Of a stretch of 64,000 bases of DNA, positions 1 through 64,000 are shown piece by piece. The DNA comes from Candidatus Geothermarchaeota archaeon (GTDB lineage Archaea; Thermoproteota; Nitrososphaeria; Geothermarchaeales; JDFR-13), in NCBI GenBank assembly GCA_015523545.1, contig WAKB01000001.1, forward strand, positions 1 through 64,000. Direction: 5' to 3'. The position numbers were made by a program, and so were the translations under genes. The notes below the pieces were generated by a model. The model was not told the DNA's origin. It saw only the letters and a program-made list of their open reading frames with translations, and searched no databases. Positions within the stretch are counted from its first letter, which is position 1, and each line of letters opens with the position of its first letter.

Positions 1-1323
1 AAACTCCTCGAACCTAGCCATTATATAGTCGAACATCGTGTCAGGCCCCATCTCTACCACGGGCACACCCATCGCCCCCAACCTCTCCTCAGCCTCTCTA
101 CGCCTCTCCTCAGTCTCGACCTGCGAGGCTAGGTATAAGACCCTCTCGACCCCCTCCAGCTCCCTGATATCAAAGTGGACGGCTGCGGGGCTTATCACAT
201 ATACTACGTGGCCCAGCCCCCTTAGGAGGCTGATCATCTCTATATCACCCTCCATGGTCAGGTCGGTTATATAGATGTATAGGGTCTTACCCATGACCCC
301 CATCCCCTGGATAAGCATAGAGGGAGTGGGGAGGCTGTACTCATCCCTCCCTAGGAAGATAGGTACACGGGCAAGCGTATCCGTGAACCTCCTTAGACTA
401 GCCTCCGTGACACGTGTCAGGGGGACAGCCAGCCGGGCCACGCCGGTGATGACTAGGCCCACCCTGTTATAGCTATGTATCTGGCTAGCCACTATCTCAG
501 CCGCCACCCTGGCTACGTAGTCATACCTCCTCTCACCAAGTCTGCCCGCAAGCATCTGCCTAGTGGCGGAGATCACGATGACTATATCCGACTCACTCTC
601 CCTGTAATATTCTCTGAGCATCAGCTCCGCCCTACGGGCAGTGGCCTTCCAGTCTATGAAGCGCGTATCATCCCCAGGCACATACTCCCTGATCTCCTTG
701 AACTCCATGCTATATCCATGCTCCATACTCGTCCTCACCCCTATCATGTACCTACTACTAGCCTCATAGGCGTCTCCAGCTGCCACGACGGGTACGGGTA
801 CACATCTTATGGCTGACTCCTCTACAGCCGCGTCCCTCCTCTCAATCGTGTATATACTCAGAACATCCCTAGTCCTGAGATAGACGGGGCCGAAAACATG
901 TGTCCCGACACCCCTAACCCTGATCCTGTATGTCAGGACCACTTCGCTCCTAGGGGGTAGGTAGAATACAGCCTTGTTACTCCCCCCTACTAGCCTAGTC
1001 GATGATGGGTAGTGATCCACAACACTTATAGGGTAGTGCCCAACCCATCCTCTATTCCTAATCCTGAGCCTTACGACGGCTTCCTCCCCATCCCTAACCA
1101 CCCTGGGGCACTCCCTAACTATCTCTAGCCTCTCCAGCGAGGCTGCCCTAAGCCTGGAGTATAGCCAGCCACCCACTAGTAGTAGGTAGATTACTATCGG
1201 CGTGAGGATGAGCGATGGTATGGCCTCTAGCCAGAGCATAGGTAGAGCTATGGAGAAGAGCGTAGCCGCCACAACTATCAAGACCTTTCCCAGGCTATTG
1301 ATGCCTAGGGATACCCTACTCAT
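1..1323 (-). CDS. DUF58 domain protein, C-terminus cut by window edge
   Basis: Not in the ORF track because it runs off the left end. Reading the minus strand from an ATG at 1323 gives an open frame of about 440 codons to base 1. Two membrane segments lie near residues 13-55, followed by a beta-rich region and the DUF58 signature EYVPGDDTRFIDWKATARR around residue 210, then a von Willebrand-A-like fold with DIVIVISAT. The start overlaps the MoxR stop as ATGA, so the two are translationally coupled. MoxR-DUF58 pairs are widespread; the ATPase is thought to act as a chaperone for VWA/DUF58 partners at the membrane. The substrate here is unknown. Family call is strong, role is inference. Confidence 0.88.
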   Translation of the reverse strand, partial: MSRVSLGINSLGKVLIVVAATLFSIALPMLWLEAIPSLILTPIVIYLLLVGGWLYSRLRAASLERLEIVRECPRVVRDGEEAVVRLRIRNRGWVGHYPISVVDHYPSSTRLVGGSNKAVFYLPPRSEVVLTYRIRVRGVGTHVFGPVYLRTRDVLSIYTIERRDAAVEESAIRCVPVPVVAAGDAYEASSRYMIGVRTSMEHGYSMEFKEIREYVPGDDTRFIDWKATARRAELMLREYYRESESDIVIVISATRQMLAGRLGERRYDYVARVAAEIVASQIHSYNRVGLVITGVARLAVPLTRVTEASLRRFTDTLARVPIFLGRDEYSLPTPSMLIQGMGVMGKTLYIYITDLTMEGDIEMISLLRGLGHVVYVISPAAVHFDIRELEGVERVLYLASQVETEERRREAEERLGAMGVPVVEMGPDTMFDYIMARFEEF

Positions 1324-2270
1324 ATCGGTACCCTTACAGCCCTTATAGCCTCGTCGATGACGTCCTCCGCCCTATGCCCCTTGAAGCTCGCCTCTGGTGT
1401 AAGGATTATCCTATGGGTGAAGACGGGCTTTATAAGCCTCTTGATATCCTCGGGTGCAACATAGTCCCTCCCATTCATCATGGCATATGCCTTGGCCCCA
1501 CGTATCAAGTGTAGAGCCGCCCTCGGGCTTATACTCCACCTCACCCTGCTATCCCCATGGATCTTCTCAATTATCTCGCCGATATATCGGTAGAGATCCT
1601 CACTAACCGTGACGTGGTCTATCATCCTCTGCATATCCTCTACCTCGGCCCTAGACACTATTGTCCTGGGCTCCTCCCTGGAGTAGCCCCCATAGAGCTT
1701 CATCACCTCGATATACGTCTCTACAGGCGGGTAGCTCGCCACATTCTTAATCATGAACCTGTCTAACTGGGCCGAGGGTAGGGGGTAGGTCCCCTCCACC
1801 TCTATTGGGTTCTGGGTAGCAATGGTCATGAAGGGCCTGGGCAGCCTATACACCTCCCCCTCAATAGTGATCTGAAGCTCCTGCATAGACTCTAGCAGAG
1901 CGCTCTGAGTCTTGGGCCCGGCCCGGTTTATCTCGTCGGCCAGCACTATATTTGCAAATATGGGGCCCAGGCGAACCTCGAACTCACCAGTCTTCTGGTT
2001 ATAGATCTTCACACCAGTTATATCGGTTGGGAGCAGATCTGGTGTGAATTGGATCCTCTTGAAGCTGAGGTCTAGGAGCCCCGCGAATGTCTTTGCAAGG
2101 GTCGTCTTGGCTATCCCCGGAGCCCCCTCAAGCAGTATATGCCCCTGTGAGACAAGGGCTATGAAGAGCTCCTCCTTGGTATCCTCCATACCTATGACGA
2201 ACCTGTCTAGCTCGGCCCGGAGCCTACGCCAAGTATCCTGGACCAGTGTTATGTCCGGCAATATATCCAC
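1320..2270 (-). CDS. moxR: MoxR-family AAA+ ATPase
   Basis: 316 residues, usual MoxR length. Walker A GAPGIAKTT at residues 49-57, Walker B VLADEINRA at 109-117, sensor-type TQNP near 154 and the AAA lid C-terminal region with SPRAALHLI. It is a cytoplasmic ATPase that probably remodels the product of the downstream DUF58 gene, with which it shares an ATGA overlap. Upstream on the same strand are DUF4350 and DUF4129 genes, a recurrent conserved four-gene arrangement. The ATG at 2270 is the first in the frame and gives the expected N-terminus. No unusual residues seen. Confidence 0.93.
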   Translation of the reverse strand: MDILPDITLVQDTWRRLRAELDRFVIGMEDTKEELFIALVSQGHILLEGAPGIAKTTLAKTFAGLLDLSFKRIQFTPDLLPTDITGVKIYNQKTGEFEVRLGPIFANIVLADEINRAGPKTQSALLESMQELQITIEGEVYRLPRPFMTIATQNPIEVEGTYPLPSAQLDRFMIKNVASYPPVETYIEVMKLYGGYSREEPRTIVSRAEVEDMQRMIDHVTVSEDLYRYIGEIIEKIHGDSRVRWSISPRAALHLIRGAKAYAMMNGRDYVAPEDIKRLIKPVFTHRIILTPEASFKGHRAEDVIDEAIRAVRVPI

Positions 2271-2322
2271 CCCAAGAGGTTAGACCAGGAATATATATCG
2301 GTGAAAATCCATAAATCGGTTC

Positions 2323-3756
2323 CTAGGCTGGTAGGAGCCCAGCCAGCTCCAGAAGTATCTTTCTAAGCTCCCTCCTCGCAAACCTCGTCGGATAGGGTGG
2401 GAAACGCCTCTCCATCCTCCTCCTAAGCCTCCTAACCCTATTGAGAACCCTATCCACGCCTGGGGCGTCACGGCCAATGTTCTCCACAAGCATTTTCTCC
2501 AGGCTTACCACGTATCTATAGATATCGCTCCTACCAGCGGATTCTAGGACAGGTACATAGTCCTTCTCTATCGCGACCTCGATCTCAGCCACGTCACCAG
2601 GGGATATACCGGCCTCATCCGGAACCCTGAGCCTCCGCCTAAGCTGGTAGGCGAGTGATACACTGGCTAAAAGGATCACAAGGATAGTCCACTCAGATAA
2701 ACCTCTAAAGAAGCGTGAGTAGCCAGTCTCAAACTCCCTGAAGTACCTGGTGAGGGTCTCGACAACTAGGATGCCGATGTGTGGGAGCTCGACCCTCACA
2801 TTTAGAGTCGCCATCTTGGATACGTCGAAGACTATCTTGCCACCCTCCCTACCAGCCAGGAGGAAGTCTAGGAGCCGTATAACAGACCTCTGATACCGTT
2901 CAGAGGAGAAGTAGTGGTTAATGAAGGGGGCGGTGTCTGATAGGGCTGCGAAGCGGCCGTTGCCAAAATATCCATAGGCGACCGTCCCAAACGTGGACAG
3001 ATATACCTTGCCATCAGATATGGTGGTCTCACCAACACTGAGGATATCGAGGACAGCAGCAGAGGCATCATCATTAGCTATTGGGAACCCCGTAACATTT
3101 ATCCATAGCTCACTTGTTAGGTTGTGTGGCTCTATATATGGGGAGTTATACCTCCTTATCGACATTTTCACCCCGATACTCTCGACTATCGTGACGCCGT
3201 CCCCAAGATCAACTAAAGGGGGGCGTGACTGAGGACCCTGATTAACAAGAGCCTCTGTAGTTGGTATTATTAGCACTATATTGTTGCTGACGTCTAGTGG
3301 CAGTCTCCCCCTACATATGTTGCAGTAGGCCTCTCTAAAATCGACGTCGGCCAACTCCTTGGCTAGGGTAAAGGTGCTGATATCTATGGTGGGTACCGAC
3401 ATGTAGATAGGCTCTATCAACAATCCCTTGTCGAACTCGTTTGCATATAGGAGTGAGCCGCCACTCCTGACATACTCCAGTATCCTCCTCATCTCCTCAG
3501 GTGTATAGTCCTCATCGGGGCCTAGAGCAATGTATAGTACGGTGTCCCCGTCGAGATCCTCAGGCCCCCCTATAACTACTTGGTAGCCCCTCTCCCTAAG
3601 ATACTCGGCCAGCATACTCGTGCCATACTTATCAGTATTCCCTGGGTGGAGAGTCCCCTGGATCAGGGGTGCGGAGATGATTTTACGGGGCGCATACACC
3701 ATCCCGAGGAACAGTAGAAGTATCAGGAAGATGATGACTGTGGAGCGTCTAATCAC
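2323..3756 (-). CDS. DUF4350 domain membrane protein
   Basis: 477 residues. An N-terminal signal anchor (residues about 5-24) is followed by the DUF4350 pattern: GTLHPGNTDKYGTSMLAEYL, then VLYIALGPDEDYTPEE and a stretch typed as a GATase/Rossmann-like domain that would lie outside the membrane. A second membrane helix lies around residues 350-370, and a basic cytoplasmic tail of about 100 residues ends the protein. A CNIC motif near residue 140 is present. The start overlaps the stop of the DUF4129 gene (ATGA at 3753-3756), so both are one operon with MoxR and DUF58. Function unknown; the operon is usually linked to envelope or secreted-polymer processing, which is inference. Confidence 0.8.
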   Translation of the reverse strand: MIRRSTVIIFLILLLFLGMVYAPRKIISAPLIQGTLHPGNTDKYGTSMLAEYLRERGYQVVIGGPEDLDGDTVLYIALGPDEDYTPEEMRRILEYVRSGGSLLYANEFDKGLLIEPIYMSVPTIDISTFTLAKELADVDFREAYCNICRGRLPLDVSNNIVLIIPTTEALVNQGPQSRPPLVDLGDGVTIVESIGVKMSIRRYNSPYIEPHNLTSELWINVTGFPIANDDASAAVLDILSVGETTISDGKVYLSTFGTVAYGYFGNGRFAALSDTAPFINHYFSSERYQRSVIRLLDFLLAGREGGKIVFDVSKMATLNVRVELPHIGILVVETLTRYFREFETGYSRFFRGLSEWTILVILLASVSLAYQLRRRLRVPDEAGISPGDVAEIEVAIEKDYVPVLESAGRSDIYRYVVSLEKMLVENIGRDAPGVDRVLNRVRRLRRRMERRFPPYPTRFARRELRKILLELAGLLPA

Positions 3757-4697
3757 AGCTCCTCAAGCCTCCTCCATATACGGCTAAGCCTATCCTCACC
3801 CAGCCTCTTCCCACCATATCTATAGTCCTCGAAGCTCCTACTGACCTCGATACCTACATCCCTTAGTCTCGGGTCACGGATCTCCACAACGTGTTCAACA
3901 GGACCCATATAGTCTGGCTTTGGATACCCCCTCCTACCCACCCTGTCTAGGAAGTAGTAGTAGAAGTCGAGGGAGCCATAGATCCTCCTCCCCGGCAGGG
4001 GGACACGCCTAACCCCTCTCCGGAGCCTGGAGACTATCCTATCCAGCTCGTCCCCATACCTATAGAGTAGGAATGCCAGGAGGATCGCTCCACCAACTAT
4101 GAATATGTAAGGAAGGAGGCCTAGGAATCCCATCGATACACCTGGTGTGATACTTGGCACGGCGCTTGGGAGCTGGGTAGCACCCTCAGGCTGCCTCGGG
4201 ACTGGTGGCGAGACACTCTCAGGCGGATTCACAATATCCGAGATGCTCACCTCCTCAGAGGGGAGATCCGTCAACAGTTCAAGCCTATCCACGACCTCCG
4301 TGGCCGTGGCCACCACCTCCTCTGGATCCACATTGTCCGACTCGTAGGAGGCGTCTATAACCTCAGAGAGTATTCTACTTATCCTAGCGATATCACTATT
4401 GATACCCTCCGCATCCATCTCAAGCACATTAGTGACGAGGCTATCCCTAGCGCTCCTGAGCTGCGCGGCGAGGCCGGGATCGACCTTCTCAGCGATCTCT
4501 ATCGCACTGTCCAGTTCCGCTAGTGTCTCAAGGATGTACTGGTCGATGAGGTGGGGAGGAATCGTGGTGAGAGTAGCATTAGCAGATGTCTCGTTCCAGG
4601 CCTCGGGAGCCACGTTCCTAACATTCCCAAACACAGGTATTATGGAGGCCATTATTATCAATACTAGACATATGGCTATGGACTCCCTCCCCACCAC
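3753..4697 (-). CDS. Secreted/membrane protein with C-terminal DUF4129
   Basis: 314 residues with an N-terminal signal segment (residues about 6-24), a helical, Ser/Glu-rich extracytoplasmic region, a Pro/Ser linker near residues 160-185, one membrane helix about 190-212, and a cytoplasmic tail with SLDFYYYFLDRVGRRGYPKP, the DUF4129 pattern also found at the C-terminus of bacterial transglutaminase-like proteins. No transglutaminase domain is present here. First gene of the DUF4129-DUF4350-MoxR-DUF58 operon; the upstream HMG-CoA reductase stop is only about 30 bases away, so it may share that transcript. Confidence 0.72.
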   Translation of the reverse strand: MVGRESIAICLVLIIMASIIPVFGNVRNVAPEAWNETSANATLTTIPPHLIDQYILETLAELDSAIEIAEKVDPGLAAQLRSARDSLVTNVLEMDAEGINSDIARISRILSEVIDASYESDNVDPEEVVATATEVVDRLELLTDLPSEEVSISDIVNPPESVSPPVPRQPEGATQLPSAVPSITPGVSMGFLGLLPYIFIVGGAILLAFLLYRYGDELDRIVSRLRRGVRRVPLPGRRIYGSLDFYYYFLDRVGRRGYPKPDYMGPVEHVVEIRDPRLRDVGIEVSRSFEDYRYGGKRLGEDRLSRIWRRLEEL

Positions 4698-4727
4698 TAC
4701 CTCCCACTTATCATAGGTGTCTCGGGG

Positions 4728-5996
4728 CTACATATTTCTCCGGAGCTCCTCAAGTATCTCTACTGCCCGGCTATACCTCACATTCCCCTCCCTAACCATC
4801 TTCTCAGCCACGAGGTCGATCAACTCACCCTCGGCACCAGCCATGACCGCCAAGTTACGTGCATGTAGCTTCATATGACCCCTCTGTATCCCCTCGGTGG
4901 CCAACGCCCTTATAGCGGCTAGGTTCTGCGCTAGGCCGACGGCCCCCATGATCTCGGCCAGCTCCTTGGCTGTGGAGACCCCCATGATCTTCAAGGCTAT
5001 CCTAGCTATTGGATGGACCTTCACGGCGCCCCCCACTATGCCTACAGGCATCGGCATCTCGAGGGTTCCTACGAGGTCTCCATTAGCATCCTTCTCCCAC
5101 CTACTGAGGGAGGTGTAGACCCCAGTCCTAGCCGCGTAGGAATGGGCACCAGCCTCGATAGCCCTATGATCCTGCCCAGTGGCGAGGGCCACCGCAATGA
5201 CCCCATTCAGGATCCCCTTGTTATGGGTAGCGGCCCTATATGGATCGGCCTCAGCAAAGGCGGAGGCGGCCACTATCCTGTCCACCACCTCCTCCCCACC
5301 TAAAACCTCCTTCCTAACCCTACCCCTAACCCTTACGAGCCTCCTATCAGCTAGGTTGGAGAGTATCCTAAGCAGCACCTTCCCACCGGTGATCTCCTCT
5401 ATTATGGGGGCGACGGCCTCACACATCGTGTTGACAGCGTTGGCCCCCATAGCGTCCCTCACATCCACGTAGAGGTGGACCACCAGCATAGTGCCTACCC
5501 TGGAGCCTATAATCCTGACGTCGAGGTCCTTAGCCCCGCCACCCAGCTTAGTGAGGGTCTTGCTCTGCTGGTTAGCCACCCTCAAAATCCCCTCTCTATG
5601 CCTATAGATATCTACCCTGGCCCTCCAGGGGTCAGGCACATCGAGAACCTGTATCTGGCCAATCATCACGGGGTCGGTGGCTATCGAGATTATCCCCTCG
5701 CCATCCCTCATCATCCTAGCTGCGTTGCTCGCCGCAGCAACTACTGATGACTCCTCAATAACCATGGGTATGAGGACATCCCTACCATTGACCCTGAAGT
5801 TAACAGCTATCCCCAGGGGGTAGGGCATCGCCCCCACGACATTCTCGATCATCACGTCCAGCGTCTTGGGATCCACGTGGCCGAAGCTCCTGAGAATCCT
5901 CTTCTCCTCCTCAGTGAGGCCTACCAGCTCCGCCACCTTCTCCAGACGCTCCTCCATACTGAGCTTGTAGAAGCCGGGTATCCTGCTGCTGTACAT
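4728..5996 (-). CDS. mvaA: Hydroxymethylglutaryl-CoA reductase, class II type
   Basis: Makes (or, in degradative relatives, consumes) mevalonate from HMG-CoA with NAD(P)H; in archaea this feeds isoprenoid lipid synthesis. The sequence matches class II enzymes: ENVVGAMPYPLGIAVNF with catalytic Glu54, DAMGAN at 184, catalytic Lys in HNKGILNG (263), GQDHRAIEA with Asp279, and catalytic His in GHMKLHARN (377), numbered on the 425-residue ORF. Full length for class II and lacking the membrane region of eukaryotic enzymes. I prefer ATG at 5996 behind GGTGGG over the ORF start at 6005. The class is unusual for this lineage, see findings. Confidence 0.93.
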   Translation of the reverse strand: MYSSRIPGFYKLSMEERLEKVAELVGLTEEEKRILRSFGHVDPKTLDVMIENVVGAMPYPLGIAVNFRVNGRDVLIPMVIEESSVVAAASNAARMMRDGEGIISIATDPVMIGQIQVLDVPDPWRARVDIYRHREGILRVANQQSKTLTKLGGGAKDLDVRIIGSRVGTMLVVHLYVDVRDAMGANAVNTMCEAVAPIIEEITGGKVLLRILSNLADRRLVRVRGRVRKEVLGGEEVVDRIVAASAFAEADPYRAATHNKGILNGVIAVALATGQDHRAIEAGAHSYAARTGVYTSLSRWEKDANGDLVGTLEMPMPVGIVGGAVKVHPIARIALKIMGVSTAKELAEIMGAVGLAQNLAAIRALATEGIQRGHMKLHARNLAVMAGAEGELIDLVAEKMVREGNVRYSRAVEILEELRRNM

Positions 5997-6038
5997 CCCC
6001 ACCACACAGAACTATTTATGGCTACTGGGTATGAATAG

Positions 6039-6488
6039 CTAGTCCGCAACTATTATGACCTTCTCCCCAGAGTCGAGTCTAACAGAGCCAGTCCATGTAT
6101 AGACCTTATCCCCAGACTCTACACGCACCTCCTCCAATACGCCGCCTACCCTCATATCTATAGCGACGACCCTATACCCGTCATAATCCAGGCCCAGATC
6201 AGAGACCACATAGGGCGAGTAGAGATAGTAGTCCTCCCCATCAATGACAAGGACCACCCTATCCACCCTCTCCACCGGTGCCACGACAACTATGACCGCT
6301 GGCGTCGCCTGTAGAGCCAACTCCCTAGACGGATCTCCCAAACCGTCTGAGGGGGATACACTATCACCGCCCTCATCACCAACGCCATAGACCTGGCCAC
6401 CGGGGGCACTCGACAGGTATATAGAGGTGTATATAACCGCCCCGGATAGGACGAGGCCCAGTATAATGGGTAGGATGAGCTCCCTCAT
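6039..6488 (-). CDS. Small secreted or membrane-anchored protein, unknown
   Basis: 149 residues. One N-terminal hydrophobic segment (residues about 4-27) then a Gly/Asp/Ser-rich linker and a beta-rich region with PAVIVVVAPVERVDRVVLVID and several YTWTG-like strands, suggesting a small extracytoplasmic beta-sandwich. No recognised family. It lies 64-78 bases downstream of the winged-helix membrane regulator on the same strand, which suggests a shared transcript and a sensor/partner relation. The ATG is followed at once by the signal anchor, supporting the start. Real gene by codon use and context; function not assignable. Confidence 0.6.
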   Translation of the reverse strand: MRELILPIILGLVLSGAVIYTSIYLSSAPGGQVYGVGDEGGDSVSPSDGLGDPSRELALQATPAVIVVVAPVERVDRVVLVIDGEDYYLYSPYVVSDLGLDYDGYRVVAIDMRVGGVLEEVRVESGDKVYTWTGSVRLDSGEKVIIVAD

Positions 6489-6552
6489 TACCCTATCGAT
6501 AATCTATGGGGCCCGTCACGAAATAAGGAAAATTTTTTGAACATTGCACTAT

Positions 6553-6966
6553 CTAGATGTAGAGCCTCCTATAGCTGCGGAGAGCCTCGAATAGTGATAC
6601 CGTGGCTCCTACAAGTGATGCCATGAGGGATATGTACCAATAGGCCTGGCCAGGAGAGGGAAATAAGAGGCTGTAGATCAGGATCACAAGGAAGAATACG
6701 GATAGGAAGAGTAGGCGTGGAACGATATACCTACCCATGAAGACGAAGTCCCGTAGATAGTCTATCTTCACATCCCTCTTAACATAGTAGTCCCCATACC
6801 TCTTATCAAGGAGACCCATGTGGACAAGCTTGTCGAGATGGTAATATGCGTGGCTAGGGCTCTTCATACCCATACCACGCATAACCTCACGGACACCGAC
6901 CTTCTCCTTACCAGTCCTTAGAATATAGAGGTAGACCCTCAGCGTAGTCCCCTGGAGATCCTCCAT
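6553..6966 (-). CDS. Winged-helix regulator with two C-terminal membrane helices
   Basis: About 137 residues. The N-terminal half is a winged helix: GTTLRVYLYILRTGKEKVGVREV, recognition-helix region SPSHAYYHLDKL and wing GLLDKRYGDYYV. The C-terminal half has two membrane helices (about residues 80-98 and 108-126) and a short basic tail. Such proteins are one-component, membrane-tethered transcription factors. I choose ATG at 6966 rather than the GTG at 6972. A perfect palindrome CCACATTAAATATGTGG sits just upstream of the start and a TATA-like GATATATAC about 34 bases before it, so self-regulation is likely. Downstream is a small secreted protein. Confidence 0.75.
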   Translation of the reverse strand: MEDLQGTTLRVYLYILRTGKEKVGVREVMRGMGMKSPSHAYYHLDKLVHMGLLDKRYGDYYVKRDVKIDYLRDFVFMGRYIVPRLLFLSVFFLVILIYSLLFPSPGQAYWYISLMASLVGATVSLFEALRSYRRLYI

Positions 6967-6968
6967 AC

Positions 6969-6985
6969 CCACATTAAATATGTGG
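6969..6985. promoter_or_regulatory. Palindromic operator candidate before membrane winged-helix gene
   Basis: Perfect 17-base inverted repeat CCACAT-TAAAT-ATGTGG lying 3 bases before the chosen ATG (6966) and about where transcription should start, given a TATA-like box near 6997-7004 on the minus strand. A dimeric winged-helix protein bound here would block initiation. The half-site ATGTGG recurs at 7020-7025 toward the divergent beta-propeller gene. Confidence 0.45.
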
Positions 6986-7083
6986 CTCCCATCAAAGTAT
7001 ATATCCCTCCTCCATCGAGATGTGGCATGTTCAAACCTTTAGACCCAAATCCTAATGGCTAGATACATAGCTACTGGGGGAGC

Positions 7084-8853
7084 ATGTTGGTTAGGCTATT
7101 AGGTGTGGCCCTGATAACCGCCATACTCCTAGGCATGGGCCTCACCCTCCTAGAAACTACCTACAACCACGGGTTGGAGGAGGGTGTCGTAGGAGATGGT
7201 AGGAGATACGTGGTCTCGGATCTAGCACCTGCATCCAAAATAGATGAGGTCTTGGAGAGGATCTCGATAGAGTCGTTCCTAATACCTACAAGGATGGATG
7301 GAGCCGTGCTTGAATCCGCTACGCCAATAGCGGCTACAGACTATAGCAGGACGAATGTACAGGTAATGGGTATAGACGAGCCAGACGTCGTCAAGACTGA
7401 CGGCAGGTTCCTATACATGGCGGGATGGTATGGAGGGGGCTCACAGATACTTATATATACACTAGGAGAGGAGCCAGGACACGTCTCGACAATAAGGCTG
7501 GAGAATGAGAGCATCTCTGAAATCCTACTTGCGGGTGACAGGCTAATATCTATCTCACACCTATGGATACCAGTTGATAGGGTTGAGGCTAAGAGGCTTG
7601 CGGTGTTCAGTGGATATACATCTGTCAGGATATTCGACGTCTCCAATCCATGGGAGCCTAGGGAGCTTATCAACATGACTTTCTATGGCGACTATATCGA
7701 TGCTAGGCTCTACCTTGGAAGACTCTACCTATTCACCTATACCTATGGGCTTGATAAGGCTATTGCCGAGGATCTCATGGAGAGGGGCGATATATACATC
7801 AATGTATGGAGGGAGATCCTCTACCCCGGTCTCTGGGGGATACACGTATATAGCCTCGACGATGGGGAGCTAGAGGAGAAGTATGTCGAGGCGGGACCCG
7901 GATCCGTATATATGACCTACGACTCAGCCTACCTCGTAACCACAATATATCGTAGAGCCATGATAGTCCCCCTGGTAAGAGGCGAGGGGGACACAATGTT
8001 CAAACGGGACATACCAAGGACCGAGATAGTCAAGATAAGGCTCCTAGACAACGGCGTAGATCCAGTTGGTTCAGTAATCCTCGACGGCATAGTGGGTGAT
8101 AGGTTGAGGGTGGATGAATACGGCGGCTACCTGAGAGTCGCTGTACACCTACCTATCAGCAGTAGCTGGTCGGAGTGGGAGACCGCTATCTACGTCCTAG
8201 ACTCTGGGAGCCTAAGGGTGGTCGGCTATATCGGTGGACTTGGTAAGGGGGAGATGCTATACGGAGTCAGATTCCTAGGTAGATACGCCTATCTAGTCAC
8301 CTTCAGGGTGGTGGACCCCTTCTACGTCGTCGACCTAGGGATACCCACCAACCCAGTAGTACTCGGCGTTCTGAAGATACCGGGCTTCAGCACGTTGCTC
8401 CAGCCCCTCTGGAACGGGCTGGTACTAGGAATAGGGTTTAACGCCACTGAGGAGGGGCGCGTAACAGGCCTCAAGGCCAGTGTCTACGACGTGAAAAACC
8501 CGTTGATCCCTAGGGAGCTGGTATCAGTCCCGCTAGACACTGCATGGACCGAGGCCCTATACAACATCAACGCACTAACCCTGGATCCAAGGAGGGGCAT
8601 AGCCATTGTTCCATTGAAGAAATATCTGGGGATGAGCTATGACGTGGCTGCTCTAGTCGTCGATACAGGGTCTCTAAGGATTGAGACTATATCCTACAGA
8701 GTGGACTGCAACACACCATGCATATATAGTTTCCACTGGGTAAGAAGTGTATACGCCGGGGACTATCTCTACCTGATAGGGATGGATAGAATCGGAGTTT
8801 TCACATATCCAGGATTGGAGAAAGTCGGGATAATCACAGTGGCAAGCGGGTGA
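7084..8853 (+). CDS. Secreted protein with C-terminal beta-propeller domain
   Basis: 589 residues. An N-terminal hydrophobic signal segment (residues about 3-22) is followed by the characteristic YSRTNVQVMGIDEPDVVKTD pattern of the archaeal/bacterial secreted beta-propeller family (Pfam Beta_propel type) and repeated blade strands such as LYMAGWYGG, LYLFTYTYG, AYLVTFRV and YLIGMDRIGV. No catalytic motif is visible; the propeller probably sits outside the cell as a binding scaffold. Divergent from the membrane winged-helix gene, sharing a 111-base promoter region. Followed by T-rich sequence at 8854-8900 that could end transcription. Confidence 0.85.
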   Translation: MLVRLLGVALITAILLGMGLTLLETTYNHGLEEGVVGDGRRYVVSDLAPASKIDEVLERISIESFLIPTRMDGAVLESATPIAATDYSRTNVQVMGIDEPDVVKTDGRFLYMAGWYGGGSQILIYTLGEEPGHVSTIRLENESISEILLAGDRLISISHLWIPVDRVEAKRLAVFSGYTSVRIFDVSNPWEPRELINMTFYGDYIDARLYLGRLYLFTYTYGLDKAIAEDLMERGDIYINVWREILYPGLWGIHVYSLDDGELEEKYVEAGPGSVYMTYDSAYLVTTIYRRAMIVPLVRGEGDTMFKRDIPRTEIVKIRLLDNGVDPVGSVILDGIVGDRLRVDEYGGYLRVAVHLPISSSWSEWETAIYVLDSGSLRVVGYIGGLGKGEMLYGVRFLGRYAYLVTFRVVDPFYVVDLGIPTNPVVLGVLKIPGFSTLLQPLWNGLVLGIGFNATEEGRVTGLKASVYDVKNPLIPRELVSVPLDTAWTEALYNINALTLDPRRGIAIVPLKKYLGMSYDVAALVVDTGSLRIETISYRVDCNTPCIYSFHWVRSVYAGDYLYLIGMDRIGVFTYPGLEKVGIITVASG

Positions 8854-8905
8854 AAAACATTTTTAAGCAACGCTTGGAAACCGTTTTCCATGTTTTTCTA
8901 AATTC

Positions 8906-8934
8906 TTTAGGTTATCGCCTAAACCCTTAAATAG
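8906..8934 (+). promoter_or_regulatory. pfdA promoter with adjacent inverted repeat
   Basis: TATA-like CTTAAATAG at 8926-8934, about 40 bases before the pfdA ATG (8973), which has a Shine-Dalgarno GGAGGTGGGG 5 bases upstream. Immediately before the TATA box is a perfect inverted repeat TTTAGG-TTATCG-CCTAAA (8906-8923), in the BRE/upstream position where an activator or repressor could bind. Confidence 0.5.
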
Positions 8935-8972
8935 GATGGCCACGATGAGGATTTATGCGGAGGTGGGGGGCT

Positions 8973-9386
8973 ATGTCAAAGGAGGTGGAGAGTACTAAGG
9001 CCGATAAGGCTGAGGAGGAGCTCAGGACACTCTTCGGACAGGCTGAGAGCCTCCGGCAGCAGATCAACACCCTCGACACCACGATACTCGATATCGCAAC
9101 GGTGATAGAGACCCTCGACTTCATCAAGGACAACGGTAAGGACAAGACCGTACTAGTCCCTATCGGGGCTGGTAACTTCATACGAGCTAGGATAGTCGAT
9201 ACACAGAACGTCATAATGGGTGTCGGGGGTAGGCTAAGCATAGAGGCTAATATAGAGGAGGCTAGGAAGGTCCTGAGCGAGAGGATGAAGGTTCTGGAGG
9301 ATCTGAGGCTCGACCTAAGGAGGAGACTGGAGGAGATCAACGCCAAGATAAGCAAGCTGGTGAGCGAGATCCAGCAGAAGGCCTAG
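8973..9386 (+). CDS. pfdA: Prefoldin subunit alpha
   Basis: 138 residues from the ATG at 8973; the ORF-track start six codons earlier lacks the strong ribosome site that precedes this ATG. Two long coiled-coil arms (residues about 10-45 and 95-138) flank the beta-hairpin region with TVLVPIGAGNFIRARIVDTQNVIMGVG, the classic alpha-prefoldin hairpin. In archaea two alpha and four beta subunits form a jellyfish-shaped holdase that passes unfolded proteins to the thermosome. The gene is followed by a short ORF resembling a shortened prefoldin beta. A T-rich CCTTTTTCCC at about 9404-9413 may be a terminator. Confidence 0.93.
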   Translation: MSKEVESTKADKAEEELRTLFGQAESLRQQINTLDTTILDIATVIETLDFIKDNGKDKTVLVPIGAGNFIRARIVDTQNVIMGVGGRLSIEANIEEARKVLSERMKVLEDLRLDLRRRLEEINAKISKLVSEIQQKA

Positions 9387-9431
9387 TCGTCTCCACCCAC
9401 CCCACCTTTTTCCCAGTCCCCGGTGCCTCAA

Positions 9432-9641
9432 ATGGAGAGGAACCTGGAGGACGAGGTCAGAGAGGTTAGAGAGGCTATAAGGCTCATAGAAAGTGGGGAG
9501 GCTAGGGAGATATTCCTCGTATTCGGTGGGAAAGTATATATAGAGGCTGAGAGGGAGGAGGCCCTCCACTACCTTAGGAGACGGTTAGAGGCACTCGAGG
9601 CCTGGCTCAGGAGAAGAGCCTCCTCTTCACCCCCAGCTTGA
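9432..9641 (+). CDS. Short prefoldin-beta-like protein
   Basis: About 69-72 residues (ATG 9432, or GTG 9423). A short helix, then IFLVFGGKVYIEAEREEALHYL followed by a second helix. This lines up by eye with the beta-prefoldin hairpin (kvvGnvlvkvdkekl..eL..rkelle), but both coiled-coil arms are cut short; family members are usually about 115-125 residues. It starts 45 bases after pfdA on the same strand and its last 35 bases overlap the convergent ABC permease gene. Either a degraded/mini beta subunit or an independent small coiled-coil protein. Family call is inference. Confidence 0.55.
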   Translation: MERNLEDEVREVREAIRLIESGEAREIFLVFGGKVYIEAEREEALHYLRRRLEALEAWLRRRASSSPPA

Positions 9642-10896
9642 AGCTTATCTTCATTGTTAGTATCCTCTCACTCTCAAACATCCTCGCCAGTATCACCATG
9701 ACAACTACTAGCCAGACGATGTTTACTATTATCCCCACGACATACATTTCATACCTACCTATGATTAGGTACTCGAAGGACTTCATCAGGTATACATAGG
9801 GTATGCTGAAGTAGATCATCCTGGCGTAGTCTGGGAGTAGTGAGAGGTCTATAAGAGCCCCCAGTAGTATGATCATCATAATCGGCATCGATACAGTGGC
9901 TGCGACGCCCTCAGCAGTCTTGGTGTCCTGTGTGAAGAGTGATACTAGTAGGCCTATCCCACCAGTTATCAACACCGTTAGGAAGAAGAGGAGGGTGAGG
10001 AGTAGGAGGACCTCGGGCCTGAGGCTTATCGATAGGCTCTCCTCGATGATGTCTAGGCCCTCCCCACTCGTAACGGTGAATCTCGTGCCGAAGCCTAGCA
10101 TCGCCACGTAGATGAGGAATCCCACGGCGTATGCAGCGGTGGCGGCGAAGGCAACTATCATACTACCCATAATCTTCTCGAGGGCCAGGATCTTCCTATC
10201 GATGGGGAGTGTTAGCAGGGTCTCAAGAGTCTTATACTCCTTCTCCTCGCTGAGCATTGCGGCTGATACCTGGAGTATGCTGACTACTAGGCCGAAGACC
10301 ACCCATGGCATTATGAATATCTGTATGAATAGGCTTGCCAGCTGCTGAGAGGGTAGCTCCATCCCCCAGTCCTCAACCCTGACATATACATCTGTGGAGA
10401 ATATGTCGTTTAGGAAGTCTGCATCTAGTCCGGCCTCTATCATCGCCTCCCTCCTCAGGTATGCCTCGAAGCCTGCCACCAGCCTGTTACCAATGTCTAG
10501 TACGCCCATAGAGCTGAAGGATACGCTCCCGATCCTGACCTTAACCTCTATACTACCCCTCTCTCCCGAGAGGTATGACTCGGTCAGGTTCTCGGGTAGG
10601 ATGAATAGCACTACGTAGTCCAGCACATCTATCTGATCAGGCTCTACAAGCTCAACCGTTATGTTCCTATCCCTCAGATACTGGATAAACTTCTGGGAGA
10701 CCTCGTCCTGATCCAGGTCAACCACGTATACCGTAAGGGTGGCTATCCTTTCCTGGGCGGTCTGGAAGCCGAGGTTGTATAGATAGCCTATGGCCGGGAA
10801 GATTATGAGTGGGAAGAGTACAGTGAAGACTATGTACCTCGGGTTCCTAAAAGTCTCCTTAATCTCCTTCTTGACCAGCTCCCATAACAGGTTCAT
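9607..10896 (-). CDS. ABC-2 type exporter permease (NatB-like)
   Basis: 429 residues: one N-terminal membrane helix (residues about 24-42), a large extracytoplasmic domain to about residue 185, then five or six membrane helices with the ABC-2 pattern MLSEEKEYKTLETLLTLPIDR near residue 215. Partner of the ATPase gene immediately upstream, whose stop overlaps this start (ATGA, 10893-10896). Topology fits the NatB/YhaP group, which exports sodium, drugs or peptides; the substrate cannot be told. Its 3' end overlaps the convergent prefoldin-like ORF. Confidence 0.85.
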   Translation of the reverse strand: MNLLWELVKKEIKETFRNPRYIVFTVLFPLIIFPAIGYLYNLGFQTAQERIATLTVYVVDLDQDEVSQKFIQYLRDRNITVELVEPDQIDVLDYVVLFILPENLTESYLSGERGSIEVKVRIGSVSFSSMGVLDIGNRLVAGFEAYLRREAMIEAGLDADFLNDIFSTDVYVRVEDWGMELPSQQLASLFIQIFIMPWVVFGLVVSILQVSAAMLSEEKEYKTLETLLTLPIDRKILALEKIMGSMIVAFAATAAYAVGFLIYVAMLGFGTRFTVTSGEGLDIIEESLSISLRPEVLLLLTLLFFLTVLITGGIGLLVSLFTQDTKTAEGVAATVSMPIMMIILLGALIDLSLLPDYARMIYFSIPYVYLMKSFEYLIIGRYEMYVVGIIVNIVWLVVVMVILARMFESERILTMKISFKLGVKRRLFS

Positions 10897-11624
10897 ACAC
10901 TCCTCACCAGGTTTGTGAAGACCTCCTCAAGATTCTCCCCACCATAGCGCTCCTTCAACTCCTGTGGGGAGCCCTCGGCGATCAGCCTACCGTTGGATAT
11001 AATGCCTATCTCGTCGCAGAGATACTCGACCTCCAGCATGTTGTGGCTAGAGAGTAGTATCGTCACGCCCTCCTGGTTTATCCTCTTGATCATCCGCCTA
11101 ATCTCCGTAGCATATACGACATCCATCCCCGACGTAGGCTCGTCAAGGATGGCCAGCTTCGGGAGTGTCATCAGGGCCCTCGCCAGGAGGAGGCGTCTAA
11201 GCATACCCTTACTATACTCCCCAATCTTACTGTATATCCTACCACCCAGGCCCGCCAGCTCGACACCCCTCTCTACATACTCCCTATAGCCGTCCCCAGC
11301 ATAGATCTTGGCCATCAGCTCGAGGTATTCATAGCCAGTGAGGTGTTTATATGCACCCGCCTCCTCGGGGAGGTAGCTTATTATACGTCTAACCTTATCA
11401 GCCTCCCCCACCACGTCATATCCGAATACAGAGACCCTACCAGATGTCGGCTTTAGTAGAGTAGCTATAATCCTCAGGGTGGTCGATTTACCAGCCCCGT
11501 TGGGGCCTATAAGTCCATATATCCTACCCTCCTCCACACGGAAGGATATGCCGTTTACGGCTACAAAGTTTCCATACTTCTTCACTAGGTTCTCGACGAG
11601 CACGGCCTCCATATCCCCACTCAC
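10893..11624 (-). CDS. ABC transporter ATPase (NatA-like)
   Basis: 243 residues. Walker A GPNGAGKSTT near residue 38, Q-loop SYLPEEAGAY (E in place of Q next to the loop), ABC signature YSKGMLRRLLLARAL (K at the usual second Gly), Walker B LAILDEPTSGMD and H-loop SSHNM. Energises the adjacent ABC-2 permease, with which it is translationally coupled. The modified signature is common in exporter ATPases of this group. Upstream genes on the same strand (nucleoside phosphorylase, HTH-adhesin regulator) are close and may share transcription. Confidence 0.9.
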   Translation of the reverse strand: MSGDMEAVLVENLVKKYGNFVAVNGISFRVEEGRIYGLIGPNGAGKSTTLRIIATLLKPTSGRVSVFGYDVVGEADKVRRIISYLPEEAGAYKHLTGYEYLELMAKIYAGDGYREYVERGVELAGLGGRIYSKIGEYSKGMLRRLLLARALMTLPKLAILDEPTSGMDVVYATEIRRMIKRINQEGVTILLSSHNMLEVEYLCDEIGIISNGRLIAEGSPQELKERYGGENLEEVFTNLVRSV

Positions 11625-11647
11625 CAGCCTAGTAATGATTGACTGGC

Positions 11648-12496
11648 TTACGATGATATATACCTTAGGATATTGTCTAGACTCGCCTCCCCCCTTAGGA
11701 ACTTGTCGAGCCTGGAGAGTCCTTCAAGCCCAATCATCACCAGCTCCCTCTCCATATCACCCAGCCTCTCATCGATCCCCCTAAGGATGAGGAGGGCCGC
11801 CCCAACGAATACCTTGGCTCCAAACCTCTTTCTAAAATAGTCCCTCAGGATCGGTAGGCTACTAGCCTCCATCTCAGTGGCGAGGACACCCATCTCCCTC
11901 AATGCATCATACCTCCTCCTAGACTCCTCCCCCTGTGGAGAGTTGTGGAAACCCTCCTGGAAGTATAGGTCGTCCTTCGTCTCCACCTTCCCGAGGAAGA
12001 GGTTCCTCCCCAGTACCCAGCCACGGGAGACGGCAGAGTCGAGTAGGGATAAGTAGACAGCGGGATCCATATCCGCTGGGTAGCCCGGGAATATGATGTG
12101 GCTAGTCCCGGCCTCGTTCCTCACAACTGAGGATGCCACGACTATGGAGTATCTAGGGATATCCTGAAGAGCACCTGCGGTTCCAAGCCTGACCATATAT
12201 GCCTGCCCAACACCCTCTGATATCTTCTTCAGGGCCTCCGTGACACTTATAAGTGCGGAGCCGATCCCCATACCGGTCGTGAAGCCGAATACCTTTATAT
12301 CTCCGTAGTACCCTGATACCCAGTTGAGACGCTCCCCACCACGCTTAACATCCTCCAGTAGTTCACCGAGCATCTCGAGCCTCCTAGCAGACCCCATCGT
12401 CAAGATATATGTGGACACCTCGTCGCCACGTATCCCTAGGTGGTATGTCCTCCCATCGCTATACTCGAAAATCAAGCCCTCGAATATTTTCTCCAA
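11648..12496 (-). CDS. Uridine phosphorylase-type nucleoside phosphorylase
   Basis: 282 residues, nucleoside phosphorylase I family. Phosphate/nucleoside elements: GMGIGSALISVTEAL near residue 76, the GTAGAL loop near 105, and the ribose-binding GVLATEMEASS near 205, the hallmark of uridine/purine nucleoside phosphorylases. It would cleave a (probably pyrimidine) nucleoside to base and ribose-1-phosphate in nucleoside salvage. The exact base specificity is not decided by the motifs I can see. Sits between the HTH-adhesin regulator (48 bases upstream) and the ABC exporter pair. Confidence 0.82.
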   Translation of the reverse strand: MEKIFEGLIFEYSDGRTYHLGIRGDEVSTYILTMGSARRLEMLGELLEDVKRGGERLNWVSGYYGDIKVFGFTTGMGIGSALISVTEALKKISEGVGQAYMVRLGTAGALQDIPRYSIVVASSVVRNEAGTSHIIFPGYPADMDPAVYLSLLDSAVSRGWVLGRNLFLGKVETKDDLYFQEGFHNSPQGEESRRRYDALREMGVLATEMEASSLPILRDYFRKRFGAKVFVGAALLILRGIDERLGDMERELVMIGLEGLSRLDKFLRGEASLDNILRYISS

Positions 12497-12544
12497 GGCG
12501 GGTCACCACGGCATACTATATTATCTCATCCACCCCCGTATAAC

Positions 12545-13894
12545 TCATCTCCTCTTGACATTGATCCTGGCGAAGCCGCTTATCACCTCCCCATTGAATA
12601 CGTTGTCATCCCCATCCCTATACTTAGGCGGGACATTCCTACCGTCTAGGGAGACGCTTACATATCCACTCCTAACATCGATGTCGAACTCGACACCCTT
12701 CTTATAGGCAGCCGCGTCTAGGCTGAGGAACCCGTTCCTAAGGTTTATACTTACGGTGTTGCCTGAATCCATGAGCCTCGAGTCTATCCTCACATAGCTG
12801 TTCTCACTCTCTATCTCCAGCTCGCCCCCATGGATAACAGGGAATATCTCGACCGCGGAGGAGGCTATCTCCAGCCCCATCCTACGGGCCTCTATCTTCC
12901 CCTGGCTACTGAGTACACCCCTGTTGATCTCGATCCTGAACGATTCATAGACCCTCTCGGGTAGGGATATTATGACATAGGCGTTGGAGGCATATACCGA
13001 GAACTCGCCCTTCTCCACTGTGTAGGACACGTCAGGCCTGACGTCACTCACCCTCCACCCCACTATCCGGGGGTCACCCTTCTCTATCAGGACTCCCCCG
13101 TCATTGACATGTATAGATACTTTGTTGAATCGGCCGTCATAGGTAAGCTCGAGATACTTTTCCCTCCGTGTGATCCTTCCACTCGTCTCGGGGAGGGTTG
13201 CGATGGCTGAAGACTTGGATACGACTCCCCCGAGTAGGTCGGATATGCCTGAGACTATCCCACCAATGATCTTGTCTAGGAAGTTGTCCTCTACCTTGAC
13301 TATAACCGCCTCCCCCTTCAGTTCGTCCTCCCTGCCCGGGTCGTACCGGACTATTCGGAAGACGTCCTCACACTTCTCGACGACGTCTTCATATAGGTAG
13401 TTGGGTGTATACACCGTGAGGACGTCCTGAATACTCTCCACCGTGGCGTTGAATAACTCCCTCTCCATCGGATAGATAACCAGTTTAAGGATATCGCTGA
13501 AGACCGCCTTCCTACCCTGCTCCCTGAGCCTCCTAGCCATCCTAGGAGTATACTCCATACTCATCTTGTCGCTGAAGATCTTAAGCCTCTCCTCACTAGG
13601 CTCCGTCTCCTCATCAGCCCTGGCCCTACCCCCATTCTCCAACCTATCGAGTATCTCGAGGGCCCTCCTACCCAAGTCGCTCAGACTATACTCTCCAAAC
13701 TCGTTCTTACGGAGGAGGCGGCTCATCTTCTTTAGGTGGAAGCCGAGGGTACCTGAGTCCTCTATCCCCAGCCTCTTCATGATCTTGGTATATGTTAGGC
13801 CCGGCTCCTGTGCTAGGAGCCTCAGGATACGTCTACGGGTATCATTACTTATCGCCTGGAGTATATAGTCCAGATCATCAGCCATCCACCACAC
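12545..13894 (-). CDS. ArsR-like winged-helix regulator fused to adhesin-like beta domain
   Basis: 449 residues (ATG at 13894 or 13885). Residues about 5-85 are an ArsR/HxlR-like winged helix: ILQAISNDTRRRILRLLAQE, then SGTLGFHLKKMSRLL and a wing. Residues 115-230 are mixed. The C-terminal 200 residues are repetitive beta strands (FSVYASNAYVIISLPERVY, SSAVEIFPVIHGGELEIES, SGYVSVSLDGR) of the DUF4097/putative-adhesin beta-helix kind. No signal peptide or membrane helix, so the beta domain is cytoplasmic and may be a ligand or assembly domain. First gene of a leftward group with the phosphorylase and ABC exporter, so it may regulate them. Confidence 0.72.
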   Translation of the reverse strand: MWWMADDLDYILQAISNDTRRRILRLLAQEPGLTYTKIMKRLGIEDSGTLGFHLKKMSRLLRKNEFGEYSLSDLGRRALEILDRLENGGRARADEETEPSEERLKIFSDKMSMEYTPRMARRLREQGRKAVFSDILKLVIYPMERELFNATVESIQDVLTVYTPNYLYEDVVEKCEDVFRIVRYDPGREDELKGEAVIVKVEDNFLDKIIGGIVSGISDLLGGVVSKSSAIATLPETSGRITRREKYLELTYDGRFNKVSIHVNDGGVLIEKGDPRIVGWRVSDVRPDVSYTVEKGEFSVYASNAYVIISLPERVYESFRIEINRGVLSSQGKIEARRMGLEIASSAVEIFPVIHGGELEIESENSYVRIDSRLMDSGNTVSINLRNGFLSLDAAAYKKGVEFDIDVRSGYVSVSLDGRNVPPKYRDGDDNVFNGEVISGFARINVKRR

Positions 13895-13979
13895 CCAATG
13901 AGATATATAGCCCCCTCGACATGGATAAGGAGTCTGTCAACTGTGCTCTACATACTTGGTAAAAAGTATGGGTATGGGT

Positions 13980-13997
13980 TGTCGAGAAGCCTCGACA
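13980..13997 (-). terminator. Stem-loop after DUF2892 gene, possible terminator
   Basis: Perfect inverted repeat TGTCGAG-GCTT-CTCGACA (minus strand) starting 5 bases past the stop of the DUF2892 gene, followed about 15 bases on by TTTTT inside a second hairpin ATACTT..AAGTAT (13952-13969). Looks like an intrinsic terminator, or a processing hairpin. The 16 bases TCGAGGCTTCTCGACA occur again at 27781-27796. Confidence 0.4.
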
Positions 13998-14002
13998 GGC
14001 CA

Positions 14003-14248
14003 CTACTCCTTCTTAACACTGACCTCCTGGCCAGTCTCGGCGGGCCCAGCCTCACACGTGCTGATCCCAAGCATCTTGTAGAGGGCGCAGAAACCTACAG
14101 CTCCGGTTCCGATCATTACTAGGCCGATCAGTGCTAGGATGATCCCTATAGGCTCTGCTAGGAGGCCTGTGAAGTAGGTCCCCGCCAAGACTACCAGGCC
14201 GAAGACTATCCTGGCGGCCCTATCAGTCCTCCCCACGTTACATTCCAT
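14003..14248 (-). CDS. DUF2892 small membrane protein (YgaP-like)
   Basis: About 81 residues. The start MECNVGRTDRAARI matches the family opening (N-G-x-x-D-R-x-x-R), so I choose ATG 14248 over 14257. Two membrane helices and the closing signature GAVGFCALYKMLGISTCE, where Cys residues resemble the GfCp-Y-LGisT motif seen in the YgaP tail next to rhodanese domains. Likely a small inner membrane protein linked to sulfur or redox chemistry in relatives; no partner rhodanese is seen here. A hairpin follows the stop. Confidence 0.82.
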   Translation of the reverse strand: MECNVGRTDRAARIVFGLVVLAGTYFTGLLAEPIGIILALIGLVMIGTGAVGFCALYKMLGISTCEAGPAETGQEVSVKKE

Positions 14249-14358
14249 GGGGGTCACCCTATAACTATACTGGGTAGATACTTAAAATACATATGCCCCC
14301 TTAGACGGTCTTCGATGGATTTATCTGTAGCTGGGACTATGAATTGAGGGGTGGTAGG

Positions 14359-15075
14359 GTGGAGCCCCTCACCAACGCATTGATATTCGGCGCGATCGTG
14401 TCAGGAGTTTCTCTTGCCGCTATATTGATGGTGAGGGTGCTCCGCCTAGATAGGATAGGTATAAAGTATCAGCTCGCACTCGCCTCGGGAGTATTCATTG
14501 GCATCGCATTCCTAGGTGCATTGCCCAGGATCGTTGAGACGGGGGACGAGGCATATGCACTCCCCGTATTCCTAGGGTTCATAGCATTCTCACTTCTGGA
14601 GCTGTCGCTCGGATATCATGAGCATCACCACATCGGGAGGAGCCATCTAGGCATCATGAACCTCACCAGCGACCTTCTCCACAACTTCATCGACGGGATA
14701 TTTATATACACAGCCTTCGCCATAGACTACGGTCTAGGCGTAACCATCTCCCTAGCCACTGTACTGCATGAGGTGCCGCAGGAGGTTAGCGACTTCATAA
14801 TACTGATAAACAGTGGCTTCAGCTATGGTAAGGCTGTGATCCTAAACCTAGCCGTGTCTCTATCCACTATACTGGGGATACTTATCTTCAGCATGGTGGA
14901 GGTGGACACCCTTATGGTCCTGGGCTTCATAATGGGTAACTATCTATACCTAGCCGCTGTAGACCTGATACCAGAGGTGTCTAGGGAGACCTCGGGAACG
15001 GAGAGGCTCAAGGCATACCTCTTCTTCGCCCTAGGGATAGTCATTATCTACCTCCTACACACCTATACCAACTAA
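14359..15075 (+). CDS. ZIP-family metal transporter
   Basis: About 238 residues from GTG 14359, which follows GGGGTGG; the track start is a TTG five codons earlier. Eight membrane segments with the two diagnostic ZIP motifs: HNFIDG in helix IV (near residue 115) and HEVPQE in helix V (near 140), which form the binuclear metal site, plus a His-rich loop HEHHH before helix IV. Imports zinc or iron, or another divalent ion. Its last bases overlap the convergent thioredoxin-like gene. Neighbouring FTR1 makes iron a reasonable substrate guess. Confidence 0.9.
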   Translation: MEPLTNALIFGAIVSGVSLAAILMVRVLRLDRIGIKYQLALASGVFIGIAFLGALPRIVETGDEAYALPVFLGFIAFSLLELSLGYHEHHHIGRSHLGIMNLTSDLLHNFIDGIFIYTAFAIDYGLGVTISLATVLHEVPQEVSDFIILINSGFSYGKAVILNLAVSLSTILGILIFSMVEVDTLMVLGFIMGNYLYLAAVDLIPEVSRETSGTERLKAYLFFALGIVIIYLLHTYTN

Positions 15076-15689
15076 CCCTTCCTACGCCATAGAAAAGCTA
15101 TCGTAACGCTTGAGATCACTAGTAGTAGGACGATTGTGGGTAGGTATTCAAAGATATAGAAAGGCCTACCCTTACCAGAGTATTCTAAGACATCTTCATA
15201 CGTAGTAGGGACCCCGGATAAATAGTCATCGAAAAAGGTAACCCTAGCGATGTTCACAGACTTAAGACTCGTACCTATATACACTTCAAGCTTTCCGTTA
15301 GGATTATTTATTAGCCTTTCCCAGAAGTTGTCCTCAAGAACCGCTCCAATTACTATTGCCTCAGGTTTACCATTAACAACAAGAACTACTGTAGGCGTCC
15401 CTGCCTGAAAGTCATAGTCGGTTGCAAGCCTTTTTAAAAGGTTGTTATTCACCTCCTCCTCAATCCAGAACCAAGTAAAGTTCATGTTATTCTCTATAAT
15501 GTAATTTGCTAGGTCGTGACAGTGTGGACAGGGTCTCCACCCATAAACATATAGCGTGTAATTATTCTCCACTTCTAGACCACTAACCGTCGTAGTCATA
15601 GTTCCTATTACATAGCCTGTTAAGAGCATTGACAGCAGAAGTATTAGTGACACGTGAGAATAGGATATCTCAACTCTCATTTTACACAC
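15072..15689 (-). CDS. Membrane-anchored thioredoxin/glutaredoxin-like protein
   Basis: 205 residues. N-terminal signal anchor (residues about 12-33), then a thioredoxin fold with active site CPHC in YVYGWRPCPHCHDLANYI and the cis-Pro segment GTPTVVL, and a C-terminal membrane helix with basic WRRKG tail. The redox domain therefore faces outward, where it could handle disulfides or metal-bound thiols. Translation may start at ATG 15680. Base use is clearly more AT-rich than flanking genes. It is separated from the next gene upstream by 114 bases that hold a C/D-type guide RNA. Confidence 0.78.
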   Translation of the reverse strand: MCKMRVEISYSHVSLILLLSMLLTGYVIGTMTTTVSGLEVENNYTLYVYGWRPCPHCHDLANYIIENNMNFTWFWIEEEVNNNLLKRLATDYDFQAGTPTVVLVVNGKPEAIVIGAVLEDNFWERLINNPNGKLEVYIGTSLKSVNIARVTFFDDYLSGVPTTYEDVLEYSGKGRPFYIFEYLPTIVLLLVISSVTIAFLWRRKG

Positions 15690-15706
15690 CTATGAATTAT
15701 ATGGCT

Positions 15707-15768
15707 GGGCTCAGGGTACCTCGATTCGGCCATAATGTTTAAGCCGGGCAGTTCGGTCATCATAGCCC
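15707..15768 (-). ncRNA. Candidate C/D box guide RNA (23S rRNA target)
   Basis: On the minus strand: stem GGGC, box C ATGATGA (15763-15757), 13 bases, D'-like CTTA, 3-base spacer, C'-like ATTATGG, 15 bases, box D CTGA (15714-15711), stem GCCC. The flanking GGGC/GCCC closes the kink-turn. A TATA-like ATATTTATAG lies at 15793-15802, 25-30 bases before the RNA start. The 12 bases before box D, AATCGAGGTACC, are complementary to the conserved ACCUCGAU of the 23S peptidyl-transferase region; by the N+5 rule the modified base is C2498 (E. coli numbering, from memory). D' and C' are degenerate. The RNA lies wholly between two genes. Confidence 0.6.
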
Positions 15769-15803
15769 TAAAACCACCATATGCGACATGAACTATAAAT
15801 ATT

Positions 15804-16133
15804 TTATCCACCTGAATAACCCCTCTTAGATAAATATACAGCATAGAAGAGGAAGATGAGTAGAAGGATTAAAAGTGGTACATGCTCAGAAGCCCTCTCA
15901 GCAACCTCACCAGTACTCGTAACTATCGAGCGTGAAAGCCTACCAATATTGAAGGATATGAGCACCAGTAATGGCCAGTGCACCCCCTTGTTGAAGAGGA
16001 ATATCGCTGCCAGGTATAGGGCCACCAAGAGGATATTCTCATACTTGATGAAGAGGGGGATGGGTATGAAGACGGTAACCAATATGTATGAGGCTATGAC
16101 GAGGCCTGAGATAATGGCTAGTCCCTTGTCCAA
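15804..16133 (-). CDS. Small membrane protein, unknown
   Basis: 109 residues with four predicted membrane helices and short loops (LAIISGLVIASYILV, NILLVALYLAAIFLF, WPLLVLISFNIG, VPLLILLLIFLFYAVY). No family recognised. Its first 16 bases overlap the end of the FTR1 gene on the same strand, so it is translated with the iron permease and may be an accessory subunit. Like its neighbours it uses more A/T than surrounding genes. Confidence 0.65.
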   Translation of the reverse strand: MDKGLAIISGLVIASYILVTVFIPIPLFIKYENILLVALYLAAIFLFNKGVHWPLLVLISFNIGRLSRSIVTSTGEVAERASEHVPLLILLLIFLFYAVYLSKRGYSGG

Positions 16134-16942
16134 ACTACCCCCCTCAGGTATAGATATAAAGCCATCCCTAGATACCCAAACTGGAGTATGACCCTTCCAA
16201 TCTCCATTTTTGAGGAATACCCTATAAGCGCTGATAGTATGCCTCCGATAACATTGTTCTCATTCATTGGGTGATCATTAGGAAGGTTTAGATTATATAC
16301 ATATGTCCCTAGAGGATCAACAGCGACCCCATTCTCCTCCATATACTCAAGTGTCTCGTGGACCGCATAACCCAGAATACCCGAGGCTATAAAGATTATC
16401 ATAATCGAAGTTACCACAAACATCTTCTTAAGAGGTAGCCTTATCTCTAATATGTAGATTAGTGCTGCTAAGAAGATGGCTAATAGGATCCCTCCGAGAA
16501 GACCTATGATATTCTCCATAGGTGTGTACTGTCCCAGGAAGGGAATCATGAATAAAACCATCTCCACACCCTCCCTAAACGTCACCACGAAGCCAATGAC
16601 TAGTAGTGCAGTTGGCTTATATAGGTTCATGGCCACCTTCTCTCTAAGCTCGGTCACGAGTGTCTTAGCACTCCTACCCATGTGATACACTACATAAGTA
16701 AGAACAACGACCGCAAGGTAGGAACCTGCTATCTCGAACATGGCTTTATATGCAGTCAACTCATACAATGTATAAACACCTATGCCGAGCAGCAGGCTTG
16801 TTATGACTGCGATACCTACACCCATAAAGATATGCTTGTTGTTCTGACTCATGCCCAGCTTGTAAAGCGCACCAGTTAGCACAGCTACAATTAGGACTAC
16901 CTCGAGCGCCTCCCTGAAGCTAATCACGAACTGTGGAATCAA
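16118..16942 (-). CDS. FTR1-family high-affinity iron permease
   Basis: 274 residues, seven membrane helices. Two REGLE-type motifs are present as REALE (residues 10-14) in helix 1 and REGVE (about 125) in helix 4; these acidic residues bind iron in FTR1/EfeU. No periplasmic EfeO-like domain or multicopper oxidase gene is seen nearby. Start is TTG 16942 with GGAGGGG seven bases upstream; GTG at 16927 is the alternative. Two palindromes lie upstream (see regulatory entry). Downstream are a small membrane protein and a thioredoxin-like protein, suggesting an iron or redox-metal uptake operon. Confidence 0.88.
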   Translation of the reverse strand: MIPQFVISFREALEVVLIVAVLTGALYKLGMSQNNKHIFMGVGIAVITSLLLGIGVYTLYELTAYKAMFEIAGSYLAVVVLTYVVYHMGRSAKTLVTELREKVAMNLYKPTALLVIGFVVTFREGVEMVLFMIPFLGQYTPMENIIGLLGGILLAIFLAALIYILEIRLPLKKMFVVTSIMIIFIASGILGYAVHETLEYMEENGVAVDPLGTYVYNLNLPNDHPMNENNVIGGILSALIGYSSKMEIGRVILQFGYLGMALYLYLRGVVWTRD

Positions 16943-16958
16943 TATCCAACCCCTCCGA

Positions 16959-17002
16959 TTATAACACTGTTATAAAGGAATCTGGAGAACTGCTTTAAAG
17001 CA
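16959..17002 (-). promoter_or_regulatory. FTR1 promoter with two perfect palindromes
   Basis: TTATAACA-C-TGTTATAA (16959-16975) is a perfect 17-base palindrome just upstream of the ribosome site of the TTG start. TGCTTTAAAGCA (16991-17002) is a second, 12-base palindrome containing a TATA-like TTTAAA. If TTTAAA is the TATA box, transcription would start near 16970, inside the first palindrome, as expected for a repressor operator controlling iron uptake. Confidence 0.5.
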
Positions 17003-17023
17003 CCAGTATATATGATTGGATGC

Positions 17024-17908
17024 TTAGAGGAACCCACTCAAGACGACCAGCGTCACACCCAGAGTGATGGTGGCGTTGGCCATGATAACTGGTCCCGTGA
17101 TCTCCTCATACCTCCTGTTTATCAGGTAGGAGAGCAGGAGTACCTGGAGGGGCATCGTGCTGAATATCGGTGATAACACGGTCACCCCTATGAAGAGGAG
17201 GGCTAGGTATCTGAATAGCTGTCCAAGATTCACGGTTACACCCGAGACGATATAGTAGGTTATGACCTCCCTGGATGCCCTCTCAATCCTGTCTCTGTGG
17301 ACATGGAAGGATATTAGGGTGGGGAGTGATGCCAGGTATGAGATGAAGAGCCCTGCATATGGATATGGATAGTTTGTCAGCCCATACCTAACCAGGTTTG
17401 TAGATATCGCGAACACCACCGTGGATAGGAGGCCAATCACGATACCCCTAAGATACCCCACATTCCCGAGATGGGTATATGCCAGGAGGAGTACACCAGC
17501 TGTGGAGATGAGTATTCCTAGCCCCTTCACCAGGTTAACAGTCTCCCCTAGGATAAAGACGGCGATCAGTATGGCGGAGATCTGGGTCAGTGTGACCACG
17601 GGGGTTGCGGATGTAGCCCCGGTTAGCTGGATAGCCTTGTAGTATAGGTACCTGCCTAGGATGAAGTGTAGGAGGCCTGCTGATGTGAATATGGCTATGA
17701 ATCCTGGATCAGGGCTTAGGAGGGCCCCTAATTCTCCGGAGAGTAGCGTCGCTACCAAGAACATCGGTATCCCGAATAGGGTTGCATAGGCCACGGCCTC
17801 GAATACATGGCCCTCGACGACTCCTCTTCTAGTGATAACTGTGTTCAGTGTGAAGAAGAGGGATGATGCGAAGCCTAGTCCTATACCTAGTGCATACCCC
17901 TCCAGCAA
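17024..17908 (-). CDS. DMT-superfamily (EamA) transporter
   Basis: 294 residues, ten membrane helices in two five-helix EamA repeats (LGFASSLFFTLNTVITRRGV opens the first, GIVIGLLSTVVFAISTNLVR the second). Usually exports metabolites or amino acids, or carries nucleotide-linked sugars; substrate unknown. It stands alone, sharing a 90-base divergent promoter region, with TATATATATT at 17951-17960, with the archaeosortase fusion gene. Confidence 0.83.
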   Translation of the reverse strand: MLEGYALGIGLGFASSLFFTLNTVITRRGVVEGHVFEAVAYATLFGIPMFLVATLLSGELGALLSPDPGFIAIFTSAGLLHFILGRYLYYKAIQLTGATSATPVVTLTQISAILIAVFILGETVNLVKGLGILISTAGVLLLAYTHLGNVGYLRGIVIGLLSTVVFAISTNLVRYGLTNYPYPYAGLFISYLASLPTLISFHVHRDRIERASREVITYYIVSGVTVNLGQLFRYLALLFIGVTVLSPIFSTMPLQVLLLSYLINRRYEEITGPVIMANATITLGVTLVVLSGFL

Positions 17909-17998
17909 GCCTCTCCCACCCTAGAGGCATAGAGGTTTAGCTAGTCATCCTATATATATTGAATACCCTAATCTAGGTGTAGCCCTGCATCGTATATA

Positions 17999-20524
17999 GT
18001 GGTCGAGATGGCCCGGGAGTGGAGGAGGATCCCACTACTATTCATCCCCATCCTACTATCCCTATACCCATATTATGACTATAGGACACTCCTCCACTCC
18101 CTGATAACAGGATCCGACCCGATATGGAGAATATTCGAGTCGAATCTATGGCCCAGCCCATCCCCCATAGAACTCATCCTATTCAAGTCCATAGACCCGG
18201 CCATAGTCTATGCATTCTCGGGAGCCCTCGTCTCCTATGCCCTACTCCGGGGCCTGGATACAAGGCTACTCCCAGGCTATAGCCTACTACTCCTGATGGG
18301 AGACCCATTAACCCCCCTTCTACATATAGCCATGAACCTGGGGAGGCGAGCCTCAGTAATAGGCCTTGCAGGCCTTATAATACATAGCCCCATAGCCGTA
18401 ATAGGCCTAATACTACTAGGGATACTCCCTAGGAGGGCTTTAATTCCTTCACTAGCCTCGATAGTACTACAATACGAGAGGTACTACACAGCTCTCGTAA
18501 ACCCAACTCCACAGGGTATACTACTGGGTATCCTAGTAGTGACGCTCCTCCTTTACATGGATAGGAGGCCCGGGCCATGGCTACTAACACCCATATATCC
18601 GGAGGCCTCCATAGCCTACAGGCCAGGTGATCGAGGGGGGAGAACCGCCCCAATTATTATAGCTATGGTCATCACTGGTCTAATCATCATTCAGCTCCCC
18701 ATCAACCCTGGGCTTAACGGGGGGCTCGACGAGTTTATAGCCAGCAGTATAAGGGATGATGCTGTCCTACTCCTAAGCGACGACCCCACCCTTGTGGCGG
18801 CTCTACAGGGTATGGGGATATACACCTACCTCTATGGAGACGCTATGGACTGGAACTGGAGCGACCGGGAAGAGATCGAGAAGAGGCTATGGGACGCTAT
18901 ATGGACCATGATGAGGTTTGGATACAGATACATAGTCCTAGAGAAGCCCGAGGAGCTGGCCTACTGGATAAGCCCAGCCCATTTCAACGAGTATAAATAC
19001 CCGGTGAGGGAGGACACCACCAGGTACATAATAATACTTGAGAGGAGAGGCCTCCCAGGCGGGGCTCCCCACTACATGGTGACCGACTTCACACCCGTAA
19101 CCAGCCTTGAGAGGTTCTATGACTGGACATGGAGCAACGTATCTATAGATGTAGAGGTATCCGGGGAATGGATCACCATATCATCGGACAGGGCCTACGA
19201 GGCATACATCCACCTAAACAACGTTTCGAGCTACTCCGGACTCATATTCATGGCTGGGGACGGGCCAGTCGAGAGCATCGAGGTATACAGTCTCAAGGAT
19301 GGGGTCCTCAACAGCCTCTGGGAGTCCGGCAGACTATTGTCAGGAATAGTCGTACCCCTGGAGCTAGACCTATCTAGTGTAGAGACCCTCGTATTCAAGG
19401 TGGAGGCCAAGGGGGATAGAGCCATCAAGCTAGGACTATACGGCGGTGGAGAGCTCCTAGAGGTGGAGAGGGAGGGCGGCATAGTCAGGGTATCGCCCAA
19501 CGAGGGGTTGAGGGAGGTGAGATACAGACCGATCGACGGCTCACCAGAAGATGGTGGGAAGCTAGGCCTAAATATCCAGCTACTCAGTCTAATCCTGGTG
19601 CTCGCCGCTCCGTTCATACCTATAGAGAGGTATTACATCCTAGGATCTCCGCTAAAGCTGGACACTAGGGAGCTCATGCTGTTCATAGTCCTGGGCCCAG
19701 CCCTACTCTACATAGCCATCCCCGATATGTTAGAGGTGAGCTGGATAGGTGCCGGGGTATTTGTGATAGCCCTGACTATGTATATCCTCAACTATATTGA
19801 TGAGGAGGGCCTAGGCGAGACTGGACACACCACTATACTGGCGTTGATGCCCCTAGCCTCCCTACTAACATACCTGGTTAAGCTCCAATATGGAGATGTC
19901 TTCGACCTGATAGGGGATTTCTGGAGGAACAGGGCGTTATACGCCACGATCGACGCTGGGATATACTCAGTATTCCTGACGCTCACAGCTATATACATAG
20001 GTGGCTGGAGAATGCGTATCCTAGCTCCTGGGCTATACCTGGGCCTAAGCACAGTGGCATTCATAACCGACCTCTCGAGGAGTTCAAACCCTGTCCTCCA
20101 AGCGGTTCTCGAGGCCAATGTATACCTGGTCGACCTAACGATGGAGCTATTAGGCTATAGGGTGGAGTATGTCTATACAACGCTGGGATACCCACTCTAC
20201 CTCTTCGAGGGAACCAGGCTACTAACTGTAGTCATCTTGGCATGGCCATGTGCAGGCGTGACAGGCCTCTTCCTCTTCACCGGCTACGTATCGACACTTA
20301 GAGACATCTACCTCAGGAGTAGGGAGCCTATATCCTGGCTAGCCGTAGCAGCCGGCCTACTGGGCACTTTCTTACTCAACATAGCTAGGGTGGATGCTAT
20401 CCTCCTACTACAGATATTCTATGGCGTAGACGCTGCAGAGCTATTCCACAGCACAGCCTACGAGTTCATATTCCTGGCCTGGCTTGCCATCTACTGGCTT
20501 ATATACAGAATGCTTAGGCGCTAA
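17999..20524 (+). CDS. Archaeosortase/exosortase-family membrane protein with large N-terminal extension
   Basis: 841 residues (GTG 17999; ATG 18008 is the alternative). Residues about 10-235 carry some eight hydrophobic segments, 240-525 form a soluble, mostly beta domain outside the membrane, and 530-838 hold about eight more helices. The last 100 residues carry the exosortase/archaeosortase triad in order: Cys751 in WPCAGVTGLF, Arg797 in LLNIARV and His817 in LFHSTAYEF. Typical archaeosortases are about 200-320 residues and cleave C-terminal sorting tails, passing the protein to a lipid or other acceptor. The N-terminal part is unfamiliar to me. The 3' end overlaps a convergent tail-anchored protein. 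Confidence 0.7.
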   Translation: MVEMAREWRRIPLLFIPILLSLYPYYDYRTLLHSLITGSDPIWRIFESNLWPSPSPIELILFKSIDPAIVYAFSGALVSYALLRGLDTRLLPGYSLLLLMGDPLTPLLHIAMNLGRRASVIGLAGLIIHSPIAVIGLILLGILPRRALIPSLASIVLQYERYYTALVNPTPQGILLGILVVTLLLYMDRRPGPWLLTPIYPEASIAYRPGDRGGRTAPIIIAMVITGLIIIQLPINPGLNGGLDEFIASSIRDDAVLLLSDDPTLVAALQGMGIYTYLYGDAMDWNWSDREEIEKRLWDAIWTMMRFGYRYIVLEKPEELAYWISPAHFNEYKYPVREDTTRYIIILERRGLPGGAPHYMVTDFTPVTSLERFYDWTWSNVSIDVEVSGEWITISSDRAYEAYIHLNNVSSYSGLIFMAGDGPVESIEVYSLKDGVLNSLWESGRLLSGIVVPLELDLSSVETLVFKVEAKGDRAIKLGLYGGGELLEVEREGGIVRVSPNEGLREVRYRPIDGSPEDGGKLGLNIQLLSLILVLAAPFIPIERYYILGSPLKLDTRELMLFIVLGPALLYIAIPDMLEVSWIGAGVFVIALTMYILNYIDEEGLGETGHTTILALMPLASLLTYLVKLQYGDVFDLIGDFWRNRALYATIDAGIYSVFLTLTAIYIGGWRMRILAPGLYLGLSTVAFITDLSRSSNPVLQAVLEANVYLVDLTMELLGYRVEYVYTTLGYPLYLFEGTRLLTVVILAWPCAGVTGLFLFTGYVSTLRDIYLRSREPISWLAVAAGLLGTFLLNIARVDAILLLQIFYGVDAAELFHSTAYEFIFLAWLAIYWLIYRMLRR

Positions 20525-21027
20525 CCAACCAAAATAGTATATACCAGGTAGAAGACAACCGTAGATATTAGGGTCGAGATCGCTGCCAACCATACAGGTG
20601 AGATCCTGGCAGGCTTGAGAATCCTACCACGGGGACGGATAGGGAGCCTCCGCCTATCCATATCCCTAAATTCCCTACCCCATGATATCTGCTCAGCCTG
20701 TCTTGAGGGCTGGGGAATAGTGACTGTGAAAGGCTCGATACATGGGGCCTTCTCAAGCTCTATCCTAAGCTGATCCATATACCTATGAACCGTGGGAAAC
20801 CTGCTCCTAGTTACAACCCTCTCGAGATCCTCCTTATGACAGGCCAGCCTGTCTAAGAGGCCTCTAAGCCTAAGACTTTCAAAGAAAGTTGGGACTAGGG
20901 AGGGATCCTCCTCTTCAACCATCTCGATAGCTGTATCCAGCTTGATTAGGAATCCATCCAGGCTATAGGTAAGCTCATGGGCCTGCCTAATATACTCTAT
21001 AGCCTCATCCAACCTGGATCCCTCCAT
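20521..21027 (-). CDS. Helical protein with C-terminal membrane anchor, unknown
   Basis: 168 residues. Charged, helical N-terminal region (EAIEYIRQAHELTYSLDGFL, then Glu-rich), a Pro/basic segment near residues 120-140, and one hydrophobic helix at the very C-terminus (WLAAISTLISTVVFYLVYTI) with almost no tail. The bulk should be cytoplasmic if tail-anchored. TATA-like GTTTATATAC about 55 bases upstream and GAGGTG before the ATG support the start. It converges on the archaeosortase gene with a 4-base overlap. No family recognised. Confidence 0.6.
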   Translation of the reverse strand: MEGSRLDEAIEYIRQAHELTYSLDGFLIKLDTAIEMVEEEDPSLVPTFFESLRLRGLLDRLACHKEDLERVVTRSRFPTVHRYMDQLRIELEKAPCIEPFTVTIPQPSRQAEQISWGREFRDMDRRRLPIRPRGRILKPARISPVWLAAISTLISTVVFYLVYTILVG

Positions 21028-21256
21028 CTATCTCCACACCTCAATAATTAGTGTCCACTATATACTGCGGGGGCTAGGTATATAAACCATCATATATCTT
21101 TTCAGTCCAATGATAGAGGCTGCATAAGCACACATTCAACTACAGCTCCACTGAACAGTGATGGAGGGCTACCACTTTAGACTTCCGAATATTTATATAG
21201 TATAGCCATCCATCAAATAGAGACTGGAGCAGAGGAGCCTAGACGGTGCCTAAGAT

Positions 21257-22249
21257 ATGGATAAGGCCATAATTGTTAGGAATCTGAGAAAGGTGTATGA
21301 GGGAGGGGTAGTCGCTGTAGATGATGTGTCCTTCGAGGTGGAGCGAGGTGAGATATTCGGCTTTCTAGGCCCAAATGGGGCGGGGAAGACCACAACCATA
21401 AACATTTTGACAACCCTAATCCCACCAACATCTGGGGAGGCATATGTAGGGGGATACAAGGTTGGTGATCAGGATGATAAGATAAGGAAGGCTATAGGTC
21501 TAGTTCCCCAAGAGTTGACCGCCGATGACGAACTAACTGGATGGGAAAACATCTATCTACAGGGAAGCCTCTACGGACTATCAAGGAGCGAGATAAGGAG
21601 AGAGGGTGAGGAGCTGCTAGAGATGGTTGGCCTCGAAGAGGCTGCTGATAGACTGGTCAGAACCTATAGCGGGGGGATGAGGAGGCGTCTAGAGCTGGTT
21701 ATGGGACTAATCCATAAGCCGGATATACTCTTCCTGGATGAGCCAACCCTAGGGCTAGACGTACAGACAAGAGCCCAGCTATGGAACCATATAAGACGTG
21801 TGCGTAGTGAGTATGACATGACGATATTTATGACAACTCACTATATGGACGAGGCCGACAAGCTCTGTGACAGGATAGCGATTATAGACCATGGTAGGAT
21901 AAAGGCTATAGGCACACCCGAAGAGCTAAAACGTATGGTTGAGGGGGATCTCGTAATAATAAGGACTGTGAATGGCTCGCCCCTAGAGGTAAGCCTCGAT
22001 GGGATCCCAGGCCTAAAAGACTATACCATAGACGGCTCTGAGATAAGGGTACGTGTTGAGGAGGGTGAGAAGGCCACTCCAGCTATTATCGAGAGCCTCG
22101 TCTCAAAGGGCTATAGGATAAGGAGTGTCGAGCTTGTAAGGCCCAGTCTTGAGCAGGTATTCCTAACACTGACTGGACGGAGCATTAGGGAGGAGGAGGC
22201 GCTGGACACGATAAGCTACCGGGTTATGATGAGAAGGAGGAGGGGATAG
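21257..22249 (+). CDS. ABC exporter ATPase (DrrA-like)
   Basis: 330 residues. Walker A GPNGAGKTTT near residue 40, Q-loop VPQELTADDELT, signature YSGGMRRRLELVMGL, Walker B ILFLDEPTLGLD, H-loop TTHYMDEAD, and a C-terminal DUF4162-like region ending EQVFLTLTGRSI, as in daunorubicin-type exporters. Partner permease starts 2 bases after the stop. TATA-like ATATTTATATAG near 21189-21200 precedes a leader of about 30 bases. Substrate unknown. Confidence 0.92.
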   Translation: MDKAIIVRNLRKVYEGGVVAVDDVSFEVERGEIFGFLGPNGAGKTTTINILTTLIPPTSGEAYVGGYKVGDQDDKIRKAIGLVPQELTADDELTGWENIYLQGSLYGLSRSEIRREGEELLEMVGLEEAADRLVRTYSGGMRRRLELVMGLIHKPDILFLDEPTLGLDVQTRAQLWNHIRRVRSEYDMTIFMTTHYMDEADKLCDRIAIIDHGRIKAIGTPEELKRMVEGDLVIIRTVNGSPLEVSLDGIPGLKDYTIDGSEIRVRVEEGEKATPAIIESLVSKGYRIRSVELVRPSLEQVFLTLTGRSIREEEALDTISYRVMMRRRRG

Positions 22250-22251
22250 GG

Positions 22252-23085
22252 ATGAGCGGTGCGTTATGGGCATTGACGGAGAGGGAGATCAAGAAGTGGT
22301 ATAGGAGGAGGATAGCCATAGTATTCACCTTCATAACACCACTCATGTGGCTAGCTCTCTTTGGGAAGTCCTTCAACCTACTCAACCTATTCAGAGCCCC
22401 TGACGACCTACCGCCAGATATCGTTAGGACAGTACAGGAGGTTATAGACTCTATAATCATCAGGGCCTTCGGGACAACCGACTACTTCACCTACGTGGCT
22501 ACAGGCATGTTCACAGTCTTCATACTATTCACCTCGATGTTCAGCGGTATGAGCCTGATATTCGATAGGAGGCTCGGATTCCTAAACAGGCTCCTCGTAT
22601 CACCAGTCAAGAGGGAGACTATCTATCTAAGCAGGGTACTTGCAACGGTTATAAGGAGCATACTACAGTTCACGGGACTATTCATTATAGCGGTAGCCCT
22701 GGGGATAAACCTCGGGCCGGGGGTCGGGCCAATACATATACTCCTAACCTATCTAAACCTGGCCCTCGTGGCGTACATCTTCAGCAGCATATTCATCTCG
22801 ATGATGCTCAGGGTTACGGAGCACGACACAGCCATCTCCGTGGCAAACCTACTCAACCTACCACTTATGTTCGCGAGTAACAGTATATTCCCAGAGGAGC
22901 AGATGCCTAGCTGGCTAAAGACAGTTGCCCTCCTAAACCCCATATCCCATAGCAACGAGGTGGTTAGAACCCTACTGGTTATGGGTAGCCTAGAGATACC
23001 TATGACCAGCCTGGCCTATCTACTAGTCCTAGCACTAGTATCCACAGTCATGGGCCTCTATCTAAGTAGGAGATATCTTAGGTGA
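22252..23085 (+). CDS. ABC-2 exporter permease (DrrB-like)
   Basis: 277 residues with six membrane helices and the ABC-2 signature around SLIFDRRLGFLNRLLVSPVKR (residues about 102-122), where the permease contacts the ATPase, and the closing pattern LLNPISHSNEVVRTLL. Two bases separate it from the ATPase gene, so both form one operon. Typical size for DrrB-type subunits of drug, lipid or polysaccharide exporters. Confidence 0.9.
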   Translation: MSGALWALTEREIKKWYRRRIAIVFTFITPLMWLALFGKSFNLLNLFRAPDDLPPDIVRTVQEVIDSIIIRAFGTTDYFTYVATGMFTVFILFTSMFSGMSLIFDRRLGFLNRLLVSPVKRETIYLSRVLATVIRSILQFTGLFIIAVALGINLGPGVGPIHILLTYLNLALVAYIFSSIFISMMLRVTEHDTAISVANLLNLPLMFASNSIFPEEQMPSWLKTVALLNPISHSNEVVRTLLVMGSLEIPMTSLAYLLVLALVSTVMGLYLSRRYLR

Positions 23086-23088
23086 GGA

Positions 23089-24855
23089 CTATCTCGAGTG
23101 TAGAGGTATGGGCGGCTTCCTAGCGAGGTAGATCGCCAGGCATACCAGGAATACGGCTACGCTTACCAGTATCGTGGCTGCACCTGCATTCACGTTGGAG
23201 TAGTAGCTCAGGTAGTACCCAACGATACCGCTGAAGACACCTATAGAGACGCTTATACCGATATACTGCCTAGGCCTCCTACTAACCAGGTACGCAGCGG
23301 ATGGAGGGACTATGAGGGCGGCAATAGCGGGTATAGCGCCTATCGACATGAAGGCAGATACCGTGGATATGGCTAGGAGTAGGAGTAGGGCATAGTGTAT
23401 AAGGCCTATCCTCACACCCATCGAGATTGCGGAGACGGGGTCAATAGCGTATAACAGGAGATGCCTGTGGAAGAGGAGGAGTAGAACCCCTATACCCAGG
23501 GCTGATAATACTGCCCTAGTCATCATCTCACTGGAGACAGCCGTTACATCGGCGAAGAGCACATCTTCAAGGGATATGTTGACACCCCCCATTGTAGAGA
23601 TTATAAGCGTGGCAATAGCAAGCATGGAGGTGAAGGATATAGCTATTATCACGTCAGCCCTTAGAGTGGTCACCCTCTCCAGCGTACCCACCGTAAACGC
23701 TATGAATAGCCCTATCAATAAGGCTCCAAGGTAGAAGTCCATCGCCAGGAGATAAGCCATAAGAAGGCCGACTATAGCCCCATGCCCAAGAGCATCGCTG
23801 AATATCGACCAGCCCCTAAGTACGGCATATGCACCCACAGCCGACGTCATAGCCATGAGTACGACGAGAGTTAGGAACCCCCTCTTCAGGAAGTCATAGG
23901 CGAGGGGTTTTAGGAGGGGGTTATCTATACTCGCTACTTCTATAGCCACCTCTCCAGCCCCCTCTAGGAGGGCCTCCCTAATCACCTCGGTGTTCCACCT
24001 AATCATCTCGACATAGCTGTAGACACCGTAATCCGGGGCTAGACTCTCAAGGACGACGAAGCCATATGTCTCCAGACCGGCCTCCTCCGCTAGTGTCTCA
24101 ACAACCTCCCTAAGGGTAGTGCCCATCTCCTCATACTCGATGATTATTACTACCTCACCACTCAGAACCACATCCTCGAACTGCTCCACAACCCAGGCAG
24201 TGGCTGGCTCATATACACCAGCCGCCCCAGTTATATAACCAGCAACCTCTAATCCATACCTCTCCGCATAATACATCAAACCGTTCCTAACCGTGAATAT
24301 TGACCTAGTGGGCAGCCCGGGGTGGGAGAGCATGTCTAGAACCCATGCGTCAAGACTCTCCAGCTCATCGAGATACCTATCCGCATTCTCCATGTAGACC
24401 TCTTCATACTGTGGAGCCAAGTCGGAGAAGAGGCTGGCCAGCTCCTCCACCAGCCTCATGGTGAGGCTTACATCGTGCCAGAAATATGGGTTTTCATAGA
24501 CCCTAGGCTCATACCTAACCACGAGGTCAAGGATGCTCAACACCCCCTCCCCATCCCTAAGTCCAGCGACGTTACTAGCTATGGCCAGCTCGGAGCCATA
24601 CCCTACATATAGGAATAGATCCGCTAGGTAGGCCTTCTCGGAGTCGGAGGGGGTGAACTCATAGGTTGAGGCGTGCCTCCCGGGACGTAGGAGGCTCTCG
24701 GCATAGCCATACTCACCCAGTATGTTCCCAGCAATGTCCGAGATGAAGGGGTAGGTCGTCACTACATATAGTCCCTCAGGCCTAGTCTGGACAGGATCGC
24801 CCACGGCTAGGAGGGCTATGAATACCGCCATGGAAACATATACCCATGTCCTCAT
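23089..24855 (-). CDS. Fused metal-binding protein and ABC-3 permease (ZnuA-ZnuB type)
   Basis: 588 residues. Signal segment at residues 4-20, then a TroA/ZnuA-like binding domain to about 305: YVVTTYPFISDIAGNILG, metal-ligand regions GRHASTYEFTPSD (His near 61) and FWHDVSLTMRLVEEL, and the C-lobe pattern APDYGVYSYVEMIRWN. From about 310 to the end come eight or nine helices of the ABC-3 family with GWSIFSDALGHGAIVG and SMGVRIGLI. The two parts are normally separate genes. The ATPase gene lies 7 bases upstream. Mn is the likely substrate, because an MntR-type gene heads the cluster; Zn is possible. Confidence 0.87.
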   Translation of the reverse strand: MRTWVYVSMAVFIALLAVGDPVQTRPEGLYVVTTYPFISDIAGNILGEYGYAESLLRPGRHASTYEFTPSDSEKAYLADLFLYVGYGSELAIASNVAGLRDGEGVLSILDLVVRYEPRVYENPYFWHDVSLTMRLVEELASLFSDLAPQYEEVYMENADRYLDELESLDAWVLDMLSHPGLPTRSIFTVRNGLMYYAERYGLEVAGYITGAAGVYEPATAWVVEQFEDVVLSGEVVIIIEYEEMGTTLREVVETLAEEAGLETYGFVVLESLAPDYGVYSYVEMIRWNTEVIREALLEGAGEVAIEVASIDNPLLKPLAYDFLKRGFLTLVVLMAMTSAVGAYAVLRGWSIFSDALGHGAIVGLLMAYLLAMDFYLGALLIGLFIAFTVGTLERVTTLRADVIIAISFTSMLAIATLIISTMGGVNISLEDVLFADVTAVSSEMMTRAVLSALGIGVLLLLFHRHLLLYAIDPVSAISMGVRIGLIHYALLLLLAISTVSAFMSIGAIPAIAALIVPPSAAYLVSRRPRQYIGISVSIGVFSGIVGYYLSYYSNVNAGAATILVSVAVFLVCLAIYLARKPPIPLHSR

Positions 24856-24862
24856 GGAGCAC

Positions 24863-25585
24863 TCACCTATAGGCCTCCTCCAACACCTCCCTACGTAGAA
24901 CCTCGCCTGGAGGCCCGATCCTCACGATCCCATGCCTGAAGAGAATCACCCTATCGATCTCCTCCCCATCAGATATGTGATGCTCAGTAAGGATGACGAG
25001 CTTGCCACGCCCCTTCTCCTCCTCGAGAACCTTCATGATCCTCTCCTCGGAGGGGAAGTCGATGGACTCGAAGGGCTCGTCGAGGATATAGATTGTTGGG
25101 TCCTGGGCAAGTGCACGGGCTATCATGGCACGGGCCAGCTGCCCACCAGATACCTCCGAGAGCCTATAGTCACGCCTATCCCATAGGCCAACCCTCCTGA
25201 GAGCCTCCTCAACCATCCTATGATCCTCATCACTAGGCCTGGCTAGGAGGGGTAGCCTAGGATACCTACCCATCATGACGAAGTCGTAGAGGGTGATTGG
25301 TGCGTATATGTTCACCTCGTCGAGCTGGGGCACATAGCCTATCTCCCTCCTGACACCCGGATCCCTCACCGGGTCACGGCCAAGCACGGACACAATGCCC
25401 GATACGGGCTTGACAAGGCCGAGTATAGTCTTGACCAGAGTGGTCTTCCCACCCCCGTTGGGACCAGCTATCAAGACAATCTCGCCGGGATATAGCTCGA
25501 GGCTGAGGTTCCTAAACACGGGGCCGTTCCTATCACTATACTTCACAGTCACGTCTCTGAGAACTATGTATGGCTCCCGGGTCAT
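24863..25585 (-). CDS. Metal ABC transporter ATPase (ZnuC/MntB type)
   Basis: 240 residues. Walker A GPNGGGKTTL, Q-loop YVPQLDEVN, signature VSGGQLARAMIARALA, Walker B IYILDEPFESID, H-loop TEHH. It powers the fused binding protein-permease encoded 7 bases downstream. The ATG at 25585 has no ribosome site and follows a TATA box (TTTAAATA, minus strand, 25614-25621) by about 30 bases, so the transcript is leaderless or nearly so. Candidate MntR sites flank that TATA box. Confidence 0.92.
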   Translation of the reverse strand: MTREPYIVLRDVTVKYSDRNGPVFRNLSLELYPGEIVLIAGPNGGGKTTLVKTILGLVKPVSGIVSVLGRDPVRDPGVRREIGYVPQLDEVNIYAPITLYDFVMMGRYPRLPLLARPSDEDHRMVEEALRRVGLWDRRDYRLSEVSGGQLARAMIARALAQDPTIYILDEPFESIDFPSEERIMKVLEEEKGRGKLVILTEHHISDGEEIDRVILFRHGIVRIGPPGEVLRREVLEEAYR

Positions 25586-25605
25586 CCCAATATAGAGTCT
25601 AGTGT

Positions 25606-25641
25606 TTTAGGCTTATTTAAACTTTTTTACCTAGGCTAAAA
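25606..25641 (-). promoter_or_regulatory. Metal-transporter promoter with MntR-type operator candidates
   Basis: TATA box TTTAAATA (minus strand, 25614-25621). Upstream of it lies a near-palindrome TTTTACCTAGGCTAAAA (plus strand, 25625-25641) and overlapping its downstream side TTTAGGCTTA (25606-25615). Both carry TAGGCT, and similar sequence recurs before the mntR gene. Sites on both sides of the TATA box would let a metal-loaded MntR block TBP/TFB binding. Confidence 0.5.
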
Positions 25642-25647
25642 GACCCA

Positions 25648-26016
25648 CTAATCCCTAGTTTCCATACACTTCTTGAGGAACATGTATAGCTTCTCAATCG
25701 TCTCGTCGGAGAGGAAGTGTTCAGCCAGCTCCGCCTCGATATTGGCACGCTCCTCATCAACCCCCAGAGCCAGGAATAGTTCTAGGAGCATACCATGCCT
25801 CCTCGATATCCTGCTAGCCAGCTCCTCACCCCTCCTCGTGAGCTTCGGATTCCTGTATCGCCTATACTCGACAAGGCCCTTCTCCTCCAGCCTCTTCAAC
25901 ATGTTGGTGACTGATGCCGGGGTGACCCCTAGTATCCTGGCTATATCGGTTGGCTGGGCATATCCATGGCTCTTCTCCAGCTCATAGATAACCTCTATAT
26001 AGTCCTCCTCAGCCAT
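25648..26016 (-). CDS. mntR: Manganese-responsive DtxR/MntR-family repressor
   Basis: 122 residues from ATG 26016; the frame extends to a TTG at 26079, but MAEEDYIEV matches the family N-terminus. Winged helix at residues 5-60 (SVTNMLKRLEEKGLV recognition region) and dimerisation/metal domain after. All six manganese ligands of B. subtilis MntR align with a constant offset: Asp5, Glu8, His74, Glu96, Glu99, His100 (MntR D8, E11, H77, E99, E102, H103). Asp5 in place of Met favours Mn over Fe. There is no SH3-like third domain. Directly upstream of the metal ABC operon on the same strand, it should repress it when Mn is sufficient. Confidence 0.88.
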   Translation of the reverse strand: MAEEDYIEVIYELEKSHGYAQPTDIARILGVTPASVTNMLKRLEEKGLVEYRRYRNPKLTRRGEELASRISRRHGMLLELFLALGVDEERANIEAELAEHFLSDETIEKLYMFLKKCMETRD

Positions 26017-26137
26017 CGAGGCGAACCTCTTCTTCCTCCTATGAGCCTCCGCGAGGAGCTCCAGCCTATCCCTAGGCAACCCGGGACACCACCAAAATAT
26101 TCCTGGGGCTATCCCTATATCACAATCTATAGTCTTG

Positions 26138-26164
26138 TCCTAAGCTTATTCCTTCTAGGCTTGG
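26138..26164. promoter_or_regulatory. Divergent mntR / DUF1122-like promoter region with TAGGCT motif
   Basis: TCCTAAGCTTATT (26138-26150) and TTCTAGGCTTGG (26153-26164) resemble the TAGGCTTA half-sites of the metal-transporter promoter, and the AATAAGCTTA stretch on the minus strand could serve as the mntR TATA region. This supports self-regulation of mntR and possible joint control of the divergent gene at 26165. Confidence 0.35.
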
Positions 26165-26677
26165 ATGAGGATAGTGGGGGAGATGTGTATCTTCAGGAAG
26201 GCCTTGGAGGGCCGTGTAGAGACGGAACTGGCTGGGCATAGGATGGCTGTGGAGCCGCTTGGGAGGGGGAGGTTCCGGGAGGAGTGGAACTATGGGGTCT
26301 ATGTAGATGGTAGGCTATTCTGCCGGGCAAAGTATTTCATGGGTAGAGGTATCTATAGGCCCTGGATAGAGCTGTACAGCTTCACCGATGAGTGGCTAAG
26401 ACATAGGGATGACGAAGAGTTCCTAGCCAGCTTCCTAAGACTGGTTGGTGAATGTCTGGGGGTGGGCGAGTCACTCTTCATTGAATATGTTCACGATCCT
26501 AGGCTGACTAGGGAGATTGAGAAGGCCCGGGATCCAGGGGATACATATCTGGGCAGAATCCTGAGGAGGGCCGGGTTCGATAGGCTGAGGGACTGGTATA
26601 TCCCTGAGGGTATGTGGGAGGGTGGCCAGAAACTGGAGGCTTGGAGGAGTGGAAATGAGGAAAAAGTAGGTGGTTAA
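26165..26677 (+). CDS. DUF1122-like archaeal protein, possible acetyltransferase fold
   Basis: 170 residues (ATG 26165; ATG 26183 after GTGGGGG is also possible). A basic/aromatic N-terminal half (GYVYVDG-like strands, YFMGRGIYRPWIELYSF) and a C-terminal signature GDTYLGRILRRAGFDRLRDWYIPEGMWEGGQKLEA. The IPEG..EGG.K ending resembles my memory of the DUF1122 family, which has a GNAT-like fold. Divergent from mntR and convergent with superoxide dismutase (6 bases apart). Function unknown; family call from memory. Confidence 0.55.
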   Translation: MRIVGEMCIFRKALEGRVETELAGHRMAVEPLGRGRFREEWNYGVYVDGRLFCRAKYFMGRGIYRPWIELYSFTDEWLRHRDDEEFLASFLRLVGECLGVGESLFIEYVHDPRLTREIEKARDPGDTYLGRILRRAGFDRLRDWYIPEGMWEGGQKLEAWRSGNEEKVGG

Positions 26678-26683
26678 TGGTAT

Positions 26684-27295
26684 TTAGGGTGGGTTGACAG
26701 GCTCCTTCTTCTCCAGCCTCTTCTCAACCTCGTCCCAGTTGATAACCTTCCAGAAGTTCTCGACGTACTCAGCCCTCCTGTTCTCGTACTGAAGGTAGTA
26801 GCTGTGCTCCCATAGGTCTGATACGAGGATCGGTACTAGGCTGGCGGGGTGGTTCAGGTTATGCTTCTCCACCTGTAGTATGTATAGGTTGTCCTCAGGA
26901 TCGACGTAGAGGATTGCCCAGCCAACCCCCTCTAGGGTGTTGCTGGCCGTGGTGAAGACCTTCTTGAAGTTCTCGAAGCTCCCGAACTGCTTGTCGATCA
27001 AGTCTCCTATCCTCCCTCCGGGCTTATTGTCCTCACTCGGTGGAGCTAGGTTTGGCCAGAACAGGGTATGGAGTATATGCCCGTTTAAATGGAAGCTTAG
27101 ATCCCTCATCACAGCCCTGACATCGATCTCTAGCTCACCCTTGGCGAACTTCTCCAGCTTCTCCACCGCGGCGTTAGCCCCCTTGACGTATGCTGCGTGG
27201 TGCTTGTCGTGGTGTAGCTCCATTATCCTCTTACTGATGACAGGCTCCAAAGCGTCGTAGGAATATGGTAGTGGGGGTAGGTTGAACCTCTTCAT
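26684..27295 (-). CDS. sod: Iron/manganese superoxide dismutase
   Basis: 203 residues, full length for the archaeal Fe/Mn family. Metal ligands are visible: His in IMELHHDKHH (about 28), His in FHLNGHILHTLFW (about 79), Asp and His in LVSDLWEHSYYLQYE. It converts superoxide to oxygen and peroxide in the cytoplasm. Fe or Mn use cannot be read from these motifs, but the nearby Mn uptake and MntR genes make Mn plausible. A TATA-like ATTAAATAT lies about 30 bases before the ATG, so the mRNA is near leaderless. Its presence indicates oxygen exposure. Confidence 0.95.
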   Translation of the reverse strand: MKRFNLPPLPYSYDALEPVISKRIMELHHDKHHAAYVKGANAAVEKLEKFAKGELEIDVRAVMRDLSFHLNGHILHTLFWPNLAPPSEDNKPGGRIGDLIDKQFGSFENFKKVFTTASNTLEGVGWAILYVDPEDNLYILQVEKHNLNHPASLVPILVSDLWEHSYYLQYENRRAEYVENFWKVINWDEVEKRLEKKEPVNPP

Positions 27296-27330
27296 GTTAA
27301 TTGATTTAACTCCCCCCGGATATTTAATGC
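27296..27330 (-). promoter_or_regulatory. sod promoter with palindrome touching the start codon
   Basis: GTTAA-TTGAT-TTAAC (27296-27310) is a perfect inverted repeat beginning one base before the sod ATG and covering the expected transcription start; TATA-like ATTAAATATC (minus strand) lies at about 27320-27329. The minus strand also carries CTAGGCAT just upstream, weakly like the TAGGCT motif of the Mn operon. Confidence 0.4.
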
Positions 27331-27343
27331 CTAGATATATATA

Positions 27344-27697
27344 CTACCCGTTGTCCCGGTACCTGTCGAAACGCTCCCTATTCAGGCTCAGCTTCTTCCT
27401 AAACCACTCCTCAAGATCCATATCCAGGAGGTTGGCGGTTATCACTGTGTAGATGAAGATGTCTATAAGCTCCTCCCTCAGCTGATCCAGCCTCTCCCTC
27501 TCCTCAACCCCAAGGTGCATATACTCCCTCCTCATCTTCTTAACGATGTTGGCGAACTCGCCCACCTCACCCGCGAGTGCAACGACGAGGTACTCCAACC
27601 TGTCTAGGAAGTCTTCATAGCCATTGATCCTCCAGAACTCTGGGAAGTATTCTAGGTCGAACTCCTTCTGGACCTTCTGGAGCTCCCTAAGCTCCAT
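27344..27697 (-). CDS. MazG-like nucleotide pyrophosphohydrolase
   Basis: About 117 residues from ATG 27697, which follows GGTGGTGGG; the track start is five codons earlier. All-alpha NTP-PPase fold with the metal motif EVGEFANIVKK (residues about 46-56) followed by EELIDIFIYTVI, giving the EExxE-12-28-ExxD pattern of MazG/dCTPase-type enzymes. Probably hydrolyses unwanted or damaged (d)NTPs to NMP and pyrophosphate. Located between sod and the S9 peptidase, divergent from the latter. Confidence 0.78.
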   Translation of the reverse strand: MELRELQKVQKEFDLEYFPEFWRINGYEDFLDRLEYLVVALAGEVGEFANIVKKMRREYMHLGVEERERLDQLREELIDIFIYTVITANLLDMDLEEWFRKKLSLNRERFDRYRDNG

Positions 27698-27859
27698 CCC
27701 ACCACCCACCACTTAAGGTGGTCTCCCTTGGATGGTTAAAAGCATGTCCCACAGCCATGAGATGCATACTGGATTGTGTATCGAGGCTTCTCGACATGCC
27801 TCTCCAGCGACCTAGACATATGCATTATTAAGTGTCGAGCCACCATAACACTGGGTGTA

Positions 27860-29590
27860 ATGAGCAGCGTAGCCGACCTTATGAAGAGGCTTGAGGAGCT
27901 TGTGAGGCTTCCATTCTACGCGTTGATGGGCATCGCCAGTGAGAAGCTGGTCTACATGACTACTGAGCAGGGCGTCGTACGTCTATGGGTATCCAACAAG
28001 GATGGTAGCGATAAGAGGCCTGCGTCGGGTGAGAGGGTCACCGCTCTCTCCAGGCCGGAGCCTGACTCCAACATCATTGTATATGCAAGGGACGTTACGA
28101 AGGGTCAGGAGCTGGGACAGATCTATACTCTTGACGTGGATAGCCTCGCCGAGGAGAAGGCACTCGAGATGACTCCTACCAGGGTTATAGGGCTGGTAAG
28201 GCGTGGTGATAAGATAGTCTACTCAGGAGCGGCTGAGGACGGTGTAGGGATATTCATGGGCGAGATTGGTGGGAAGGCTGAGAAGCTATATACCCATCAG
28301 GGACTCCTCTTCGTGACTGACTATACGGGTAAGTACATAGTCGGCACAGGGATGTTCAGGGGCCCCAGGAGCTACGAGCTATTTAGATACGACGTGGAGA
28401 CGGGTGAGATGAAGGTATTTACACCTAAGGAGGGCAGTGTAAACTTCTCTGGAAGAGCTAGGGATGGGAGGCTCTTCTTCAAGTCTGACTATGAGGGGAG
28501 TGACTGGATATACACCGTCGATGTGGAGGACTTCAGCATCGAAACTGTAGAGCCGTTCGAGAAGCCTGGGAAGGAGATTCTTGACGTCGAGCCACTCAAC
28601 TGGACCTATGACGGTGAGGTTGCCTATCTAGTCTCGACCAGGGATGGTTTCGAGGCATATCTAGGGACGGAGAAGCTACCCATAGATGGTGGAACAGTAA
28701 CCAGTCTGGAGAAGGTTGGGGGAGAGATATTCCTTACCTACTCCAGCTTCACAACACCCTCTGGAATATATAGGCTGGTGGATGGTAGGCTGGAGAGGAT
28801 CCATGGCTCAGACCCCGACCAGGAGATAATTGGGAAGGTTAAGAAGGTAAGCTATGTATGGATAAAGAGTAAGGACGGTCTTGAGATACCCACCTACATA
28901 CTGGAGAGCGACGCCCCGAAGCCTGGACCAACAGTCATATATGTACATGGAGGTCCCTGGAGCCACGTGATGGATGCCTGGAGCATACTCATCCTAGGCC
29001 TAGTCGCAGCCGGGTTCCACGTGGTTGCGCCAAACTTCAGGGGTTCGACAGGCTACGGAACCAAGTTTATGAAGATGGATATCGGCGATCCCGGTGGGAT
29101 GGATATGGAGGATATCGAGGCCGCAACTAACTACGCTGTCGAGACCGGCCTAGCCTCGAAGAAGGCCATCATGGGCTATAGTTATGGAGGCTTCATGACC
29201 TTCCTCTCAACGGTTAAGAAGCCCGACACCTGGGAGGTGGGCGTGGCTGGCGCGGGTATAGTGGACTGGGAGGAGATGTTCGAGCTGGGCGACGCGTTCT
29301 TCAAACAGTTCGCATTGACCCTATTTGACAATAGGCGTGACCTGTGGAAGGATAGGAGCGCTATTAACTTTGTCGATAACCTGAAGGCTCCGCTATGCAT
29401 AATCCATCCCCAGAACGATACCAGGACGCCTCTAAAGCCTGTGCTTAGATACATGGAGAAGCTGCTAGAGAAGGGTAAGAGCTTCGAGGCCCACATCATA
29501 CCCGACATGGGCCATACAATAACCACTGTTGACGACATCTTCAAGCTACTGCTACCTGCAGTAATATTCCTAAGGAACAAACTCTACTAG
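27860..29590 (+). CDS. S9-family peptidase (acylaminoacyl-peptidase/prolyl oligopeptidase type)
   Basis: About 576 residues from ATG 27860 (GTGTAATGAGC); the track start 28 codons earlier has no ribosome site and atypical sequence, and a TATA-like TTATTAAG lies about 30 bases before 27860. Beta-propeller N-terminal domain, then an alpha/beta-hydrolase with oxyanion HGGPW and the triad Ser468 (GYSYGGF), Asp548 (QNDTRTP), His580 (DMGHT) in ORF-track numbering. No signal peptide, so it trims peptides in the cytoplasm. Ends in a pair of palindromes facing the convergent secreted protein gene. Confidence 0.93.
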   Translation: MSSVADLMKRLEELVRLPFYALMGIASEKLVYMTTEQGVVRLWVSNKDGSDKRPASGERVTALSRPEPDSNIIVYARDVTKGQELGQIYTLDVDSLAEEKALEMTPTRVIGLVRRGDKIVYSGAAEDGVGIFMGEIGGKAEKLYTHQGLLFVTDYTGKYIVGTGMFRGPRSYELFRYDVETGEMKVFTPKEGSVNFSGRARDGRLFFKSDYEGSDWIYTVDVEDFSIETVEPFEKPGKEILDVEPLNWTYDGEVAYLVSTRDGFEAYLGTEKLPIDGGTVTSLEKVGGEIFLTYSSFTTPSGIYRLVDGRLERIHGSDPDQEIIGKVKKVSYVWIKSKDGLEIPTYILESDAPKPGPTVIYVHGGPWSHVMDAWSILILGLVAAGFHVVAPNFRGSTGYGTKFMKMDIGDPGGMDMEDIEAATNYAVETGLASKKAIMGYSYGGFMTFLSTVKKPDTWEVGVAGAGIVDWEEMFELGDAFFKQFALTLFDNRRDLWKDRSAINFVDNLKAPLCIIHPQNDTRTPLKPVLRYMEKLLEKGKSFEAHIIPDMGHTITTVDDIFKLLLPAVIFLRNKLY

Positions 29591-29629
29591 GGGGATATCC
29601 CCACCCTACAACTTTTTAACAGGAGTTGT
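29591..29629. terminator. Paired palindromes between convergent genes
   Basis: GGGGATATCCCC (29591-29602) is a perfect 12-base palindrome right after the S9 peptidase stop, followed by ACAACT...AGTTGT (29608-29613 with 29624-29629) enclosing a TTTTT run. Plausible bidirectional terminator between two convergent genes. Confidence 0.4.
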
Positions 29630-29666
29630 GATAGGTGTAAAAAGGTTGGGAGTAGGCTTCTAGAGA

Positions 29667-31637
29667 CTAGTCCTCCCACTCGTTGTGGTCGTCATCATCC
29701 TCCCCATCATCCTCGCCGTGGTCATCCTCCATGTATCCGCCCCGTCCCCCGCCCATTCCATCGTCGCCAGATCCATCATCATCGCCATGCTGATCATCGT
29801 CCATCCCATCCCCAGCGTCTCCCATATCCTCATCTGACCACTCATCTTCTCCATCATCATGCTCCTCGTCGTGATCATCATCCATTCCACTGCCGAGAAT
29901 CATCTCTGCCTGCTCAATCATCTGCTCGGCCTCCATGTATAGTGCTCTTGCCTCCCCGATAAGCTGGAGTGCCTCTGTATAGTTACCTGTCCTAGCGGCT
30001 TCGGAGGCGTTCTCCAGTATTGACAGGGCCTGGCTAAGGATATCAGTAGCATTGGTCAGGAGTGCCGCAGCCTCAGAGTTGTTGCTCGAGACCGCTCTCT
30101 CCCACATCCTCTCGGCCTTATACCTCTTCTCCAGAATCTCCTCCCTAAGATCGGCGATCTCACTAAATACCTCGCCGGCCATGTCCTCATACATATCCTC
30201 CATCAAATCCTCAGCCATGTCTATCTGTTCCTCTGCATACTCGTAAAGTCTCTTAGCCTCTAGATATAAGTCGTAAGCCTCCACCAAGGAGCCGTTATCA
30301 AGGGCTGAGAAGGCCATGTCAAGCGTCATGGACGCATTCTCCAGTATCGATATGCTGGTGTTGAGTAGACCGATGAGGCTGTCGCCACCTGTCTCTCCAG
30401 CCCTTCCCATGAGATATTCAGCCCTTGTCATTGCCTCCGAGATCTCTAGTCGCAGCTCATTCATCTCCTCCACAAGCCAGTCTATGTTTACTGACTGGTT
30501 ATCACTGGGCTGTGTAGGCTCTTCAGGGGTGATGTCTAGAGCGTCGGCCACATCATCCAGAATATTCTCCGCATAGTCGATCTTCACCTTCGCACTCTCT
30601 AGATACATCATGGCCTCTGGGAGAGAGCCGTTAAGTGCGAGAACCTCAGCCATGTCTAGATCGCTAGAGGCATTAGCTAGATACCTCCTAGCCTCCTCTA
30701 TCAGTTGTAGCAGGTAGGTCTTGTTCTGAGCGTTAGCCTCCCCCTCCAACTGTAGGCTTATATTATTATATTTCTCAATCTCCATCCTCTCCTCACTGAT
30801 TTCTAGCAAGATCTTCTCAGCGAGAGTGTTGTTAACAGCATTCTCCACTACACCGGGGAGTGTCTGGTTACCTATCTCCTGAGCAACGTTCTCCAAGATG
30901 GTCAATGTCCCATTCAAAGTTGATATGGCTAAATCCACAGCTAGTATAGCCGCTGGATCCGCCCCCTCATCAGATAGGTAGTCCCTAATCTCACTCAACA
31001 GATCCATAGCTATGGAAATCCTCTCCATGCCCATCTCCAGCGTATCAACGCCGTCACCACTTGTTGATAACTCCCTAACAAGCTCTATAGCCGCCTCCAC
31101 TAGGTCACTGCTTATACCACTAACAGAGATCTCGTTTAAAGCCCTAGCCACGTCCTCAAGCTTCGCCAGCGCTGAGTCAAGGTTCCCAGCCTCTACATCG
31201 GATGCTATGGAGCTGTAGAGCTCCTCGATCGATGTATAGTTATACTTCTCAGCCACCACCTGTAGGACGCCCAGCACCTCCCTTACAATAGCCTCCTCTA
31301 CATCCCTCTGATCCAACACATCCTCTGGGAGAGTCTCCTTTAGATCCTCGAAGTAGCTTGCGAGAGTATCCCTGACACTCCTCAGCTCGTCTAGGCTTAG
31401 CATAGTTAGGTCCATAGCTGTGACGTTCTCTATGTATGCTAGTGCCTCCTGGGCGAGTGACTCGTCAGGAGTTATGTATGCCAGGCGCCTAACCATCTCG
31501 ATGTATACGTTTATCTCACCTATCACCACGCTCTTCTCGAGGCTGTCCTCCCGAGCCGCTGACGGAGCTGGGATCCCTGGTATGAGCCCGACAAGTATCA
31601 AGAGTAGTAGTCCGACCCCTATCAACACCCTATTCAT
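29667..31637 (-). CDS. Secreted helical-repeat protein with extreme Asp/His tail
   Basis: About 656 residues from ATG 31637 (GGTGA upstream); the track start lacks a signal peptide context, whereas from 31637 a clean signal segment (residues 4-22, then APSAAR) follows. The body is almost all alpha-helix, with at least three copies of a 45-residue unit such as ALDNGSLVEAYDLYLEAKRL and AARTGNYTEALQLIGEARAL. The final 75 residues are overwhelmingly Asp, Glu, His and Gly, able to bind divalent metal. No membrane anchor. Paired with the membrane winged-helix gene 74 bases upstream. Family unknown. Confidence 0.72.
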   Translation of the reverse strand: MNRVLIGVGLLLLILVGLIPGIPAPSAAREDSLEKSVVIGEINVYIEMVRRLAYITPDESLAQEALAYIENVTAMDLTMLSLDELRSVRDTLASYFEDLKETLPEDVLDQRDVEEAIVREVLGVLQVVAEKYNYTSIEELYSSIASDVEAGNLDSALAKLEDVARALNEISVSGISSDLVEAAIELVRELSTSGDGVDTLEMGMERISIAMDLLSEIRDYLSDEGADPAAILAVDLAISTLNGTLTILENVAQEIGNQTLPGVVENAVNNTLAEKILLEISEERMEIEKYNNISLQLEGEANAQNKTYLLQLIEEARRYLANASSDLDMAEVLALNGSLPEAMMYLESAKVKIDYAENILDDVADALDITPEEPTQPSDNQSVNIDWLVEEMNELRLEISEAMTRAEYLMGRAGETGGDSLIGLLNTSISILENASMTLDMAFSALDNGSLVEAYDLYLEAKRLYEYAEEQIDMAEDLMEDMYEDMAGEVFSEIADLREEILEKRYKAERMWERAVSSNNSEAAALLTNATDILSQALSILENASEAARTGNYTEALQLIGEARALYMEAEQMIEQAEMILGSGMDDDHDEEHDDGEDEWSDEDMGDAGDGMDDDQHGDDDGSGDDGMGGGRGGYMEDDHGEDDGEDDDDHNEWED

Positions 31638-31664
31638 ACGGGTTTCACCGGGTAGGGAGAATAC

Positions 31665-31705
31665 GTTCCAAAATATTGAGGACATATGTGGAACACCGTG
31701 GAACA
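31665..31705 (-). promoter_or_regulatory. Promoter with repeated TGTTCCAC boxes
   Basis: On the minus strand, TGTTCCAC occurs twice 10 bases apart (31705-31698 and 31695-31688), one helical turn, with an inverted TGGAAC at 31670-31665 across a TATA-like CAATATTTTG. The second box runs on into CCACATATG, an 8-base match to motifs before two other genes of this kind. Arrangement suggests a dedicated regulator binding just upstream of TATA. Confidence 0.45.
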
Positions 31706-31710
31706 TGGTT

Positions 31711-32577
31711 TCAAGGCTTCCTGAGTAGGCGGATTCTATTCCTCCTATACTCCTTGATCACCTCTACGTAGCCAAGCACCTCCAGCCTACGTATATGCCT
31801 CCATAGGGTCGTCTTCGGTATACCTAGCCTCCTCATCAACTCGCTCTGATACATCTCTCCACCCGCCTCCTCAAGAGCCTCCAGTATCAGGTGGTCGGTC
31901 TCGTCTAGGAAGCCGGCCTCCTCAAGATCTACCTCACCTGTTTTGGCTGATCTGTAGCGCCACGCCAGGAATCCAACAGCGACTATCGATGCCAGTACAG
32001 CAACCAGTACTAGGTTCCAAGGGAGTGGCTCACTAGCTGTTGGCGGTGGCTCTGGCGGAGTAGCCACCTCAGAGACTACGTATCTGATCTCGTATAGCCC
32101 CCTGAACTTCACAGTGAAGGTCCCGTCATCGTCGTAGAAGCTCTCTAGTATGGTCTCGGGGAGGCTTAGGAGGACTACTCTGCTGGAAACCCTTAGTATA
32201 GAGTCGTAGCCTGAGTAGTATCTGAATGCCACCCCCTCGCCCGAGGTGTCGACCTCGGGGATATACTCTATCGTGAAGCTCTGGCCAGGCTGGCCAGATA
32301 TAATCACACTATCGTTTATCACCACTGGAGTCCTAAGCTCCCCCTCCACATATACCACAACAGATGCGGGGGTGGGATCTGAGGGGAGCTGGATCTCCTC
32401 GATATCCCTCTCAAGAGTCCCGTTGAGGAATATCCTGGGAACCCCATCCTCAGTTATCACTATGGTGCCTGATATTGTGTATCCCCTTGTGGCCCCCATC
32501 ATAAGCGATATTATTGTCATAGCGATCAGGAGGCCCATAGCTATAGAGGCGATGCCGACCCTATTCATACCCACCAC
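31711..32577 (-). CDS. Membrane protein with extracytoplasmic sensor and cytoplasmic winged helix
   Basis: 288 residues. Signal anchor (residues about 7-28), a beta-rich outside domain to about 185 with several VVVYVEGEL-like strands, a Pro-rich linker PPEPPPTASEP, one membrane helix (about 192-210) and a C-terminal winged helix: DHLILEALEEAGGEMYQSEL, SKTTLWRHIRRLE-like recognition helix and basic wing. The DNA-binding domain is thus on the cytoplasmic face and the sensor outside: a one-component transmembrane regulator. The secreted repeat protein follows on the same strand. Same architecture as the product of 35310-36140. Confidence 0.78.
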   Translation of the reverse strand: MVGMNRVGIASIAMGLLIAMTIISLMMGATRGYTISGTIVITEDGVPRIFLNGTLERDIEEIQLPSDPTPASVVVYVEGELRTPVVINDSVIISGQPGQSFTIEYIPEVDTSGEGVAFRYYSGYDSILRVSSRVVLLSLPETILESFYDDDGTFTVKFRGLYEIRYVVSEVATPPEPPPTASEPLPWNLVLVAVLASIVAVGFLAWRYRSAKTGEVDLEEAGFLDETDHLILEALEEAGGEMYQSELMRRLGIPKTTLWRHIRRLEVLGYVEVIKEYRRNRIRLLRKP

Positions 32578-32677
32578 TCATGGGCCATATCCCTATACTT
32601 AAATCCCGTCCCGATATAAAGTGGATGATTCCAACAGGTAGTGATTAAAATTATCGTTAAGCATATCATCTAATACT

Positions 32678-33121
32678 ATGACGGGGCCCAACACCCTCGA
32701 CAAGGTCGAGGTCGAGTTTAAAGGTGTGAAACATACCTATTCGAGCCAGGGCAGGCCCTACAAGTTAGCGGTAAGTGGATGCAGCGGAACATTCGTATCG
32801 GGCGTCGTACCCATATCTGATAAGGGCTTGGTCTCAAAAGATTTTAAGGAGCAGGTTAAGTTCGTCCTAAAAGTCATCACGGAGGTAGCCAAGGAGATTG
32901 GGAAGTCGTGTATAAAGAGTGATGATGAGGCTAAGAAGTCGATCCTGAAGCTGACGGTATTCGTCGTAGATCTCGATAATAATAAGTACCAGGATCTAAA
33001 CCAGGTCTTCAATGACTTCTTCGGGGGCCTAAACTATTTCCCTGCTAGGACGACGATCGGCGTGGCCTCAATCCCCATACCTGGTGCACTTGTTGAGATA
33101 GATGCCGTCCTTGACATCTGA
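32678..33121 (+). CDS. ridA: RidA/YjgF-family deaminase
   Basis: 147 residues, slightly long for the family (about 126). The C-terminal signature LNYFPARTTIGVASIPIPGALVEIDAVL contains the conserved Arg of RidA enzymes that hydrolyse reactive enamines/imines from PLP enzymes. The N-terminal half is less typical, with a GCSGTFVSG strand where other members have VSGQ. AT-richer codons than its neighbours. TATA-like ATTAAAATT about 30 bases before the ATG suggests a leaderless message. Threonine dehydratase, the best-known producer of RidA substrate, is two genes downstream. Confidence 0.8.
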   Translation: MTGPNTLDKVEVEFKGVKHTYSSQGRPYKLAVSGCSGTFVSGVVPISDKGLVSKDFKEQVKFVLKVITEVAKEIGKSCIKSDDEAKKSILKLTVFVVDLDNNKYQDLNQVFNDFFGGLNYFPARTTIGVASIPIPGALVEIDAVLDI

Positions 33122-33169
33122 GGTAGGAGAGGTGTTACAGGCCTGGCGGGTAGGCTCGACTACCTCCTC

Positions 33170-34024
33170 TTGGCTGTAGCTGTAGTATCAGTATCCTTCG
33201 CGGCGATACTCTTCAGGCTATCGGGGGTAGCCGGATTCCCAGCAGCGGCCTGGAGGCTAGGCATAGGGAGCCTAGTCACACTGGTTATTCTCTTCCTCCT
33301 AGGTGGACCGGAGAGGGGGATACGGCCTAGGGACATGGGTCTAATGGTTCTGGGGGGCTTAGCACTGGCCCTCCACTTCGGCTTCTGGTTCATAAGCCTT
33401 GAGCATATAAGGGTGGGGCCCAGCACATTGATCGTCGATGCCTATCCAGCCGTACTGGCGATTATTGGACACATATTCTTTGGGGAGAGGTATGGATATA
33501 GGGATGTCGTCGGATCTCTACTCGCGATTATGGGTTTGGCTGGTATGGTAATCACGACCTATGGATACGAGCTGACGACACCTGGTGGAGACGTCGTGGT
33601 TGGCCTCGTAACAGTCCTCATATCCCTAGCCATGGTGACGACATACTTCATCATCGGGAAGTTTATGAGGCTTCGGATCGGGACCTGGACCTACACCTCA
33701 ATAGTCTACCCATCAGCATTCCTAGCCACCCTGGTAATTACACTGGGAACTGGGGAGTCACTGCTACCCCCGAGCCCCGAGTCCTACATCTACCTCATAC
33801 TCCTAGGCATCGTCCCGATGATAGGTGGGCACACAGTGATCAACTACCTACTCCCGAGGCTTAGGAGCTTGACCGTTACCATACCCGTGATAACAGAGCC
33901 TATAGGGGCTAGCCTACTAGCATATATAGTTCTTGGCGAGACACTCCCCCTCGAGGCCTCTATATGGATAGGGATCACGGTGCTGGGCGTAGGTCTCGTG
34001 ATATCATCTGAGGAGGCCGGTTAG
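33170..34024 (+). CDS. DMT-superfamily (EamA) transporter
   Basis: 284 residues from TTG 33170, ten membrane helices in two EamA repeats (PAAAWRLGIGSLVTL, later GVSLLAYIVLGETL). The open frame reaches back to the ridA stop, and the first helix appears to begin upstream (GRLDYLLL), with GGAGAGGTG near 33125-33133, so the true start may be a non-ATG codon about 9 codons earlier. It sits between ridA and threonine dehydratase; an amino acid or keto acid export role is a guess. Confidence 0.82.
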   Translation: MAVAVVSVSFAAILFRLSGVAGFPAAAWRLGIGSLVTLVILFLLGGPERGIRPRDMGLMVLGGLALALHFGFWFISLEHIRVGPSTLIVDAYPAVLAIIGHIFFGERYGYRDVVGSLLAIMGLAGMVITTYGYELTTPGGDVVVGLVTVLISLAMVTTYFIIGKFMRLRIGTWTYTSIVYPSAFLATLVITLGTGESLLPPSPESYIYLILLGIVPMIGGHTVINYLLPRLRSLTVTIPVITEPIGASLLAYIVLGETLPLEASIWIGITVLGVGLVISSEEAG

Positions 34025-34082
34025 CGGCTTAGGGGTCTTCTTTAAAGCAGTTACTAGGTGATAATATAATTAGGTGCTGATG

Positions 34083-35306
34083 ATGGAGCTGAGCCACGTA
34101 CTACCAGAGGTGGATAGATACTTTGAGTATGCTCTCGACACCGTCTATAAATATATTCATAAGACCCCTATGGACTATAGCGCGACTCTCTCCAAGATGG
34201 TTGGCGGGGAGGTATACCTGAAGTGTGAGAATCTACAGAAGACTGGTAGCTTCAAGGTTAGGGGTGCGATAACAAAGATCTCTAGGCTCAGGGGTAAGAC
34301 AGAAGGTGTAGTTGCAGTTAGTGCGGGTAACCATGCACAGGGAGTGGCATATGCAGCCTCCATATACGGCTTGAAATCCATAATCGTCATGCCGAGAGAT
34401 GCTTCTATATCAAAGGTGGAGGCCACGAAGAACTATGGCGGGGATGTCGTCCTGGCCGAGGGGGGATTCGGACACCTATTCCAGCTCGGCTACGAGATAT
34501 CGAGGAGTAGGGGCTATGAATTCGTCCATCCCTACGACGACCCCGAGATAATCGCTGGTCAGGGCACCCTTGGATGGGAGATCCTACAGCAGGTTAGCGA
34601 CGCAGACACGATAGTAGTGCCCATCGGGGGCGGGGGCCTGATATCCGGAATCTCCTACATAGCGAAGAAGCTGAGGCCAAGCATAAGGATCATAGGGGTC
34701 GAGTCAGAGGCCGTACCAAAGGCCAGCGAGGCTAGGAAGGCGGGGAGGATAGTCGATGTGGAGGTCAGGCCGACACTGGCCGATGGGCTCTCAGCTAAGA
34801 GGCTGGGTGAGCTCACCTTCCAGTTCATAGAGAAGTATGTAGATGAGATCTACACCGTCTCTGAGGAGGCTATTGCACAGGCAATCTACTTCATCCTAGA
34901 GAGGAGTAAGATGCTTGTGGAGGGTGCAGGTGCCACCACCGTGGCAATGATCTTCGACGGGCATGGAGACCTATTCAGAAATGGGAAGACGGTCTTCCTA
35001 CTATCCGGTGGGAATATAGACCTTACATCGATCTACAGAATCCTACTTAGAGGCCTGAGCGAGGCTAAGAAGATCGTCAGTCTCGAGGGATATGCCCTGG
35101 ACGTGCCCGGGACACTAGCCAGGATAGCCGGGATAATAGCTGAGAAGGGCGGTAACATAGTAGATGTTTTCCACGACAGGATGGATATCTATACACCCCC
35201 TGGATACACCAACCTGAAGATCATTGTAGAGGTGCCCAACCCAGAGACTATTGAGGAGATAAAGGAGATGCTGCGCCACTCAGGGATATGGATAAGCAAA
35301 GGATGA
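34083..35306 (+). CDS. ilvA: Threonine dehydratase with ACT domain
   Basis: 407-410 residues. Fold type II PLP enzyme with PLP lysine in SFKVRGA (Lys61 in track numbering), the GNHAQGVA and GGGGLISG phosphate loops, and a C-terminal ACT domain from about 335 (ALDVPGTLARIAGIIAEKGGN). Converts threonine (and serine) to 2-oxobutyrate (pyruvate) plus ammonia. The single ACT domain and length match the TdcB-like/archaeal group rather than long biosynthetic enzymes with two. AGGTG precedes the ATG at 34083. Clustered with RidA, which clears its 2-aminoacrylate/crotonate product. Confidence 0.93.
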   Translation: MELSHVLPEVDRYFEYALDTVYKYIHKTPMDYSATLSKMVGGEVYLKCENLQKTGSFKVRGAITKISRLRGKTEGVVAVSAGNHAQGVAYAASIYGLKSIIVMPRDASISKVEATKNYGGDVVLAEGGFGHLFQLGYEISRSRGYEFVHPYDDPEIIAGQGTLGWEILQQVSDADTIVVPIGGGGLISGISYIAKKLRPSIRIIGVESEAVPKASEARKAGRIVDVEVRPTLADGLSAKRLGELTFQFIEKYVDEIYTVSEEAIAQAIYFILERSKMLVEGAGATTVAMIFDGHGDLFRNGKTVFLLSGGNIDLTSIYRILLRGLSEAKKIVSLEGYALDVPGTLARIAGIIAEKGGNIVDVFHDRMDIYTPPGYTNLKIIVEVPNPETIEEIKEMLRHSGIWISKG

Positions 35307-35309
35307 CCA

Positions 35310-36140
35310 CTACTCCCTAAGCCTATAGACCCGTCTCTGACCCTCCCTCACCACCTCTACCACTCCACTCTCAACAAGTTTTGAGAGCCGTCTATATAGT
35401 GGGGACTTTGGGATACCCGTCTCCTCCATAAGCTCCGAGGCAGTCATAGGCCTCCTCCTCAACGCCTCTATTATCAGCCTATCCCTCTCATCCTCAACGG
35501 CCTCCACGAATCTCTTCCTCCCCCTATGGAGTATTATGAGTGTGGCTCCCGCTGCAATGGCTACGATGAGTATGATTGGTAGCGGGTCTATACCTCCTGT
35601 ATCAGCCCCATCACCCCCGCCGCCATCCACGCCGTCACCACCATCTATGGGTGGTGGGCTCGTCACATACTCGATCGTTACGTTGCCGGGTCCGAAGTCT
35701 AGGGCGGGTGAGCCGTTCACAAAGGATATGCCATAGTTCTCCCTCGAGACTGATAGGATTATTGTGCCCTCTGGGAGGAGTATCCTATAGGGTGTATCGA
35801 AGCCTATCTCCAGCCTCCATATCTCGGCCTCCTTGGAGGTGAGGCCGTAGAAATAGGCCTCTACCGAGGCCCTTTCAGAGGTGGATATGAATATCAGCTC
35901 ATCACCCTCCAGCAGGTATGGGAGGTCACCCCCCTCAGTATATACCCTGACGTGGAACGGCTCCGAGGGTAGTCTGAGCGATATGTTCTCGGGAGGTATG
36001 GTAACCAGGTCATAGAGAACCATGACGGAGCCGTCCCTATAGACCTCTACCAGTATATTCCTAACCTGGTATGGATACGCCCCCACATACGTGGCGGCTA
36101 TGAGGATGAGAAGGAGGTATATGGTGGGGGCTAGCCTCAT
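35310..36140 (-). CDS. Membrane protein with extracytoplasmic sensor and cytoplasmic winged helix (second copy)
   Basis: 276 residues. N-terminal signal segment (residues 4-20), beta-rich outside domain to about 165, a Gly/Asp-rich linker (GGDGVDGGGGDGADTGG), one membrane helix near 187-206, then a winged helix: DRLIIEALRRRPMTASELMEE, KSPLYRRLSKLVESGVVEV and a basic end. Matches the architecture of the 31711-32577 protein, though their outside domains share little obvious identity. It starts 20 bases after the secreted repeat protein gene and is co-transcribed with it. Confidence 0.78.
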   Translation of the reverse strand: MRLAPTIYLLLILIAATYVGAYPYQVRNILVEVYRDGSVMVLYDLVTIPPENISLRLPSEPFHVRVYTEGGDLPYLLEGDELIFISTSERASVEAYFYGLTSKEAEIWRLEIGFDTPYRILLPEGTIILSVSRENYGISFVNGSPALDFGPGNVTIEYVTSPPPIDGGDGVDGGGGDGADTGGIDPLPIILIVAIAAGATLIILHRGRKRFVEAVEDERDRLIIEALRRRPMTASELMEETGIPKSPLYRRLSKLVESGVVEVVREGQRRVYRLRE

Positions 36141-36160
36141 GTAAAAAGGGATTGGGAGGG

Positions 36161-37516
36161 TCAGCTATATTTCGCTAGGAGCTCGTCAACCCTCTGTATA
36201 AGGCTGTCGAGATACTTGAAGACGAAGTCGGGTATATTTGGGTAGCGTGAAAGCCTATCCCTTAGCTCGGTGAGCCCCTCCCTAATCATGCTCAGCTGGA
36301 AGACTAGGTACTCCCTGGTTATCTCGCCAGCCTCATACTTCTTTACCAGCTCATCGATCCTCTCCTCGAACTCTCTAAGCATCGAGAGGAACTGGCTGGC
36401 CAGCCTATCCATACCACCCCTGATCCTCCTAATCTCCTCCCTAATAGACTCCCTAATCTCATCCAGCCTCTCCAGCACCGGCATAGGCACCGGTATTCCT
36501 AGGCCTGGCAGCTCCTCCATAAGGCCCTCGAGCCTGTTCAACGCCTGCTCAAGACTCGTTAGCGCAGCCTCCACATCACCGTTGTCGAGGCTCTCAATAG
36601 CGCTGTCGACGAGGCTCTTAACCTCCCTCATAACCTCCACCACGTCTCCAGCCTTCCTCCTAACCTTCTCGTCGACACCTATCTCTACACCCTTCTCCGC
36701 TATCCGCTCAGCCCTCTCGATGAACTCTCCTATTAGGCTTGATAGTAGGGCTAGGCGTGCCCTGGCCTCACTCATCTGGCCGTTATTGATCAGGTTTATC
36801 GAGCTGTTTATTTCAGCTATGACCTTCATAACGAAGGCCATGGTTATGGTGCCTGCCACCATCTGTAGACTTATCGATGCCCAGTCCCTCCTGAGGCTCT
36901 GCCTAATACTCATTATCAGCTCCTCAAGCCTCTGATCAATCTCCCGTAGCCTCTCTATAGCTACCTCTGGCCCTATCACGTCGACCTCATCCATGAGCTG
37001 GAGCAGCTCGTCCCTAGCCTCCCTAAGATCGGCTATTATCTCATCAATATTGATGTCGATACAGTATCCTGTGGAGGCGGCTCCACATACAACTCCAGAC
37101 TCCTCCATCCTCTCAGCGGCATCTATCGCAGACTCCACTATCTTTAGCCTGACCCTTATAGCCGCCATGACCGCCTCTACATCTAGGGTCTCCTCGGGGG
37201 GTGCGACTGTGTAGACATACTTGATTACTGGGGCTAGGAGGGTGCCCGCCTTTATGAGCATGTCGACTGCCTCCTCCTCATCAGCCTCTCTAGCCTGGCT
37301 CACAAGGTTCTTGGCCTCCTCCAGATTGGCCTGTAGATCTTCTGGGAGGGTTATGTTGTGTGCCTCTATGTATTGCTCGAGCCGCTCAATAAGCCTCTCC
37401 ATATGTTCGATATACTTGTCTATAGGCCTCTCAGCCCCAATCACGGACGTGTCTACCAGAACCCCGCTGAGCACGAGCGCCATCAGTGTGACAGCTGAGA
37501 GTAGTCTATACATCAT
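36161..37516 (-). CDS. Secreted helical-repeat protein (second copy)
   Basis: About 451 residues from ATG 37516 (GGTGAG seven bases upstream; the track uses GTG 37528). Signal segment about residues 4-26, then almost entirely alpha-helical and charged, with units such as LINNGQMSEARARLALLSSL and SLDNGDVEAALTSLEQALNR that resemble the 45-residue units of the 29667-31637 protein. Two Cys lie in VVCGAASTGYCID. No membrane anchor. Co-transcribed with the downstream winged-helix membrane protein, so the two may work as secreted ligand/scaffold and sensor. Confidence 0.7.
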   Translation of the reverse strand: MMYRLLSAVTLMALVLSGVLVDTSVIGAERPIDKYIEHMERLIERLEQYIEAHNITLPEDLQANLEEAKNLVSQAREADEEEAVDMLIKAGTLLAPVIKYVYTVAPPEETLDVEAVMAAIRVRLKIVESAIDAAERMEESGVVCGAASTGYCIDINIDEIIADLREARDELLQLMDEVDVIGPEVAIERLREIDQRLEELIMSIRQSLRRDWASISLQMVAGTITMAFVMKVIAEINSSINLINNGQMSEARARLALLSSLIGEFIERAERIAEKGVEIGVDEKVRRKAGDVVEVMREVKSLVDSAIESLDNGDVEAALTSLEQALNRLEGLMEELPGLGIPVPMPVLERLDEIRESIREEIRRIRGGMDRLASQFLSMLREFEERIDELVKKYEAGEITREYLVFQLSMIREGLTELRDRLSRYPNIPDFVFKYLDSLIQRVDELLAKYS

Positions 37517-37533
37517 TGTACTACTCACCGTTG

Positions 37534-37541
37534 ATATGTGG
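37534..37541 (-). promoter_or_regulatory. CCACATAT motif before second repeat-protein gene
   Basis: CCACATAT on the minus strand lies 18-25 bases before the chosen ATG (37516), between a TATA-like CTAAAATAGG (about 37551-37560) and the expected start of transcription. The same 8 bases occur before the membrane winged-helix gene at 6966 and in the promoter of the first secreted repeat protein at 31685-31692. Confidence 0.3.
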
Positions 37542-37556
37542 GGCTGGCATCCTATT

Positions 37557-38246
37557 TTAGGGAGCCAGTGGGAATATGATGGGAAGATAGTGGGAAATCC
37601 TCTCCAGACCCTTTCCAGCTGATTCCTCCCTAGCTGAGAGCCTTCTACCGAGGATAGCGAATATATTGGCTAGTAGTGTCAGGCTCAACGTGGGGGACAC
37701 GACAGGCCGGAGAGTGGTGCTGAGAGTCTCCGGGCTTCCCAAGACACTTATAGAGACAGCCACCCCTACCGAGAGACCCGGCCCTATCGAGCCGCCCAGC
37801 CCTATGAGTAGGAGGGAGTAGACGATTGTCAGGACCATCCCGGTCAGGGATGGGAGTTTGAACCCTATCAACTCCCTGGACAGCCTCCTATCCCTGACTA
37901 GTGAACCAGCCACCAGTGATAGCCCGGCCACTGCATAGGAGAGCTTTGAGGAGAGGTATAGATAGTTGAGTATTGGCATATCTCCACTCGTGCCGAAGAG
38001 TAGTATTGAGACCTTGTCGAAGCCGAAGGACACCTCACCAGCCTCAGAGGCCAGCCTCACCAGTGGTCCCCCGAATAGTACTAGGTAAAGGGTTATCAGG
38101 CCTGAGAGGAGGGCAGGGACATTTACATGCCCCAGGTAGAAGACCTTCTCAAGCAGCGTCCTATCACGAGACGGATATGTATCCGGTGAACTCGACCCTC
38201 CTGACGAATACCTCACCCTGATACTCCACCTCCATGTACAGTACAA
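37557..38246 (-). CDS. Membrane protein, unknown
   Basis: At most 229 residues. The first 30 codons overlap the upstream gene in another frame and look non-coding, so the true start is probably near 38165 at a non-ATG codon. Five or so membrane helices (VPALLSGLITLYLVLFG, LSYAVAGLSLVAGSLV, GMVLTIVYSLLLIGLGG, GLSVGVAVSISVLG, LSLTLLANIFAILG) and a short cytoplasmic tail. No family recognised. It follows the small secreted beta protein on the same strand, downstream of the ABC importer. Confidence 0.55.
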   Translation of the reverse strand: MYCTWRWSIRVRYSSGGSSSPDTYPSRDRTLLEKVFYLGHVNVPALLSGLITLYLVLFGGPLVRLASEAGEVSFGFDKVSILLFGTSGDMPILNYLYLSSKLSYAVAGLSLVAGSLVRDRRLSRELIGFKLPSLTGMVLTIVYSLLLIGLGGSIGPGLSVGVAVSISVLGSPETLSTTLRPVVSPTLSLTLLANIFAILGRRLSAREESAGKGLERISHYLPIIFPLAP

Positions 38247-38667
38247 TGTTCACGTCATACCTACCCTTGGCGAACTGGGAGGCGGGTATCCCGAGCTCCA
38301 CGGGTATCTTGAAGCTCAGCGACTTACCAGCTTCCAAGGTGCCTAGATCCATGTCTAGGAATACGTCTTGTGAGAGGCGTAGCTCTGCACCCGTAGGCTC
38401 GACGCTCGAGATATTCACAGTAGCATTGATGACCTTGAGACTGAACTCCCTGTTACCAGTGTTCAGGGCCTTCACCACAAGGAGCATCTTCGAGTCCTCG
38501 ATAATCATGTCCTCCAGACGGAACTCCGCCTCTATACGTATCGTCTCGAAGTCGAGCTGTAGAAACCTCTGTATATCGAAGTCGACAAGGTAGAGCCCAT
38601 AGAGTATGGGTGCCGCAAACATGATTATGAGTATAATGTTGACTAGTTTCGATACATGGCTAGACAC
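38164..38667 (-). CDS. Membrane-anchored protein with LEA14-like beta domain
   Basis: 167 residues starting at GTG 38667. One N-terminal membrane helix (residues about 8-27) then a single beta-sandwich: LLVVKALNTGNREFSLKVIN, AGKSLSFKIPVELG and YMEVEYQGEVFVRRVEF, resembling water-stress/LEA14-type domains. It faces outside the cell. An AT-rich promoter with ATTATTAATAAT (38691-38702) lies about 29 bases upstream, so it can be expressed apart from the importer. Role unknown; with the next gene it could form a small envelope complex. Confidence 0.62.
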   Translation of the reverse strand: MSSHVSKLVNIILIIMFAAPILYGLYLVDFDIQRFLQLDFETIRIEAEFRLEDMIIEDSKMLLVVKALNTGNREFSLKVINATVNISSVEPTGAELRLSQDVFLDMDLGTLEAGKSLSFKIPVELGIPASQFAKGRYDVNIVLYMEVEYQGEVFVRRVEFTGYISVS

Positions 38668-38712
38668 GCGGCACCCCCACCAACAAATCCATTATTAATA
38701 ATACATTATGTA

Positions 38713-39495
38713 TTAAATCGTTGACTGCTTCTCCTCCAGCTTCATCCTCAGATACGTGAAGATCATCGCTACTAGCACTATTATCGTGGAGAGGGCGTTG
38801 ATGTCTAGCTCCACCCTACCCCTAGCCACCCTCGTCCAGATATAGACCGGCAGCGTGTCGAAGCCAGTAGGCCTGGTGAAGAAGGTCTTTATGAAGTCGT
38901 CATAGCTCCATATGAATGTCAGGAAGGCCGCCGCCAATACAGCCGGCATCATCAGAGGGATGGTTACCTTTACAAAGGTCCTGATCTCATCTGCTCCGAG
39001 AGTCATCGCGGCCTCCTCATACTCCCTGTTCCAGCCCTGGAACCTCGCCTTTAGGATCAGGTATGCCAGGGGGGCGTCGAAGGCCACATGCCCAATTATA
39101 ATTGTGAATGGGCTGAGAGGTATCCCTACTATGCTTAGGAAGAGGGCCAGGGTCACTGCCTCGACTATCTCTGGTATGATTATCGGCACCATGATTAAGC
39201 TGTCTAGGATCGTGCTCCCCCTAGGCCTGTAACGAGTGACCCCGTAGGCCATCAATATACCGAGGATAAGTGAGACAACCACAACTATCAACGCTGTCCA
39301 TATAGAGTTGTAGAATGAGCCCCAGACCCTCTCATTTGAGAATAGGCTGATATAGTTCTCTAGGGAGAAGCCCTCAAAAACCACCTTTGACCTCGAGGCG
39401 TTGAATGAGAAGGCAACCATGACCGCGATAGGCACATATATGAGAACCATAACCGTCCAGAAGAATATCTTCAGCAATGTATCCACGACCTTCAA
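38713..39495 (-). CDS. Polyamine-type ABC permease (PotC-like)
   Basis: 260 residues, six membrane helices. The binding-protein-dependent permease EAA loop is seen as EYEEAAMTLGADEIRTFVKVTIPLMMP near residue 155. Together with the upstream permease and binding protein it forms a spermidine/putrescine-type importer. The start overlaps the upstream permease by 4 bases. No ATPase gene of this system is in the window. Confidence 0.88.
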   Translation of the reverse strand: MKVVDTLLKIFFWTVMVLIYVPIAVMVAFSFNASRSKVVFEGFSLENYISLFSNERVWGSFYNSIWTALIVVVVSLILGILMAYGVTRYRPRGSTILDSLIMVPIIIPEIVEAVTLALFLSIVGIPLSPFTIIIGHVAFDAPLAYLILKARFQGWNREYEEAAMTLGADEIRTFVKVTIPLMMPAVLAAAFLTFIWSYDDFIKTFFTRPTGFDTLPVYIWTRVARGRVELDINALSTIIVLVAMIFTYLRMKLEEKQSTI

Positions 39496-40409
39496 ATAAG
39501 GGTCACCTCCCTACCCACGAAGCGGAAGTAGAGATATGTCGCGATAACTATCAGGCCTACGTATACCATCGCCGCCGCACTGCCCAGTGCCCAGCCCTGT
39601 ATACCACTCACCTTTATGAACTGGTCGAAGATTAGGCGGCCTATTGGGTATGACTTGCCACCACCCACTATGATAGGTATTATGAACTCCCCCATAGCAG
39701 GTATGAATACAAGGAGGCTACCAGCTATTATCCCCGGCTTAGCCAGTGGCAGGGTAACCTTAACAAGGGTCTTGAAGGGGGTCGCCCCAAGTGTATATGC
39801 AGCCTCTATAAGCTCCTTATTGATCTTCTCCACCACCCCGTAGATCGGGAGGAGCATGAATATCAAGTAGCTATACACCATCGTGATTAGGACCGCCGCG
39901 TCAGTACCAATAATGGATATCGGGCCATCGGTGATCCCAAGTGCCATCAGGGTTGTGGAGACGATCCCGTCAGGGTGGAAGAGGAACCTAATGGCGTAGA
40001 CACGTATGATGAAGTTTACCCAGAAGGGTAGGAAGATGAGGAAGAGGACGAAGTTCTTCCTCCTCCTATCAAGCTTAAAAGCCATGTAATAGGCCATGGG
40101 GAAGGATATCAATAGAGTTCCAATAGTCGTGAAGGATGCGTAATACAGGCTCTGCATAATACTGACAGAAGTCCCTGGACTAGTGAAGAACTTGATGTAA
40201 TACTCGAGGTTGGGCTGGAGGCTAAGTATCCATACAAAGGTATTCCCAACCCGCTCCCTAACAAGCATGTCAAAACTAAGGAGTAGCGAGACGACGAAGG
40301 GGAGGAAGAAGAATACTGCAAGGGTTATAAGGCCAGGGGATAAAAAGAGTATGGTTTTAAGCCGCCGGTCCCTACGTATCCTATCTGCCAAGCGGCTAAG
40401 CAGCGACAC
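39492..40409 (-). CDS. Polyamine-type ABC permease (PotB-like)
   Basis: About 305 residues from GTG 40409, which overlaps the stop of the binding-protein gene (TAGTG); the track starts eight codons earlier at TTG. Six membrane helices, long first loop, and the EAA motif ELIEAAYTLGATPFKTLVKVTLPLAKPG near residue 205. Pairs with the PotC-like subunit downstream. Confidence 0.88.
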   Translation of the reverse strand: MSLLSRLADRIRRDRRLKTILFLSPGLITLAVFFFLPFVVSLLLSFDMLVRERVGNTFVWILSLQPNLEYYIKFFTSPGTSVSIMQSLYYASFTTIGTLLISFPMAYYMAFKLDRRRKNFVLFLIFLPFWVNFIIRVYAIRFLFHPDGIVSTTLMALGITDGPISIIGTDAAVLITMVYSYLIFMLLPIYGVVEKINKELIEAAYTLGATPFKTLVKVTLPLAKPGIIAGSLLVFIPAMGEFIIPIIVGGGKSYPIGRLIFDQFIKVSGIQGWALGSAAAMVYVGLIVIATYLYFRFVGREVTLI

Positions 40410-41587
40410 TACGCCGTCTGCACCTGCTGCCAATACCTCTGCCAGAGCTCCTCCAACTCGGGTGTCAACATAGTCCAGTAGAGCTTGTCATAGAGGCTCT
40501 CCGGGACGAAGATGGTCGGATCATTCCTCAATATCTCGGGGACATACTTGATACCGGCTGGGAATGGATACTTCACAGTCATGGTGTGGATAGCCGATAT
40601 TACAGGGTCTAGGAACCAGTTGATGAAGGCATGGGCATTCTCAATATTCTTGGCATTAGCGGGTATCGCGAAGTTGTCGAACCAGGCCACTGCACCCTCC
40701 TCAGGAACCACATACTTGATCTGTGGATTGGCAATACCCATCAGAACCTCAGTCTCACTGGATTCATAGATGATACCTGCGATGTCACCGTTCCATGCCT
40801 GGGAGATATAGAAGAGGCTCCCAGTCGGTAGGTTCTCCATGATTGCCTCTGTAGAGGCATATCCATAGAGGTATGGCTTCTGCGCTATAAGGAGGTCGGC
40901 TATGTCCTGAAGCTGGTTCTCATCCATAGTATCAATGGGATAGCCTAGATAGATTGCGGCTGCATCCATAACCTCTATACTCTCCTCCAGCATAGTCACC
41001 TTCCCAGCGTGCCTCCTTATGATGCTGTCTGGATTATCAACGTCGAAGAGGTCTCCCCAGCTTGTGATCTCGTCCCCGCCAAGCTTATCCTCGTTATAGG
41101 CTATCGCCGTTGTTCCGTAGCTATAGATTACTGTATACTCGTTGTCGGGGTCCCACTCCCTACCCATGAAGTTCTCGGGAATATACTCGACGTTTGGGAT
41201 CTTGTCGAGGTCGATCTTCTGGATAAGCCCCTTCTCAATCAATGAAGGGATGTATGAAGCGCTTGGAACCACAAGGTCATAGCTGACTGTACCGAGCTCC
41301 AGAGTAGCTACAAGCTCATCGTTAGACTCGTAGTGGTCGATGGTCAGCCTGATACCATTCTCCCTCGCCCACTGGTCGATAAGCTCCAGGTTGGCGTACC
41401 ACGTCCAGTTGTAGAAGTTGAACTCCTCCTCAAGCTCCACACCAGCCCTCGAGGCAAGCTCCCTAATCCTCTCGTTGAGACTGTCGACCTCGCCCTGCCT
41501 AGCCATGTAGCCAGCTCCGACTCCAAGTGCTAGTCCGGCGGCCCCGGCCACCGCTACCCTCAAGAAGTCACGGCGACTAGACACCAT
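40409..41587 (-). CDS. Polyamine-type ABC substrate-binding protein with Tat signal
   Basis: About 392 residues from ATG 41587. The N-terminus SSRRDFLRVAVAGAAGLALG is a twin-arginine signal, so the protein is folded before export. The mature part has the PotD/PotF-like pattern FNFYNWTWYANLELIDQWA, later YSYGTTAIAYNEDKLGGDE and AHAFINWFLDP. It captures a small cationic or other organic substrate outside the cell and delivers it to the two permeases downstream. TATA-like TTTAAAAG (about 41629-41638) lies 45 bases upstream. Confidence 0.9.
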   Translation of the reverse strand: MVSSRRDFLRVAVAGAAGLALGVGAGYMARQGEVDSLNERIRELASRAGVELEEEFNFYNWTWYANLELIDQWARENGIRLTIDHYESNDELVATLELGTVSYDLVVPSASYIPSLIEKGLIQKIDLDKIPNVEYIPENFMGREWDPDNEYTVIYSYGTTAIAYNEDKLGGDEITSWGDLFDVDNPDSIIRRHAGKVTMLEESIEVMDAAAIYLGYPIDTMDENQLQDIADLLIAQKPYLYGYASTEAIMENLPTGSLFYISQAWNGDIAGIIYESSETEVLMGIANPQIKYVVPEEGAVAWFDNFAIPANAKNIENAHAFINWFLDPVISAIHTMTVKYPFPAGIKYVPEILRNDPTIFVPESLYDKLYWTMLTPELEELWQRYWQQVQTA

Positions 41588-41806
41588 AACCACCAGGGCC
41601 TGATGTTATTCTTATCCCTGAAAACCTCTTTTAAATCAACCTACTCTTTCCTGTATGTAGAAATGGTTAACAATAAGTATACATATTTAGGCGATCGGCT
41701 AGACCCAAACATCAACACAATGGTTTTTATCTATACGTAATTCCTCTGAGACGCCGGAGATACATAATCCCAGCCTCATTAGCCTGGTGGGGCGATATAT
41801 TTAAAC

Positions 41807-42259
41807 ATGGGATGCATAGATCCACGCTTCTTCGACAAGGAGATATACGCCATCTACAGAGCTGTGAACGAGAAGATTGGGGAGGAGACCTGGTGGATAG
41901 TCTGGAGGGCTGGTGAGATACTCCTAGACGAGCTATGGGGAGAACTCGGCCTATCAAGCCTAGGCCTAGGAGAGGCGCTCAAGAAGCTTGGTGAGTGGCT
42001 GAAGAGTGTCGGCTATGTGGAGGACATAGAAGTACGTCTACGCGATGGAGAGGCGGAATACATCATGACAGAGCCGGTCATCACACCCGGTGCCAAGAGG
42101 CTTATAGATGAGGGAATGGTGCCGCCACACATCTCTACGAGCCTACTATTCGCCCTCCTGAAGAGGTATGGCTACAGGGCGGAGATGGCGGGAGACCCGG
42201 TTTTCCTGGAGGACGGCCGTGTACTCGAGAGATGGCGACTAGTAAAACTTGATGAATAG
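41807..42259 (+). CDS. Small archaeal protein of unknown function
   Basis: 150 residues, alpha/beta, no membrane segment or signal. Helix EEETWWIVWRAGEILLDELW, then LGLGEALKKLGEWLKSVGYV and a beta part ending GDPVFLEDGRVLERWRLVK. The pattern faintly recalls V4R/Bet3-like small-molecule sensor domains, but I cannot support it. ATG directly follows ATATATTTAAAC without a close ribosome site. Two bases separate its stop from the M28 peptidase start, so they are co-translated. Confidence 0.65.
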   Translation: MGCIDPRFFDKEIYAIYRAVNEKIGEETWWIVWRAGEILLDELWGELGLSSLGLGEALKKLGEWLKSVGYVEDIEVRLRDGEAEYIMTEPVITPGAKRLIDEGMVPPHISTSLLFALLKRYGYRAEMAGDPVFLEDGRVLERWRLVKLDE

Positions 42260-42261
42260 GT

Positions 42262-44097
42262 GTGGCGGTCTTGATAGGCTTCGAGGACTGGGATCTAACC
42301 CTAAGGGATGAGGTGTTCCATAGGCTGAAGAGCGTCTCGAAGCCTGGGACGGAGTATAGGCTTGCCGGTACAGATGCGGAGGAGAGGGCGGCCCACTATA
42401 TAGCGGAGAAGATGGGGGAGCTGGGGCTGGAGGTTGAGCTACAGCCAGTACCCGTAGATGGATGGAAGAGGATAGATGGATACCTGAGATGCGAGGATGG
42501 ATATAGGGCCGAGCTCTACACCTACGCAGGGAACACCGGCGGCGTGGCTGAGGGGGAGCTCATAGCGATAGAAGACCCCCTCGAGGGAGATGTTGAGGGG
42601 AAGATAGTCCTCTTCCTCGGCGATACCTACCCCTCACACCTAATAACCATGGCTATACTAGCAAACAGAGGGGCAAGAGCCATAGTCCTTGGGAAGAGGA
42701 GTGATAAGCACCATAGCCACTACCACATAGCCAACAACGAGTCGGCCGGGTACATCCCAATGGGAGTCGTCCGATGGGGGGAGGTGGAGAGCCTCATAGA
42801 GAGGGTTGGCAAACATTTCGAGCTATCCATTGAGACAGAGATATTCAGCAGTACTGGCTACAACGTCATAGGCACTATTGGGGAGGGTCCAGAGATACTC
42901 GTGACTGCCCACCACGACGCCTACTACCCGGGAATAGTCGACAACGCGTCGGGCGTAGCTGCTATACTAGACCTCGCCAGGGCGATCAGGGACTCGGCGT
43001 CCCTAGGCGACAGGTTTAGATACAGGTTTATCAGCTACACCGCTGAGGAGTATGGACTCAGAAACCAGGTCTTCGACTACCTAGTAGGGAGCAGACACTT
43101 CTTCAGAGAGATGTCTAGGGATCCAGCCAGGCCCGGGAGGATAGTGGCGATGATAAACTTCGACGTGATAGGCCTTAGGGGCGAGCCGATTGGGATAGCC
43201 TATACCCCAGACCTCGAGGAGTCCGTCCTATCCACTGTAAACAGCCTATCCATAGATAGTAGGAACGGGTATAGGTTGATAGACATGCCCAGCATATGGC
43301 TAGACATGTGGCCAGCGACCCTCGCTGGGGTCAGTACGGTCAGCTTCTCACAACTCGGGGAGAATGAGTACCACCAATACTACTACCACACCGAGGGAGA
43401 CACTGAGGAGCTTATAGGCGACCAGAACTACCTGGAGACGCTTGAGACAGCCTATGAACTCATAAATAATCTATCGAGGACGAGGACACCATTCCAGGTA
43501 TCAATGATTCTCAATAGGTTATCAAGGACGTTACGGGAGGACTGGGGACCGGGCCAGAGGAGTAGATATAGAAGGGTCGTTGAGAGGCTATCAGAGCTTG
43601 AGGGGAGGCTCCACCAGATTGAACATCTAAGGAATACTAGCGGCGGGGTAAGGGGGTATAGGAGGATAATGGGTGTGCTGAGGAGGGATCTATACAGGCT
43701 TCTCTACAGCTATGGCCTAAGATTCCCCACAACACTCTTCCCACAGCCATGGGGAGCAATACTAGCCAGCATAGACAGGGCATTGGAGAAGGGTGGAGGA
43801 GATGCTAAGGAGATCCTAAAGACGTATATAGGCTCGGCATGGCCGCTACATATGGGTGATGAGTATCTCAGGGACATACTTGACAGGCTGGGTAGAGTGG
43901 AGGGGATGGGCCTTGGCCAGCCACGTATATACCCCGACCCCGATATGCTGGACACTGAGAACCTACTAGACTGGCTAGCCGTGACTAGGGAGTCATATAT
44001 AGAGATGCTTTGGAACGTCTTGGATAGCCTGGAAGAGATTGTGAAACACTATGAGGAGGAGGCTAGGCAGTCACCTTCCCGAGAGACCTCTCCATGA
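42262..44097 (+). CDS. M28-family zinc aminopeptidase with PA-like insert
   Basis: 611 residues from GTG 42262. The catalytic part carries the M28 two-zinc set: His217 (TAHHDA), bridging Asp227 (VDNASG), general base Glu262 and ligand Glu263 (YTAEEYG), Asp301 (INFDVIG) and His376 (YYYHTEGDT). Residues about 85-190 form a PA-like insert (GKIVLFLGDTY, GARAIVLGKR). The last 180 residues are helical and family-variable. No signal peptide, so it acts on peptides inside the cell. Its last 35 bases overlap the convergent flavoprotein gene. Confidence 0.88.
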   Translation: MAVLIGFEDWDLTLRDEVFHRLKSVSKPGTEYRLAGTDAEERAAHYIAEKMGELGLEVELQPVPVDGWKRIDGYLRCEDGYRAELYTYAGNTGGVAEGELIAIEDPLEGDVEGKIVLFLGDTYPSHLITMAILANRGARAIVLGKRSDKHHSHYHIANNESAGYIPMGVVRWGEVESLIERVGKHFELSIETEIFSSTGYNVIGTIGEGPEILVTAHHDAYYPGIVDNASGVAAILDLARAIRDSASLGDRFRYRFISYTAEEYGLRNQVFDYLVGSRHFFREMSRDPARPGRIVAMINFDVIGLRGEPIGIAYTPDLEESVLSTVNSLSIDSRNGYRLIDMPSIWLDMWPATLAGVSTVSFSQLGENEYHQYYYHTEGDTEELIGDQNYLETLETAYELINNLSRTRTPFQVSMILNRLSRTLREDWGPGQRSRYRRVVERLSELEGRLHQIEHLRNTSGGVRGYRRIMGVLRRDLYRLLYSYGLRFPTTLFPQPWGAILASIDRALEKGGGDAKEILKTYIGSAWPLHMGDEYLRDILDRLGRVEGMGLGQPRIYPDPDMLDTENLLDWLAVTRESYIEMLWNVLDSLEEIVKHYEEEARQSPSRETSP

Positions 44098-45493
44098 GGC
44101 CCTGAGGAATGTACGGTGGGAACCTCCGCCTAAGCTCCGCGAATATCTCGTCAGTCACCCTGGCCCACTCGGCTATCCCATCGGGCTTCTCAGGATAGTT
44201 TAGGTAGTGCTGCTTCACCCTCTTCATAACCTTCAATGTATAGTCGAGATCCCTGATCACACCCATCTTCCCATGGGCCATCGCCTTCAACACCTTGACG
44301 AGCTTGTCATATACACTTATAACGTCATCCTCATCCCTAGCCTTAGAGACCTCCTCACTCTTTAGGATCCCATATCTAATGACGAACTCATACTCGGTGT
44401 CGCTATACGCCTGCATCAAGTGTCTAAAGACGTCGAGCCTAGCCTGCCTAACACCGTAGGGACTCGTCATATAGGCGTGTTGATACCTCCACATCATCTC
44501 CATACTATAGTCACCTGCCTCGATAGCCTCGGCCACATACTTCGATAATAGGTATGCACCGTAGAGGCCATAGCCTATACCCTCAGCCGTCGCGGGATCA
44601 ATCATTATCGCGCTATCACCCACAGCCGCGAAGCCGTTACCCACGAAGACGTGTCTAGGCCTCCTGTTAGGGATGTTCCACGTCCCCTTCTTAATGATCT
44701 CCCTCTCAGCCAGTAGATCGGGCATAAACTCCCTGATATACCTCTCCATAAGGATGTGGGGCTTAGGTATATCGGGATGGGGCATCACCCCGTTCCCAAT
44801 GTTGAGCATATACCCCTCCCTATCCCATGGGAAGAGCCATACATAGCCAGTCGGTGCATACTCGCTTATGAACTGTAGATGGACATAGTCAACCTCCTCA
44901 AACCTCTTCTTAATGCGTACAACCTCCCTATACGCGTTAATGATATCCCTATCTAGGATCTCCTTCTCAATACCCCATGACTCGGGGGCCTTCCTAATCA
45001 GTATTGAGCTATAGCCCGTGGCATCCACCACGATCTTCGCCCTAATCTCGTAGGGCTCACCGCCTCCACGGGGCCTGACGACTACACCCCTGGCATACCC
45101 ATCTTCTAATACCAGGTCCTGGATAATGGTTGAGCTGTATAGCTCGGCCCCAGCCTCTAGTGCAAGGCTTAGGAGCTCCTGCCCCCATCCATGCCTATCA
45201 ACAACATATCCACCTTCCCTAGTCTCCACAGCTATGCTATACCTCATATCCCTCGGGTAGACCTTTATCCCCTTGATGTAGCTCCTAACCACGCTGTCAC
45301 TTGGATGTGGAAGGCCTGTGGCGGAGAAGTGGTGCCCAGCTATCGCGTCGCCACATATCTTGTCACCGATATTGTCCCTACTCCTCCTATCTATGAGAGC
45401 CACGCTTAGACCCTTCTTCGCCAGGAGGTATGCAGCAGTCATACCGGCGGTGCCGGAGCCGGCTACCACCACGTCATAAGTCTTCTGCTCCAT
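44063..45493 (-). CDS. Geranylgeranyl reductase-family FAD oxidoreductase
   Basis: About 476 residues from ATG 45493, which follows GGTGG; the track starts 15 codons earlier. FAD-binding GSGTAGMTAAYLLAKKG at the N-terminus, DKICGDAI with the Cys typical of the GGR group, the second FAD motif VFVGNGFAAVGDSAIMIDP, and substrate-side YVWLFPWDREGYMLNIGNG. Reduces double bonds of geranylgeranyl chains in archaeal membrane lipids, or a related prenyl substrate. Convergent overlap with the M28 peptidase. Confidence 0.85.
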   Translation of the reverse strand: MEQKTYDVVVAGSGTAGMTAAYLLAKKGLSVALIDRRSRDNIGDKICGDAIAGHHFSATGLPHPSDSVVRSYIKGIKVYPRDMRYSIAVETREGGYVVDRHGWGQELLSLALEAGAELYSSTIIQDLVLEDGYARGVVVRPRGGGEPYEIRAKIVVDATGYSSILIRKAPESWGIEKEILDRDIINAYREVVRIKKRFEEVDYVHLQFISEYAPTGYVWLFPWDREGYMLNIGNGVMPHPDIPKPHILMERYIREFMPDLLAEREIIKKGTWNIPNRRPRHVFVGNGFAAVGDSAIMIDPATAEGIGYGLYGAYLLSKYVAEAIEAGDYSMEMMWRYQHAYMTSPYGVRQARLDVFRHLMQAYSDTEYEFVIRYGILKSEEVSKARDEDDVISVYDKLVKVLKAMAHGKMGVIRDLDYTLKVMKRVKQHYLNYPEKPDGIAEWARVTDEIFAELRRRFPPYIPQGLMERSLGKVTA

Positions 45494-45631
45494 ATAACCA
45501 CCTACATCTATATCTAGGCATCTATCTAGTATTCCCACGAGACTCTATATATCGGCTGTAAATACCTCCCGGGGGATGGGTATATACCTATACAGGGTTA
45601 TCAAGCCTGAGCCACCAATACTATATGGTGG

Positions 45632-46114
45632 ATGAAGGGGTACGCCGCTGTAGCTATAGTCCTAAACGGCTCAGAGGTATTGATGATTAGGCGTGCCGAG
45701 AGGGACGACGATCCCTGGAGCGGGGACCTAGCCCTCCCAGGGGGTAGACACGTGGATGAGGATAGGGATATGCTCGACACGGCTATCAGGGAGCTGTGGG
45801 AGGAGGCCGGCGTATCCATAGAGAGAGGGGATGTAGAGCCCATAACCCTGGGCGTGTTCCACCCCATGTCCTACCCCGAGTATAGGGTATACGCGATAGC
45901 CTTCATCCTCGGAGAGAAGCCCAGCACGAGGCCTGGTGAGGAGGTTACACAGGTCTTCTGGCTAGACCTTGGAAACGCTAGGGAGGACACCTGCCTCAAA
46001 CATGTAAGGGCACGGGGTGTAGATCTAGAGGTTCCCTGTATAAAGACTAGTTATGGAGATGTATGGGGATTGACGTATAGAGTCTTGAAGAGGGTTGCGA
46101 GGGACCTCCTATGA
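45632..46114 (+). CDS. Nudix hydrolase (CoA pyrophosphatase-like spacing)
   Basis: 160 residues. Nudix box LPGGRHVDEDRDMLDTAIREL followed by WEEAGVSI, with the metal-binding EExG helix intact. The spacing GGR-x(n)-TAxREL is that of the CoA-diphosphatase (YeaB/NUDT7) group rather than MutT, but substrate cannot be fixed. Leading KGYAAVAIVLNGSEVLMIRRAER is the usual first strand. The stop overlaps the next small ORF by 4 bases (ATGA). Confidence 0.85.
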   Translation: MKGYAAVAIVLNGSEVLMIRRAERDDDPWSGDLALPGGRHVDEDRDMLDTAIRELWEEAGVSIERGDVEPITLGVFHPMSYPEYRVYAIAFILGEKPSTRPGEEVTQVFWLDLGNAREDTCLKHVRARGVDLEVPCIKTSYGDVWGLTYRVLKRVARDLL

Positions 46115-46347
46115 AGATAGACACCCTCCTAGAGATGATACACCAAGTGATACGAAAGGCGGGGGCAGAGGGGCCTGAGGAGGTGGAGCTCTGTATAGAG
46201 GGGCTGCGGCACGACTTGTTGAGGGAGGTGGCTGCTAGGCTGAGGCCTGCATACATATCGAATAGGTGTGAGGACGGGGTCTACAGAGAGGAGATTGAAA
46301 TAGGTGGGCAGAGGATAGTCGTGGGTGTCAGGAGGCTGGAGATATAA
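46111..46347 (+). CDS. Small protein of unknown function, coupled to Nudix gene
   Basis: 78 residues: two helices (KIDTLLEMIHQVIRKAG, LRHDLLREVAARLRPAY) then two beta strands (YREEIEIGGQRIVVGVRRLEI). Cytoplasmic. No family known to me. ATGA overlap with the Nudix gene shows coupled translation, and the short distance to the convergent subtilase gene (18 bases) leaves no room for another gene. Confidence 0.6.
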   Translation: MKIDTLLEMIHQVIRKAGAEGPEEVELCIEGLRHDLLREVAARLRPAYISNRCEDGVYREEIEIGGQRIVVGVRRLEI

Positions 46348-46365
46348 AGAGTGGAGGGGTTAGGG

Positions 46366-49300
46366 CTACCTCCTCATCCGCCTAAGGAGTAGTAGGACGC
46401 TGATGGCCACGAGGGCTATAGCTATGATGTACACTATGAGAGTCAAGTTGTTCTGACCCTCGATAGTGACCTCCTCCGATATGAAACCGTCTACACTGAC
46501 CTGTAGAGTCTCGCTGTAGGAGACGGATACTGTGGGTATGGTCACCCTGTAGACACCGCCCTCAACCACCGCACCATCTACGCTTAGGGACTCGACAGGC
46601 TCTCCAAGGACGCGGTAGCTAGCCCTTATCTCATAGGTCACGCTGAAGAGATCCTCAGAGACCTTCACCACCTCGAGGTCGACGGTGTCGAAGACCACCT
46701 CAATAGGTTCAGAGACATATACATCCACATTGTAGACGTCGTCGGCTATGCTGGTGACACTATAGGACACCCTTCCAGGCGAGTTCGTGTCGCCGTCAGG
46801 CTCTATAACAACCTCACCGGTGAAGCCCCTACCATCACTCTCATAGTATGCCGTGTAGCTTATCCCCGGATGACTACCTATCGGCAGGTGGGTCCTCTCG
46901 GCACTAAGCTCCACAACCACCCTGTCAAAGACGATGGTTATCGGGGTGCCGTCAACCGAGGCGGTTAGGCCAGGTGTGAAGACTAGTAGGCCCGAGTCGT
47001 CCCTAACCATTGATACGCCGATCGATACAGAGCCCACGTCATCCATCGAGACCTGGTAGACAGCCCTATACACGCCATTATCCATGGCCAGTCTCAGCAC
47101 CACAGCCTCGCCATCCACATCCAGGACTATGACTGGATTCTCACCAAGCATTCCCATGGGCTCCGACGCTACGACAACCTCTATCGCCACGGTCTCCCCT
47201 ACAGACACCCTAGCCTCGCCATCCACTAGTCTGAGCCAGTCAGGAGTATTGACCTCGATAGACACGCCTATGAAGACTATCGATATCGGCTCTGGGAGGG
47301 CCACATCATCAATGTCTATGTACGGGCTCAGCATCTCCACGCCATCCACAGCTATAGATACCTCGCCTGGGGAGCTACTCGTTATGTTTAGAATGACAAC
47401 ACCGTCCTGAGCCTCATACCACTCACCATTAACCATGATCCTTGCTGGGCCTATCGGGGACATGTTGCTGGCCAGCCTAAGAGCCACCTCCACCACTACG
47501 GTGTCTCCCACAGCCGCCCTGTCCTGCGTTGCCTCCATAGTCACCGTCAATCCGGTGTAGAGTATCTTCCTGGTGATCTTTACAGGCTCGGTTAGGGATG
47601 ACGGACCGGTGTATACATCTATCCTAGTGCCATTAGTTATCAACAGGATTTCTGAGTTCAGGACCCACTCGCCGTTATCCTCCTCCATAGGTAGTGTCAG
47701 GAGGTCGAATCCGGCTATGCTTATAGTCACTCCGAAGCCCTCAACAGGTGTGGTGTAGACCAGCCTCGGATCCTTACCCTCGTCCATCACCACAGGCTTG
47801 ACATCCACCTCTAGGCCAGTAGCCAATGGATCCTCGAGGGAGAGTACCACCACGTCCTCATAGCTCGACTCATGGATGTTTCCATAGGAGTCCTCCGCAT
47901 AGATAGAGATGGATAGGCTGTCACCCATCACGGGTATCTCCACCCTGTGTAAAAGCGCCAGGCCAGGTGGTGAGAATAGTGTCCTGTCTACACCCACCTG
48001 CTCTATCTGAGCCCTCCTCGGGGTGGATCCGTCCCAGCTATATAGGAACTCCAGGTTCTCCAGCCGTGAGGCCTCGGATACTGTGAAGAGGATCTCTACC
48101 GTGTCGTCGAGTACCTCGCTCTCCATCCTGAGTATTATCGGCGGCTCACGGTCAATCTCACCGGTCTTGAAGACTGAGCGTCCCTCGATCCTTGTGAATA
48201 GTAGATACTCACTATTCACCATCTCATACTCCACTTCATAGGTCGGCCCGGTCCTCAGGTTCCTGAAGCTCAGCAGTGGTATCCCAGAGTCCCTCCCCCT
48301 CTCCAAGACTTCACCGTCCGAGCGGAGGACATATTCGATGTCGTAGTCACCAGCAATCACGAATGGGGTATAGCTGGACATAACATATACCGAGAGATTA
48401 GTCCTGAGGCTGAAGTCTGGCATTATCAGTGTACGCTCCCTGTTATAGATGAAGTATGGAGTCCTACCGGGCTTAAACACCTTGTTAGCCGTCTCCTGGA
48501 AGAGGACGTCTAGACTCGTTATCCTAAAGTCGCCCGAGACCGTGAGGAAGTATTTAAACTCGGTGTCGAAGGTCTCCACATCGGGTGTGAACCTGACATT
48601 GTACAGCCCACCCTGGAACATTGGGGCCACTACCAGGAAGGTGAACTGCTGACCTGGTGGGAAGACGGCGAATCCACCGAAGACCGACTCATTAGCCCTC
48701 TGGAAGCCGGTGTCCAGCCTGTTCTGGAAGAATGTGGGCCTAGGCAGGGACGATACATAGTCGCTCAAGAGCCAGGATGCAGAGGCATATGTAGTTGTGT
48801 ATCTAAGCCTCTCGGTATAGTTCCAGTCCCCTAGGGGTGGGGGCCTCCTGATATACTGGCCGTTGAAGAAGAACTCTCTCGGTAGGTTATAACCGTAGTA
48901 CATGTAGTAGTCAGCAGAGATATTCCATAAGCCGTATAGGTAGAGGCTGAGAGGCTCATCCGAGGGGCTGTAGAACGTTACTATATGGCCCATGGGGACG
49001 TAGGACGCCCCAATACCCTGTGGCTGTAGACTCGTGGTTGGGTAATCATCCACATCTATGGTCAACGTTATGTCCTCATCCACCGTGATGTTCTCGGAGT
49101 AGACGAATATCGGCCCCTCGATCAGGTCTTCAGACATGAATGTATTGGCTGAGACTCCTACGAAGGTATAGTCTCCTGGTGGTAGGTCGAACCAGAGCAT
49201 ATAGCTCGTCCCATTATCACCTATGGATCCGCCTGTGGGGAGTAGCCAATCCTTATCCACCGGGTTATATGTGGCGAATAGTGTGAAGAATACCTCTCCA

Positions 49301-51045
49301 TTCAGTGTAGAGTTTAGCGTCACCTTGTAGAGCCAATACACGCTGAACATTATCTGGTACCTCTCACCCAGGTCGTCCCTAAGCCTTATAATACCCATGT
49401 AGACATCTGGCGGTACAGTATCCGATATGAAGACCTCTACGGTCCCATGGGTCTCATTGTTCTGTACGTAGAAGGCGGTCACCATCTGTATGTCGGGACC
49501 AGTACCGTATAGCCTGGCCCAGTCAACACCGAGAACCTGTAGCCTCGTTGCCTCTCCAACGGTATATACAGTGATGTTTAGATGCCTAATACCAGTCCTA
49601 GCATTGACCGATATGCTGGGCATGGTAATGATGAATGAAGCGTTTATAGCGTCTACAGCGTCTACAAGACCGGCGCCATAGGAGAAGACATCCGGCTCGA
49701 TAGGGTCAGCCGTAGTGACTATGAGGCTCTTAATCTCGAGAGGCGATAGGTTGGGCCTGGCCTGCTTAATCAGGGCCACGACCCCGGCGACGTGTGGTGT
49801 AGCCATGCTAGTACCGCTTAGGGCTATGTAGCTTCCACCGTCGCCCTGTATAGCTGAGTCGCCAGCCATCTCCTCCAGGAGGCTACCGCTGGCCAGGGGG
49901 GCTATGATGTCGACTCCAGGGGCCAGTACATCGGGCTTTACACGTAGGTCCCCAGTGGGTCCACGGCTACTAAAGTCTACCAGTGTACCATTCTTGAATG
50001 TGGCTCCCACAGTGATGGCTTTCCTCGCGACGGCTGGACTACCTAGAGAGGAGTATGAAGGCCCGTCGTTCCCAGCCGCGACTACCACCACCACACCATT
50101 ATCAACGGCCCAGTCCACGGCCATGCTGAGGGGGTCTGTACCATCACCGTTGAGGCCTCCACCTAGGCTCATGTTTATGACATCCGCCCCATTCTCCACA
50201 GCCTCCTCAATACCTGCTATGATCCAGCTCACGAGCCCGAATCCCTCGCTCGATATCACCTTTATATTCATCAATAGGGCTCCGGGAGCCACACCGGTGA
50301 ACTTACCATTGCTCGCCGCTCCAGTCCCAGCGGCTATCCCAGCTACATGCGTGCCATGGCCATGGAGATCCTCAGGCCCCTCCTCAGGCACCATTGACAC
50401 ACTATAGACAATCTTAGAAGTCCCGTTGGGGAAGTAGAAGTCTGGGTGGGTAGGGTCTATACCCGTGTCGAGGATCGCTATCTTCACCCCACTCCCATTT
50501 ATCTCTATCCCCAGCCTATTCGAGATCGTCTCCAGCCTATCCCTATCCACTATTAGGCCTACACTCTCGTTCAGACTTATCCTGACCTTGATATCAGGGA
50601 CTAGGCTGGCGCTCTCTACACGGCTCACCAGTAGTGGAGCCTTGGATAGGGGTATCTCAAGGGCTATTAGTGGCAGCCTCCTATATACATAGGTAACCTC
50701 GCCATCCAGCCTCTCGACGAGCCTGATCAGCGATACCTTCTCCATCTGGTCCTCATACCTCGCTATAAACCTGAAGTCTATACGATCCAGAACGTCGGGG
50801 CTTATGCTATAGATCCTCCTACCCTCCACCTCGAGGCCGTCGATATCCGACAAGGGGTATAGCAGGTCTGGCGTCAGCATAAGGTATGGCTCCCCGCCCA
50901 CACCCACTACAGCCAGGTTCTTACCATTATCAGTCACAAGTATCCCTATACTGCTATACCCACCCTGGGTAGCCGAGGTGCCGAGTACAACGAGTAGTAA
51001 CATTAGAAGTATTATGGTTCTAGAAGGTCCCCTAGGATCAGTCAT
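46366..51045 (-). CDS. Giant membrane-anchored subtilisin-like protease
   Basis: 1559 residues from ATG 51045, which has GGAGAGGTGA five bases upstream; the track begins 16 codons earlier. Signal peptide, pro-region, then the S8 domain with Asp209 (AILDTGID), His246 (HGHGTHVAG), oxyanion Asn342 (AAGND) and Ser429 (GTSMATPHVAG), numbered on the track ORF. More than 1000 residues of beta-sandwich domains follow, and a C-terminal helix (LTLIVYIIAIALVAISVLLLL) with RRMRR anchors it to the membrane. It would digest proteins at the cell surface, feeding the adjacent Liv importer. Resembles pyrolysin-type crenarchaeal proteases. Confidence 0.92.
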   Translation of the reverse strand: MTDPRGPSRTIILLMLLLVVLGTSATQGGYSSIGILVTDNGKNLAVVGVGGEPYLMLTPDLLYPLSDIDGLEVEGRRIYSISPDVLDRIDFRFIARYEDQMEKVSLIRLVERLDGEVTYVYRRLPLIALEIPLSKAPLLVSRVESASLVPDIKVRISLNESVGLIVDRDRLETISNRLGIEINGSGVKIAILDTGIDPTHPDFYFPNGTSKIVYSVSMVPEEGPEDLHGHGTHVAGIAAGTGAASNGKFTGVAPGALLMNIKVISSEGFGLVSWIIAGIEEAVENGADVINMSLGGGLNGDGTDPLSMAVDWAVDNGVVVVVAAGNDGPSYSSLGSPAVARKAITVGATFKNGTLVDFSSRGPTGDLRVKPDVLAPGVDIIAPLASGSLLEEMAGDSAIQGDGGSYIALSGTSMATPHVAGVVALIKQARPNLSPLEIKSLIVTTADPIEPDVFSYGAGLVDAVDAINASFIITMPSISVNARTGIRHLNITVYTVGEATRLQVLGVDWARLYGTGPDIQMVTAFYVQNNETHGTVEVFISDTVPPDVYMGIIRLRDDLGERYQIMFSVYWLYKVTLNSTLNGEVFFTLFATYNPVDKDWLLPTGGSIGDNGTSYMLWFDLPPGDYTFVGVSANTFMSEDLIEGPIFVYSENITVDEDITLTIDVDDYPTTSLQPQGIGASYVPMGHIVTFYSPSDEPLSLYLYGLWNISADYYMYYGYNLPREFFFNGQYIRRPPPLGDWNYTERLRYTTTYASASWLLSDYVSSLPRPTFFQNRLDTGFQRANESVFGGFAVFPPGQQFTFLVVAPMFQGGLYNVRFTPDVETFDTEFKYFLTVSGDFRITSLDVLFQETANKVFKPGRTPYFIYNRERTLIMPDFSLRTNLSVYVMSSYTPFVIAGDYDIEYVLRSDGEVLERGRDSGIPLLSFRNLRTGPTYEVEYEMVNSEYLLFTRIEGRSVFKTGEIDREPPIILRMESEVLDDTVEILFTVSEASRLENLEFLYSWDGSTPRRAQIEQVGVDRTLFSPPGLALLHRVEIPVMGDSLSISIYAEDSYGNIHESSYEDVVVLSLEDPLATGLEVDVKPVVMDEGKDPRLVYTTPVEGFGVTISIAGFDLLTLPMEEDNGEWVLNSEILLITNGTRIDVYTGPSSLTEPVKITRKILYTGLTVTMEATQDRAAVGDTVVVEVALRLASNMSPIGPARIMVNGEWYEAQDGVVILNITSSSPGEVSIAVDGVEMLSPYIDIDDVALPEPISIVFIGVSIEVNTPDWLRLVDGEARVSVGETVAIEVVVASEPMGMLGENPVIVLDVDGEAVVLRLAMDNGVYRAVYQVSMDDVGSVSIGVSMVRDDSGLLVFTPGLTASVDGTPITIVFDRVVVELSAERTHLPIGSHPGISYTAYYESDGRGFTGEVVIEPDGDTNSPGRVSYSVTSIADDVYNVDVYVSEPIEVVFDTVDLEVVKVSEDLFSVTYEIRASYRVLGEPVESLSVDGAVVEGGVYRVTIPTVSVSYSETLQVSVDGFISEEVTIEGQNNLTLIVYIIAIALVAISVLLLLRRMRR

Positions 51046-51120
51046 ATCTTCACCTCTCCCTAAAAGATGATTAAAAGGTATTTCGGGAGCCACCCCTATA
51101 AAACTATTGGTTGGGGTGGC

Positions 51121-51849
51121 CTACCTTGTTATACCGAGGTAGAGCCTGGAGAACTCTGGGTGCTCCAGGAGCTCCTTAGGATCTCCACTATACCTTATCT
51201 CACCACTTACTAGTAGATAGGCATAGTCACCTATCTCAAGAGCCTGCTTAGCGTTCTGCTCAACCAGTAGAATAGTGAGGCCAAGCTCATCCCTAAGCTC
51301 CACCACCTTACGCATCATCATCTTGACTAGTAGGGGCGCCAGGTCTGTAGACATCTCATCCAGCATGAGTAGCTTCGGCCTCCTCATCAATGCCATGGCT
51401 ATAGCCAGCATCCTACGCTCACCACCGCTAAGTGTGCCAGCCTTCCTATCCATGAATTCCTTCAGCCTTGGGAAGAGCTGTACAACCTCCTCTATCCTAG
51501 TCTCGACCTCGTCCTTCGGGAGTAGGTATGCACCGAGGACCAGGTTGTCCCGCACCGTTAGGCTTGCAACCACGTTCTTCATCTGGAGCAGGTATGAGAT
51601 CCCCATCTGGGCTATCTTATGTGGCGGGACACCAACTATCTCCTGCCCATTGAACTTTATCGAGCCCTTATAGATCGTCGTCAAACCCGCGATACTGTTG
51701 AGGAGCGTCGTCTTACCAGCACCGTTGGGGCCGACGACCACCGTTATACTGCCCTCCTCAACCTCCATGTTGACGTCGAATAGGACCTTGAGAGGACCAT
51801 ACCCAGCAGAGAGATCCTTGACAACTAGTGTCTTGGACATAGCCATCAC
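51121..51849 (-). CDS. livF: Branched-chain amino acid ABC ATPase LivF
   Basis: 242 residues. Walker A GPNGAGKTTL, signature LSGGERRMLAIAMALM, Walker B LLMLDEMSTDLAP (MSTDL where LivF usually reads PSEGL), H-loop VEQN typical of LivF. Partner of LivG, whose stop overlaps this start by 4 bases. Drives uptake of branched-chain or other hydrophobic amino acids. Confidence 0.9.
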   Translation of the reverse strand: MMAMSKTLVVKDLSAGYGPLKVLFDVNMEVEEGSITVVVGPNGAGKTTLLNSIAGLTTIYKGSIKFNGQEIVGVPPHKIAQMGISYLLQMKNVVASLTVRDNLVLGAYLLPKDEVETRIEEVVQLFPRLKEFMDRKAGTLSGGERRMLAIAMALMRRPKLLMLDEMSTDLAPLLVKMMMRKVVELRDELGLTILLVEQNAKQALEIGDYAYLLVSGEIRYSGDPKELLEHPEFSRLYLGITR

Positions 51850-52640
51850 TCCCCGATATAGACCTCTATGACTTTGGGGTTGTTAGCCACCTCGTCAGGC
51901 AGGCCCTCCGCGATAACTGTTCCACGGTCCATGACATAGACATAGTCTGCGAATGGAAGGGCTATATCAATCCTATGCTCTATAAGTAGGAAGGAGACGT
52001 CCCACTTCTTTAGGAGCCCCCTGATGTATGAGAGGATCTCATTGGCATACTTCGGGTCGGTACCGCCTATGGGCTCGTCCAGTGCGATAAGCTTCGCATT
52101 GGTTGCTAATGCCCTGGCCACCTCCAACATCTTTAGCTGGCCAGCCCCTAGGGAGGATGCGGGCATGTCCCACTTCTCCTCCAAGCCTACGCTCCTAAGT
52201 ATCTCGAATGCCCTCTTAATGTTCGCCTCCTCCTCACTTATCCATAGAGGCCTTATAGGCGCCTTCAAGGGGTTCTCCCCACTATTCTTGAGTGCGACCA
52301 AGACGTTGTCTAGGACGGTCAGCCCTATGAAGGGCTCCGGGATCTGGAAGGTCCTAACAAACCCTACCCTATATACCTCATGGGGCCTCCAGCCCGTGAT
52401 ATCAATACCATTATAGAATATCTTCCCACCATCGGGCTTCAAAACACCTGTACATACATTTACGAATGTGGACTTACCCGCCCCATTAGGGCCCATCAAC
52501 ATGGTTATCTTGTTCCTAGCCACCTTCATAGACACATTGTTAACGGCTACAAGACCACCAAACCTTTTCACCACTTTGAATGTCTCCAATATATACTTCT
52601 TGGGATCTAGAGTGTAGGCTTCAGCAGTATCCTGCAGCAT
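51846..52640 (-). CDS. livG: Branched-chain amino acid ABC ATPase LivG
   Basis: 264 residues. Walker A GPNGAGKSTFVNVCTG, LivG-specific RTFQIPEPF, signature LGAGQLKMLEVARAL (A in the LSGGQ position), Walker B LIALDEPIGGTDP, H-loop IEHRIDI. About 15 extra N-terminal residues precede the usual start, so initiation at a later codon is possible. Forms the heteromeric ATPase with LivF; transcribed leftward together with the binding protein gene upstream. Confidence 0.9.
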   Translation of the reverse strand: MLQDTAEAYTLDPKKYILETFKVVKRFGGLVAVNNVSMKVARNKITMLMGPNGAGKSTFVNVCTGVLKPDGGKIFYNGIDITGWRPHEVYRVGFVRTFQIPEPFIGLTVLDNVLVALKNSGENPLKAPIRPLWISEEEANIKRAFEILRSVGLEEKWDMPASSLGAGQLKMLEVARALATNAKLIALDEPIGGTDPKYANEILSYIRGLLKKWDVSFLLIEHRIDIALPFADYVYVMDRGTVIAEGLPDEVANNPKVIEVYIGE

Positions 52641-52764
52641 AAATAAGAAAATCTGATCTGGACGATAAAAAAGTGTTGCAGTCCCCTAGGACAAGAAGTG
52701 GAGGTGAACTTAGGACTATAAATGAAAACACAATATAAAAAAATGGGTGTTTAGGGTTGGGAGT

Positions 52765-54081
52765 CTAGGACCTCGCCAGCCACCAGTCCTCCCAGACGAT
52801 CTTACCTGTTGTGAAGAGCCATGTACCAGCCTTCTTCCAAGTGGCCTGACCATTTTCTATGACTGGGACATATATGTCATAGTCTGCATTGGCCCTGTCA
52901 CCGTTCTCGTCTAGCTGGAAAACACCAGATGCACCTACCATCCTCTCAACAGTCATCGGCAATATCTCTTTTACCTTCTCGGGATCAGCATCCTGGACGT
53001 ACTGAATTGAGAGAGCTATTGCCCATAGGGCGTCGTAAGAGGCGAAGGCGTAGGCGTCTGGAGTCCTACCGAGCTCCTGCTCTATGAAGTTCCTCAACTT
53101 CTCATTGAATGGAGACTCACCAGGGGCGAATATGGGGTTGAGGAACTCCACTGAGGCAGCAAATTCTGCTACAGTGTTGTCAGCCACTATATCTCCCAAT
53201 AGGGCTGAGCCGTCACTTCCAATCCACTTTACCTGTGTTAGGACATCGTAGCCAGATGCAGCTGAGAAAACTGCCGCAACCTCTCTAAACCCGAGAAGTG
53301 CTACGCCTACCTTGTCGGCGCCAAACTGGTTTACTAGCTGGGATACAGTGTCAGCTAGTGTGGCAACCTCAGAGGTGAACTCCTCCTGATCTGGATTATA
53401 CCTTGGCCCCTCGTGCACCATGATACCCTTTTCCTGAGCGCTCTCAGCCATGGACTCCTTTAGACCGTCGCCCCAAGTGTCACCACGCCACATAATGACC
53501 AAGTGTTCAATACCCTGCTCAAATGCTATCTCGGCTGCAGCCGGACCCTGGAGAAGGTCTGTCGGACAGAACCTGAATATGTAGTCATTCGGAATAGCTA
53601 GGGCTGGAGAGGTGGATGACGGCGAAATTACTAGGATCTTGTTGTTTGTTGCGAACTCCCTGATCTCCTTCACCTCACCGCTGGACATAGGTCCAATGAC
53701 AAACTTAATGCCCTGAGCGTTGAAGGTCTGTATCTTTGATAGTGCTATATCAGGCTTGACCTGTGTATCCTCTACTCTAACCTCTATCTGCCAGTCCTCA
53801 CCAATAGCCTCTAACCAGGCGTTAATCTCCTCTTGTGCAAGCTCAAGAGCCTTCTGGCTATTCTCACCATATGTGGCTAGGCCGCCGCTTAGATCTAGAA
53901 GGGCACCCACTGTAACCGTACCCGATACTCCTACCGCTGGGGGCTGCTCACCTGGTGTCTCAACCGGAGCCTCCTCAGCAGCTGGTGGCTGCATAGCCAG
54001 TCCGAAGGCATAGCCGAGGATGATTCCAACTACAAGTGCTACGATGATCAGCGTATAGGCTCTATTAGCAGGCATTGACAT
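52765..54081 (-). CDS. livK: Branched-chain amino acid binding protein LivK
   Basis: 438 residues. Signal segment (residues about 10-30), a Pro/Glu-rich linker (PPAAEEAPVETPGEQPP) and a type I periplasmic binding domain: VTVGALLDLSGGLATYGENS, VIGPMSSGEVKEI, and AYDALWAIA. It captures amino acids outside the cell. The linker suggests it stays tethered to the membrane by its uncleaved anchor. AAGGGGGTG precedes the ATG; a TATA-like TTTATAAAT lies near 54130-54138, in the region shared with the divergent livH. Confidence 0.92.
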   Translation of the reverse strand: MSMPANRAYTLIIVALVVGIILGYAFGLAMQPPAAEEAPVETPGEQPPAVGVSGTVTVGALLDLSGGLATYGENSQKALELAQEEINAWLEAIGEDWQIEVRVEDTQVKPDIALSKIQTFNAQGIKFVIGPMSSGEVKEIREFATNNKILVISPSSTSPALAIPNDYIFRFCPTDLLQGPAAAEIAFEQGIEHLVIMWRGDTWGDGLKESMAESAQEKGIMVHEGPRYNPDQEEFTSEVATLADTVSQLVNQFGADKVGVALLGFREVAAVFSAASGYDVLTQVKWIGSDGSALLGDIVADNTVAEFAASVEFLNPIFAPGESPFNEKLRNFIEQELGRTPDAYAFASYDALWAIALSIQYVQDADPEKVKEILPMTVERMVGASGVFQLDENGDRANADYDIYVPVIENGQATWKKAGTWLFTTGKIVWEDWWLARS

Positions 54082-54238
54082 ACACGTTACACCCCCTTAA
54101 ATAGGGCTTAATATTAATGTAGCCCCCTCGATTTATAAAGAAAAATTCGTTGAAGCCTTCTCTAAGGAGAGTACAATATATATCCCAACCGTCTTTATTC
54201 TCTATTCTAAACTACTGATACTGACACGGTGAAGAGCA

Positions 54239-55177
54239 GTGTTGGAGGTAATACTTACTGCATTAGTAATCTCGGCTGGGATAGCCCTAGCAGCGGCAGG
54301 CATAACCATCATCTATATGTCGACAGAGACATTCAACTTCGCACACGCATCATTCACCACCATAGGCTTCTTCGTGGTCTACAACATGCTGCTTGTATTC
54401 GGAGGCTCACCATACTACTACTTTATATTCGCAGCAATATTCACTGGATTGGTAGGGGTAGCTGTATATCTAACCGTTAATAGATGGTTGATCAAGCGCG
54501 GTGCCGACATGGTTACACTTATGATGTCAACACTAGGTGTGGATCTGATACTCTTCGGACTGATAAATCAGTGGGCAGACATAATTAGAGACACAATACC
54601 TGGCTCATCCCCGAGAAACTTCCTCCTAAGAACTATAGACTACCCAGTCGCAGAGATAGGGGGAACCACGGTATATGCTAGGGTCCCCATCTCCATCGCT
54701 ATAGTTATCTTAATTATCATAGGACTACACACATTTCTCACAAGGACTAAGTTCGGGATCGCCATGAGGACAACAATTGAAAATCCGACACTGGCAAAAA
54801 TAATGGGTGTCAACACAGAGATGGTATACCTCACGGCATGGTTCCTCGGAGGAGCCTTAGCCGGCCTTGGAGGAGCAGTACTCTCCATGATCGAGACCGG
54901 CTCGCCTCAGGTGGGTGTGAGGTATATAGTGCCACTCTTTGCAGGCTCTATAGTGGGTGGACTATATAGTGTTTTCGGGAGCCTTCTGGGTGGCTTCCTG
55001 ATCGGGCTTAGCCAGCAGATAGGAATATACGTACTCTCACTATGGGTAGGGACATTCATCAACGCCTACAAGCCCGTGATACCACTTGTCATCATGGTTG
55101 TGGCCCTCCTATTCTTCCCTGAGGGCCTAGGCGCATTGGCGGAGAAATATCTAGCCAGGAGGGGGGTGAAGAAGTAG
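54239..55177 (+). CDS. livH: Branched-chain amino acid ABC permease LivH
   Basis: 312 residues from GTG 54239 (GGTGA upstream), eight or nine membrane helices with the LivH pattern GIALAAAGITIIYMSTETFNFAH at the start and FGIAMRTTIENPTLAKIMGVN near the ATPase-contact loop. The livM start overlaps the stop. TATA-like AATATATATCC near 54174-54184. Divergent from livK with a 157-base shared promoter region. Confidence 0.92.
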   Translation: MLEVILTALVISAGIALAAAGITIIYMSTETFNFAHASFTTIGFFVVYNMLLVFGGSPYYYFIFAAIFTGLVGVAVYLTVNRWLIKRGADMVTLMMSTLGVDLILFGLINQWADIIRDTIPGSSPRNFLLRTIDYPVAEIGGTTVYARVPISIAIVILIIIGLHTFLTRTKFGIAMRTTIENPTLAKIMGVNTEMVYLTAWFLGGALAGLGGAVLSMIETGSPQVGVRYIVPLFAGSIVGGLYSVFGSLLGGFLIGLSQQIGIYVLSLWVGTFINAYKPVIPLVIMVVALLFFPEGLGALAEKYLARRGVKK

Positions 55178-56262
55178 TGGCGATAGTCATACCTCCATTC
55201 CTGATCGAGATACTCCTAACCTTGGGCATATTCCTCATCATAACTGTGAGCCTAAACTTCGAGGTTGGATACGCGGGGATACCTCAGTTCGGCCGTGTAT
55301 TGACTGTCCTAGTAGGAGCAATAGTTGCTGCCGCCATACCTGGTAGGCTCCTAGTACTGATGGCCGGGATAACAGTTGAGTTCCGTGGCGAGGAGATAGT
55401 GCCCTACGGCGCCGAGTACGCCAACCACCTTGTAAACTTCAGGCTGGTTGACCAGATAAACACACAGATACTAGGGGTCAACCCAGGCCTCTCTATAGTT
55501 ATGTTCATAGTCACGTTGATACTAGCAGCTATATTCGGTGCTATAATTGGATACCTTACCAGCTACCCAGCCCTCAGGCTTAGGGAGGCATATCTAGGCA
55601 TCACCCTACTAGCATTTGGAGACGCCCTACAGCTCATAGCCCTAAACTATGACCCACTAGTAGGGGCTACCCAGGGAGTATTCGTTCCTAACTTCTTCCT
55701 ATGGGTAGGGGCTACACAGACAAGTGCAAAGATAATAGCCATACTCATAGTAGCGGCACTGATATACGTCTTGGTACACTTCTGGGTCAACAGCCCCTTC
55801 GGCCGATCCCTCAAAGCCATGAGGGACAGTGAGCAGGCCGCAGAGGTATATGGAAAGAACGTGCCACGACTCAGGGGATACACCCTGATGATTGGAGGGG
55901 CATTAGCAGCTATAGGCGGGGCTCTATGGGTTATATATACAGGCTCGATGGATGCGAGGACCTTCAACAGGCTCACATGGACGTTCTGGCCCTGGGCCTT
56001 CATGATGCTTGGAGGCACAGGTAGTCATAAAGGTATGCTGGTAGGCGTCTTCTTCTTCGCACTCTTCCGCTACCTCATATTCGCCTACAAAGGCGTACTA
56101 GAGCCCTTCATACCCATCAGTATACAGTGGCTTGAATACATATTGATAGGCCTGATAATAGTCCTAGTATCCATGTTCAGGCCACAGGGACTCCTACCCG
56201 AGAAGCCGAGGACACTCCTGCCCAAGGAGAGGGTGGAGGAGCTGGCAAAGGCCTCCGCCTAA
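55177..56262 (+). CDS. livM: Branched-chain amino acid ABC permease LivM
   Basis: 361 residues from GTG 55177, overlapping the livH stop by one base. About ten membrane helices with NFEVGYAGIPQFGRV, LTSYPALRLREAYLGITLLAFGD and the contact loop FGRSLKAMRDSEQAAEVYGKN. A hydrophilic insert around residues 55-105 is longer than in bacterial LivM. Completes the LivHM pore used with LivFG and LivK. Confidence 0.92.
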   Translation: MAIVIPPFLIEILLTLGIFLIITVSLNFEVGYAGIPQFGRVLTVLVGAIVAAAIPGRLLVLMAGITVEFRGEEIVPYGAEYANHLVNFRLVDQINTQILGVNPGLSIVMFIVTLILAAIFGAIIGYLTSYPALRLREAYLGITLLAFGDALQLIALNYDPLVGATQGVFVPNFFLWVGATQTSAKIIAILIVAALIYVLVHFWVNSPFGRSLKAMRDSEQAAEVYGKNVPRLRGYTLMIGGALAAIGGALWVIYTGSMDARTFNRLTWTFWPWAFMMLGGTGSHKGMLVGVFFFALFRYLIFAYKGVLEPFIPISIQWLEYILIGLIIVLVSMFRPQGLLPEKPRTLLPKERVEELAKASA

Positions 56263-56293
56263 CCCACACACCTATTTTTCCATGGGTATTCAC

Positions 56294-56363
56294 GGGATCA
56301 GCACTTAAAGGATTCTTCATCACCCCTCCCTAGGGGCTCATATTCACCTCCCTCATCATCCCC
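56294..56363 (-). ncRNA. Candidate C/D box guide RNA (16S rRNA target)
   Basis: On the minus strand: GGGG stem, box C ATGATGA (56359-56353), 29 bases, box C' GTGATGA (56323-56317), 15-base guide, box D CTGA (56301-56298), UCCC stem. The guide AGAATCCTTTAAGTG is complementary over 10 contiguous bases to ACUUAAAGGA, the conserved 16S segment at about E. coli 909-918 (from memory); the N+5 rule points to U912. D' is unclear (ATGA is possible). The first spacer contains GGGAGGTG followed by a three-codon ORF, which may be chance. It lies 40 bases past the stop of the same-strand dehydrogenase gene and may be processed from its 3' end. Confidence 0.58.
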
Positions 56364-56401
56364 AATATTTATTCAGATCCCTATGGATATAGGGCTGGCG
56401 A

Positions 56402-57553
56402 CTATAGACGCCTACTCTTCTCAACAGCCTCATATACTGGCAGGCCCCTCCTACCCAGCTCCCTAATCCATAGCATCGGCTCCTCCACCTTCTCAGGCGG
56501 CGTGACTCCTTTAGGAACCTTGCCCTGTACAAGCATCTCTAGGCCGGCCACTGCTCCAAAAGCAGTCGTGACAGCCGTTACTCCTGCGTCCCACTCCTCA
56601 ATACCCTGTACCGGGCCTAGATAGTATGTCAGCCTAGCCTCCTCCCCCTCATACAAGCCTCTAAGCTCCACCTTTAGACAGCCATATGTCTTTGGATCCT
56701 CCCTAGGCTTTAGGAGTGTTCCCACCACGTGTAGAGGCTTCACCTTTACACCGAGGACATCTATCTCCTCCCTACTGGTTAGGCCGGAATTCCTTAGGAA
56801 ATCTAGGACTGGGAATATCGACTCGTCCCAGGTATCCTTATACGTGATTGTCTCTACCCCCTCCAGTGTATATGGTAGTGTGGCCAGCTCACTATGTATA
56901 ATCGCATAGGTATACATGTACCCGATAGGCTCAGGGAAGTAGGTGAGCTCCTTCTCACTCAGTGGCGGGAGCTCAACGAGGCGGCCCTTGACATAGGCCA
57001 CTGCGTTCATCGACGCCTCATCCATAATGGTGACTACTGAGAAGCCGAAGAGGTCTTCTTCTCCCCCCTTACTACCCCACCTGATATGGATCTCCCGGAC
57101 ACTATCCATCTTGTCATACCCTATCCTAGCCAGAATATTGCTCGTCCCGGGGTCGTCACCAGCGCCTAGTAGGAGTGAGAGCCCCCTCCTCCTAACCTCC
57201 TCGTCCCACTCTAGCTCCTTCCTAGTCATCCAGTATAGGCCGCCGAGGTCGAGCATATCCCTACCCGCCTTGAGCATAGCCTTTATAGCGTGGATGTTGA
57301 ACTCGTACCATGCGGCGTTTATGACATAGTCACCCCTCCTCATCTGCTGCGCGGTGAGGTCGATATCCCTGATGTCTCCCTTCTCGAGAACAACTTTCTC
57401 AGTGTCTAGGGACTCGACGAAGGGCCTGGCGGCCTCCACGTTATAGTCCACCGCGTATATCCTACCAACCCTCTCGTTCCTGACGAGGTCTCTAAGTATC
57501 ACCCTCCCAACATTGCCGAGGCCTATCAAGACTACGTCGTAGCTACTCATCAT
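56402..57553 (-). CDS. Saccharopine dehydrogenase-like oxidoreductase
   Basis: 383 residues. N-terminal Rossmann fold with GLGNVGRVILRDL and the acidic end of the second strand (VDYN), then DYVINAAWYEFNIHAIKAML, DMLDLGGLYW and GAGDDPGTSNILARI, the pattern of saccharopine dehydrogenase/carboxynorspermidine-type enzymes. Acts on amino acid or polyamine intermediates with NAD(P). Substrate not decided; polyamine or lysine metabolism are both possible. It stands alone, with a candidate guide RNA after it. Confidence 0.82.
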   Translation of the reverse strand: MMSSYDVVLIGLGNVGRVILRDLVRNERVGRIYAVDYNVEAARPFVESLDTEKVVLEKGDIRDIDLTAQQMRRGDYVINAAWYEFNIHAIKAMLKAGRDMLDLGGLYWMTRKELEWDEEVRRRGLSLLLGAGDDPGTSNILARIGYDKMDSVREIHIRWGSKGGEEDLFGFSVVTIMDEASMNAVAYVKGRLVELPPLSEKELTYFPEPIGYMYTYAIIHSELATLPYTLEGVETITYKDTWDESIFPVLDFLRNSGLTSREEIDVLGVKVKPLHVVGTLLKPREDPKTYGCLKVELRGLYEGEEARLTYYLGPVQGIEEWDAGVTAVTTAFGAVAGLEMLVQGKVPKGVTPPEKVEEPMLWIRELGRRGLPVYEAVEKSRRL

Positions 57554-57641
57554 GGGTCACTGGTAACCCTTTTTAGAGGCTATGGATTATCACAGGGTGT
57601 ATATAGTTTCATCTCTAGATGGCTCACTAATGTATGGGGGG

Positions 57642-60380
57642 CTAGTCCCTAGGTTTAAGTATGTTTGCCTGTGCAGCCGCCAGCCTGGCAGGTATTATCC
57701 TGTAGGGACTAGCGCTGACATAGTCTAGGCCCGCCAGGTGGAGGAAGTGGATCGAGTCTGGATCGCCTCCATGTTCTCCACATATCCCGATCTCGATATC
57801 ACTCTTCACACTCCTAGCCTTCTCGACACAGATCTTTATGAGCTGGCCCACGCCCTCCCTGTCAAGAGTCTGGAATGGGTTTGTCTTGAGTATGCCTAGC
57901 TCTAGATACTTCGCCATAAACTTGTTCTCCACGTCGTCCCTACTGAAGCTGAAGACGGCCTGTGTCAGGTCGTTGGTGCCGAAGCTGAAGAAGTCCAGCC
58001 TCTTGGCCAGCTCATCACCGAGTAGCGCGGCCCTCACAGTCTCGATCATAGTGCCGAACTTCACGTCGAGCTTAACACCATACTCCTTCTCCACCTCCCT
58101 TATCATCGGTCTAAGAATGTTTTCAACCACGTAGTCGACCTCCTCCGGTATAGCAACCTGTGGAATCATTATCTCGGTCCTGGGTCTATAGCCCTCCCTG
58201 ATAAGCTCGGCCGTGGCCTCTAGTATCGCCTTGGCCAGCCCCCTATAGATCTCTGGATGGGTGATCCCAACCCTCACACCCCTATGACCCATCATCGGAT
58301 TAGCCTCTTCCAATGCGGTTACCCTCCTGTAGAGATCCTCAAGCTCAGCGGTGTCTTCGCCTCTAGCCTTCGCCTCAAAAATCCTTTTAAGCAGCTCCTT
58401 CGAGTCGGGGAGGAACTCGTGTAGGGGCGGGTCTATCAGCCTGATAACCACTGGGAGTCCATCCATGACCTTCAGGATCTCCTTGAAGTCGGGCTTGATC
58501 ATCTCGGCTAGCTTCTCCATATTGTGCATCCTCTCCTCGGGGGACTGGCTCAGGATTACGCTTCTAAGCACCTCTAGACGCTCAGGCTTCCTGAACATCC
58601 TCTCTATCCTGAGTAGGCCTATACCCTCTGCCCCGAATCTCCTAGCCGTCTCGGCGTCCTCTGGGAGGTCTGCATTAGCCCATACCCCGAGCCTCCTGAA
58701 ACTATCTGCCCATTCGAGGAGCGTCTCCATCTCCTCCGGCCACTTAGGGGTCTCTGTCGGGACCTTCCCCAGGTAGATATTACCCGTCGAGCCATCGATA
58801 GTTATCCATTCACCCTCCCTCACAACAACTCCGTCGACCGTGAATAGCCTCTCCTCATAGTTGATCTTGATGGCCTCTGCGCCCACTACTGCTGACTTCC
58901 CCATAGCCCTAGCCACTACAGCTGCGTGGCTCGTGTTCCCACCCTTGGATGTGAGGATACCCTTCGCAGCGTAGAAGCCGTGTACATCGTCGGGAGTAGT
59001 CTCGACCCTTACAAGTATTACGTCGAGACCCTCCCTAGCCTTCTCAATGGCTGCGTCGGGGGTGAATACCACTACTCCAGACACGGCACCTGGTGAGGCT
59101 GGTATCCCCCTGGCTATGGGCTTCCCAATATAGTCCTCCCTTATCGATGGGTATAGAAGCTTCTCGACCTCCCGGGGACTGACCTTTAGGACCGCCTCCT
59201 CCCGTGTTATTATCCCCTCCCTAGCCATATCCACGGCAGTCTTCACCCTTGCCTTAGGAGTCATCTTAGCGTTCCGAGCTTGGAGGAAGTATAGCTGGCC
59301 ACGCTCGACTGTGAACTCTATGTCCTGGACATCCTTATTGATACGTTCCAGCTTCTTCGCCTTGCTAACCAGCTCCTCATAGAGCTGGTCACTTATGCTC
59401 TTGAGATACTCGATTGGCATCGGAGTCCTTATGCCAGCCACGACATCCTCTCCCTGGGCGTTGGGGAGGAACTCTCCATAGATCCTATCCTCACCAGTAG
59501 CCACGTCCCTGGTGAAGACTACTCCCGTGCCGCTATCATCACCCATATTGCCGAAGACCATTGCCTGGATATTCACAGCCGTCCCATGGGCCATCTCCTC
59601 AGTAATCCTGTTTATATGCCTGTAGAAAATGGCCCTGGTGTTCATCCAGCTCCTGAAGACGGCCTTCACAGCCTCCTCAAGCTCCCTCCAAGGATCGAGA
59701 ATATCCTCCCCAAACCTCTCGATGACTATGGATTTATACCTCTCGACAATCTCCCTGAGGCCATCTACAACCAGGCCACTGGGCTCCCCCACCCCATACT
59801 TCCTGAGAACCTCCCCCTCAGCCTGGTTGAAGACCTCCTTCTCTATGCCGAGTGCTATCGTGCCATACATCTGTAGGAAACGTCGATACGCGTCCAATGC
59901 GAAGCGCTCGTCACCAGTCTGCCTCTTAAGCCCCTCCAGCGTCTCGTCGTTGAGGCCCAGGTTGAGTATGGTGTCCATCATCCCCGGCATCGAGACTGGT
60001 GCCCCACTCCTCACCGATACTAGTAGGGGGTTATCGGGATTACCGAACCTCCGCCCCATCTTCTCGCCGAGCCACTCCATATACCTCCTAACCTCGTCCA
60101 TAAGGCCCTCTGGGAGGTCTAGGCTCCTCACAAGCCTATTGATCTCCTCCTCTATACGGCTCCTCTCCTCGGCTGTTGATGCGTTTACCAATTGATTAGC
60201 AAGTCTATCCAACTCCTTCTTAACCGGCCTGTAGAACTCGACACAGGCCTCCGTGGTTATTGTGAAGCCTGGGGGGACGGGGAAGCCTAGCTGGGTCATC
60301 TGTGCAAGGCTACTCCCCTTACCCCCCAGGAGTTTCTTATTTCTCCAGTCCGCCTCCTCAAAGGTGTATATGTACTTCAT
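57642..60380 (-). CDS. ppdK: Pyruvate, phosphate dikinase
   Basis: 912 residues from ATG 60380; the track start 10 codons earlier is less likely because MKYIYTFEEADWRNKKLLGGKG is the family N-terminus. ATP-grasp domain first, phosphohistidine domain with SKGGNTSHAAVVARAMG near residue 470, and the PEP/pyruvate TIM barrel ending GICGEHGGDPDSIHF, the PPDK (not PEP synthase) signature. Interconverts pyruvate + ATP + Pi and PEP + AMP + PPi, for gluconeogenesis or for glycolysis in the reverse sense. Divergent from isoaspartyl peptidase over a short AT-rich promoter. Confidence 0.95.
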   Translation of the reverse strand: MKYIYTFEEADWRNKKLLGGKGSSLAQMTQLGFPVPPGFTITTEACVEFYRPVKKELDRLANQLVNASTAEERSRIEEEINRLVRSLDLPEGLMDEVRRYMEWLGEKMGRRFGNPDNPLLVSVRSGAPVSMPGMMDTILNLGLNDETLEGLKRQTGDERFALDAYRRFLQMYGTIALGIEKEVFNQAEGEVLRKYGVGEPSGLVVDGLREIVERYKSIVIERFGEDILDPWRELEEAVKAVFRSWMNTRAIFYRHINRITEEMAHGTAVNIQAMVFGNMGDDSGTGVVFTRDVATGEDRIYGEFLPNAQGEDVVAGIRTPMPIEYLKSISDQLYEELVSKAKKLERINKDVQDIEFTVERGQLYFLQARNAKMTPKARVKTAVDMAREGIITREEAVLKVSPREVEKLLYPSIREDYIGKPIARGIPASPGAVSGVVVFTPDAAIEKAREGLDVILVRVETTPDDVHGFYAAKGILTSKGGNTSHAAVVARAMGKSAVVGAEAIKINYEERLFTVDGVVVREGEWITIDGSTGNIYLGKVPTETPKWPEEMETLLEWADSFRRLGVWANADLPEDAETARRFGAEGIGLLRIERMFRKPERLEVLRSVILSQSPEERMHNMEKLAEMIKPDFKEILKVMDGLPVVIRLIDPPLHEFLPDSKELLKRIFEAKARGEDTAELEDLYRRVTALEEANPMMGHRGVRVGITHPEIYRGLAKAILEATAELIREGYRPRTEIMIPQVAIPEEVDYVVENILRPMIREVEKEYGVKLDVKFGTMIETVRAALLGDELAKRLDFFSFGTNDLTQAVFSFSRDDVENKFMAKYLELGILKTNPFQTLDREGVGQLIKICVEKARSVKSDIEIGICGEHGGDPDSIHFLHLAGLDYVSASPYRIIPARLAAAQANILKPRD

Positions 60381-60430
60381 ATATCCACACCATTTAAACG
60401 GAGAAGGCAAAGATAGTATTCCCTAGACCA

Positions 60431-60441
60431 TGTTATAAATG
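60431..60441. promoter_or_regulatory. Shared TATA region of ppdK and isoaspartyl peptidase genes
   Basis: GTTATAAATGG reads as a TATA box on both strands. It lies 28 bases before ATG 60464, predicting a leaderless rightward transcript, and about 55 bases before the ppdK ATG 60380, predicting a leftward leader of about 30 bases. A single AT-rich core may therefore serve both divergent genes. Confidence 0.45.
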
Positions 60442-60463
60442 GATTTTGAGGTGTACATGTAAA

Positions 60464-61366
60464 ATGTACCGGATAGTCATCCATGGAGGAGCTGGGAACT
60501 GGAGTGAGAGGAATGTGGAGGCAGCCCTGAAGAGCATTGGGGAGGCCCTGGAGAAGGGGCTGGATATCCTCAGGAGAGGGGGGACTGCAGGCGAGGCCGT
60601 TGTGGAGGCCGTTGCAACGATGGAGGATAGTGGGTACTTCAACGCAGGAATAGGCAGTAGCCTCAACATAGAGGGTGTGAGGGAGATGGATGCTGGCTAC
60701 GCCGACTCTGAGGGGAATATAGGGGCGGTCTCAGGTGTGAGGCGGCCCAAGAACCCCATCAGACTTGCATACTGGGTGGCGAGGGAGACTGACCACGTCC
60801 TCCTGACGGGAGAGGGTGCCGACAGGATCTCCGCGTGGATCGGGCTTGAGGAGATAGGGGAGATACCTGAGCATGTATTGAGGAGGTATCAAGACCTGGT
60901 TATCCAGAGGAGGGTCATTGGTGAGCGTAACAAGAGAGTTGTGGAGACATACTATGGAGACACGGTGGGTGCAGTGGCTCTAGATAAATATGGTAATCTA
61001 GCCACGGCAGTCAGCACAGGTGGGCTATGGCTAAAGCTCACCGGCAGGGTTGGGGATACACCGATATATGGGGCTGGCTTCATAGCCAACAGATACTACG
61101 CAGCGAACGCCACTGGTATAGGAGAGTATATCGTTGAGAGCCTCCTATGTAGGAGGGCTCTGGAGGAATATATGGAGGTAGGCGACGTATATCGAAGTAT
61201 CCAGATCCCGCTAAAGGAGCTTGGGCTGAGGAGGCCATCATCAGCGGGACTAATCGCCGTAGATAGGTTTGGGAACATAGCCTATGGACACAACACCCCA
61301 AGCATGGTTGTAGCCTACTACGACGGGAGAAGGGTGAAAACACTGCTTTCACGAAACAGTATTTAG
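60464..61366 (+). CDS. Isoaspartyl peptidase / type 2 L-asparaginase (Ntn hydrolase)
   Basis: 300 residues from ATG 60464, the start of MYRIVIHGGAGNW, the family opening; the track begins six codons earlier. The self-cleavage site is YGDTVGAVALD, whose Thr (about residue 170) becomes the new N-terminal nucleophile, and GNLATAVSTGGL follows. Cleaves beta-aspartyl peptides from damaged proteins and asparagine. Cytoplasmic. Divergent from ppdK. Confidence 0.92.
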   Translation: MYRIVIHGGAGNWSERNVEAALKSIGEALEKGLDILRRGGTAGEAVVEAVATMEDSGYFNAGIGSSLNIEGVREMDAGYADSEGNIGAVSGVRRPKNPIRLAYWVARETDHVLLTGEGADRISAWIGLEEIGEIPEHVLRRYQDLVIQRRVIGERNKRVVETYYGDTVGAVALDKYGNLATAVSTGGLWLKLTGRVGDTPIYGAGFIANRYYAANATGIGEYIVESLLCRRALEEYMEVGDVYRSIQIPLKELGLRRPSSAGLIAVDRFGNIAYGHNTPSMVVAYYDGRRVKTLLSRNSI

Positions 61367-61497
61367 GGAGAATCCGAATCAAAACATCAACTCATTTTCA
61401 ATACAAACGTTTAACGGTTCCTTTAAATATATATTTAAGAGTAAATTGAGGTTTCGCCCCTAAAAGCCAAGTTGTAGTGGTTAGGAGGTTGGTCAAA

Positions 61498-62784
61498 TTG
61501 TCCATTGTGGAAAATAAGGAGGAGATATTAAAGAGGTTCTTCGAGAAGGTTGACCCCGCAAAGCTGGTTGAGGAGAACGTGAGTAGGAAGGGGGACGTCC
61601 TCAGTATAGCGGGGGAGAAGTTCGACCTTAGGAAGTTTAGGAAGGTCTATCTACTTGCCTATGGAAAGTCAGCCTACAGGATGGCTGTAGGCCTCTACCC
61701 ATACATCTCAGATAAACTGGCAGACTCATTCGTCATAGTGGATAGGAGGAGTGGGGCCAAGGATAGTAGATTTAGGATCTTCTGGGGGAACCACCCCATA
61801 CCTGATGAGGAGGTATACACCGCTACAAGGGAGATAATCAAGAAGGTTAGGTATTCCAGGAAGAGCTTCCTCATGTTCAACCTGATATCTGGTGGTGGCT
61901 CTGCACTTCTCGAGTATCCCTTTGCAAACCTGAAGCCTATAGACCTGGAGCGTATGTGGAGGATATTACTGGACCTCGGGCTCAACATACATGAGATAAA
62001 CACCGTTAGGAGGCGTCTCTCAGCGGTTAAGGGAGGCCGACTAGCCAGGCTACTATACCCCAGTAGGGTCATGAGCTTAGTCATAAGCGATGTGGTTGGT
62101 GACCCGCTACACGACATCGCTTCAGGACCTACAGCCCCAGACCCGACGACCTACAAGGATGCGTGGAACATCCTCCTGAAATACGATGTGAACAGGAAGT
62201 GGAAGGCCTCGAGACTCATAAAGAGGGGTATGCAGGGGGCTCTAGAGGATACCCTGAAGCCTGGCGACCCAGTCTTCCAGAGGGTTACCAACAAGATCAT
62301 AGCCAATATACCACTAGCAGCCAGGATGTTTGCCGAGACACTGGAGGAGTTCGGCATGAAGACGGAGATAGTCGATACACAGGTCGAGGCTAGGCCTGAG
62401 GAGGCTGCGGACAGGATATTCAGGGAGCTGATGGATAGGCTCGAGCCTGGCAAGGCCTATATCTATGCCGGAGAGCTCTACGGCCCAGCCGGCAAGACTG
62501 GGATCGGCGGCACCGCCCATGAACTGGCTCTACAGCTATACCTCCGCTTCAGGGATGCAGATGTAGAGATAATAGCCTTCGACACCGACGGCCTAGACGG
62601 GAACTCACCAGCCGCCGGCGGGATACTCAGGACTGATGAGGTCAGCGTGGGTGTGAGAGATATACTGGCGGCTATAGAGTCGAAGGACACCTATACATTG
62701 ATGCAGCAGGCGGGGCTTAGCCTACACACAGGCTATACAGGGGTGAAAATGGGGCAGATATGGGCGCTATACAAGCCTGGATAG
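61498..62784 (+). CDS. Glycerate 2-kinase (MOFRL/DUF4147 family)
   Basis: 428 residues from TTG 61498, which has GGAGGT eight bases upstream; the track GTG at 61477 lies before that site. DUF4147 domain first (YLLAYGKSAYRMAVGL, SGGGSALLEYPF, ISDVVGDPLHDIASGPTAPDP), then MOFRL with GGTAHELALQL and FDTDGLDGNSPAAGGIL. Phosphorylates glycerate to 2-phosphoglycerate, as in the archaeal non-phosphorylating and semi-phosphorylating Entner-Doudoroff routes. TATA-like TTTAAATATATATTTAA at about 61421-61437. Confidence 0.92.
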   Translation: MSIVENKEEILKRFFEKVDPAKLVEENVSRKGDVLSIAGEKFDLRKFRKVYLLAYGKSAYRMAVGLYPYISDKLADSFVIVDRRSGAKDSRFRIFWGNHPIPDEEVYTATREIIKKVRYSRKSFLMFNLISGGGSALLEYPFANLKPIDLERMWRILLDLGLNIHEINTVRRRLSAVKGGRLARLLYPSRVMSLVISDVVGDPLHDIASGPTAPDPTTYKDAWNILLKYDVNRKWKASRLIKRGMQGALEDTLKPGDPVFQRVTNKIIANIPLAARMFAETLEEFGMKTEIVDTQVEARPEEAADRIFRELMDRLEPGKAYIYAGELYGPAGKTGIGGTAHELALQLYLRFRDADVEIIAFDTDGLDGNSPAAGGILRTDEVSVGVRDILAAIESKDTYTLMQQAGLSLHTGYTGVKMGQIWALYKPG

Positions 62785-62837
62785 ACGCTTCCCACCAACC
62801 CCCGATTTAAAGCCTAGGGAATCAGGAATAGCTAGGT

Positions 62838-63740
62838 ATGGAGATAAGCATAGTAGACGTCTCACCCAAGCCTGGGATAGAGGGTGATATCTGCCTATAC
62901 GTGGTAGAGACGAGTAAGGGACTCATACTTGTCGAGGCGGGTCCTCCAAACGGGTTCCAACGCTTAGAGAAATGGCTGTTGGAGAGGGAATATAGCTTCA
63001 GTGACATCAAGTACGTCCTACTGACCCATATCCACCTAGACCATGGCGGTGGCGCTGGATACATCGTCCAGAGGGGTGGGAATCCGGAGATATATGTGCA
63101 TCCGCGTGGCGCGCCACACCTTGTAGACCCCTCCAAGCTGTGGAGGTCGAGCCTAGAGACTATAGGCGACGTGGCGAGGGTCTATGGGGAGCCCCAGCCA
63201 GTGCCGGAGGAGCTCGTGAAGATCCCCAGTGACGGGGAGGAGGTGGAGCTCCTGGGCCTAGGCTTCGAGTTCATCTATACACCTGGACACGCGAAGCACC
63301 ACATGTCTATCTACCTGGAGGATGAAGACATACTCTTCACAGGGGACTCGGCAGGCCTATACCATGGAGGCACAGTGATCCCCACCACCCCACCTCCACA
63401 CAACGTGGAGGAGAGTAGGTCCAGTATCAGGAGGATGATGGCCCTAGCCCCTGGGAGGCTGGGATATACACACTTCGGGATAGTCGACGACGCACTGGAC
63501 TGGCTCGAGAGGTACGAGATAGTCTATAACAAGTGGGTGAACCACGTTGAGAAGGGCTATAGGGAGGGCCGTGGCATAGACGAGATCTATAGGGAGCTGA
63601 GACGCGTAGACGTTGGTATAGAGGTGCAGGAGAGGTTCTTCAGGTATAGAGGGTATGGAGAGGAGGAGGTCCTACTCAGCCTCTACGGGATCTATAGCTA
63701 CTACGAGTGGCTCGAGACTCGTTCCAGCTCAGGATCTTGA
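62838..63740 (+). CDS. Metallo-beta-lactamase-fold hydrolase
   Basis: 300 residues. Zinc motif LTHIHLDHGGG (HxHxDH) near residue 64, further ligands in YTPGHAKHHMS and LFTGDSAG, and a C-terminal helical region with GYTHFGIVDDA giving the last His. Resembles glyoxalase II/hydrolase members of the fold; substrate unknown. TATA-like GATTTAAAG about 30 bases before the ATG indicates a leaderless mRNA. Its last 65 bases overlap the convergent ASCH-domain gene. Confidence 0.9.
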   Translation: MEISIVDVSPKPGIEGDICLYVVETSKGLILVEAGPPNGFQRLEKWLLEREYSFSDIKYVLLTHIHLDHGGGAGYIVQRGGNPEIYVHPRGAPHLVDPSKLWRSSLETIGDVARVYGEPQPVPEELVKIPSDGEEVELLGLGFEFIYTPGHAKHHMSIYLEDEDILFTGDSAGLYHGGTVIPTTPPPHNVEESRSSIRRMMALAPGRLGYTHFGIVDDALDWLERYEIVYNKWVNHVEKGYREGRGIDEIYRELRRVDVGIEVQERFFRYRGYGEEEVLLSLYGIYSYYEWLETRSSSGS

Positions 63741-64000
63741 GGTGGTAGATGTAGACCTTCGTATCCCTAGGCAGCTCGCCATAAATATCCCTTAGTATCT
63801 CCTGGAGCTCCTCCAACGACTCGAACCCATCTATCACTGCGTCCCTCTCGTTCAGGGTCTCCAGGCTCTTCTCAACGATATCCTCGACCAGTGCCTTTCC
63901 ATAGATCTTGCCATTGGTATCAGCTATGTAGACCGTCTCCCCCAGCTCATACTTCTTCTCCAGCCTAATGGTAGTCCTCTTCCTCCCACTCCTGAGGAGC
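63676..64000 (-). CDS. ASCH-domain protein, N-terminus cut by window edge
   Basis: Not in the ORF track because it runs off the right end. The minus strand is open from base 63999 to a TGA at 63676-63678, about 107 codons. It reads GRKRTTIRLEKKYELGE, then AVIDGFESLEELQEILRDIY and VYIYHLKILSW, the ASCH pattern (basic RNA-binding opening, DGF.S.EEL). Probably an RNA-binding or modified-nucleotide protein. Overlaps the MBL hydrolase end by 65 bases. Confidence 0.8.
   Translation of the reverse strand, partial: LLRSGRKRTTIRLEKKYELGETVYIADTNGKIYGKALVEDIVEKSLETLNERDAVIDGFESLEELQEILRDIYGELPRDTKVYIYHLKILSWNESRATRSSYRSRRG

Follow-up and report, generated by a model that had tools for sequence, protein, structure and literature searches.

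When analysing the first 64,000 nucleotides of contig WAKB01000001.1 (hereafter the window), a candidate gene for a C/D box guide RNA was found on the minus strand at 15707–15768, 62 nt long when counted from end to end of its terminal stem. The gene is located between an ORF encoding a small membrane protein (end at 15804) and an ORF encoding a thioredoxin-like protein (ATG at 15680), all on the minus strand. Read from 15768 to 15707 the sequence is GGGCTATGATGACCGAACTGCCCGGCTTAAACATTATGGCCGAATCGAGGTACCCTGAGCCC, with the layout GGGC-T-ATGATGA … ATCGAGGTACC-CTGA-GCCC. Box C (ATGATGA, 15757–15763) agrees perfectly with RUGAUGA and, like box D (CTGA, 15711–15714), is invariant in three species. 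The ends form a terminal stem of 4 bp between GGGC (15765–15768) and GCCC (15707–15710), present both in the own genome (G000) and in G003, a member of the same genus. The perfect boxes and the GGGC/GCCC closing stem had already been pointed out in the initial annotation and were recovered here on the minus strand. In both G000 and G003 the distance from the element to the start codon of the thioredoxin-like gene, which runs in the same direction, is ~26 bases.

Upstream of the RNA a TATA-like element, TAAAATATTTATAG, is found at 15793–15806 (minus strand), with its core TTTATAG at 15799–15793, i.e. 25–31 bases before the RNA start, in line with the 25–30 bases given earlier. The 50 bases upstream of the RNA are 92% identical in G003, compared to 78% for the remaining region. 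The TATA-like element at -25 to -31 is only consistent with the guide RNA having its own promoter, and the corresponding signal is less clear upstream of the copy in a third species, G001.

The surrounding region (15072–16942 of the window) contains genes for an FTR1-type iron permease, the small membrane protein and the thioredoxin-like protein, a grouping shared by three species of the genus. The thioredoxin-like protein is membrane-anchored and contains a CPHC motif; searches against Pfam gave no match for it or for the small membrane protein.

The guide upstream of box D and its predicted target in 23S rRNA

The guide ATCGAGGTACC (15715–15725, minus strand) is located directly upstream of box D. 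No match to 23S or 16S rRNA was found in the own assembly (1.15 Mb, 17 contigs) and, the native 23S rRNA being absent, the 23S rRNA of G003 and G002, both of the same genus, was used as target reference. Both contain the sequence CTTGGTACCTCGATGTCGG, and ATCGAGGTACC forms 11 contiguous Watson-Crick pairs with GGUACCUCGAU within it. It had been claimed that 12 guide bases match the 23S rRNA; 11 of them pair while the twelfth (A) is opposite a G and unpaired. The N+5 rule points to the nucleotide paired with the G in the fifth place before box D, here the first C of ACCU; by the anchor A2497-Cm2498-C2499-U2500 (PMC4690841) this is C2498 in E. coli numbering. The assignment to C2498 is thereby supported, and the complementarity without which the earlier reading would have failed is present in the same-genus 23S rRNA, used in place of the native one missing from the assembly. 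A duplex scan of the whole 23S rRNA ranked the C2498 site first (-19.8 compared to -12.5 for the next site), and the guide was not among the strongest duplexes with tRNAs.

In L145 (4012–10816) and L146 (1–5664), from same-genus genomes, the RNase P RNA gene is located ~54 bases downstream of the 23S rRNA gene on the same strand and is followed by tRNAs and the SRP RNA, together making up a compact cluster of stable RNAs.

The upstream guide and the internal region

A putative second (D') guide, CCGAACTGCCC (15746–15756, minus strand), follows box C and was overlooked in the initial annotation. It pairs with the helix 80 sequence GGGCAGUUUGG of 23S rRNA in its own family, with one G-U, and perfectly with GGGCAGUUCGG, found in most other 23S rRNA sequences of the class examined. 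Helix 80 is its best site in the 23S rRNA (-21.3 compared to -18.1), and with some tRNAs the guide reaches -18.5, weaker than the value for helix 80. We take the site to be approximately 2237–2247 in E. coli numbering, just before the P-loop. Because no C'/D' motifs can be recognised, the base that would be targeted is left as G2239, C2240 or A2241; the best internal candidates are CTTA/CCAA and TATGGCCG but no clear CUGA or RUGAUGA is present, and the C'/D' region is thus regarded as degenerate. The corresponding internal motifs of the G001 copy are ATGA and GGGATGA.

When folded, the RNA shows the terminal stem together with a possible internal hairpin, CGGC...GCCG (15727–15746, minus strand), at the place where the D'/C' motif is expected. 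The hairpin has 5 bp including one G-U in G000 and 6 bp in G003, and the pair counts revealed zero covariation, in a test limited to these two close sequences. The fold suggests that a short hairpin may replace the C'/D' boxes. The upstream guide of the G001 copy, AAACTGCC, would turn the G-U with helix 80 into an A-U; helix 80 is only the second-best 23S site for this guide, the 23S rRNA scored not being that of G001 itself.

Conservation within the genus and similar guides in other Thermoproteota

A syntenic copy is present in G003, where 57 of the 62 positions are identical compared to 78% over the other 489 aligned columns, and all five changes fall outside the boxes, both guides and the terminal stem. 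In G001 a second and more diverged syntenic copy was found, with the FTR1 and small membrane-protein genes upstream of it and the thioredoxin-like gene downstream (48% identity for the small membrane protein and 45% for the thioredoxin-like protein). This copy has a poor terminal stem; boxes C and D are kept, and the sequence ATCGAGGTAC-A-CTGA gives the same N+5 position. The two syntenic homologues thereby support the original interpretation as a C/D guide directed at C2498. In G001 the guide RNA is separated from the thioredoxin-like gene by two small ORFs, one of 148 aa; judged by eye only, these ORFs (L075, 1600–2255) resemble a toxin-antitoxin pair.

Searches for homologues in G002 and in the rest of the family revealed none. 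A pattern scan of contigs gave 50 stretches, among them one true homologue (the G003 copy), and three other archaeal pattern matches did not have the appearance of C/D RNAs on inspection. Covariance-model matches outside the genus had no C2498 guide and were treated as chance.

When 398 genomes from the phylum were scanned with the pattern ATGA-N0-8-CGAGGTANNCTGA, 24 were matched, compared to ~8 for the reversed control; matches to GATGA...CGAGGTANNCTGA were mostly coding sequence. The first scan brought out C/D-like RNAs (L099, L107–L117 and L120–L122), mostly outside long frames, with the order box C, C2498 guide and D'. They share the C2498 guide (CGAGGTAC) and the same N+5 position before CTGA, but the guide is placed right after box C and before D', and it is accompanied by another partner guide. 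The differing position and partner make it probable that these RNAs are not direct orthologues of the one described here, and together the matches suggest that RNA guides to C2498 occur repeatedly among Thermoproteota.

Predicted function and alternative explanations

In 1.153 Mb of the own genome there are 331 pairs of box C and box D at the right spacing, and 15707–15768 is the only one where a perfect 11-base 23S guide comes together with 4 bp or more of terminal stem. Ten genomes simulated with a first-order Markov model gave none with both guide and stem and in total one 11-base match; the simulated genomes held ~170 C/D pairs, about half the real count, which makes the comparison inexact although the margin is large. 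Taken together, the whole-genome scan and the simulations make a chance origin unlikely. The same scan brought out at least two further C/D RNA candidates with 10–11-base 23S guides in G000, on C5 at ~87–157 (L163) and on C3 at ~52142–52221 (L180), and the upstream guide of the latter also matches the helix 80/P-loop region.

Genes for the protein partners are present in the own genome: fibrillarin (PF01269, E 3e-75), L7Ae (PF01248) and, adjoining fibrillarin, an ORF of 391 aa that is Nop5-like as judged by sequence and position and not by profile. Of the features expected of an archaeal C/D sRNA, those found are the boxes, the terminal stem (G000 and G003), an 11-bp guide obeying N+5, the L7Ae and fibrillarin profiles and the Nop5-like ORF, whereas the internal C'/D' motif has no clear counterpart. 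The RNA resembles archaeal box C/D sRNAs (Dennis et al. 2015, PMC4644070) in its length, its perfect C and D boxes and its terminal stem, as well as in having two rRNA guides, following the N+5 rule and addressing targets near the peptidyl-transferase centre. It differs from them in its degenerate C'/D' region with a possible hairpin instead. A covariance search against Rfam, suggested together with the initial annotation, identified no relevant family at cut-off for 15707–15768. It did yield a sub-threshold alignment to sR14 (RF01145) over 15709–15767 on the minus strand, but the score of 11.1 bits (E 1.3) is far below the cut-off of 38 bits and the RNA is not assigned to this family.

From the sequence comparisons we consider it highly probable that 15768–15707 (minus strand) encodes an archaeal box C/D small RNA directing fibrillarin to 2'-O-methylate C2498. 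The minus-strand gene would be transcribed into the small RNA, L7Ae would bind the C/D kink-turn and Nop5 and fibrillarin would join. The guide before box D would then pair with the peptidyl-transferase loop and fibrillarin would methylate the 2'-O of C2498. The upstream guide would pair with helix 80 beside the P-loop, and the RNA may in this way hold two parts of domain V during folding.

The most likely alternative, to which we give only a small likelihood, is that the RNA is a genuine C/D RNA while C2498 is unmethylated in vivo, either because the pairing serves folding alone, as a chaperone, or because it is the other guide that works. The degenerate C'/D' region would fit with this, and the internal hairpin may hamper formation of a symmetric RNP, but the C/D side directing C2498 is perfect and its N+5 position, unchanged in three species, is seen again in other families. 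Even less probable is a leader element, in which a kink-turn ahead of the thioredoxin-like ORF would be bound by L7Ae for control of translation, with the rRNA match being secondary. The short distance to the co-directional ATG in G000 and G003 speaks for such an element, and L7Ae has been proposed as a regulator of translation through k-turns (PMC5539422). In G001, however, the small ORFs separate the RNA from the thioredoxin-like gene and yet this copy retains its boxes and C2498 guide, which argues against a role in the leader only, and an 11-base match to 23S rRNA at N+5 would be needless for a leader element. That short box motifs, of which the genome has 331 C/D pairs, merely resemble a guide RNA by chance within intergenic DNA is very improbable given the simulations, the syntenic conservation, the two 23S guides and the protein machinery.

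The RNA, which very probably directs methylation of C2498, belongs to a known and well-described class. In a review table the row for Cm2498 lists RlmM of E. coli and has no archaeal entry (PMC11542601), in agreement with the earlier remark that this position is 2'-O-methylated by a protein enzyme in bacteria. The predicted product is the same, Cm2498, but RlmM is a stand-alone protein enzyme that is not guided by RNA, and no relationship is implied. Neither PMC4644070 nor PMC7994747 mentions position 2498 in its main text, and no report of a C/D guide to C2498 was found among the open-access papers covered, so that archaeal guides to this base may have been published elsewhere. In the alignment numbering of PMC4644070, where C2830 corresponds to E. 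coli C2556 (an offset of 274), C2498 would fall at position ~2772. A literature search for target-assigned C/D RNAs in Thaumarchaeota gave only two general reviews. A more tentative idea, which we regard as possible but somewhat doubtful, is that several archaeal lineages guide methylation of C2498 by RNA, convergently with RlmM, and that the own species and G003 use a plain internal hairpin for C'/D'.

If confirmed, the RNA would give the class Nitrososphaeria a further C/D guide with an assigned target. Bacteria would then use a protein, and archaea RNA guides, for the same ribose methylation in the peptidyl-transferase centre, and the use of both routes would suggest that Cm2498 has a real functional value.
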